This document shows positions 1-35,529 of a stretch of 35,529 bases of DNA, in pieces. Positions within the stretch are counted from its first letter, which is position 1, and every line of letters starts with the position of its first letter. The notes beneath the pieces are model-generated. The model worked only from the letters and a program-made list of their open reading frames with translations. It ran no database searches and was not told the DNA's origin. The position numbers were made by a program, and so were the translations under genes. Source of the stretch: Tepidisphaeraceae bacterium. Its GTDB lineage: Bacteria > Planctomycetota > Phycisphaerae > Tepidisphaerales > Tepidisphaeraceae. Location: the NCBI GenBank assembly GCA_025450555.1, contig JANWHF010000345.1, positions 1 through 35,529 of the forward strand. Reading direction: 5' to 3'.

Positions 1-1148
1 TGGGCGCGGGGTATTCCAGCCCGACCGTTGCGGAGGGAAGAGTGTTTGTCATCGGCAGGCAGGTCAGCGAGCCGCCGCCGAAGACCTCTAATGCGTTCTT
101 GCGCGTCCATATCCCCGGCGACGAGCAGATCCTGTGCTTCAGCGAAGCGGACGGCCGGAAAATATGGGAGCAGAAATATCCAAGCAATTACACGATGAGC
201 TACAACGCCGGCCCGCGGGCGGCGCCGCAGGTGGATGGGAATCGTCTTTACACGCTTGGCGGCGAGGGCGATCTGCAATGCCGCGACGTGAGCGACGGAA
301 AACTGATCTGGCAAAAGCATCTGGATCACACGCCGATGTGGGGCTTTGCCGCCAGCCCGCTGATCGATGGCGATCATCTGATCGTCATCGGGGCCGACCC
401 GGATGGAATTGCCTTGGCGCTGGACAAAAACACGGGTGGGCAAATCTGGAAGGCGCTACCGGCCAAGGAGCCAGGCTACAGTTCCCCGATCATCATTGAA
501 GCGGGCGGATCTCGGCAGTTGATCGTCTGGCACCCCGCGGCACTCAACTCACTCGATCCGCGAACGGGAAAGCTTCTGTGGAGCGAGCCATTTACCGTCA
601 CCAGCGGCATGAGTATCGCCACGCCGGTCCAAGCGGGCAATCTGCTGTTCGTCACCTGCTTCTACAACGGATCGATGATGATGCGGCTCGATCCCTCGCA
701 GCCGACGGCCAAGCTGCTCTGGAAAATCGGCGGGAAAAATGAACGTAAAACCGAAGCCCTCCATGCGGTGATGTGCACGCCGATCATCAGAGAGGGCCAT
801 ATCTATGGCGTTTGCAGCTATGGCCAGCTTCGCTGCCTCGATGCCCTTTCGGGCAAGCGCATCTGGGAAACCTTCGACGCTACGACAGGTGATCAAGGCA
901 CCATTCGCTGGGCCAACGCCTTTATCACGCCCAATGGCGACCGCTATTTCCTCTTCAACGAAAGCGGCGACTTGATCATGGGACGATTAAGCGTCAAGGG
1001 ATTTGAGCAGATCAGCAAGGCGCATCTGATCGATCCAACCAACGTCGATCCGGGTCGAGCGGTTGTGTGGTGTCAACCGGCGTACGCGGATCGAAGCATC
1101 TTCGTGCGGAATGATCGGGAGATTGTGTGCGCGTCGCTGAGTAGGTGA
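1..1148 (+). CDS. PQQ-binding-like beta-propeller repeat protein (5' end outside window)
   Basis: Repeated 'DGxxLxVIG..DGxxxALDxxTGxxIWK' blades. The frame is open upstream of the GTG at 42 to the window edge (…YSSPTVAEGRVFVIG), so the gene is truncated. Confidence 0.85.
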   Translation, partial: GAGYSSPTVAEGRVFVIGRQVSEPPPKTSNAFLRVHIPGDEQILCFSEADGRKIWEQKYPSNYTMSYNAGPRAAPQVDGNRLYTLGGEGDLQCRDVSDGKLIWQKHLDHTPMWGFAASPLIDGDHLIVIGADPDGIALALDKNTGGQIWKALPAKEPGYSSPIIIEAGGSRQLIVWHPAALNSLDPRTGKLLWSEPFTVTSGMSIATPVQAGNLLFVTCFYNGSMMMRLDPSQPTAKLLWKIGGKNERKTEALHAVMCTPIIREGHIYGVCSYGQLRCLDALSGKRIWETFDATTGDQGTIRWANAFITPNGDRYFLFNESGDLIMGRLSVKGFEQISKAHLIDPTNVDPGRAVVWCQPAYADRSIFVRNDREIVCASLSR

Positions 1149-1336
1149 TCGACGTTGTAGCACTCTTCTTTTAGCCGCCCCACCTGTGGGGCGCGGCCAG
1201 AGCGTGTTGAGCGCAGAAGCATCACTCGAAGAGCAGGTCGCGCCTTTCGGCGCTTTAAAACGAAGGATCCAGGTCGCGCCATTAGACGCGCTCCGCAGGC
1301 GGAGCGGCTAAAAAGGGGGTAGTCAGCGCCGTTGGG

Positions 1337-2242
1337 CTAATTATTCCCGTTCCGGCTCGCTTCCAGATATCGCCCATGTCGTCCGGTATCCCGGCGGCGG
1401 AGGAACTCGATCATTTTCTTGACGTGCTCGTTGATGCCGTTTTGTGTGTCGTATTCGGCCATGGCAACGGCAAAGGGCTTTTTGCGATTGTAGAGATTGC
1501 GATAGGCCGCATCGATGGCGGCGATGTCTTCCTCGGCGAAGCCGGCGCGGCGCATGCCGGTGTCATTGACGCCGCGCACTTTGTCGGCCCCGTCCACCTT
1601 GCAGAAAGGCGGGACGTCGTGATGGATTCGGGCGTATGCCGCGACAAAGGAGTAGCGGCCGACCGTCACGAAGTGATGCAACCCAACGCCGCCGGCGAGC
1701 GTCACGTAATCTTCGCACAGCACATGACCGGCGACCATGACATTATTGGCGAAGGTCGCGTTGGAGCCGATCTGCGCATCGTGGCCGATGTGGCAATTGA
1801 CCATGAACAGGCCATTGTCGGCGATTCGGGTGATGCCGCCACCCTTTTCGGTGCCGGCATGAACGGTCACCGCTTCGCGGAAGACATTGGCGCTGCCGAT
1901 TTCCAGTTGGGTTGAGCCGCCTTTGTATTTCTTATCCTGGGGCGCGGCACCGATGACGGAATTGGGAAAAAAGACGTTGTCCTTGCCGATGGTCGTGCGC
2001 CCCAGGACCGTCACATTGTTGAGCAGCCGGCAGCCGGTGTCGATTTTAACTTCAGGCCCGATCACGCAGAACGGCCCGATCTCGACATCCTCGGCAATCT
2101 CGGCCTGCGGGTCGATCACCGCGTGCGGCGAGATCTTGGGCATCGAATCGGAAAAGAATCGGAATCTCAGCAGGGAATGGAACCAGGGCGCACGCTTGGA
2201 TTCTTTGCCCTTTTCGGCTGATTCCTGTTTCATAATGGTCAC
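1337..2242 (-). CDS. lpxA: Acyl-[ACP]-UDP-N-acetylglucosamine O-acyltransferase (LpxA); start is 2242 (GTG, with GGGAG upstream) or internal ATG at 2143
   Basis: Left-handed beta-helix hexapeptide repeats ('IHPHAVIDPQAEIAEDVEIGPFCVIGP'-like), 'VTVHAGTEKGGG', 'NCHIGHDAQIGSNATFANNVMVAGHV' typical of LpxA. Adjacent to lpxC-fabZ. Confidence 0.93.
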   Translation of the reverse strand: MTIMKQESAEKGKESKRAPWFHSLLRFRFFSDSMPKISPHAVIDPQAEIAEDVEIGPFCVIGPEVKIDTGCRLLNNVTVLGRTTIGKDNVFFPNSVIGAAPQDKKYKGGSTQLEIGSANVFREAVTVHAGTEKGGGITRIADNGLFMVNCHIGHDAQIGSNATFANNVMVAGHVLCEDYVTLAGGVGLHHFVTVGRYSFVAAYARIHHDVPPFCKVDGADKVRGVNDTGMRRAGFAEEDIAAIDAAYRNLYNRKKPFAVAMAEYDTQNGINEHVKKMIEFLRRRDTGRHGRYLEASRNGNN

Positions 2243-2275
2243 CGGCGACTCCCAGTTCCGGACGTAAACGGTCGA

Positions 2276-3598
2276 TCAGACCGGCTCGGCATCCACGAGC
2301 ATGAATTTAATATCCGCTTCGCAAGCCAGCTTATCTTCAACAAAAGCCTTGCAACGAACGTGTCCAGTGCGGCTCTTCACGCGCACCGCCACCGCTTCCA
2401 AGAGCAGTTGATCCCCTGGCACAACCGGATGTCGCATCTTCACCTTATCCATACTCAGCAGGACCGCAAGTTTCCCGGTGTGTTCCAGCTTCTGGCTTAA
2501 AAGCAGGCCACCGAGCTGAGCCATCGCCTCGACAATTAAGACGCCGGGCATGATGGGGGTGCCGGGGTAATGCCCCTGAAAGAAGATGTCGTTGAAGGTC
2601 ACGTTTTTGATGCCGACCGCCTTCTCGTCGCCCTGAATTTCCAGGACGCGATCGACCAGCAGCATCGGATACCGATGCGGCAAGATCCTCTGAATCCGGC
2701 GGATGTCCATGGCCGCATCGCGGTGGACCAACTGCTCGCGCTGATAATTGGCTTCCTGCTCGAGCAACCGCCGGGCAAGCATGTGATTGAGGCGGTGGCC
2801 GCTGCGAAATGCGATGATCCGCCCGCGGATCGGCCGGCCGACCAGCGATAGATCGCCGATCATATCCAGCACTTTGTGCCGGGCACATTCATCCGCAAAA
2901 CGGAACTGGTTCTCGATCGGCCCATCTTTAGCGATCACCAATAGCTCTTTGGGAGACAAATGCTTGCCTAGGCCGCGGGCGCGCAGCTCGCGGGCCTCTT
3001 CTTCGAAGACGAACGTGCGAGCGGGGGCAAGTTGCGAGACGAAATCATCGCCGCCCAGGCGAAAACTGAATGTCTGATGGCCGACCGGTTGAGCAGCCTC
3101 GAAATCGTAAACCAGCTCAAGCCGATCAGTGGGGCCCGGCAGGGCCGCTAAAGTCGCGCCATCGGCCGTCACCTGAACGGGCTTGCGGATGATGAGCGGC
3201 GTCAGCGCCTCTTCCTGCTCGACGACACCGGCCTCTTCAATGGCATCGACAAACCCCCGGCTGCTGCCATCGCCGCCCGGAATCTCACCGACCTCTCCGC
3301 CAGCGACCTTCACCACCGCATTGCTGATGCCCATTCCAGTCAGGGCCGCCAGGCAATGTTCGACCGTTTCGACGAATAATGTGCCGTTACGTAAACATGT
3401 ACGCCGCGGGCGGTTAAGAACGTTGGCGATCAGGGCAGGGATGGTGGCAACCTTGCCGTCCTGCTCGCGGACGAAGGTGATGCCGGTGTTGGGACCCGAG
3501 GGCGCAAAGGTGAGCGTGGCCGTCTCACCCGAGAACAGCCCGGGGCCTACAAATGATGCCTCGCGGGAAACCGTCTTTTGTCGTTCGATTACAGCCAC
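2276..3598 (-). CDS. lpxC-fabZ: Bifunctional LpxC (UDP-3-O-acyl-GlcNAc deacetylase) / FabZ (3-hydroxyacyl-ACP dehydratase) fusion
   Basis: N-terminal LpxC motifs (TVSREASFVGPGLFSGE, VETVEHCLAAL, KDGPIENQFRFADECARHKVLDMIGDL). C-terminal FabZ motifs (ILPHRYPMLLVDRVLE, GHYPGTPIMPGVLIVEAMAQ). Confidence 0.95.
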   Translation of the reverse strand: MAVIERQKTVSREASFVGPGLFSGETATLTFAPSGPNTGITFVREQDGKVATIPALIANVLNRPRRTCLRNGTLFVETVEHCLAALTGMGISNAVVKVAGGEVGEIPGGDGSSRGFVDAIEEAGVVEQEEALTPLIIRKPVQVTADGATLAALPGPTDRLELVYDFEAAQPVGHQTFSFRLGGDDFVSQLAPARTFVFEEEARELRARGLGKHLSPKELLVIAKDGPIENQFRFADECARHKVLDMIGDLSLVGRPIRGRIIAFRSGHRLNHMLARRLLEQEANYQREQLVHRDAAMDIRRIQRILPHRYPMLLVDRVLEIQGDEKAVGIKNVTFNDIFFQGHYPGTPIMPGVLIVEAMAQLGGLLLSQKLEHTGKLAVLLSMDKVKMRHPVVPGDQLLLEAVAVRVKSRTGHVRCKAFVEDKLACEADIKFMLVDAEPV

Positions 3599-3635
3599 TT
3601 CCGCTCGTTAATTCCTCAATTGCTTGACAAACAAC

Positions 3636-3641
3636 ATTATA
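3636..3641 (-). promoter_or_regulatory. Candidate -10 element (TATAAT on minus strand) for lpxC-fabZ
   Basis: Minus strand reads …CCATGAGTATAATGTTG… about 38 nt upstream of the lpxC-fabZ start. The -35 is weak. Confidence 0.4.
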
Positions 3642-3800
3642 CTCATGGCCGTCCAACCTTAAAGGCGAGTCCGATAATCATCGGTCTGAGGCGGTTGAGA
3701 CGTTAAAAAATGGGATCCAACGGCTGTGTCCGCCAGCCATGTACTTTGCAAACCATCTTACTTTGGAATTCCCCGCGAGGTTCTCGTTGGAGGCGCCATG

Positions 3801-3900
3801 AAAGAGCCGCGCACGAAGTAAGCGGATTCGCGGGCGCATCTCCCGGCTTACGCGGACCGCGCTCCTGCGCGCAATCCGCTTACTTCGTGCGCGGCTCTTT
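3801..3900. repeat. Long perfect inverted repeat (28-bp arms, 44-nt loop)
   Basis: 3801-3828 aaagagccgcgcacgaagtaagcggatt is the exact reverse complement of 3873-3900 aatccgcttacttcgtgcgcggctcttt. Confidence 0.95.
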
Positions 3901-3920
3901 GCGCGCTCACTTCGCGTGGG

Positions 3921-4556
3921 TTAAAGATTCCGCGTCGTTTCCAGCCAGGTGCGGGCGATGAGCATGTGACCGGTGGAGGTGGGATGGACGCCATCGGTGG
4001 TCCAGGCGATGTCGGGGCGCATTTTGATGGCGGACACAAAAGCGCTATGAAGGGGGATGATCGCATCGGCGTAATAGCGCTCGCCAATCTTGCGAACCAC
4101 TTTCACGTAGGGCGAAAGATATGCGTTTCCGTCCTTATGGGCAGGAGCCATGATGACCGTCGGCTCGCAGAGGACGATCTTGCATGCTGGCAGAAGCTCG
4201 CGCGTTTGCGCGACCAACTGATTGTAAGTGGCCTCAAAAGTTTCAACCGGCACGCCTTCTTTGCGGCCATCCAATCCGTGCCAGACGTCGTTGATTCCGA
4301 TCATGACTGAAAGCACATCGGGCCGATGGGCGATGACATCATTTTGCCAGCGGCCGGCCAGGTCGGTGATGCGGTGGCCAGAGATCCCCATGTTCATGAC
4401 ATACGGGGCGCGCATCGGGTCGGCGGCCAGCAGGTAGTCGCGAATGCGCAGGACATATCCAATGCCCAGATGCTCGGCATCTTCGTTGCGCTGGCAATCG
4501 GTAATGCTGTCGCCGATGAAAAGCAGCTTCGTTTGGGGGGTGAAGGAGATGGACAT
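3921..4556 (-). CDS. SGNH/GDSL-type hydrolase (esterase/lipase family)
   Basis: 'LLFIGDSITD' (block I GDS), 'GISGHRITDL', 'VMIGINDVWHG' (GxND), 'DGVHPTSTGH' (DxxH). Start set at MSISFTPQTK. Confidence 0.92.
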   Translation of the reverse strand: MSISFTPQTKLLFIGDSITDCQRNEDAEHLGIGYVLRIRDYLLAADPMRAPYVMNMGISGHRITDLAGRWQNDVIAHRPDVLSVMIGINDVWHGLDGRKEGVPVETFEATYNQLVAQTRELLPACKIVLCEPTVIMAPAHKDGNAYLSPYVKVVRKIGERYYADAIIPLHSAFVSAIKMRPDIAWTTDGVHPTSTGHMLIARTWLETTRNL

Positions 4557-4633
4557 GATTGTATGTCTTACCGACGTGGCCGCATCGGCGCGAACGGGAA
4601 AATCTCCTGATGAGCCGATAGAATGGCCGCCAC

Positions 4634-5899
4634 ATGGGTGAGATTCATCGCGATCAATATGTTTCGACCGTTCGGGCCAATGTGCCGCTCTGCAGCGAGC
4701 ACTATCGGCTGGTGTTGCAACTGCCGGAATTTCCACCGACCGAGCCGGGGCAATTCATTCAGATTTCGTGTCGAGATTTGGATGTGGATTATGGGCCGGA
4801 GCATGAACTGGTGGAGCAGGATGGCCGGTGGTCGAATCCGATTGGAATGGAACTTCAATCACCGCTGGCGATACTCAGAAGGCCCTTTTCGCTGGCGGGG
4901 CGCCGGGACGTGGACGGCGACGACCCCCCTACCCAGCGACGCACCACAGCGATTCATAAAATACATGAGTTTGTCAAAGATGATTTGGAAGAACGGTGGG
5001 CCAGATTGGCCCGGGCCGGGCGCGACGTGAAGCCCGCGTCTGAAGCGACCAAAACTTTGCAATCGCCAAAGCAGATTGTCAGCGCGGATCGTGTCGAACT
5101 GGACATCATTCATCGCGTTGTCGGCGTCGGCACCGATTGGATGAGCAGGCTTAAGGTCGGTGATCGGGTTCATATTCTGGGGCCGTTGGGGAACAGATTC
5201 ACGCTACCGGCGCAGGAGCTCTCTCCCTCTCCCGGTACTCCGGGGGAAGGTCAGGGTGGGGGTCGAATGTCGGTCGCGACCCCCACCCCAACCCTCCCCC
5301 GGAGTACCGGGAGAGGGAGAGAAAGCGACGCTACGGTTGCGAGCGCCGAGAAGGATCAGCAATCCATTTTGGTCGGCGGCGGCGTGGGGATTCCGCCAAT
5401 GCTTTACCTGGCGGAAAGACTCGTGGGCCGATCGGCAGTCGCCTTCTGCGGCGCGCTGCGGCGAGATCTGCTGCCGCTGTCCATTCGCGAAGGAATCCGC
5501 GGCGTGGGTGATTCAGCACCGCGAGAGGACATCGTTGAATTTGCCCGCCATGGCGTTGCGTCGGTCATTACCACCGACGATGGCAGCTATGGATTCCAAG
5601 GCTTCGTGACGCAGGCGCTCGAGCAATACCTCGATTCGCGTGAGCCAGCCGCTGTGAAGCCGATCATCTACACCTGCGGCCCTGAACCGATGATGAAACG
5701 GGTGGCGGATATCGCGCATGCGCGCGGCATCGAGTGCCAGATTGCTGTCGAACGCGCCATGGCGTGCGGCATGGGCACCTGCCAGAGTTGCTGCATCAAA
5801 GTCCGCCGGCCCCCCGCTGCTTCAGGCGGGCGCGACTGGGTCTATCGACTGGCCTGCACCGATGGGCCGGTGTTTCGAGGGGCAGAGTTGCTTTGGTAG
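4634..5899 (+). CDS. pyrK: Dihydroorotate dehydrogenase electron-transfer-subunit-like (PyrK-family) FAD/NAD/[2Fe-2S] protein carrying in-frame insertions
   Basis: 'RRPFSLAG' FAD motif, 'GPLGNRFTLP', 'ILVGGGVGIPPMLYLAERL', C-terminal Cys cluster 'CGMGTCQSCCIKV…RLACTDGPVF'. At 421 aa it is longer than typical PyrK. Confidence 0.82.
   Translation: MGEIHRDQYVSTVRANVPLCSEHYRLVLQLPEFPPTEPGQFIQISCRDLDVDYGPEHELVEQDGRWSNPIGMELQSPLAILRRPFSLAGRRDVDGDDPPTQRRTTAIHKIHEFVKDDLEERWARLARAGRDVKPASEATKTLQSPKQIVSADRVELDIIHRVVGVGTDWMSRLKVGDRVHILGPLGNRFTLPAQELSPSPGTPGEGQGGGRMSVATPTPTLPRSTGRGRESDATVASAEKDQQSILVGGGVGIPPMLYLAERLVGRSAVAFCGALRRDLLPLSIREGIRGVGDSAPREDIVEFARHGVASVITTDDGSYGFQGFVTQALEQYLDSREPAAVKPIIYTCGPEPMMKRVADIAHARGIECQIAVERAMACGMGTCQSCCIKVRRPPAASGGRDWVYRLACTDGPVFRGAELLW
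5219..5321. repeat. Palindromic repeat element (about 42-nt arms, short loop) inside the pyrK-like CDS
   Basis: ctctccctctcccggtactccgggggaaggtcagggtggggg … cccccaccccaaccctcccccggagtaccgggagagggagag; arms are complementary with about 3 mismatches. Second copy at about 9656-9768. Confidence 0.92.
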
Positions 5900-6211
5900 T
5901 TGATTTGGCCCATGACGCGCGCAACGCGGCGCCATAGTGCGGCCGGTTCGTCCCTAATGGCTTATAGCATCAAGATTTAATTGTAGAACATCGTTCGACC
6001 ATTCCCGACTCGCCGCGCGCGTCATTTTGTGTCCTTTTGTGTCATGCGTCAGTTTGGCCTTCTTTGCGCCCAACAAAGAGCGGTGCAAGAAATCGAACAT
6101 CGCGGAAGAATTTGCCGTGCCGATCAGACAATACTGGTGTAAATCGGGCACTGCTGGGCCTCACTTGGGGTTTTTTGCAGGGTTGTTGACTGAGAACTTC
6201 AGGAGTTGCCA

Positions 6212-8368
6212 ATGTTTGGATTGCTCAAACACCGCACAAAACGCAAGACGCCTGCGAAGGGTGCAAAATTCCGCGCGATGATCGAAGGGCTCGAAAGCCG
6301 AACGCTTCTGTCGGCTGCAGTCGAGGCGACGTTAAAGCCGAACCTCAGCATCCTCGCTTCCTCGACGACGACATCCACCGATGTGCAGGGGTACACACCG
6401 GCGCAGATGGCCAAAGCGTATGGCTTCGATCAGATTTCACTACCGGGTGGAGTGACTGCTGATGGCAAGGGGCAGACCATCGCGATCATCGACGCCTACA
6501 ACGATCCGAATATTTCCGCCGATCTGAAAGTGTTCGACAGCCAGTTCAGTCTCCCGGATCCGACCAGCTTCAAGATCGTCAACCAGACCGGCGGGAGCAA
6601 GCTCCCCACCACCGACTCCGGCTGGGCGGGTGAAATTTCGCTTGACGTTGAATGGGCGCATGCGATGGCGCCGGGCGCGAACATCCTGCTGGTCGAGGCG
6701 AATTCTTCCAGCGTTGATGACCTGATGGCCGGCGTGAAATATGCACGGACGCAGGCAGGTGTGTCGGCGGTTTCGATGAGCTGGGGCGGAAGCGAATTCT
6801 TCAGTTGGGGCTTCGGCAACAACAGCGGCGAATCACAAAGCCAGACGAATTTTGATCCATTTTTCACAACCCCTTCCGGACATCAGGGCATTACCTTCGT
6901 TGCCTCCGCTGGCGACAGCGGAACCTTCTCCGGCGTCGAATGGCCGGCGAGCTCACCCAACGTGCTGTCCGTCGGCGGCACCACGCTGAACCTGCAAAGC
7001 GACGGCACCTACCTCAGCGAAAGCGGCTGGAGCGGAACCAGTGGCGGTTATAGCCAGGTGGAATCGGAGCCAAGCTGGCAAAGCAACATGCAGAATAGCG
7101 GCGCGCGAAGTTCGCCGGATGTGGCGTACGATGCCGACCCGAACACGGGCATGCCGGTTTATGACTCGCTGCCCGACCAGGGATACAGCGGCTGGCAGGA
7201 AGTGGGCGGCACAAGTGCCGGCGCGCCGCAGTGGGCGGCGCTGATCGCCATCGCCGACCAGGGCCGCGCCCTGCAAGGGCTCGGCACGCTCGACGGCGCA
7301 AATCAGACGATGTCGATGCTCTACAACCTCTATAGCGCGCCCGGGTCCACCGATTACTCGACCTACACCTCTTATTTCAATGACGTGTCATCGAGCAACG
7401 GCGGCCGCGTGCGATGGCGCTGGGGATTCGGCGGCTTTGGAGATCAAGGATCGGCAACCAGCGGATATGACATCATCACCGGGCTGGGAAGCCCGCATGC
7501 CAATCAGATCGTCGATGCCTTGTCCGGTCTTTCCACTTCGAGCGGATCAACGGGATCGACCGGCTCATCCGGGTCAACCGGGACTGGTTCAAACGGGTCG
7601 AATTCCAATGGCGGCGCGACCAGCACGCCTCAGCAACTCCCGGCTTCACCACTGACGGCTGTTGTGGTCGCGCAATCGAACGACAATGCGATGGAAGGTT
7701 CATCCGGCTGGATCAAGCTGCGCATCATCAACACCGGAGCCGGCCTCTATCAGGGTCCGACGACGATCGATCTGTACGCCTCTTCCGACAGCAGCTATTC
7801 CGCCGACGACACCCATATCACCACGCAGGATCAGGCGAGGCTCACGCTGCGAGCCGGCACGTCGAAAGTGATTCGGATCAAATACGATTATCCGACCGGA
7901 CTTTCCAGCGGCGATTATTACGTGATTGCCTCGGTGAACGCGGTCGGCACCGATACTGCCGCCGCTCAGGCGGCGACGAACCTGCCGATTACACTTTCTC
8001 CGGCAACAGTAGATCTAGCGGCTTCCTTCCCGCAAAGTTCGGTAGCGGTGACGCCCGGTACGAATTCAGCCGCGACGGTCACGATCAGCAATGAGGGCAA
8101 TGTCACCGCGATCGGCACGCTCTCATTGAGCCTCTACGCATCCGATGATCAGACGCTCGACAGCTCTGACCAGCTTCTCACCACGCTCCCGAGCGTGAAG
8201 ATCAGGCTCAAGCCGGGAAAGTCGATCACGTTGCACGTCCGCTTTGGCGCCCCAAGCGATCGACCGGCGGGAAATTATGACCTGATTGCATCGATTAAAT
8301 CAGCGACGCAGATCGCGGACTCGAATTCATCGAATGACACAGCGGTTGTCGCGACAAGCATCGCATAA
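6212..8368 (+). CDS. Secreted S53-family (sedolisin/pro-kumamolisin-like) serine protease with LEPR-XLL-like N-terminus and C-terminal CARDB-type domains
   Basis: N-term 'IEGLESRTLLSA'; 'GEISLDVEWAHAMAPGA' (Glu/Asp pair), 'SAGDSG' and 'GGTSAGAPQWAAL' (catalytic Ser). Ser/Gly/Thr linker followed by two 'CARDB'-like beta domains. Confidence 0.88.
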   Translation: MFGLLKHRTKRKTPAKGAKFRAMIEGLESRTLLSAAVEATLKPNLSILASSTTTSTDVQGYTPAQMAKAYGFDQISLPGGVTADGKGQTIAIIDAYNDPNISADLKVFDSQFSLPDPTSFKIVNQTGGSKLPTTDSGWAGEISLDVEWAHAMAPGANILLVEANSSSVDDLMAGVKYARTQAGVSAVSMSWGGSEFFSWGFGNNSGESQSQTNFDPFFTTPSGHQGITFVASAGDSGTFSGVEWPASSPNVLSVGGTTLNLQSDGTYLSESGWSGTSGGYSQVESEPSWQSNMQNSGARSSPDVAYDADPNTGMPVYDSLPDQGYSGWQEVGGTSAGAPQWAALIAIADQGRALQGLGTLDGANQTMSMLYNLYSAPGSTDYSTYTSYFNDVSSSNGGRVRWRWGFGGFGDQGSATSGYDIITGLGSPHANQIVDALSGLSTSSGSTGSTGSSGSTGTGSNGSNSNGGATSTPQQLPASPLTAVVVAQSNDNAMEGSSGWIKLRIINTGAGLYQGPTTIDLYASSDSSYSADDTHITTQDQARLTLRAGTSKVIRIKYDYPTGLSSGDYYVIASVNAVGTDTAAAQAATNLPITLSPATVDLAASFPQSSVAVTPGTNSAATVTISNEGNVTAIGTLSLSLYASDDQTLDSSDQLLTTLPSVKIRLKPGKSITLHVRFGAPSDRPAGNYDLIASIKSATQIADSNSSNDTAVVATSIA

Positions 8369-8435
8369 CGAATGCGACTGGATACAAAACCAATGAGCAT
8401 GGATGCCAATGCAATAAGACTGAAAAACGAATAAG

Positions 8436-8494
8436 CCGTCGGCGGTCTTCCCCGAGTGGGTTTCCCCCCGCCCGCTCAAACCGCCGACGGTTTT
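8436..8494 (+). terminator. Candidate intrinsic terminator downstream of the S53 protease gene
   Basis: ccgtcggcggt (8436-8446) pairs with accgccgacgg (8480-8490), followed by TTTT. The inner gagtggg/cccgctc extends the hairpin. Confidence 0.65.
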
Positions 8495-8585
8495 GAATTT
8501 TGGCTCGATGGTTGGGTCTGGGGCGGGTGGATCGGTTGCTTCTCTATCGGCAATCGTGTTCGCCCCAGATCCAGCCGTCGGGCAG

Positions 8586-8614
8586 CGTAGCACAGGCTTC
8601 GGAGCCTGTGATTA
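8586..8614. repeat. Single palindromic copy of the 'GTAGCACAGGCTTC…GCCTGTG' dispersed repeat family
   Basis: cgtagcacaggcttcggagcctgtgatta with CACAGGCT-TCGG-AGCCTGTG stem. Related arms at 26436-26502 and 33223-33277. Confidence 0.75.
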
Positions 8615-9625
8615 GTCCATGGTGTCCAATGCACTCAGGTGCCGCACCACGCTTCGACCGAGTGCGCGCAGGTTGTAGCCGCCTTCCAGAGCGCTGACGA
8701 TTTTGCCGCCGCAATGTGCATTGGCCGCTTGCCCCAGCAACTCAGTCATCTGCCCAAACCCGGCTTCGCTGAGATTGATCTGCGCCAGCGGATCGTCGCG
8801 ATGCCCATCAAATCCCGCGGAAATCAGCAGAAACTCGGGTTTGAATGCGTCCAAGGCTGGCAAGACTTTTTCATGAAATGTTGAGATGTACTGGGCATCG
8901 CCGACGCCGGGGTTCATGGGCAAATTAAGTGTAAAGCCCTTACCTTTGCCGATACCTGTTTCCCGGGCGAATCCGCTGCCCGGATACAGCGTGCGCGGGT
9001 CCTGGTGCAGGCTGATAAAGAGGACACTGGGATCCTCTTCAAAGACGGCCTGGGTGCCATTGCCATGATGCACGTCGAAATCAACGATGGCGACTTTGCC
9101 GATGCCGTGCGCCTGCTGAAGATATCGGGCCGCGATCGAGATATTTGCAAACAGGCAGAATCCCATCGCCTGACCTGGCTCGGCATGATGCCCCGGCGGG
9201 CGAACCGCCGCGAAAGCGCGGGCCGCTTTTCCGCTGGCCACCGCATCGCAGCAGGAAATCAGTGCTCCGACCGCTGTCATGGCAACTTGAAAACTCTCTG
9301 GTCCGACGGGTGTGTCACCCTGATCCAGCACGCCGCCGCCCATGGCGCAAACGCGGCGGACATGTTCGATGTGCTCGCGCGGATGCACTGCCAGGAGCCA
9401 ACGCTCATCGGCTGGCGTTGGCTCGGGAAGCTCGATCAGCTTGCGGCGAGCCGTCTCCATCGTTCCCAGGTCAATTGAAAAATCGGGAAAGGGATCGGAA
9501 GAATCGATCAACTTCGCTTGACGCATGGCGCGGGCGATAGCGCGAATCCGATCGGGCCGCTCAGGATGATGCGGGCCGGTCTGATGAAGTGCGAATCGCG
9601 GGCTGGAACAGAAAGCGGTGGGCAT
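8612..9625 (-). CDS. Histone deacetylase-superfamily (class II HDAC-like/acetylpolyamine amidohydrolase-like) protein
   Basis: 'AFAAVRPPGHHAEPGQAMGFCLFANISIAARY', 'VAIVDFDVHHGNGTQAVFEEDPSVLFISLHQDPRTLYPGSG', 'SAGFDGHRDDPLAQINLSEAGF'. Confidence 0.94.
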   Translation of the reverse strand: MPTAFCSSPRFALHQTGPHHPERPDRIRAIARAMRQAKLIDSSDPFPDFSIDLGTMETARRKLIELPEPTPADERWLLAVHPREHIEHVRRVCAMGGGVLDQGDTPVGPESFQVAMTAVGALISCCDAVASGKAARAFAAVRPPGHHAEPGQAMGFCLFANISIAARYLQQAHGIGKVAIVDFDVHHGNGTQAVFEEDPSVLFISLHQDPRTLYPGSGFARETGIGKGKGFTLNLPMNPGVGDAQYISTFHEKVLPALDAFKPEFLLISAGFDGHRDDPLAQINLSEAGFGQMTELLGQAANAHCGGKIVSALEGGYNLRALGRSVVRHLSALDTMD

Positions 9626-9655
9626 TGGGAATTCAACCTACGCTTCGGCGATCTC

Positions 9656-9768
9656 TACTCATTCCCGTCCCCGGTACTCCGGGGGAGGGTTAGGGAGGGG
9701 GCTTATTCAAGGCCGTTGGAATACCGCCCCCACCCCAGCCCTCCCCCGGAGTACCGGGAGAGGGAGTA
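9656..9768. repeat. Second copy of the CCCGGTACTCCGGGGGAGGG palindromic element (intergenic)
   Basis: cccgtccccggtactccgggggagggttagggagggggc … gcccccaccccagccctcccccggagtaccgggagagggag; same family as 5219-5321. Confidence 0.9.
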
Positions 9769-9804
9769 AGAGAGACCGTCAATAGATATATTTGGGCCAA
9801 TGCT

Positions 9805-12800
9805 TTATTTCCCTACCGGCGCGGCGGCGGCCTTCAACTCTTCTTCCGCGCCAGGCGGCAGCGGAACCTGATTGGGATTGCGCAGGTACGCCACCAGATC
9901 GCGAATATCTGAATTGCTGAAGTTATCGAGAAGCCCTTCAGGCATCATCGAAAGCTCGCTGAGCTTCCGCCGTTTGATTTCATTTTTGGGGATCAGCAAA
10001 TCTTCGTTGGGCATCACGACGGTGATCGATTTGTCATCTTCCTTCTTGACGATCCCCACAATCGTTCGGCCATCGGTCGTCTGGATGGTCGTGCTACGAT
10101 AATCATTGGGGATGATCGCATTCGGATCGACCATGTTTTCCAGCAGATAAGAAAGGTCACTGCGATTGGACCCGGTCAGATCAGGACCGACATGGCCGCC
10201 GGCATCGTAGAGCGTGTGGCATTGCATGCAGGTCTTGGCAAAAAGCACGCGACCATGCGGCATGCTCGGGGCCTTGCCGCGCGCTTCGACGATCCGGCGG
10301 ACCTGGTCGATGCGCGCCTTCTTGTCGGCCGGGCTGTCGCGCAGAATGCCCCAGACCTTGGCAACCTCCTGATCCAGTTCCGGATCGCTGAGCGTGCGGA
10401 GCTGGCGAACGATGTCGGCTGAGAAGTCCTTCGAGGAAACTTTGCCCGCCTGCACGGCCGACACCAGTTCCTTGGCATATTCCGTTCGCGAGGAAAGCGT
10501 GATCAGCGCGTCCTTCTTTTCCTGCTGGTCGTATGACCCATAGTGCGACAGGATCGCCTCGGCCGTCTTGGGATCATCGTAGGTTGCCAGGCCGCGAAGC
10601 GCTGTCTCGCGAACCGCCTGATCGCCCAGCAAATCCTGCAATTGTGCCGGCAGCTTTGAATCCTTAATGCCGAGCAGCGATTCGATGGCATCATTGCGAT
10701 CGGCCGGCTTGACGTTGCTGTCGCCGGCGATCTTGCGCATCTGATCAATCGCTGTTTCGCTGCCGAACGTCACCGCGAGGGCCCTCGATTCCTTGCGCAC
10801 CTGCGCGTCTGAACTTTCTGCCAACATTGGCTCCAGCGATTTCCACCCTCCCGGCATCTCGACGCTGCGCCGGCCGCGCAGGCTGTCGCGGATTCCAGTG
10901 AGTAGATCGAGTTGCCTCTGCGAATTGCTCACATGAGACAGCGCCGTCACCAGCTTTTCGGTCGCATTGCCGCCGATGCTTCCAATTCGACGAGCGGTGA
11001 AGGAAAGAATGTTGGGAATCTCTGTACTCGATGCCATCGCCAGGGCGCGATCCGGATCGGCCGCACACGGCGCTTCCATCGCATACCAGTCCATCAACGG
11101 CAGATTGTGGTCCTTGGCATCTTCGTTGTGCGAAAGCAGCCCGGCAAGAATATCCCACGTCTGCTCGGCCGGCATGCGCTGACAGGCCGACGCGAGATAG
11201 AGCCGCACCACCGGCGATTGGCTTTCCTTCGCCAGCCGGGCAAATTCTTGAACCGCCTCGCTCGAGGGATGCTTGTCTTCGCAGAGGAATTGGATCGTCC
11301 AAGCCGTCACGTAAGGCTGGTCGCTCCTGAGCAACTCCATCGCGACGTCGTCGCTGATCCCATTGATGCAATGCAAGGCCCACAGCGCTCGAAGCTTTCG
11401 GCTTTCATCGGGATTTTTGCGAAGAATTTCCAGCAACCGGGTCTTTGCGCCTGAATCCAGCACTCCCGCCGCGGCTCGTTCCTGAAGCGCACGCCGCGCT
11501 TCGCGCACGCGCCATTCATGCTTATCCAGTTGCAGTTTCACCAGGTCGGAATCATCCATTTTGCGAAGGTCGATCTGCGTGGTCGGCGTGTTGCCATAAA
11601 CGACCTTGAAGATTCGGCCGGTGGTGAAATCATGCACCGCCGGGTTGGGGCTGTGGCATTGATTGCGATCGTACCAGTCGATCATGTAGACCGAGCCGTC
11701 CTGGTCGTAGCGAAGATTGACGATCTGGCTGAACAGATCGTTGAAGAGAATGAAATCCTTTCCGTGGTGGCCCACAAAGCTCGAACCTTTGACCTCGGGG
11801 AGATCCATGTTGATGCGGGCGCCATGGATATTGTTCATGAAGTATTGCCCGACAAACTGCTGCGGCCATGAGCCGCCCTGGTAGACCATCATGCCGGCAT
11901 GCGCGTGCCCGCCACCGGCTGCATCGGACTTTCCATTGGCCGCCCAGGGATTGGGAGCCTTGGCCCAGTGAACGTGGTCGGCAATCGTCTTGATGTCGTC
12001 ATAAACGTAAGGGTCATCATGCTGCCCGGCCTGGCGCAGGTAATGTGCTCCTTGGACGATGTGCCAGAGATGCGGAATGACGCAGGCTTCGATGATGCAC
12101 TGGCCGTGATCATCCCAATCGATGCCCCACGGGTTGCTGGTTCCCTCGGCAAAACGCTCGAAAATGTGCTTGGTGGGATGATAGCGCCAGATGCCGGCGT
12201 CGATGTAAGTCCGCTCGTTGCGCGGTGTTCCAGGCTTGCCGACGTAAGACTTCGTGAACACCCCCTGGTTTCCATAGAGCCAGCCATCGGGTCCCCAGGC
12301 GAAGGTGTTGAGTGTTTCATGCGTGTCCTGATAGCCAAACCCGTCGAGCAGAATCTGCGGAGGGCCGGCCGGCTTATCGCCGCTGGCATCGACGGGGATG
12401 TACATCAGGTAAGGCGCGGCCCCGACCCACACGCCGCCGAACCCCACTTCGATCCCGCTGACGAGGTTGAGGCCATCCATGAAGGTCGTGCGCTTGGTGA
12501 AATGGCCGTCACCTTTGGTGTCCTCGAAGATGAGGATGCGATCGTTGCCCATGCCTTCCTTGGCGCGCTGCGGGTAGGTGAGCCCTTCCACAACCCACAG
12601 CCTGCCGCGCTCGTCTTCCGTGAAGGCGATCGGGTTCACAATGTCCGGTTCCTGGGCATAGAGATGCGCCTTGAAGCCCTCCGGCATCGTCATCACCTGC
12701 GCCGCCAATTCCCCGGGGATTCCGGCATATTTATAAACGTCCGGCTTGAGGTTCGTCGTGGCGCTGGGATCGAGCTCGTTGGCGAAGGTCGGACGCTGAT

Positions 12801-13356
12801 CGTAGAAGACGAAGTTGTCGAAATTGATGTGGCCCCAGCCGCCCTTCTTGTCATCGACGAGCCGGATGTAGATCCGGTGATCCATCAGCTTTTGAAGATC
12901 GACGACAACGGGGCGAAGGTCTTCGCTGTCGGTGGCGGTGCTTTGAAACACGATTCGGTCGCCCGGTGATTCGACGAGTTCCACCCGCGTTTCCGGCCAC
13001 GATCCGCCGCCGATAAGAAAGCTGCCCCAGCGATGCGTGACCTTGAAAGGGACGCTGGTGAGAGTGCCGGTGCCGTCGTCACCATGCTTTTCGAATCCGC
13101 CGATCCAGTATTCACCCTGATGACGCGACCATGACGTATCGCGACGTGGGTGAACGGTGTCGCCGCGCACGGGCTGATCGTCAAAGGCGTTACCGGTGGC
13201 AGTCCAGTCCTTAAGCGTGCCGGTCTCGAAATCGAGATTCAATGGTTTCCCGTCGTCCCCGAGCGGACGAATAGGCTCATTGGACTGAGCAGCCAATTCC
13301 ACGGCAGCAATTCCGCCGACAATCAGACAAGCCGCGATCAAGCGAGAGATTCTCAT
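9805..13356 (-). CDS. PVC-type membrane-bound dehydrogenase (beta-propeller) + HEAT repeats + C-terminal heme-binding cytochrome c domain
   Basis: N-terminal signal (MRISRLIAACLIVGGIAAVELAA); 'MTMPEGFKAHLYAQEPDIVNPIAFTEDERGRLWVVEGLTYP'; C-terminal 'GRVLFAKTCMQCHTLYDAGGHVGPDLTGSNRSDLSYLLENMVDPNAIIPNDY' (CxxCH). Matches the Pirellula/Verrucomicrobium-type domain pair. Confidence 0.93.
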   Translation of the reverse strand: MRISRLIAACLIVGGIAAVELAAQSNEPIRPLGDDGKPLNLDFETGTLKDWTATGNAFDDQPVRGDTVHPRRDTSWSRHQGEYWIGGFEKHGDDGTGTLTSVPFKVTHRWGSFLIGGGSWPETRVELVESPGDRIVFQSTATDSEDLRPVVVDLQKLMDHRIYIRLVDDKKGGWGHINFDNFVFYDQRPTFANELDPSATTNLKPDVYKYAGIPGELAAQVMTMPEGFKAHLYAQEPDIVNPIAFTEDERGRLWVVEGLTYPQRAKEGMGNDRILIFEDTKGDGHFTKRTTFMDGLNLVSGIEVGFGGVWVGAAPYLMYIPVDASGDKPAGPPQILLDGFGYQDTHETLNTFAWGPDGWLYGNQGVFTKSYVGKPGTPRNERTYIDAGIWRYHPTKHIFERFAEGTSNPWGIDWDDHGQCIIEACVIPHLWHIVQGAHYLRQAGQHDDPYVYDDIKTIADHVHWAKAPNPWAANGKSDAAGGGHAHAGMMVYQGGSWPQQFVGQYFMNNIHGARINMDLPEVKGSSFVGHHGKDFILFNDLFSQIVNLRYDQDGSVYMIDWYDRNQCHSPNPAVHDFTTGRIFKVVYGNTPTTQIDLRKMDDSDLVKLQLDKHEWRVREARRALQERAAAGVLDSGAKTRLLEILRKNPDESRKLRALWALHCINGISDDVAMELLRSDQPYVTAWTIQFLCEDKHPSSEAVQEFARLAKESQSPVVRLYLASACQRMPAEQTWDILAGLLSHNEDAKDHNLPLMDWYAMEAPCAADPDRALAMASSTEIPNILSFTARRIGSIGGNATEKLVTALSHVSNSQRQLDLLTGIRDSLRGRRSVEMPGGWKSLEPMLAESSDAQVRKESRALAVTFGSETAIDQMRKIAGDSNVKPADRNDAIESLLGIKDSKLPAQLQDLLGDQAVRETALRGLATYDDPKTAEAILSHYGSYDQQEKKDALITLSSRTEYAKELVSAVQAGKVSSKDFSADIVRQLRTLSDPELDQEVAKVWGILRDSPADKKARIDQVRRIVEARGKAPSMPHGRVLFAKTCMQCHTLYDAGGHVGPDLTGSNRSDLSYLLENMVDPNAIIPNDYRSTTIQTTDGRTIVGIVKKEDDKSITVVMPNEDLLIPKNEIKRRKLSELSMMPEGLLDNFSNSDIRDLVAYLRNPNQVPLPPGAEEELKAAAAPVGK

Positions 13357-13528
13357 TGAACGATCCCGTGAGTCTGTAGGTGAAGCGAAGCGCCCGGATT
13401 GCCCAGCCAAAAGGAGACCGGGCGGCCGCCGGTGCGAGCGCGGGTCAATGTAACGGCGGTCGCCGTCCAATTCCACAATTTTGATTGAGTATCCGCGAAA
13501 CGGAAGCAGGTACAGCCTGAATTTTTAA

Positions 13529-16500
13529 TCAGGCCTTGCTCGTTCCGGCGAGCTTCTTAAGCAATTTGGCCAGTGCGGCTTGCACTTTCTTCGCGGCCCG
13601 CGCTTGTTTGGCGGCAGCGATGCGCGCCTGCCGGGCGGCCTTCTGGGGCGCGAGGCGGGCGGCGCGGATTTCCTTATTCGTCGGCTGGGTCGCCCTCGTT
13701 TGAACCGCGGGAGCCACGACTGCACGGGCAGCCGTGGTCGTAGGGGTGGTTGTCGCCGCGGCCATCGTTGCAGGCGCCGCGGCGGGCGCGCTGGAGATGA
13801 GTCGCGCGCCCGCCCAGTCGCCGTGATCGTAATCGGGGCCGTCACCGGCATCGCCGCAGATGAGGGTGAGTTGCTGGACTCCGGTCACATCCAAATTGAA
13901 GCTTTGTGTAGCGCTGGTCGGCGTCATCACGCCGCTGTCGAAGACTTTCACGCCATCAGCGAGCACCTGGAAATCGACGGTACCATTGACGGTTTCTTCA
14001 TCATCGATGCCGACGTCGCAGAGGAAGTTGCTATAAGCGCCGCCGAGGTTGTAGACGATCTGCGAAATTGCATTGGTCCCCAACCCTTTTGCATAGGTAA
14101 CGCCATTGAGCGTAAGCGTATGGCCATCGCCCGAACCGGAGCCGCCAACGCTCATGTCTTTCTCAACCGGCCCCCAGCCGTTGGTGGCGGAGACCCAGTT
14201 CAAGTCGCTGAGATACGTGACAGTGGAAGCGGCGGCGAAGGTTGTCGCGGGTGCGACATTGCTGGCAGCCGAATCGCCCGCGCTGTTGCTGGCGATCACA
14301 CGATAGGAATAGGTCGTGCTGGCAGAGAGCCCGGTATCGCTGTAGCTGGTGGTGTTGGCGGCCAGCGTGGCGATGGTCGTGAAATTGACCCCATCGGTCG
14401 ATCGCTGGACCTTGAAGCTGCTTTCGTTGCTGGAATTGTCGGTCCAGGACAGATTGATCTGGCTGGAAGAAATCGCGCTTGCCGACAAGTTCGACGGCGC
14501 GACGGGAACGACCGGCGTCGAGCTTGGGATGAGCCGAGCGCTGGCCCAATCGCCATGATCGTAATTGGGGCCATCACCGGCGTCGCCGCAGATGAGAGTG
14601 AGCTGCTGCACGCCGGTCACGTTCAGGTTGAAGCTTTGTGTGACGCTGGTCGGCGTCATGACGCCGCTGTCGAAAATCTTGGTGCCGTCGGCGAGCACCT
14701 GGAAATCCACCGTGCCGTTGGTCGTTTCCTCATCATCGATGCCGACGTCGCAGAGGAAGTTAGTGTAAGCGCCGCCGAGGTTGTAAACGATTTGCGAGAT
14801 GGAGTTCGTACCCAGGCCCTTGGCGTAGGTGACTCCGTTGAGCGTGAGCGTATGGCCATCACCAGCGCCTTGGCCGCCGACGCTCATGTCTTTTTCAACC
14901 GGTCCCCAGCCGTTGGTCGCGGAGACCCAATTCAGATCGCTGAGATAGACCAGCGGCGCGACCGGCGTGGTCAGAGTGGCGGTATTGGTGTACGCGGAAT
15001 TTCCGCCGAGATTCGTTGCGCGCACGCGATAGGAATAGGTGGTGTTGGGCAAAACATTCGTATCGGAATAGCTGGTGACATTGGCGCCGGTCGTTGCGAT
15101 CTGCGTGAAGTTCGCGCCATCGGTGCTGCGCTCGATGAGGAAGCCGGTTTCATCGTTGGCGGCATCCTGCCAGGAGAGATTCACGCTGGTATAGCTCGGC
15201 GCGGCGGCAACCAGATTGGTCGGCGCCGTCGGCGGCGGCGAGACGGTTGTGTTGGTCAACTGAAACCAGTTGAACGTGAAGCCGGTGGCTTGGTTGCCGT
15301 TCTGGTCGTAGCTGATGCGAAGCACGTGGGCGCCGGCGGGCAGCGTGGCGGTAGTCGAGATGGTCGTCCAAGTGTTGAAGCTGCCCGTGTAAGGTACGGA
15401 AATCGGGCCAGTGACATTCTGCCCATCGCAATTGACGTGGAAGATCGGCGAAGTCGTCTGGGCATTGCCGACGCGGAAATCGATGCGATAGGTTCCGCCC
15501 TGCGCTAGGTTGATGGTGTAATCATCCCACTCGCCGGCGTAGTTCCAGCCGATGGCATAGCCGCCGCCGGTGTCGGTCGATGTCGAGACATCGACGCCCT
15601 CGGCAAGGCGATACTGGCCGCCCTGGTTCTTCGCATCGGCATCGTGATAGGCGATGCCTTCGCCGCCGTGGTTGTAATCTTCAGCTTGAATGACAGCGCC
15701 GTTGCCTGGAGCCAGGCCCCAGTACGGCGCTTCGCGGAGCGTGGGCGGTGATGTGGCCCAGGGCGAGAATGTTTCGCTGCCGCCGGAGGTCGTATACCAC
15801 TGCGACCCGGTGACAACATGACCTTCACCATAAATGGTATCGCCCGTGCCCGGCCCATCGCCGCCGGGGCCTGAAGCATTGCCCCACCAGTTATTCTGGG
15901 CATTGAATGGGCCATCATATGAATTGCCATTGATGACGAGCGACAGATGGCTGCCGTATGCGAAGGAATTGCCGTAGAAATTGTTGTAGTTGACGACGAA
16001 TCCGGAGCTGTTGCCCGGCACACCCTTGCTGTCGACCGCGACCGCCGGGCCGGTATTGTCGTAGACGGTGTTGTAGTCGATCGTGACGTTGTGGTTGTTG
16101 CCCTCGAAGCGCAGGCTGCCGCTGTACTGGTCGAGCGTATCGGTGACGTAATTGCCGGTGATGGTAATGCCGGTGGTGTTGAAGAAGAGCACCGCCTTGC
16201 CGTTGTGATCCATCACGTTGTTGGTCACGCGAATGTTGGACTGCGCATTGACGATGGAGGCTTCAAAAGCGCAGGCGGCTTCGAGGGTGGTGGTGCTGTT
16301 GCCGCCGCGATTGTTGATGAAGGCGTTGGAATCGATCGTTACGTTGGTGAGATTCCCGCCGGAGATGCCCTGGTCGGTGTAAATCCCCCGGCCACCGTCG
16401 CTGCCAGCATTGTTGTTGTTTCTAAGGAGATTGTACTGGATGATGGCAGGATCGGTGCTGCTGTTGTTGGCCAGGAAGATGCCCGAGACGTTGTTCTGGA

Positions 16501-16987
16501 TGACGTTGTTGAAGATATGCGTGCCGGACATGTTGGGCGCAATAACGATGCCGGCGCCGGTGGAGGTGTCCTGATTGGTTTCGCTTTGCACCGTGAAACC
16601 GTCGATCGTCACGTCGCTGGCCTTGATGGAAAAGGCGGAGGTGCGGAAGCTTCCCGAGAGGACTCCAGTTACGACAGTTTCACTGGCTGAACCTGTGATG
16701 CGCGAACCATTGCGGGCATCGACGCCGGCCTGAGCTCCTTTAAGCGTGAGCGATTTGGTGATGACGACTTGCTCGGGATAAGTGCCGGCGTCGACGGTGA
16801 TGACCGCGCCGGGCGAGGCTGCGTTCACCGCAGCCTGAATGGTCGAATATGCGGCGGTGCTGCCGACGATGTGGGCCGCGAGGAGACGGCGTTCTTCCAG
16901 AAGTTCGAGTGTCGGGATGCGACGATGTTTTCGATTGAGCCGCCTTTGAATGCGCAATGCACGACGCCGAGATTTGAACCAAAACAT
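13529..16987 (-). CDS. Large surface/secreted protein: LEPR-XLL-like N-term, right-handed beta-helix, CBM6-like, two FN3-NPCBM units, Ala/Lys/Arg-rich C-terminal tail
   Basis: N-term 'RIPTLELLEERRLLAA'; beta-helix 'IQAAVNAASPGAVITVDAGTYPEQVVI'; CBM6-like 'YRIDFRVGN…AHVLRISYD…FNWFQL'; FN3 'PSNLSASAISSSQINLSWTDNS'; two near-identical 'YLSDLNWVSATNGWGPVEKDMSVGG…HGDWA.ARLI' modules. Confidence 0.88.
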   Translation of the reverse strand: MFWFKSRRRALRIQRRLNRKHRRIPTLELLEERRLLAAHIVGSTAAYSTIQAAVNAASPGAVITVDAGTYPEQVVITKSLTLKGAQAGVDARNGSRITGSASETVVTGVLSGSFRTSAFSIKASDVTIDGFTVQSETNQDTSTGAGIVIAPNMSGTHIFNNVIQNNVSGIFLANNSSTDPAIIQYNLLRNNNNAGSDGGRGIYTDQGISGGNLTNVTIDSNAFINNRGGNSTTTLEAACAFEASIVNAQSNIRVTNNVMDHNGKAVLFFNTTGITITGNYVTDTLDQYSGSLRFEGNNHNVTIDYNTVYDNTGPAVAVDSKGVPGNSSGFVVNYNNFYGNSFAYGSHLSLVINGNSYDGPFNAQNNWWGNASGPGGDGPGTGDTIYGEGHVVTGSQWYTTSGGSETFSPWATSPPTLREAPYWGLAPGNGAVIQAEDYNHGGEGIAYHDADAKNQGGQYRLAEGVDVSTSTDTGGGYAIGWNYAGEWDDYTINLAQGGTYRIDFRVGNAQTTSPIFHVNCDGQNVTGPISVPYTGSFNTWTTISTTATLPAGAHVLRISYDQNGNQATGFTFNWFQLTNTTVSPPPTAPTNLVAAAPSYTSVNLSWQDAANDETGFLIERSTDGANFTQIATTGANVTSYSDTNVLPNTTYSYRVRATNLGGNSAYTNTATLTTPVAPLVYLSDLNWVSATNGWGPVEKDMSVGGQGAGDGHTLTLNGVTYAKGLGTNSISQIVYNLGGAYTNFLCDVGIDDEETTNGTVDFQVLADGTKIFDSGVMTPTSVTQSFNLNVTGVQQLTLICGDAGDGPNYDHGDWASARLIPSSTPVVPVAPSNLSASAISSSQINLSWTDNSSNESSFKVQRSTDGVNFTTIATLAANTTSYSDTGLSASTTYSYRVIASNSAGDSAASNVAPATTFAAASTVTYLSDLNWVSATNGWGPVEKDMSVGGSGSGDGHTLTLNGVTYAKGLGTNAISQIVYNLGGAYSNFLCDVGIDDEETVNGTVDFQVLADGVKVFDSGVMTPTSATQSFNLDVTGVQQLTLICGDAGDGPDYDHGDWAGARLISSAPAAAPATMAAATTTPTTTAARAVVAPAVQTRATQPTNKEIRAARLAPQKAARQARIAAAKQARAAKKVQAALAKLLKKLAGTSKA
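13796..14217 (-). repeat. Internal duplicated NPCBM-encoding module, copy 2 (C-terminal)
   Basis: About 140 aa nearly identical to the module at 14528-14949 (about 11 substitutions by eye). DNA period is 732 bp. Confidence 0.85.
14528..14949 (-). repeat. Internal duplicated NPCBM-encoding module, copy 1
   Basis: See 13796-14217. Both copies are preceded by an FN3 domain. Confidence 0.85.
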
Positions 16988-17197
16988 AAGACCTTCCCAC
17001 GGGCAAACACGCCCGCTCCCTTCCACTTGGTCCCAGGACAATCACGAGCTGCTCGTGAGTTCGGTGGACCGACTTCAATAACAACTTCGCGCGACTGCGA
17101 CGCGCACCGCAAGCGGTTGCGGCTAAACGGCACAGGAAGCGGCTGCGCCGGCAGTATACTTCTCAACCCATCCAGAAACTTTCCGTCATCGAATAAT

Positions 17198-19387
17198 TCA
17201 TGGCGTTCCACCGATTTCGATTTCATCGGGGGCAAGTGGGTCGTCGATGACTCTCTTCTTTCTCGCGGGGACCTGCGAAACGGGACGGTCCCCGTAACCA
17301 TACGTCGCAGCCATGTCGAAATAGGCTTCCCCGCGGCGCGAGACGTCATTGACGATGACACCCAAAACCGTTGCCCCGACGGAAACCAGTCCTTCATTGG
17401 CCAAGCGGGCAGCTTTACGCATCGATTGCCCTGCGCGAAGCACCAGCAACGTGAGATCGCAGCAGGCGGCGATGATGCGCGCGTCGGCCAATCCCATCAC
17501 CGGCGGCGCATCGACAATCACCTGGTCATACTTGTCGGCCAGCGTTTCCAGCATTTCGGAGAAGGTCGGGCTGTTGAGCAACTCGGCGGGATTCATCGGC
17601 TTGATGCCGCAGGGCATCAGGTACAGATTCGCAACCGGCGTCACATGAATCGCCGCCTCGAGCTGCGCTTCTTCCCGCAGCACCGCACAAAGCCCCAGCC
17701 GACCGTCACGGACACCAAAGACCGAATGCTGCCTCGGGCTGCGCAGATCGGCATCAATCAAGAGCACGCGCTTGCCGGCCTGCGCCATGACACAGGCGAG
17801 GTTCGCCGCCGATGTGGTCTTTCCCTCGGCCGGCGAGGGCGAAGTCACCAGAATTGTCTTGGATCGGTCCTTGGGCGCGCCAAAGTAGATGGCTGTTCGC
17901 AGGGATCGATAAGCCTCGGCCACGTCGCTGCTCGGGTCCATCACCACCTTCTGCCCCGCCACAATTTGGCTCGCGCCGCCGGGGATTTGCGGGATCACGC
18001 CAAGCACCGACGAGCGCACGGCAGCGCGAATCTCTTCAGTAGATCGGAGGCGGTCGTCCATCCAGTCGCGTCCCCATGCAAGTGTCACGCCAGCAACCAG
18101 ACCAAGCATTAATGCGATGGCCAGCGTGCGAAGCGGGGCGGGATAGGACTTGCGGGCAATAGAAGCCGACTGGAAAAAGTCGATGTTTACGTCGCCGGCG
18201 GCGTTCTGAAGGTTCACGTCATGGATGCGCGTTTCCAGCGTATCGACGAGCCTTCGCTGGCGGTCGGTGTCGGCTTGCAGCCGGGCATACTCGGCGATCT
18301 TCGCGCTGACTTCGACCGCCTTTCTGTTCTCCTCGTCGAACTGCTTTTGCAGATCATCCCGCAAGGCTTGTGAACGCAGATACCGGCGCTGCAAGGCATC
18401 CGCATAACCCGATGAGAGGACTTCCAGCCGCTGCCGCGCTGCGACAACTGCCGGATGGTTCGGCAGATACCGCTGCTGCAGCTCCTCAAGCCGCTGCTGC
18501 AGTTGGAGGATGTCCATCCGCAGCATCTGCTCGTCTTCGGAGCTGACCAGCACATTGCCCGGCGAGGTCATCGCGCGTACTTCGGGTGGCACCGCCTTGG
18601 CGGCGGCTTCGTAATCCTGCTTATCCTTGAGCACCTGCGCCCGCATGGACTCCAGCGATTGCGAAATCGTAGCGAGCTGTTGGAAGACGACGTTCTGCTG
18701 GTCTTTGCCGCTGAGCACCCCGTACCGCGACTCCAGATCGGCCATTTTCGCCGTCGTTGCGGCCAGGCCCTGGTTCACGCCATTCAATTCGGATTTGTAT
18801 GCCTCCAGCACGTCGGCGCTGTTGGACCGCTTGTGCGGGCGCGTCTGCCAACTGATATAATTATCGATAATCGCATTAACAATGATCGGAGCCTCGTCGC
18901 GATAAGGCGTCTCGAAGGCAACTTCGATCGTGTCGTCCTTGCGGCCGACATCGACCTCCATGTTGTTGCGCAGGTCTTCCAGCGCCGCTTCGGAATCAGT
19001 AAAGGTCTTAAGATCCCTGACCGTCTTCGCCTTGGGAAGATTGGCCGGCGTGCCCAGCGCGCCTGCCAGGACATCGCGCGCCATGATCTTTTCGCGCTGG
19101 GTATAGAGGAAATTCGCGTATTGCCCGACGTCTCCATTGTCTCCGGCGAGGCGCGAGCCAGCCGGCTGCACGGTGAAGATGCCGCGGCTGGTGTAGCGTT
19201 TTTGCGCGGTCGAGATAAAGACAATTGCCAGCAACAACGCAACAATCACGGGCGCGATCACAAGCCATTTGTTGCGCCACAGAACACCCAGCAGGTTCGT
19301 CGTGCCGGGCTGTTGTGCTGGACTTGGAACTGACGACCATTGGCCGTAACCCTGACCGCGATCTGCGGAATGGGAGTTATTGGAAAT
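17198..19387 (-). CDS. Polysaccharide co-polymerase / BY-kinase (Wzc/GumC-CpsD-like tyrosine autokinase); N-terminus upstream of GTG 19261, probable non-AUG start near 19387/19390
   Basis: Wzz-type TM 'LLGVLWRNKWLVIAPVIVALLLAIVFIS', coiled coil, second TM 'LRTLAIALMLGLVAGVTLAW', Walker A 'SPSPAEGKTTSAANLA', 'VLLIDADLRSPRQH', 'VIVDAPPVMGLADA'. Open frame extends to a TGA at 19403-19405. Confidence 0.9.
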   Translation of the reverse strand: MSNNSHSADRGQGYGQWSSVPSPAQQPGTTNLLGVLWRNKWLVIAPVIVALLLAIVFISTAQKRYTSRGIFTVQPAGSRLAGDNGDVGQYANFLYTQREKIMARDVLAGALGTPANLPKAKTVRDLKTFTDSEAALEDLRNNMEVDVGRKDDTIEVAFETPYRDEAPIIVNAIIDNYISWQTRPHKRSNSADVLEAYKSELNGVNQGLAATTAKMADLESRYGVLSGKDQQNVVFQQLATISQSLESMRAQVLKDKQDYEAAAKAVPPEVRAMTSPGNVLVSSEDEQMLRMDILQLQQRLEELQQRYLPNHPAVVAARQRLEVLSSGYADALQRRYLRSQALRDDLQKQFDEENRKAVEVSAKIAEYARLQADTDRQRRLVDTLETRIHDVNLQNAAGDVNIDFFQSASIARKSYPAPLRTLAIALMLGLVAGVTLAWGRDWMDDRLRSTEEIRAAVRSSVLGVIPQIPGGASQIVAGQKVVMDPSSDVAEAYRSLRTAIYFGAPKDRSKTILVTSPSPAEGKTTSAANLACVMAQAGKRVLLIDADLRSPRQHSVFGVRDGRLGLCAVLREEAQLEAAIHVTPVANLYLMPCGIKPMNPAELLNSPTFSEMLETLADKYDQVIVDAPPVMGLADARIIAACCDLTLLVLRAGQSMRKAARLANEGLVSVGATVLGVIVNDVSRRGEAYFDMAATYGYGDRPVSQVPARKKRVIDDPLAPDEIEIGGTP

Positions 19388-19778
19388 GATGTTTGGACTC
19401 CCTCAAAAGTGACACTCCCGCGGATCCTGGATCCTTGTGAAATGCGAGCATCAGACTACTTCCGCGCCGCCATCCAGAGCAAGTGCAAATCCATTGCGTG
19501 GCCCGACGGCTAAAGCGTATCTTCGGCACATTCAGGATAAACGGCCGGAGTAACTTCGGCACCTCAATGAAAACGCTACGACTTGCCGCAAAAGTCCAAT
19601 CTTCCCCGACGAGCTTGCGGTATTGGATGCGAATCAGTCAAAAGCCGAGATGTGATCGCGATCCGGCAATTTTGGCGTAGCCGAATCGTGTATGCTGCTG
19701 TTAAATATTGCGCAATCGGCGACATCCTTCATCCTGGGTCTTGAAGGGCGTGCGCCGGGCGGGAAAGGACATTTCGGA

Positions 19779-20048
19779 ATGGGGATGGTCAACGTTCAGG
19801 TGTGGGATGCCACGGGTGCTAAGCGGCAGGAGGTTCAGATGCCCGATGACGCCCCGATCAATCGCATCCTGGCGGTGCTGATCGAGAAGATGAAATTCCC
19901 GCAGTATGCCCCCGACGGGCAGCCGCTGAGCTACAAGTTCCACCACCGCGCTTCAGGGAAACAATTGCTCGATGAACAATGCCTTGGAGACGTCGGCGTG
20001 CGCGACGGCGATGTGCTGCGCCTTCAACCGGAAATAACCGCGGGATGA
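19779..20048 (+). CDS. Ubiquitin-like beta-grasp protein (YukD/EsaB-like), C-terminus …LRLQPEITAG
   Basis: 'MVNVQVWDATGAKRQEVQMPDDAPINRILAVLIEKMKFPQ…YKFHHRASGKQLLDEQCLGDVGVRDGDVLRLQPEITAG'; Ubl-like 'xL.d.gV.dGDvLrL' and terminal Gly. AAAGGA lies 9 nt upstream of ATG 19779; directly followed by the E1 gene. Confidence 0.85.
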   Translation: MGMVNVQVWDATGAKRQEVQMPDDAPINRILAVLIEKMKFPQYAPDGQPLSYKFHHRASGKQLLDEQCLGDVGVRDGDVLRLQPEITAG

Positions 20049-20049
20049 C

Positions 20050-21345
20050 ATGGCTCTTCACGATTTAATCACCTTCGGCGGATCATCGGGCGAGCCCCCT
20101 GCCGCTCCCGCAGCGCCGGCGCCCATCCGCGTCAGCCATGCCGAGACGCAGGCAGCGCAAGATGACCGCTTTCATCGCTTTGGCCTGATCAGTTGGTGGG
20201 ATCAAAAGAAGCTGGCCAATGCCCGGGTGCTGGTGGTTGGAGCCGGCGCTCTGGGCAATGAAATCGTCAAGAACCTCGCGCTTCTGGGCGTCGGCAACAT
20301 CCTGATTGCCGACATGGATCGGATCGAGAATTCAAATTTGTCGCGATCGATCCTGTATCGCGCTTCGGACAACGGATCATTCAAAGCGGAAGTGGCTGCC
20401 CGCGCTGCGCGCGAAGTTTATCCAGAGATCAAAGCCGAGGCGTTTGTCGGAAACGTTGTCTACGACCTGGGCATGGGCGTCTTTCATTGGGCCGACGTGG
20501 TCATCGGAGGTCTGGACAATCGCGAAGCTCGGCTGGCGATCAATCGCAATTGCTGGCGCGTCAATCGGCCATGGATCGACGGCGCGATCGAGCAGATTCA
20601 GGGAACCGCGCGGGTCTTCGCGCCAGATGGCCCCTGTTACGAATGCACGATGTCTCAGACCGACTGGAAGCTGCTGCAAAACCGACGGTCTTGCAATCTG
20701 CTGTCGCGCCCGGAGATGGAAGCCGGCAAGACGCCAACAACGCCGACCATCGGCTCAATCATCGCTGGTGTGCAATGTCAGGAAGCGATCAAGCTTCTTC
20801 ATGGCATGGAAACGATCAAAGGGCGCGGCTGGGTCTTTAATGGCATGACCACCGATTCCTACGCCATCGAATTTCAGCGCAAGGAAACCTGCTACAGCCA
20901 CGAGATTCTGGAGCAGATTATGCCGCTGGATGCGCGGGCGGATTCGATAACGGTCGGTGAGATATTGACCGAAGCGCGCCGGCTGCTGGGAAGTGGTACC
21001 GAGCTTGAACTGGGTCGCGATGTGCTGGAAAAGCTCGTCTGTCCGCGCTGTGGCCGCGAAGAGCAAGCTTTCATGTCGCTGGGAAAAGTCCCGGCTGATC
21101 GCGCGACCTGCCCGCATTGCCCGGACTCTCGGCGGGAAGTCGTCACCTTCTACAAGATTCGCGGGAACGAAACATTTCTCGATCGCACGCTGGCGCAGAT
21201 TGGCGTGCCTGCGTTCGACATCATCATCGCCCGCTGTCGCGATCGCGCAATCGGGCTCGAATTGGCCGGAGATGCGCAGGCGGTCTTGAAGTCCCTGGGA
21301 CCGGCCGACATTGCCTCCAGCCAGGAGGGACTGGCATGGGAATGA
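20050..21345 (+). CDS. E1-like activating enzyme (ThiF/MoeB/HesA-UBA superfamily) with C-terminal zinc-ribbon-containing extension
   Basis: 'ARVLVVGAGALGNEIVKNLALLGVGNILIADMDRIENSNLSRSILYR' (Rossmann GxGxxG, D.D.IE.SNL.R), 'VVIGGLDNREARLAINRNC', 'CYECTM', 'RRSCNLLSRPEM…TIGSIIAGVQCQEAIKLL', then 'CPRCG…CPHC'. Confidence 0.93.
   Translation: MALHDLITFGGSSGEPPAAPAAPAPIRVSHAETQAAQDDRFHRFGLISWWDQKKLANARVLVVGAGALGNEIVKNLALLGVGNILIADMDRIENSNLSRSILYRASDNGSFKAEVAARAAREVYPEIKAEAFVGNVVYDLGMGVFHWADVVIGGLDNREARLAINRNCWRVNRPWIDGAIEQIQGTARVFAPDGPCYECTMSQTDWKLLQNRRSCNLLSRPEMEAGKTPTTPTIGSIIAGVQCQEAIKLLHGMETIKGRGWVFNGMTTDSYAIEFQRKETCYSHEILEQIMPLDARADSITVGEILTEARRLLGSGTELELGRDVLEKLVCPRCGREEQAFMSLGKVPADRATCPHCPDSRREVVTFYKIRGNETFLDRTLAQIGVPAFDIIIARCRDRAIGLELAGDAQAVLKSLGPADIASSQEGLAWE
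21040..21120 (+). other. Zinc-ribbon-like segment (CPRC…CPHC) in the E1-like protein
   Basis: Translated 'CPRCGREEQAFMSLGKVPADRATCPHC'. Confidence 0.7.
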
Positions 21346-22145
21346 AAGGGAAGAAACGTCGAGGAGCGTCGTCTGAAGCGTCCGCTGTGGTTGATCCCCT
21401 GGCCGGAACTGCTGCGCCGGAGGATGCGATCGACGACGGCGTCGAAGACGAAGATCACCATCTGGCAGCCCAATGCCGCTTTGATGATGATCCGGCTCCT
21501 GCCACGGAGCAGACTGACCTCGAGGCGCCGGCAGATGAATCGCATGTCGCGCCTGGTTGCCCGGATGCGGACGCCATCGATCTTTCGGAGTTTCCTCTTA
21601 GGCTGATCGGTGAAGATCTTCCGGATCGGCAGAAAAAGTATCAGGTCATCGTCGATTCGGCAGTGATGAATGAGATTCATCGCCACGGCAAGTCCAATAC
21701 CGACGTGGAACTCTGCGGCGTCTTGATCGGAAACGTCTACCAGGATGGCGCAGCACCCTACCTTTTGATCGATGCTTCAATCCGGGGAAATGCCGCCGTG
21801 AGCAAAGGCACACAGGTCACTTTTACTTCCGAAACCTGGACGCGCATTCACGAAGTGCTGGAGCGCGATTATCCCGATCATCGAATCGTCGGCTGGTATC
21901 ACACGCATCCCGGCTTTGGCATCTTCCTGTCAGGAATGGACCTTTTCATCCAGGATCATTTTTTCAACGCGCCCTGGCAGGTGGCTTTCGTGTACGACCC
22001 GATCGGCGGCGATGAGGGAATGTTCGTCTGGCGAAAGGGCAAATCGCTTCGCGAGCCTCACCTGCTGACCGGCGATACGCGCGGCGCGCGAGGTGGGTGG
22101 CTGCATCGCGGCGTGGATTGGATCAAGCATCGCTTCGCTTCATGA
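21336..22145 (+). CDS. JAB/MPN (JAMM) domain metalloisopeptidase with acidic N-terminal extension
   Basis: JAMM motif 'HTHPGFGIFLSGMD' (HxHx7Sx2D; 21900-21941) with upstream catalytic Glu in 'DVELCGVLIG'. AGGAGG lies 7 nt upstream of ATG 21336; overlaps the E1 gene by 10 nt. Confidence 0.95.
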   Translation: MGMKGKKRRGASSEASAVVDPLAGTAAPEDAIDDGVEDEDHHLAAQCRFDDDPAPATEQTDLEAPADESHVAPGCPDADAIDLSEFPLRLIGEDLPDRQKKYQVIVDSAVMNEIHRHGKSNTDVELCGVLIGNVYQDGAAPYLLIDASIRGNAAVSKGTQVTFTSETWTRIHEVLERDYPDHRIVGWYHTHPGFGIFLSGMDLFIQDHFFNAPWQVAFVYDPIGGDEGMFVWRKGKSLREPHLLTGDTRGARGGWLHRGVDWIKHRFAS

Positions 22146-23443
22146 GTGCTATGGCCGAAGGCAAGATCATCATCACGCATGAAGATCTGCACAGCCGGCG
22201 GGTGGAAAACCGCCTGCGCGAGCAGCAGGCGATCGCGCGCAATCGCCTTTACGCTTCGCTTGAGGAAGACGCGCTGCCGGTCGCGACGACGAAGCCGACT
22301 CGATTCTGGCATGGGTCAGCATTCATCATGGCGGTCTTTGGACTGCTCGGCGCGATGCTGGCGTGGTGTGCGAGCGTGGGATTTGCCGCAGTTCTTTTGC
22401 ACGGCGGAGGAAAAGTGATCGGCTATCGCCCTACCGCCAAAGCTGATGCGCTCGCGCTGATCAAGGCGTTGAACGACATTCAGGTCGCGCAGGACGCGAG
22501 CCGGTATTCACCGGAGCAGGCGAAGCTCGCCGCCGATGAAGTGCGCGCCAGTGGTCGCGAGAATCCTTACTTTGCAGTCGCAACTGATTCGCGGCTTTCC
22601 GACGCGCAACGCGAAGTAAAGGTCGGCGAGCTCGATGACTCGGCCCGATACAGCGCTTTCCTCGTCGAAGTGCTGCGATATGGAATCTGCGGCCTCATGA
22701 TCGCCATGTGCCTGGCGATGGCCGAGCTGATCGGCCAGCGGAAATTCGGACAGGCGTCGCGCGTCGGGGCAGTCGGCGCGTTCCTTGGACTTATCGGCGG
22801 CGTTATTGCCACGCTGCTTGCCGGACGAATCGCGACCTGGGCCGGCAATATGGTCAGTCACGGCTCAATCTCCATTCGACAAATGGCTTCCGATTCTGCC
22901 GTCTGGGCTGCCCTTGGCCTTTCGCTTGGCCTGGCGTCAGGCCTGGTCATGCGGAACTGGAAGAAGCTGGGCATTGGCCTGCTCGGTGGACTTGTCGGTG
23001 GCGCGATTGGCGGCGCTCTCCTTGGGCCGATGCGGCGATGGACTCATGATCCCCAGATTGCGCAATTGGTTGCGCTGGTTGTCATTGGCATTGTCGCCGG
23101 GGCGGGAACGGGCCTGATTGAACACGCAACGCGCTCCGGCTGGTTGAAGGTGACAACCGGCATCATCGCCGGCAAACAATTCATCGTTTACCGAAACCCG
23201 ACCTACATCGGCAGCTCACCCGATTGTCAGATTTATCTGTTCAAAGATCCAAAAGTCGGCAAGCGCCACGCGGCGGTTCATATCACGCCGGCGGGAATTG
23301 AACTTGAGAATCTGCCATTGGGAATTTCGACAATGGTCAATGGGCGCGCGGTCGATCGCGTTCCACTGAAAAACGGCGATCGAATCGCAATTGGCAATAC
23401 GCAATTTGTCTTCCAGGAAAAGCGACCCAGCGCAGCGAGGTGA
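22142..23443 (+). CDS. Multi-pass membrane protein with C-terminal FHA domain
   Basis: ATGA overlap with the JAB gene; several hydrophobic segments; C-term 'IVYRNPTYIGSSPDCQIYLFKDPKVGKRHAAVHITPAGIELENL…TMVNGRAVDRVPLKNGDRIAIGNTQFVFQEK' (FHA). Confidence 0.9.
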   Translation: MSAMAEGKIIITHEDLHSRRVENRLREQQAIARNRLYASLEEDALPVATTKPTRFWHGSAFIMAVFGLLGAMLAWCASVGFAAVLLHGGGKVIGYRPTAKADALALIKALNDIQVAQDASRYSPEQAKLAADEVRASGRENPYFAVATDSRLSDAQREVKVGELDDSARYSAFLVEVLRYGICGLMIAMCLAMAELIGQRKFGQASRVGAVGAFLGLIGGVIATLLAGRIATWAGNMVSHGSISIRQMASDSAVWAALGLSLGLASGLVMRNWKKLGIGLLGGLVGGAIGGALLGPMRRWTHDPQIAQLVALVVIGIVAGAGTGLIEHATRSGWLKVTTGIIAGKQFIVYRNPTYIGSSPDCQIYLFKDPKVGKRHAAVHITPAGIELENLPLGISTMVNGRAVDRVPLKNGDRIAIGNTQFVFQEKRPSAAR

Positions 23444-23451
23444 TTGGAAGT

Positions 23452-24123
23452 ATGGCGACCCTTTTGATGGAACTTGGTAGTCACCGCCGCGCCGGCCAGC
23501 TTTCCGGGCGCGTCCTGATCGGCAGCCTTCCGATCAACACGATCCGCGTCGAGGATTCGGTGGTGTCGAAGGTGCATGCCTGGATCGGAAAAGATCGCGA
23601 TGGTTTTTATGTTGCCGACGCAGGCAGTCGCACCGGCACGTTCGTGAATGGACAGCGCGTGTCGTCACGACAGCCGCTTCGCGATGGCGATGAGATTCGC
23701 GTTGGCCCGTTGCGATTGTGGATTAGTCCGAATCTGTCGGCACCGCCCGATGCAGAGCCTATTGACTTGACGCCCAAGCCATTGAAAGGCGCCCAGGTTC
23801 AAGGCGGCGTGTTCCACGAATGTCGGTGCGGCGCGCCAATCTGGGTGCCGGCGGGATTCGATCTGCGCAGCGGCCAATGCCGGTTTTGCGGGCGGCCGAT
23901 TGCAGGAAGCGAATTGACCGTTGCTGTTGAGGAAACAAGTAGAGGTGCTGCATTTGCAGATGCGGGGCTATGCATCTGTTCGATCTGTCAGTCGCCGATC
24001 GAGCGGGCGGAAGCGACGCACGGATGTCCGGCATGTGGGCTACTCTTTCACGAGGAATGCTGGAAAGAAAATCGAGGGTGTGCTGCATATGGATGCGCGC
24101 AGGTCGGGGTCACGGACGGATGA
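23452..24123 (+). CDS. FHA domain + zinc-ribbon + prokaryotic RING-finger-like protein (candidate E3 ligase)
   Basis: FHA: 'RVLIGSLPINTIRVEDSVVSKVHAWIGKDRDGFYVADAGSRTGTFVNGQRVSSRQPLRDGDEIRVG'. Ribbon: 'CRCGAPIWVPAGFDLRSGQCRFC'. RING-like: 'CSICQSPIERAEATHGCPACGLLFHEECWKENRGCAAYGC'. GTG 23440 is an alternative start overlapping the upstream stop. Confidence 0.88.
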   Translation: MATLLMELGSHRRAGQLSGRVLIGSLPINTIRVEDSVVSKVHAWIGKDRDGFYVADAGSRTGTFVNGQRVSSRQPLRDGDEIRVGPLRLWISPNLSAPPDAEPIDLTPKPLKGAQVQGGVFHECRCGAPIWVPAGFDLRSGQCRFCGRPIAGSELTVAVEETSRGAAFADAGLCICSICQSPIERAEATHGCPACGLLFHEECWKENRGCAAYGCAQVGVTDG

Positions 24124-24138
24124 GAATACGATCTGGAT

Positions 24139-24236
24139 AGCCCCGTTTATGATAGCCGCGACGCGCCAGCGGAGCGCTTTCTCAGAGCGCAGGGGAAAGC
24201 ACTCCGCTATCGCGTCGCGGCTAACTAAACGGGGCT
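24139..24236. repeat. Nested palindromic element between the RING-like and E2-like genes
   Basis: Outer arms agccccgttta/taaacggggct (24139-24149/24226-24236), inner arms tagccgcgacgcg/cgcgtcgcggcta (24153-24165/24211-24223), further agcggagcgctttc/gaaagcactccgct with one mismatch. Confidence 0.93.
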
Positions 24237-24278
24237 GACAGCGGTCGCTGTAAGATTTTGAGCCGGAGCAGTGCATTG

Positions 24279-24983
24279 ATGTTGGAAACAACCACCTTAC
24301 CCAGAACGATTTCCTTTGCGTGTCCGGGCTGCGGAAAACGTTTTTCGGTGCCATCGGGCTACGCGGGTCGAAAGGCCAACTGCAAGTTCTGTCATGGGCC
24401 CATTGTCGTTCCAGCCGCGCCTGAGCCGCCCGTGAACGCGCCGATTCCATCGCCTTCGGCTTCGCAAAGATTTGCGCCGCTGGAACCGGTGTCGCAGGAG
24501 CATAATCAGAAGTTGCCGATGCGCACCCGTCGGCTGATTGCCGAAGCGCGGCAAATCGAGCAGGCGTTTTTGAACTCGTCGATAATCAAGGTGACGCCCA
24601 TCGCTGGCGATCCGCCGGAGGTTTACAAAATTGAATATCGAATCAAAGGTCTGCGAAAAGGCTGGTTTGGCCGGCCACGTGTGTGCAGCGAGCATCGCGT
24701 GGAGATTCGTCTCACCAGCGAATACCCCCGCCTGTCGCCGCAGTGCAAGATGCTCACGTCGATCTTTCACCCCAATATTGACGCCGCCACCATCTGCGTG
24801 GGAGATCATTGGACGGCCGGCGAACGTCTGGTCGATTTGATCATCCGCATTGGAGAGATGATCGCCTACCAGGCTTACAACATCAAAAGCCCGCTTGATG
24901 GCCAAGCCGCGATGTGGGCAGATCTTCACGCCAACCGGCTTCCGATCGATCCGCGGGTGCTGAGCGCAGCCGAATTGAGTTGA
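24279..24983 (+). CDS. E2 (UBC-like) ubiquitin-conjugating-fold protein with N-terminal zinc ribbon
   Basis: N-term 'FACPGCGKRFSVPSGYAGRKANCKFCHGPI'; UBC-like 'VYKIEYRIKG…HRVEIRLTSEYPRLSPQCKMLTSIFHPNIDAATICVGDHWTAGERLVDLIIRIGEMIAYQAYNIKSPLDGQAAMWA' with HPN motif and candidate catalytic Cys (24795-24797). Confidence 0.9.
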   Translation: MLETTTLPRTISFACPGCGKRFSVPSGYAGRKANCKFCHGPIVVPAAPEPPVNAPIPSPSASQRFAPLEPVSQEHNQKLPMRTRRLIAEARQIEQAFLNSSIIKVTPIAGDPPEVYKIEYRIKGLRKGWFGRPRVCSEHRVEIRLTSEYPRLSPQCKMLTSIFHPNIDAATICVGDHWTAGERLVDLIIRIGEMIAYQAYNIKSPLDGQAAMWADLHANRLPIDPRVLSAAELS

Positions 24984-25119
24984 CGCAATTTCACAACGTT
25001 TATCGGACATCACTCGGGAAGTTGGCGCATTTACAATTTTCACTTGCGAAAAATGGTGGTTTGCCGTTTGATTGTGCGCCTGCCCTTTCGCGGGCGATCA
25101 AATCTCAACAGGAGCATCG

Positions 25120-25806
25120 ATGCAGAGCACGGGTTGGGTCAAATGGGTCTTAGCGCTGGGTCTCTTGAGCGGGTGCATGGAAAAGCCCAAGCCGATTCCC
25201 CCGCCGCCTGAACCAGGCCCGGCCAGCCCGCAGGACCTTGCGCGAATTCGTGCGGATCTGCGCCGCAATGATCCCAACGCCCAGGTGGGCGAGGTGGAAG
25301 CGGTTTACAATAAGCTGGTTGCCATCACCGGTTTGCCCGTGCAGGATTTCCGCAGCGGCGAGGCGATGACGATTGTTGATTCGGAACAGCACCTCATCGC
25401 CAATGCCGTCGTGGACAATGTCACCGGTCAGTATGTGGTCGCACGCTATGACGTGGTCAAGCGCGAGCCGCGCAATGGCGACGTTGCCGTGCGATTGTCG
25501 GAACACCGGCCGCCGCCGTCGATGCAACCTGAAACCGGTGGCGCGGGCGCTAACGATACCAATGCGGCTCCGCAGCCTGCCAATCCTCCAGTTGAGTCGA
25601 AGCCCATTGAGTCACCGGCAAACAATCCGCCGGCCGACAACACCAATGCTGCGCCGCAAAAGAGCCAGCCCGCGCCGGCAAATAATAACAGTGAGAACGT
25701 TCCCAGTCCGGCAGCGGGCCCGGCTCCTGATGAGAAAAAGCCGCCCACCGAACCGGCGCCCAAGACTGAATCGCCCGCGCACAGCCCAGGCGAATTGAAC
25801 AAGTGA
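25120..25806 (+). CDS. Putative lipoprotein with Pro/Ala/Asn-rich C-terminal half
   Basis: Signal + lipobox 'LLSGC'; AGGAG upstream of ATG 25120; low-complexity PAPxN C-terminus. Confidence 0.75.
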   Translation: MQSTGWVKWVLALGLLSGCMEKPKPIPPPPEPGPASPQDLARIRADLRRNDPNAQVGEVEAVYNKLVAITGLPVQDFRSGEAMTIVDSEQHLIANAVVDNVTGQYVVARYDVVKREPRNGDVAVRLSEHRPPPSMQPETGGAGANDTNAAPQPANPPVESKPIESPANNPPADNTNAAPQKSQPAPANNNSENVPSPAAGPAPDEKKPPTEPAPKTESPAHSPGELNK

Positions 25807-26411
25807 CCGTATCGCCTACTGAACGTAGCTCGGCTTCGCGCAGGCTCATTCTCGCCAGCGCCTCACCAAGGCGAAGGCAACTTCTGGAAGACGCGAAGTT
25901 CGATTTTGTCATTGAGCCGGCCGACATCAATGAGGAAAATCATCCGCCTCTTGCGCCCGGTGACCTCGCGCAATGGTTGGCGGTTGCCAAGTGCGCGGTG
26001 ATTGCCGATCGCTTTCCATCCGACGTCGTTTTGGCGGCGGATACGGTCGTCGCTCTCGGATCGCAGATCCTTGGGAAACCGACGGACGCCGCCCACGCGC
26101 GGGAAACGCTTGGGCAACTATCGGACACCATTCATGAAGTGATTACGGGCGTGGCGGTCGCCTGCCGAACCGCGTCACTGAAGCTCGACGCCCGCGTCCA
26201 TTCAACGGTGCAGATGCGAAGGCTTTCCTCAAGCGAAATCGACGATTATGTCGCCTCCGGCCAATGGAAGGGCAAGGCCGGAGGCTACGGCATTCAGGAT
26301 TCCGATCCTTTCGTCACCCGCATGTCCGGCGATTTGACCAATATCGTCGGGCTTCCCATGCAAAAGACGATCGAGCTTTTGGCGGCCGCGGGAATTCGAC
26401 CCAGGGAATGA
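25803..26411 (+). CDS. maf: Maf-like nucleoside triphosphate pyrophosphatase
   Basis: 'RLILASASPRRRQLLEDAKFDFVIEPADINEE', 'VVLAADTVVALGSQILGKPTDAAHARETL', 'YGIQDSDPFVTRMSGDLTNIVGLPM'. GTGA overlap with upstream stop. Confidence 0.94.
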   Translation: MTVSPTERSSASRRLILASASPRRRQLLEDAKFDFVIEPADINEENHPPLAPGDLAQWLAVAKCAVIADRFPSDVVLAADTVVALGSQILGKPTDAAHARETLGQLSDTIHEVITGVAVACRTASLKLDARVHSTVQMRRLSSSEIDDYVASGQWKGKAGGYGIQDSDPFVTRMSGDLTNIVGLPMQKTIELLAAAGIRPRE

Positions 26412-26435
26412 AAGAGGGAAATCGCATAGCAGTCT

Positions 26436-26502
26436 CGTAGCACAGCCTTCCAGGCTGTGAGTCGAAAATCACAGGCTGGAAGCGATGGAAGCCTGTGCTA
26501 CG
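26436..26502. repeat. Dispersed palindromic repeat CGTAGCACAGCCTTCCAGGCTGTGA…TCACAGGCTGGAAGC…CTGTGCTACG
   Basis: Inverted arms read directly; same family at 33223-33277 and 8586-8614. Confidence 0.9.
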
Positions 26503-26529
26503 AATCGCGCAGCGTTGCTATACTTGCCC

Positions 26530-26898
26530 ATGGTGCTCGCCGAGCAATTTCACAATTGGACGTCCGATGCGCTGGTCGTGTTGATCGCGGCGGCCGGTCT
26601 GTATTACCTCTTTATTTCACGAGCCGCTCATCGGTTATCAACTGTCGAAAACAGGGACGTCAATGAACGCCGCATCCGCTTGCGGCGGATCAACGCGGTG
26701 ATGATGATCGTGCTGGCGGCGCTGCTTTTCCTGGCCACGCGCGTTCTGGGCACTCATCCAAGGTCCTTGGCGCTTGTGATGCTTGGCATCCTGGTGTTGC
26801 TGGTGGTGATTGTCTGGCTCGCGATGGTCGATTTACGTATGCTGATGCAGCTTCGCGATCGCCGGCGCGATCACGACGCCTGGCAGCACCGCAACTAA
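26530..26898 (+). CDS. Small membrane protein, unknown function
   Basis: Three hydrophobic segments (ALVVLIAAAGLYYLFI, MMIVLAALLFLATRV, LVMLGILVLLVVIVWLAMV). Start placed after the repeat. Confidence 0.6.
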   Translation: MVLAEQFHNWTSDALVVLIAAAGLYYLFISRAAHRLSTVENRDVNERRIRLRRINAVMMIVLAALLFLATRVLGTHPRSLALVMLGILVLLVVIVWLAMVDLRMLMQLRDRRRDHDAWQHRN

Positions 26899-26917
26899 AA
26901 TTCGTGAAACGGTCGAT

Positions 26918-27373
26918 ATGGATTTCCTCTTCCCGGCGATTGTCTTCCTGGCGCTCTTCACGAGCGGCTGCCAACAATCCCCATTGGGGCTGGCAACCGT
27001 GAAGATGAACATCGGCCAGCGCGCCTACACGCTTGAAGTGGCCAACACGCAGGCCTCGGAAGAACATGGCCTGATGGAACGCGATTCGATGCCGGAAAAT
27101 CATGGCATGATTTTCGTTTTTGCCAACGAACGTGTCCTGGAATTCTGGATGAAAAACACGCGGTTCCCGCTCGACATTCTGTTCCTCGATTCTGATGGGA
27201 AGGTCGTTTCGATCAAGCGGATGGAAGCCTACGATCTGCACACGACTTCGAGCGTCTTTCCCGCGAAGTACGCGATCGAGCTGAATGCCGGGCAGGCACA
27301 GGTGTCGGGCATCAAAGTTGGAGATCAGCTTTCCATTCCGGCCGTGGCGAAAGACTCGCGAGAGGCACCATAA
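26918..27373 (+). CDS. DUF192 family protein (putative lipoprotein)
   Basis: 'SGCQ' lipobox; 'LEVANTQASEEHGLMERDSMPENHGMIFVFANERVLEFWMKNTRFPLDILFLDSDGKVVSI' is diagnostic for DUF192. Confidence 0.92.
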   Translation: MDFLFPAIVFLALFTSGCQQSPLGLATVKMNIGQRAYTLEVANTQASEEHGLMERDSMPENHGMIFVFANERVLEFWMKNTRFPLDILFLDSDGKVVSIKRMEAYDLHTTSSVFPAKYAIELNAGQAQVSGIKVGDQLSIPAVAKDSREAP

Positions 27374-27417
27374 AAGCTTCTGGAATTCCATTCACATTCC
27401 CTACACTCTGTCACCGG

Positions 27418-28101
27418 ATGTCCACAACGCCTTCTCCCATTTTTTATGAGAAACCAAGTCGCTGGCGCATTTGGGTGCGCCGTGCAATGCTCCCGGCGAT
27501 CATCATCGCGCTGGGATTGCTGGCGTTGGTCTATGGTCCTCCCGTTTCACGACACGTCGAACTTCTGCGCTGGCAGCGGCGGGCAATGCAATTTGATCGG
27601 CCTGCGGATCAAGTGGTTTATGAATCCGAACCCGCGCGCGCCCGCGCGCTAAATAGAACCGTGGCCGATGTGGAGGCGGCAAATCCGTCCGGCGCGCCGG
27701 CCTATCAATTCAGCCGAACCTGGCGCGAGTTCTATCGGATTTTCGAGCCTCCCGGGCGAAAGCCGGGCGCACTTCTGTTTCTTCACGAGCGATGGACGCC
27801 AAAAGGACAACGCCGCCTGGTTGCTGTGGACCTGCCGGCACGAGCGGAGCAGCCGACGATTCATATGCTGGTTTTTCGCCCGGGTGCCATGGGGAGCAAT
27901 CCAGGTTTGCTCGATGAAAGCAGTTGGATCCCGCCATTCCTAACGGAGCCGAGGCCAGTTGGGCTAAGAATCATGGCTGGCCAAGTCGATCCCCGTGATG
28001 TTTCCCACTTCACGATCGCATGGCAGGCCGACGCGCAGTCAGGCATCATCGATGGCTATCTGCTGGAAAACGATCGCGTCGTTCTAGAAGAACGACGCTG
28101 A
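27418..28101 (+). CDS. Membrane-anchored protein of unknown function
   Basis: Single N-terminal TM (AMLPAIIIALGLLALVYG); no recognised domain. Confidence 0.65.
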   Translation: MSTTPSPIFYEKPSRWRIWVRRAMLPAIIIALGLLALVYGPPVSRHVELLRWQRRAMQFDRPADQVVYESEPARARALNRTVADVEAANPSGAPAYQFSRTWREFYRIFEPPGRKPGALLFLHERWTPKGQRRLVAVDLPARAEQPTIHMLVFRPGAMGSNPGLLDESSWIPPFLTEPRPVGLRIMAGQVDPRDVSHFTIAWQADAQSGIIDGYLLENDRVVLEERR

Positions 28102-28110
28102 AAAAGCGAT

Positions 28111-29391
28111 TTACACCGCCACGCCCATTGTGCGTGGATCGATTTCCGTCATCGGATCGATGGATTGTGCATCAGGCGTTCCGAGCGATCGAATGAGGGG
28201 AATTGCTCCCACGGCGAGAATCATCATGATTCCCAGCGCCACAAATGGGCCGAGGTAGCGCATTGGCCGGGCAGCGTCGGCGCCGAATGAATCGGTCCAG
28301 TAGCCCATCAGCCATGGACTTGCGCCGGCAATCGTCCCGGCAATCGAGAGAAAGATGCCCACCAGGCGTCCTCGGACATTTGCGGCGACGCGCTCGAGCA
28401 TGGCGGCATCGCTGATGGCATAGCTGCCAAGCTGAAATGCCTGGAACAGGCAAAGGCCCAGCAAAACATGAGCGCGGCCGAAGAACGGGACGGCAGCGAT
28501 GGCGATGCCGCCGGCAATCAGCACGATCACTAAACCAGGCAGCCTTTTTCCGCGCGGCGTCAGGTAAACCGCCAGCGGATTGGCAACGATGCCAATCAGC
28601 ATCATCGCGCCGACGATGAAACCCGTTCGTTTCGGATCGAAACCCATCGCCTTTTGCGGATAGATGCTGGCCAAAGTCAGCGATGCGATGCCGGCAAAAT
28701 CGCGGAAGCTGAGAATCGCGGCGATGCCGATTACCTTCTTGCGCAACGAAGGGCCGAGCGGCGGATGGATTTGTTGTCGGGAAGCGGCAGGCTGCTGCAC
28801 CATTCTCGCTTCACGGCCGAAGATCAAAAACAACACACCAACGAAGATGCCCATCAGGCCCAGTTCCACGCACGGCTTCTGCCAGTTGGCGACGTGCCAG
28901 AGTGTCCAGTGTGCGGTTTCCGCGCGCCACCCGGCATATTGCGGCCCAACAAAAAATCCCAGCCCCGAGCCCATCCCCAGGAGGCCAATCGCCATTCCCG
29001 GCGATCGATTGAAATGCTCCGACACCAGCGAATTGGCCGCAGGATGGAACAGCGTTCCCGCAGCGCCGCCCACCACCGCTAACCCCAGCAGCATCGGATA
29101 ATCGCGCGTAAACCCGATCGCGATAATCGCGGCAGCATTGAAAATCAGCCCCCACCCCAGCAGAGCCCGCCTGCTGTAGCGATCCGCCAGCACCCCGGCC
29201 CCGTAGCTCCCGAAGGAATAGACCAGCAGGTAAACCGTAACAATGAGGGCCGCTCGTTTGACTCCGGGCAAATGAAGATCCGCCGCGATCATCAGGTACA
29301 ATGGGACGAGCATCGTTCCATAGGCGTGCGTAAAGGCATGCAGGATCACGGATAAGGCTAATGTCAGCGGGCCGCGCTGGCGGTCGATCAT
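28111..29391 (-). CDS. Major facilitator superfamily transporter
   Basis: About 12 hydrophobic helices; 'GAGVLADRYSRRALLGWGL' MFS loop motif. Start at MIDRQRGPL. Confidence 0.88.
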   Translation of the reverse strand: MIDRQRGPLTLALSVILHAFTHAYGTMLVPLYLMIAADLHLPGVKRAALIVTVYLLVYSFGSYGAGVLADRYSRRALLGWGLIFNAAAIIAIGFTRDYPMLLGLAVVGGAAGTLFHPAANSLVSEHFNRSPGMAIGLLGMGSGLGFFVGPQYAGWRAETAHWTLWHVANWQKPCVELGLMGIFVGVLFLIFGREARMVQQPAASRQQIHPPLGPSLRKKVIGIAAILSFRDFAGIASLTLASIYPQKAMGFDPKRTGFIVGAMMLIGIVANPLAVYLTPRGKRLPGLVIVLIAGGIAIAAVPFFGRAHVLLGLCLFQAFQLGSYAISDAAMLERVAANVRGRLVGIFLSIAGTIAGASPWLMGYWTDSFGADAARPMRYLGPFVALGIMMILAVGAIPLIRSLGTPDAQSIDPMTEIDPRTMGVAV

Positions 29392-29591
29392 GGGCGGATT
29401 ATACGGATCGGCGAACAAGCGGTCACTTTGTCCGATCCGGAGTCGATTGCCATCGACAAACGTCCGGGCCGCGAACGGTTCTTAGAAGTAGCACGTTGCA
29501 GATTTGACGGCTGGGGCGTCGATGAACTTGTATTCATGCCCCCCGAAAATGGATTGACAAGTCAGCGCAAGATTCGGCTCTGGAGCGACGT

Positions 29592-30593
29592 ATGACACTG
29601 CGAATATTGCGGACTTCATGGACGGCGGCGAAGTTTCTGGGTCACCACATGCCGCGGCTTCGCACGTGGGGCATGGTGGGCATGTGCCTGGTCATGATGT
29701 GGAGCGTCGATCAGCCGGCGCGGCGAGCCGAAGGATCGCGCGTGCGCAAGCCTCGCGCCTGGTTCGATGCCAAGGGACTTTGCGTTTTTCCTCTTGCATG
29801 CAAGCAACTGCCCTCCTCACGCGATCAACTGCTCGAAGCGCTGACGGTCGGGTGGCACAAGTCTTTGAAGTTCCCTGCTGCCGACGATTCATTCATTTCC
29901 ATCGACGGCTCCCGCTATCCCGCTCTTTCGAGCCTCAAAATGGACCTCGGCGGTGCGAAGATGGATCTGACCAAAGACAAGAAGAATTCCAAGCCGAAGG
30001 GACGCGTTGAATCGGAATTGACGGTTGGCAATTTCGATCTCGATGGACGCCCGATGTTGTGCGATCGCGCGAAGATGGATCTGCATTTTACGGCCACACG
30101 TGCCCGGCTCGACATGGAACACGATCAGGCGGGCCGGCCGTGCATCATGCTGTCCGATGCAAAACAGGCCCGGCTCGATTTTCGTACCACGCGCGCCGAT
30201 CTGGAGCGAATCGTTCTCGTGACCCTTCGCGCGCAGGCCAAGAACTACGGCGTCAGCATCGACAAGGTGGAGATCAAGCTCGACGCCGATACCGGCCGAT
30301 CGCTTTCGCTGGATCTACATCTGCTGACGAAGGTCGCATTTGTGCCGGCGGGAATGCGGTTTCGGGCGCACGTCGATATCGACGACTCGATGAATGCGAA
30401 GCTCACGCACCTCACGTGCGAGGGAGATGAGGCCTTGGGGCCCTTGATCGTCGGCTTCATTCGCCCCGGCCTGGCTAAATATGAAGGACGATCGAAGCCA
30501 GTCTTCAGCTTCCCCACGGGAAAACTCAAGCTGCGCGACATTCAAGTGCACAGCGGCGACGAGATTCAGGTGGCGGCAACTTTTGGAAGCTGA
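29592..30593 (+). CDS. Secreted/periplasmic protein of unknown function (possibly DUF2993/LmeA-like)
   Basis: N-terminal hydrophobic segment; repeated 'xxxKMDL/ARLDF' beta-rich pattern. The family suggestion is tentative. Confidence 0.55.
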   Translation: MTLRILRTSWTAAKFLGHHMPRLRTWGMVGMCLVMMWSVDQPARRAEGSRVRKPRAWFDAKGLCVFPLACKQLPSSRDQLLEALTVGWHKSLKFPAADDSFISIDGSRYPALSSLKMDLGGAKMDLTKDKKNSKPKGRVESELTVGNFDLDGRPMLCDRAKMDLHFTATRARLDMEHDQAGRPCIMLSDAKQARLDFRTTRADLERIVLVTLRAQAKNYGVSIDKVEIKLDADTGRSLSLDLHLLTKVAFVPAGMRFRAHVDIDDSMNAKLTHLTCEGDEALGPLIVGFIRPGLAKYEGRSKPVFSFPTGKLKLRDIQVHSGDEIQVAATFGS

Positions 30594-30608
30594 TGTACGT
30601 TCGAGCGA

Positions 30609-31574
30609 TCAGCGCGGGCCGGTAGGAACGAGCAATTCAACCGCGGCCCTGTCCGGGAGTGACGGCTGCGCGCCAAATTCCTGGCAGGCAACGGCGCCCG
30701 CGGCGTTGGCAAATCGCAGGGCATCGGGCAATTCCATCTCTTCGACATGCGCCACCGCCCAGGCAGCGATGAACGCGTCGCCGCAAGCGGTTGTATCCAC
30801 TACATTCACTTTGTGGCCGCGAATCGTTCGGATGGTCCCATCCCGTCCGACATACCTCGCGCCCTTGCTGCCCAGCTTCAGAAGGACGGCCTTACAGCCA
30901 AGCTGCGCCAGCCGACTGGCAATCTGCTTGGCATCCACTGCGCGCCTACCGCGGCCGCGCGCCGCGCGATGGGCACCAATCAGATTCTCGGCTTCACTCT
31001 GGTTGGGCATCAGGACATCCACCTGGCATAGCGCGCGAGGCAGGCCCTTTTCTGGAGCTGGCGCGGGATCAAGAATCGTGTACACGCCATGCCGATGGCA
31101 GATTGCAATCGTGTGAGCAATCGTTTCGAGTGGCACCTCCAGTTGCATGACAACCGCCGAGGCCGAGGCCAACAGGCCTTCGGCGGCATCGATGTCGGCG
31201 GGGCAAAGGTGGGCATTCGCACCGGCCGCCAGCACGATTGAGTTCTCCCCCTTGCGATCCACCAGGATCATCGCGACTCCGGTGGAAACGCGTTCCGTGA
31301 CGGTCACCCGTTTCGTATTCACCTGATGTTGCGCCAGCCCGCTGAGCAGTCGCGAGCCAAAATCATCCTGACCGACACGTCCCACCAGATGCACTTCCGT
31401 CCCCGGCGCAGCGAGCCTGGCGGCGGCAACCGCCTGATTTGCCCCCTTACCGCCGGGCATCGTAACGAATCGGTCACCGGCCACGGTTTCGCCCGGCGCA
31501 GGCATGCGGGCCGTGCGAACCACCAGATCCATGTTGATGGAACCAACAACGACAATACGCTTCTTTGCAGCCAT
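30609..31574 (-). CDS. rbsK: Ribokinase (PfkB family)
   Basis: 'VVVGSINMDLVVRTARMPAPGETVAGDRFVTMPGGKGANQAVAAARLAA' and 'VNVVDTTACGDAFIAAWAVA'. Confidence 0.93.
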   Translation of the reverse strand: MAAKKRIVVVGSINMDLVVRTARMPAPGETVAGDRFVTMPGGKGANQAVAAARLAAPGTEVHLVGRVGQDDFGSRLLSGLAQHQVNTKRVTVTERVSTGVAMILVDRKGENSIVLAAGANAHLCPADIDAAEGLLASASAVVMQLEVPLETIAHTIAICHRHGVYTILDPAPAPEKGLPRALCQVDVLMPNQSEAENLIGAHRAARGRGRRAVDAKQIASRLAQLGCKAVLLKLGSKGARYVGRDGTIRTIRGHKVNVVDTTACGDAFIAAWAVAHVEEMELPDALRFANAAGAVACQEFGAQPSLPDRAAVELLVPTGPR

Positions 31575-31686
31575 CAGGATGGCAAGTTAACCGCAAAGAT
31601 GTGAAAGGTGACAATGCCAAATCTGCGACAAACGTGCAAATCACGCGATCCTGCCGTTTTTATCCGTGGCGTAGTAAGTTAATGAC

Positions 31687-33207
31687 ATGGAACCGGTGCC
31701 GCATTCAACTTCTTCTCCAGCCTTGTTGGAGATGACTCACATCACTAAGCGGTTTGGAGAAACCATTGCGCTGGCGGATGTGAGCCTGAGCGTGCAGGCG
31801 GGAGAGGTTCATGCGCTGATCGGCGAAAACGGCGCCGGCAAATCGACGCTGATGAAAATCCTCTCAGGCGCTCAGCGCGCCGATAGCGGAACGATCACTT
31901 TTGCCGGGCAACCCTTCGCACCAACGAGTCCGCTCGATTCTTTGCGGGCCGGCATCGCGATGATCTATCAGGAGCTGAACCTCGCCCCCCATCTGACGGT
32001 CGAGGCGAACCTGATGCTTGGCCGCGAGGCATCGGCATGCGGATTTTTGACCGACGAAATCTTCGGTGGAAGCTGGTCGCGCAAGTGCGGGCAGACCCTC
32101 CAGCGACTGGGTCTGCACATTCCCATCAACCGCATCGTCGGAAAGCTCGGTGTGGCCGATCAGCAGATGATCGAAATCGCCCGCGCGCTCATCAGCGGCG
32201 CGCGGCTCATCATCATGGATGAGCCGACCAGCGCGCTGGCGCAACACGAAGTGCAACGCCTGTTCGACATCATCCGGCAACTACGCAACGAGGGCATCGC
32301 GATCGTCTACATCAGCCATTTCCTGGAAGAGATCGAAGCGATCGCCGACCGGATCACGATCCTGAGGGACGGCCGCACAATCGCAAGTGGCCCGCTGCAT
32401 CGATGGACGCGTCCGAAGATCATCGAGGCCATGGTCGGCCGGCAGGTGGATGAAATGTATCCGCGGGTCGATCACACGATCGGCGAACCCCTGCTGCGCG
32501 TGAGCGGACTTTGCGGACGCAAGCTTCCCAAGCAGGTCGATCTTGTGCTCCATCGTGGCGAAATTCTGGGAATCGCCGGGCTCGTGGGCGCAGGACGAAC
32601 CGAAATGCTCCGGGCCCTGTTTGGCCTCGACCCGCGCAAGCAAGGCCAAGCCACGCTGAATGGCGTCAAAATCTCGCGCTTCGGCCCGGACGTCTGGAAC
32701 GCCATGGGCGTCGGACTGCTCAGCGAAGATCGCAAAGGAGAGGGACTCGCGCAGAATCTTCCGTGCAGCAGCAATATCACCCTTTCGGCCCTCAAGAAGC
32801 AGTCGATCATGGGATGGCTCGGTCGAGATGGCGAGCGGACCGCATCCATCCGCCTCGCGCGGCGGCTCAATATCAAATGGGCCGACTGCGGCCAGCCGGT
32901 TTCGAGCCTTAGTGGAGGCAATCAGCAGAAAGTCGCTCTGGCGCGATTGCTGTATGCCGATGCCGATGTGCTGCTGATGGATGAGCCGACACGGGGGATT
33001 GATGTCGGGGCGAAGGTGGACATTTACCGCGCGATGGGGGAACTGACGCAACAGGGAAAAGCCATCGTGATGGTCAGCTCCTATTTGCCTGAATTGATGG
33101 GCGTATGCGATCGCATTGCGGTAATGAGCCGAGGCGTGCTTTCGCCGCCCTACCCGGCCGAGGAGCTGACCAGCGAAAAGATCATGCAAATGGCTGTTGG
33201 TTCATAG
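31687..33207 (+). CDS. rbsA: Sugar ABC transporter ATP-binding protein, RbsA/MglA-like (two ATPase domains)
   Basis: Walker A 'GENGAGKSTLMKILSGAQ'; 'VADQQMIEIARALISGARLIIMDEPTSAL'; degenerate second domain 'GLVGAGRTEMLRALFG' and 'LSGGNQQKVALARLLYADADVLLMDEPTRGIDVGAK'. Confidence 0.94.
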   Translation: MEPVPHSTSSPALLEMTHITKRFGETIALADVSLSVQAGEVHALIGENGAGKSTLMKILSGAQRADSGTITFAGQPFAPTSPLDSLRAGIAMIYQELNLAPHLTVEANLMLGREASACGFLTDEIFGGSWSRKCGQTLQRLGLHIPINRIVGKLGVADQQMIEIARALISGARLIIMDEPTSALAQHEVQRLFDIIRQLRNEGIAIVYISHFLEEIEAIADRITILRDGRTIASGPLHRWTRPKIIEAMVGRQVDEMYPRVDHTIGEPLLRVSGLCGRKLPKQVDLVLHRGEILGIAGLVGAGRTEMLRALFGLDPRKQGQATLNGVKISRFGPDVWNAMGVGLLSEDRKGEGLAQNLPCSSNITLSALKKQSIMGWLGRDGERTASIRLARRLNIKWADCGQPVSSLSGGNQQKVALARLLYADADVLLMDEPTRGIDVGAKVDIYRAMGELTQQGKAIVMVSSYLPELMGVCDRIAVMSRGVLSPPYPAEELTSEKIMQMAVGS

Positions 33208-33222
33208 GCTCTGCTGGATCTT

Positions 33223-33277
33223 CGTAGCACAGCCTTCCAGGCCGCGAAGAAACCACAGGCTGGAAGCCTGTGCTACG
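33223..33277. repeat. Dispersed palindromic repeat (GTAGCACAGCCTTCCAGGC…CACAGGCTGGAAGCCTGTGCTACG)
   Basis: Between convergent rbsA and dnaA stops; same family as 26436-26502. Confidence 0.9.
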
Positions 33278-33292
33278 TCCAATGTACCAAAT

Positions 33293-34651
33293 TCATTGCG
33301 ACGTCAACTGCGATTCGAGCTGCGCAAGCTGTTCAGCAATTTGCTTGTCCATTTTGGTGTCTTCGTCGATGGTACGAACCGCGTGCAGCACGGTGGTATG
33401 ATCGCGGCCGCCGAAGTACCCGCCGATTTCTTCCAGACTGTAACGCGTGTGACGTCGCGCGAGGAACATGCACATCTGCCGGGGGAAGGCGATGCTCTTG
33501 TGGCGCTTTTTGCTCTGCAAGTCGCTCAGGCGGACGTTGTAGTACTTGGTCACAGCATCGAGAATCTGCTGGATGGTAATTCGCTTCTGTTCATTAGTGA
33601 CGGTATCGCCCAGAGCCGCCTTGGCCAGTTCAAGATCGATTCGGCCATTCTGCAACAGGCTCATGCCCTGGATCTTGGTGATGGCCCCTTCCAGCTCGCG
33701 CGTGTTGTTCTCGACCTTGGCAGCGATGTAGCAGACCACATCGTCCGGCAGCGCCAGCCCGCGCATCCGCGCTTTCTTCTGCAGGATCGCCATGCGCGTT
33801 TCATAGCAGGGCTTTTCGATCCTCGCGACCAGGCCCCAGTTGAATCGGCTCACCAGCCGCTCTTCCAGTTCTGGGATTTCACTTGGCGGGCAATCGGCTG
33901 ACAGGATGATCTGCTTGTGCTGCTGATAGAGCGTGTTGAAGGTATGGAAGAATTCTTCCTGCGTTCGATCGCGGCCCGCCAAAAAGTGGATGTCGTCAAT
34001 CACCAGCATATCGACGTGGCGATAGCGGTGGCGAAATTGATGCATGTCGCCATTTTCGACGGCGAGGATGAACTGGTTGATGAACGAATCACACGAGTGA
34101 TAGAGAATTCTCGCATCCGGCGTGCGATGCAGCACCTTCTGGCAGACCGCCTGCAGCAGATGCGTCTTTCCCAGGCCCACGCCGCCATGAATAAACAATG
34201 GGTTGTATGCCTGGCCTGGCTGCTCCGCTACCGCTACGGATGCCGCGTGTGGCAGGCGATTGCATGGGCCGGTGACGAAATTCTCGAACATGTAATCGGG
34301 ATTCAGCGGAAGCGGCTGCTCCCCTTCATTGAAGACGCCTCCGCGCGCCAACGTGGTGCAGTGAAAACTCACTGCCACCAGCCGGCCGGTGATGGATTGG
34401 GCGGCGGCGGTGAAAGGCTGCTGGCACTGGCTCTGGCAAAAATTGAGCTGGGCCTGCGTCGGCACTGTCACCTGAATGACGCCGTTGGTCAGTTGCCGCG
34501 GACTCATCTGGTCGAACCAGGTGCGATGCAGCGCAGGATGGTGCGCGCGTACCTGATGAAGGATCTGCTGCCAGACGGCGGCTTCCAAACCAACTGGCTC
34601 CTGAGCGCGGCGACTGGCGTCGCGCGGGAAAGGCATGTGGGTCGTTGTCAT
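33293..34651 (-). CDS. dnaA: Chromosomal replication initiator protein DnaA
   Basis: 'NPLFIHGGVGLGKTHLLQAVCQKVL', 'VDMLVIDDIHFLAGRDRTQEEFFHTFNTLYQQHKQIILSADCPPSEI', C-terminal 'FPRQMCMFLARRHTRYSLEEIGGYFGGRDHTTVLHAV' signature. Confidence 0.97.
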   Translation of the reverse strand: MTTTHMPFPRDASRRAQEPVGLEAAVWQQILHQVRAHHPALHRTWFDQMSPRQLTNGVIQVTVPTQAQLNFCQSQCQQPFTAAAQSITGRLVAVSFHCTTLARGGVFNEGEQPLPLNPDYMFENFVTGPCNRLPHAASVAVAEQPGQAYNPLFIHGGVGLGKTHLLQAVCQKVLHRTPDARILYHSCDSFINQFILAVENGDMHQFRHRYRHVDMLVIDDIHFLAGRDRTQEEFFHTFNTLYQQHKQIILSADCPPSEIPELEERLVSRFNWGLVARIEKPCYETRMAILQKKARMRGLALPDDVVCYIAAKVENNTRELEGAITKIQGMSLLQNGRIDLELAKAALGDTVTNEQKRITIQQILDAVTKYYNVRLSDLQSKKRHKSIAFPRQMCMFLARRHTRYSLEEIGGYFGGRDHTTVLHAVRTIDEDTKMDKQIAEQLAQLESQLTSQ

Positions 34652-34747
34652 GACGGGTCTTAGTTCGAGAGGCGAATTCGGCGATTACGACTTTTGCGGT
34701 TGCATCATTTCCCCGGCGGCGAAATGACCGTCGGAACGGTTCAATCA

Positions 34748-34766
34748 AAATGTAGACTCTACATTT
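34748..34766. promoter_or_regulatory. Perfect palindrome AAATGTAGA-C-TCTACATTT upstream of dnaA (candidate operator)
   Basis: 9-bp perfect inverted repeat with 1-nt centre, about 100 nt upstream of the dnaA start. Confidence 0.5.
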
Positions 34767-34882
34767 ACTTCACGACTCCAACAAATTCTTTTTCGCGCGG
34801 CGACACGCATATAACGATCCTCATCGACATCCGTCAACACAAAACCGCAACGCATTTTGACGATTAGAAATGTCGCAGCATG

Positions 34883-35524
34883 TCAGGGCGTCGGACTTTT
34901 GCCCTCGGCATTTCTTTGTGGAATTGGCAGCCCTAGTTCAACCATCACTTGTTTCAGATCACTCCACACCAGCGCTTTGGTTTCGCGCGAATCGACACGC
35001 AAGATGTAGGATGGATGGAAAGTCGGCATCAATTTGATACCTCTCCATTCGTGCCAGTTGCCGCGCAATCGTCCCATGCTCGACGTCACCTGAAGCATGT
35101 GACGCGTCGCCGGCAGTCCAAGCGTTACGATCACCTGCGGACGGATGATTTCAAGCTGTCGCTCGAGATATGGCGTGCAACTGGCAATTTCATCAGGCGA
35201 AGGTACACGATTGCCCGGCGGCCGGCATTTGACGATATTGGCGATATAGACCTGCTGGCGGGCCAACCCCATGCCGGCGATCATTTTTGTCAAAAGCTCG
35301 CCCGCGCGCCCTACAAACGGTCGGCCGGTGCGGTCTTCGGTTTCACCCGGCCCCTCACCGATGAAAAACAGCCGAGCCTCCGGATCGCCTTCACCGAAAA
35401 CAGTTTGCGTGCGCTGCTCGCACAATCGGCAGAGCGTGCAGCCTCTAACTTGTGATTCATCCAGTGCTGCCATCGCAGCGATTTTCTGCTCTCGCGACAG
35501 TGCAGGAGACTCGGCCGTCGGCAC
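34883..35524 (-). CDS. Type-4 uracil-DNA glycosylase (Fe-S UDG family); 5' end may lie outside window
   Basis: 'GCTLCRLCEQRTQTVFGEGDPEARLFFIGEGPGETEDRTGRPFVGRAGELLTKMI' and 'VYIANIVKCRPPGNRVPSPDEIASC' (Cys ligands), 'FHPSYILR'. Confidence 0.93.
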   Translation of the reverse strand: MPTAESPALSREQKIAAMAALDESQVRGCTLCRLCEQRTQTVFGEGDPEARLFFIGEGPGETEDRTGRPFVGRAGELLTKMIAGMGLARQQVYIANIVKCRPPGNRVPSPDEIASCTPYLERQLEIIRPQVIVTLGLPATRHMLQVTSSMGRLRGNWHEWRGIKLMPTFHPSYILRVDSRETKALVWSDLKQVMVELGLPIPQRNAEGKSPTP

Positions 35525-35529
35525 AAAAA

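Follow-up and report, generated by a model that had tools for sequence, protein, structure and literature searches.

Does the gene at 24,279–24,983 encode a working E2 (UBC) enzyme, and if so, which pathway would it serve? The gene lies in a window of 35,529 nucleotides (the whole stretch of DNA that was analysed) from a Tepidisphaeraceae bacterium of the Planctomycetota. The original prediction described its product as an E2-like protein with an N-terminal zinc ribbon and a shortened loop between the HPN motif and the candidate catalytic cysteine. We find that the gene probably encodes a conserved, catalytically active E2, and that its operon context gives it a meaning beyond the details of spacing. 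The features of the locus are collected in Table 1.

Table 1. Features of the locus, in window coordinates
Feature	Position	Strand	Details
Wzc/EpsG-like polysaccharide tyrosine autokinase	17198–19261	-	TIGR01007 1.9e-50
Ubl, YukD-type modifier	19779–20048	+	Pfam YukD 8.5e-11; weak ubiquitin match
E1-like adenylyltransferase, ThiF/MoeB fold	20050–21345	+	Pfam ThiF 3.4e-53
JAB/JAMM metallopeptidase, candidate Ubl processing/deconjugating enzyme	21342–22145	+	Pfam JAB 3.9e-13
Membrane protein with C-terminal FHA domain	22142–23443	+	About 6 TM segments (hydropathy); Pfam FHA 3.6e-10
FHA–zinc ribbon–RING-like protein, candidate E3	23440–24123	+	FHA 6e-17; Prok-RING_1 6e-5
Palindromic REP/BIME-like dispersed repeat	24138–24238		Near-perfect; between the FHA-RING and E2 genes; arms 24142–24181 and 24195–24234; fold z -9
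E2 (UBC) enzyme with N-terminal zinc ribbon	24279–24983	+	ATG at 24279, stop ends at 24983; 234 aa
E2 zinc ribbon, CPGC...CKFC	24321–24392	+	Residues 15–38; C15, C18, C35, C38
E2 HPN motif	24768–24776	+	Residues 164–166
E2 candidate catalytic Cys173	24795–24797	+
E2 GDHW motif	24801–24812	+	G175, D176, H177, W178

Domain organization and fold of the E2

The open reading frame and the cysteine codon had been assigned correctly, since the start codon, the stop codon and the residue positions all agree. Pfam UQ_con matches the protein with an E value of 9e-9, better than the curated cut-off, and a profile built from 20 relatives retrieves E2s from the PDB at about 3e-9. The PDB matches are eukaryotic E2s in single-sequence and profile searches alike. 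A structural model was computed with AlphaFold2 from 11 homologues (pLDDT 77, pTM 0.60). A comparison with known E2 structures had been proposed, and UBE2N indeed superimposes on the modelled core (residues 79–223) over 129 residues at 2.8 Å (VIA Z 11.7); all the structure matches listed by VIA for this core are E2s. Pfam, the PDB profile and the model thus agree on an E2-fold protein that carries an N-terminal ribbon, the HPN motif and a candidate catalytic cysteine. The model is unreliable in the loop directly after Cys173 (pLDDT below 50 for residues 175–177), and for this reason no claim on the active-site geometry is drawn from the model.

No NCBIfam or PADLOC model was found for the E2 or for the RING-like protein, and for the E2 this holds in PADLOC up to an E value of 0.1. 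The N-terminal ribbon, regarded at first as an unusual E2 extension, is conserved in the orthologues, and ribbon-only matches occur in many proteins throughout the phylum. Among planctomycetes this ribbon is a common accessory.

Active-site spacing and conservation of the cysteine

The short loop is real. The cysteine lies seven positions after the HPN asparagine, whereas the UBE2C-type match has one position more, and the profile alignment places a single gap column there. From the cysteine to the tryptophan the distance is five residues, with a three-residue gap against UBE2C-type E2s in the profile alignment; in canonical E2s this distance is eight. Both distances are shared by 26 of the 26 operon-type relatives checked, and the spacings are therefore family traits and not a quirk of the window gene. 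A distance of seven between the asparagine and the cysteine is also frequent in other planctomycete E2s (HPNIRGQAVC, HPNVGFPFVC, HPNARPPFLC), whose groups have an HPN-to-Cys distance of 7 or 8. The second shortening, the invariant GDHW and the six-gene operon are additions to the earlier description.

In an alignment of 20 E2 sequences the invariant positions include H164, P165, N166, C173, G175, D176, H177 and W178, and Cys173 and the HPN motif are likewise invariant in all 26 operon-type sequences. Homologues that lack the cysteine had been named as the sign of an inactive, UEV/RWD-like protein. Because the cysteine is kept in 20/20 and 26/26 orthologues, this objection fails for them, and the window E2 retains the very residue whose absence defines such proteins.

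Paralogues that keep the HPN motif and lack the cysteine do occur in the phylum, at other places in the genomes of some relatives and away from recognizable operon partners (L061–L063 and L075–L077). They appear to be bacterial counterparts of the UEVs. The first three are proteins of 840–918 amino acids in which an N-terminal Cys-less E2 domain with HPN is followed by a long C-terminal region (L061:7290-9959, L062:5847-8600, L063:7399-9918); no other operon component was found at these loci. Nor was any operon partner found at L105 and L106, the loci of two members of the L075–L077 group.

Operon organization

The E2 gene is the last of six genes on the forward strand, in the order Ubl, E1, JAB, six-TM/FHA protein, FHA/RING protein and E2, and up to the last junction the genes nearly abut or overlap (1 to -4 bases). 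The last junction holds the palindromic repeat, which has 79 matches on both strands, at roughly 40 places, in its own 58%-complete genome and is outside the operon mechanism.

In the E1, the candidate catalytic cysteine lies within RRSCNLLS, the motifs GAGALG, DRIENSNLSR and RRSC are conserved, and the chain ends in a CxxC...CxxC ribbon. The JAB motif ELCG...HTHPGFGIFLSGMD is complete and conserved (pattern E...HTHP...SxxD).

FHA domains bind phosphothreonine, and two proteins of the operon carry one. The RING-like domain of the second, searched by itself, matches Prok-RING_1 at 2.6e-6, as do 25 of its 25 relatives (best 8e-11), and its eight zinc ligands are invariant and form a C4HC3 set. 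Foldseek does not favour RING over PHD folds for it, as both fit to a similar degree and no E value falls below 0.001. Most FHA-RING orthologues have two or three C-terminal TM segments by simple hydropathy, which are missing from the window protein and from its relative L048. Loss of these helices through the palindromic insert was considered as a cause, a proposal weakened by L048, which also lacks them.

The Ubl and its C-terminal tail

The Ubl consists of a single YukD-like domain of about 89 amino acids (89 if translation begins at the conserved MGM; it might also begin upstream, at the ATG at 19692) and is the sole YukD match in its genome. B. subtilis YukD itself was reported as not conjugated (PMC1779556). 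Type VII secretion partners (EssC/EccC ATPase, WXG100) were sought among the operon proteins scanned, and none was found.

The window Ubl ends in LRLQPEITAG, directly followed by the stop codon. PEITAG is terminal or passed through in each of the ten family Ubl sequences read, and in distant operons 14 of 15 Ubls have -AG (PEITAG, PEIVAG, PEVVAG, TFVAG, IDAG, VDAG, LVAG). Of the 25 operon-linked Ubls, 24 thus have the Ala-Gly end, and only L111 departs from it with IIAA. A stop codon follows the glycine immediately in eight of the 25, and the others carry unrelated, variable extensions. The conserved -AG together with these extensions is as expected for a precursor that is cut after the glycine, as with archaeal pro-ubiquitin, which is trimmed by its own JAMM enzyme (PMC5654768). 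Here the trimming would fall to the JAB peptidase.

Distribution and genomic context

Close matches to the E2 (E below 1e-50) are present in 18 of the 26 genomes of the Phycisphaerae family, and the order of the six genes is identical wherever the contig is long enough. Six genomes from other families of planctomycetes (L098, L099, L101, L102, L103, L104) keep the same order, and some of them have two to four RING-like genes. The other families of the class, as sampled, gave ribbon matches only; the E2 reappears elsewhere in the phylum. At ten loci of the family a Wzc-like gene is found close to the operon, in most cases transcribed divergently from the Ubl gene, which suggests a fixed chromosomal place; the neighbour may reflect a functional link or old synteny. 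With 18 of 26 genomes positive and mostly the same neighbour, the operon is apparently vertically inherited. Loci that rank as more divergent in one component tend to do so in the others as well (Spearman 0.58–0.77), a correlation that could simply mirror the species tree.

Other types of operon occur in the phylum. L107–L111 represent a Ubl operon type that lacks the RING-like gene, and L060, L112 and L113 have E1-E2-Ubl-JAB operons with an FHA/ribbon-like gene; in all of these the HPN-to-Cys distance is 7 or 8 and the Ubl tails are mostly -AG. No relative was confirmed in viral contigs. The single match in plasmids is a distant, mobile relative in the cyanobacterium Crinalium (L094:6251-9728), where ThiF, E2 and Mov34/MPN genes are consecutive. 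A proteasome search gave matches in most family genomes, which may reflect HslV-like proteins only, because E. coli and B. subtilis match as well.

Proposed cascade and alternative explanations

It is highly probable that the E2 is catalytically competent and works in a complete, reversible Ubl cascade encoded by the operon. The genes, their motifs, the E2 fold, the gene order and its conservation are the observed part of this reading, and the chemical steps, the E3 function and the dependence on phosphorylation are predicted throughout. The case is built on the fold and active site of the E2, the conserved order, the close packing of the genes, the complete E1 and JAMM motifs, the Ubl tails, the RING-like ligands and the parallel divergence of the components. 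Points against it are the Ubl end of -AG rather than -GG, the similar fit of the RING-like domain to PHD folds, the low model confidence next to Cys173 and the published finding that B. subtilis YukD is not conjugated. In the cascade, the JAB peptidase would trim extended Ubl precursors to -PEITAG, an end that the window gene already encodes, and the E1 would adenylate the terminal glycine and then accept the Ubl on the RRSC cysteine. Cys173 of the E2 would receive the Ubl next; the HPN asparagine would serve as the oxyanion residue, perhaps with the assistance of D176 and H177 of the GDHW motif. The FHA-RING protein is a putative E3 that would bring the loaded E2 to threonine-phosphorylated partners, the six-TM FHA protein may offer a membrane platform for tagging, and the JAB peptidase would remove the tag again, making the tagging reversible.

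Two alternatives deny conjugation altogether, and both appear very improbable. The E2 could be an inactive, UEV/RWD-like fold that serves for binding only, of the kind suggested by the Cys-less proteins of the phylum, some of them fused to long C-terminal regions; those proteins are separate paralogues, however, whereas in the orthologues the cysteine and HPN are invariant and the gene stays beside the E1 and Ubl genes. Equally hard to credit is a Ubl that acts as a ThiS/MoaD-like sulphur carrier with the E2-like protein as a bystander. The ThiF/MoeB-like E1 would suit it, but an E2 with HPN and Cys, a RING-like protein and FHA proteins are foreign to pathways of that kind, and no biosynthetic gene or rhodanese was recognized in the operon. 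We give more thought to the view that the RING-like domain is a PHD/FYVE-like zinc adaptor, with the E2 conjugating alone or with an unlinked E3, as the ligands are C4HC3, Foldseek mixes PHD and RING folds, and the profile matches include PHD. It is nonetheless unlikely: Prok-RING_1 is the best family in 25/25 proteins, prokaryotic RINGs have themselves been described as C4HC3 (PMC11354881), and the gene is constantly linked to the E2 operon.

Another reading is that the operon serves in conflict with phages, as Bil and CBASS Cap2/Cap3 do. The E1/E2/JAB sets known from bacteria have defensive functions, the E1 and JAB proteins weakly match PADLOC models, and RING-containing Ubl systems have been found in conflict operons (Kaur et al. 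2020; PMC7159879). This appears quite improbable for a system with stable vertical inheritance in the family, no match in viral contigs and one distant match in plasmids, in whose operon no mobile-element, effector or nucleotidyltransferase gene was recognized. With modest confidence we regard housekeeping signalling as a likelier role than defence, on account of the fixed chromosomal place and of the lack of any recognized mobile or effector gene in the operon. The fuller proposal is tentative, and we hold it at slightly under an even chance: a stably inherited housekeeping Ubl system with a full E1-E2-E3-DUB set, whose modifier matures to -Ala-Gly and whose FHA-bearing, often membrane-anchored RING ligases would couple tagging to Ser/Thr phosphorylation at the membrane. 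If the cascade works, bacteria would possess a reversible, possibly phosphorylation-directed Ubl system other than a defence cassette, and the Planctomycetota would offer systems for studying the evolution of E1-E2-E3 relays.

Comparison with known systems

By the features tested, the window operon is neither Bil, CBASS nor type VII secretion. It shares Ubl, E1, E2 and JAB with BilABCD, which has four genes with a two-domain Ubl (BilA) and no RING or FHA gene, in contrast to the single-domain Ubl and the RING-like and FHA genes of the window. BilB-type E2s, proposed for comparison in the original prediction, have a CEHH motif (PMC11354881), whereas the window E2 has HPN...CVGDHW; they are not its closest relatives, since its PDB matches are eukaryotic E2s and it has no PADLOC match. 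CBASS type II (Cap2/Cap3) combines an E1-E2 fusion with a neighbouring CD-NTase, whereas the E1 and E2 of the window are separate, with no CD-NTase among the operon proteins. With the eukaryotic UBE2C, UBE2N and UBE2K classes the window E2 shares the UBC fold, HPN, the cysteine, the WxxG/A segment and the PLN/PLD-AA helix; it differs from eukaryotic E2s by its two shortened distances and by the zinc ribbon in front.

The operon of Caldiarchaeum subterraneum likewise encodes Ub, E1, E2, a small RING protein and Rpn11/JAMM, and its cascade was reconstituted in vitro (PMC5654768). The proposed cascade of the window follows a similar logic. The mature archaeal modifier ends in -GG and its RING protein is small, while the window has a YukD-like Ubl with -AG, a RING-like domain fused to FHA and an additional membrane FHA protein. 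Burroughs, Iyer and Aravind (2011, Mol BioSyst) predicted Ubl/E1/E2/RING/JAB operons in Planctomycetes, Actinobacteria and Acidobacteria, as related in later papers (PMC4197634, PMC7159879), and Kaur et al. (2020) described related Ubl systems, including a Planctomycete Ubl/Pup system (PMC7159879). In a partial literature search, no experiments on a planctomycete system of this type came up. As far as the citing papers convey the 2011 class, it has the same set of components in one operon (Ubl, E1, E2, RING-like, JAB) as the window, and the FHA coupling, the membrane anchoring, the -AG end and the CxGDHW motif would be variant features of the operon described here.
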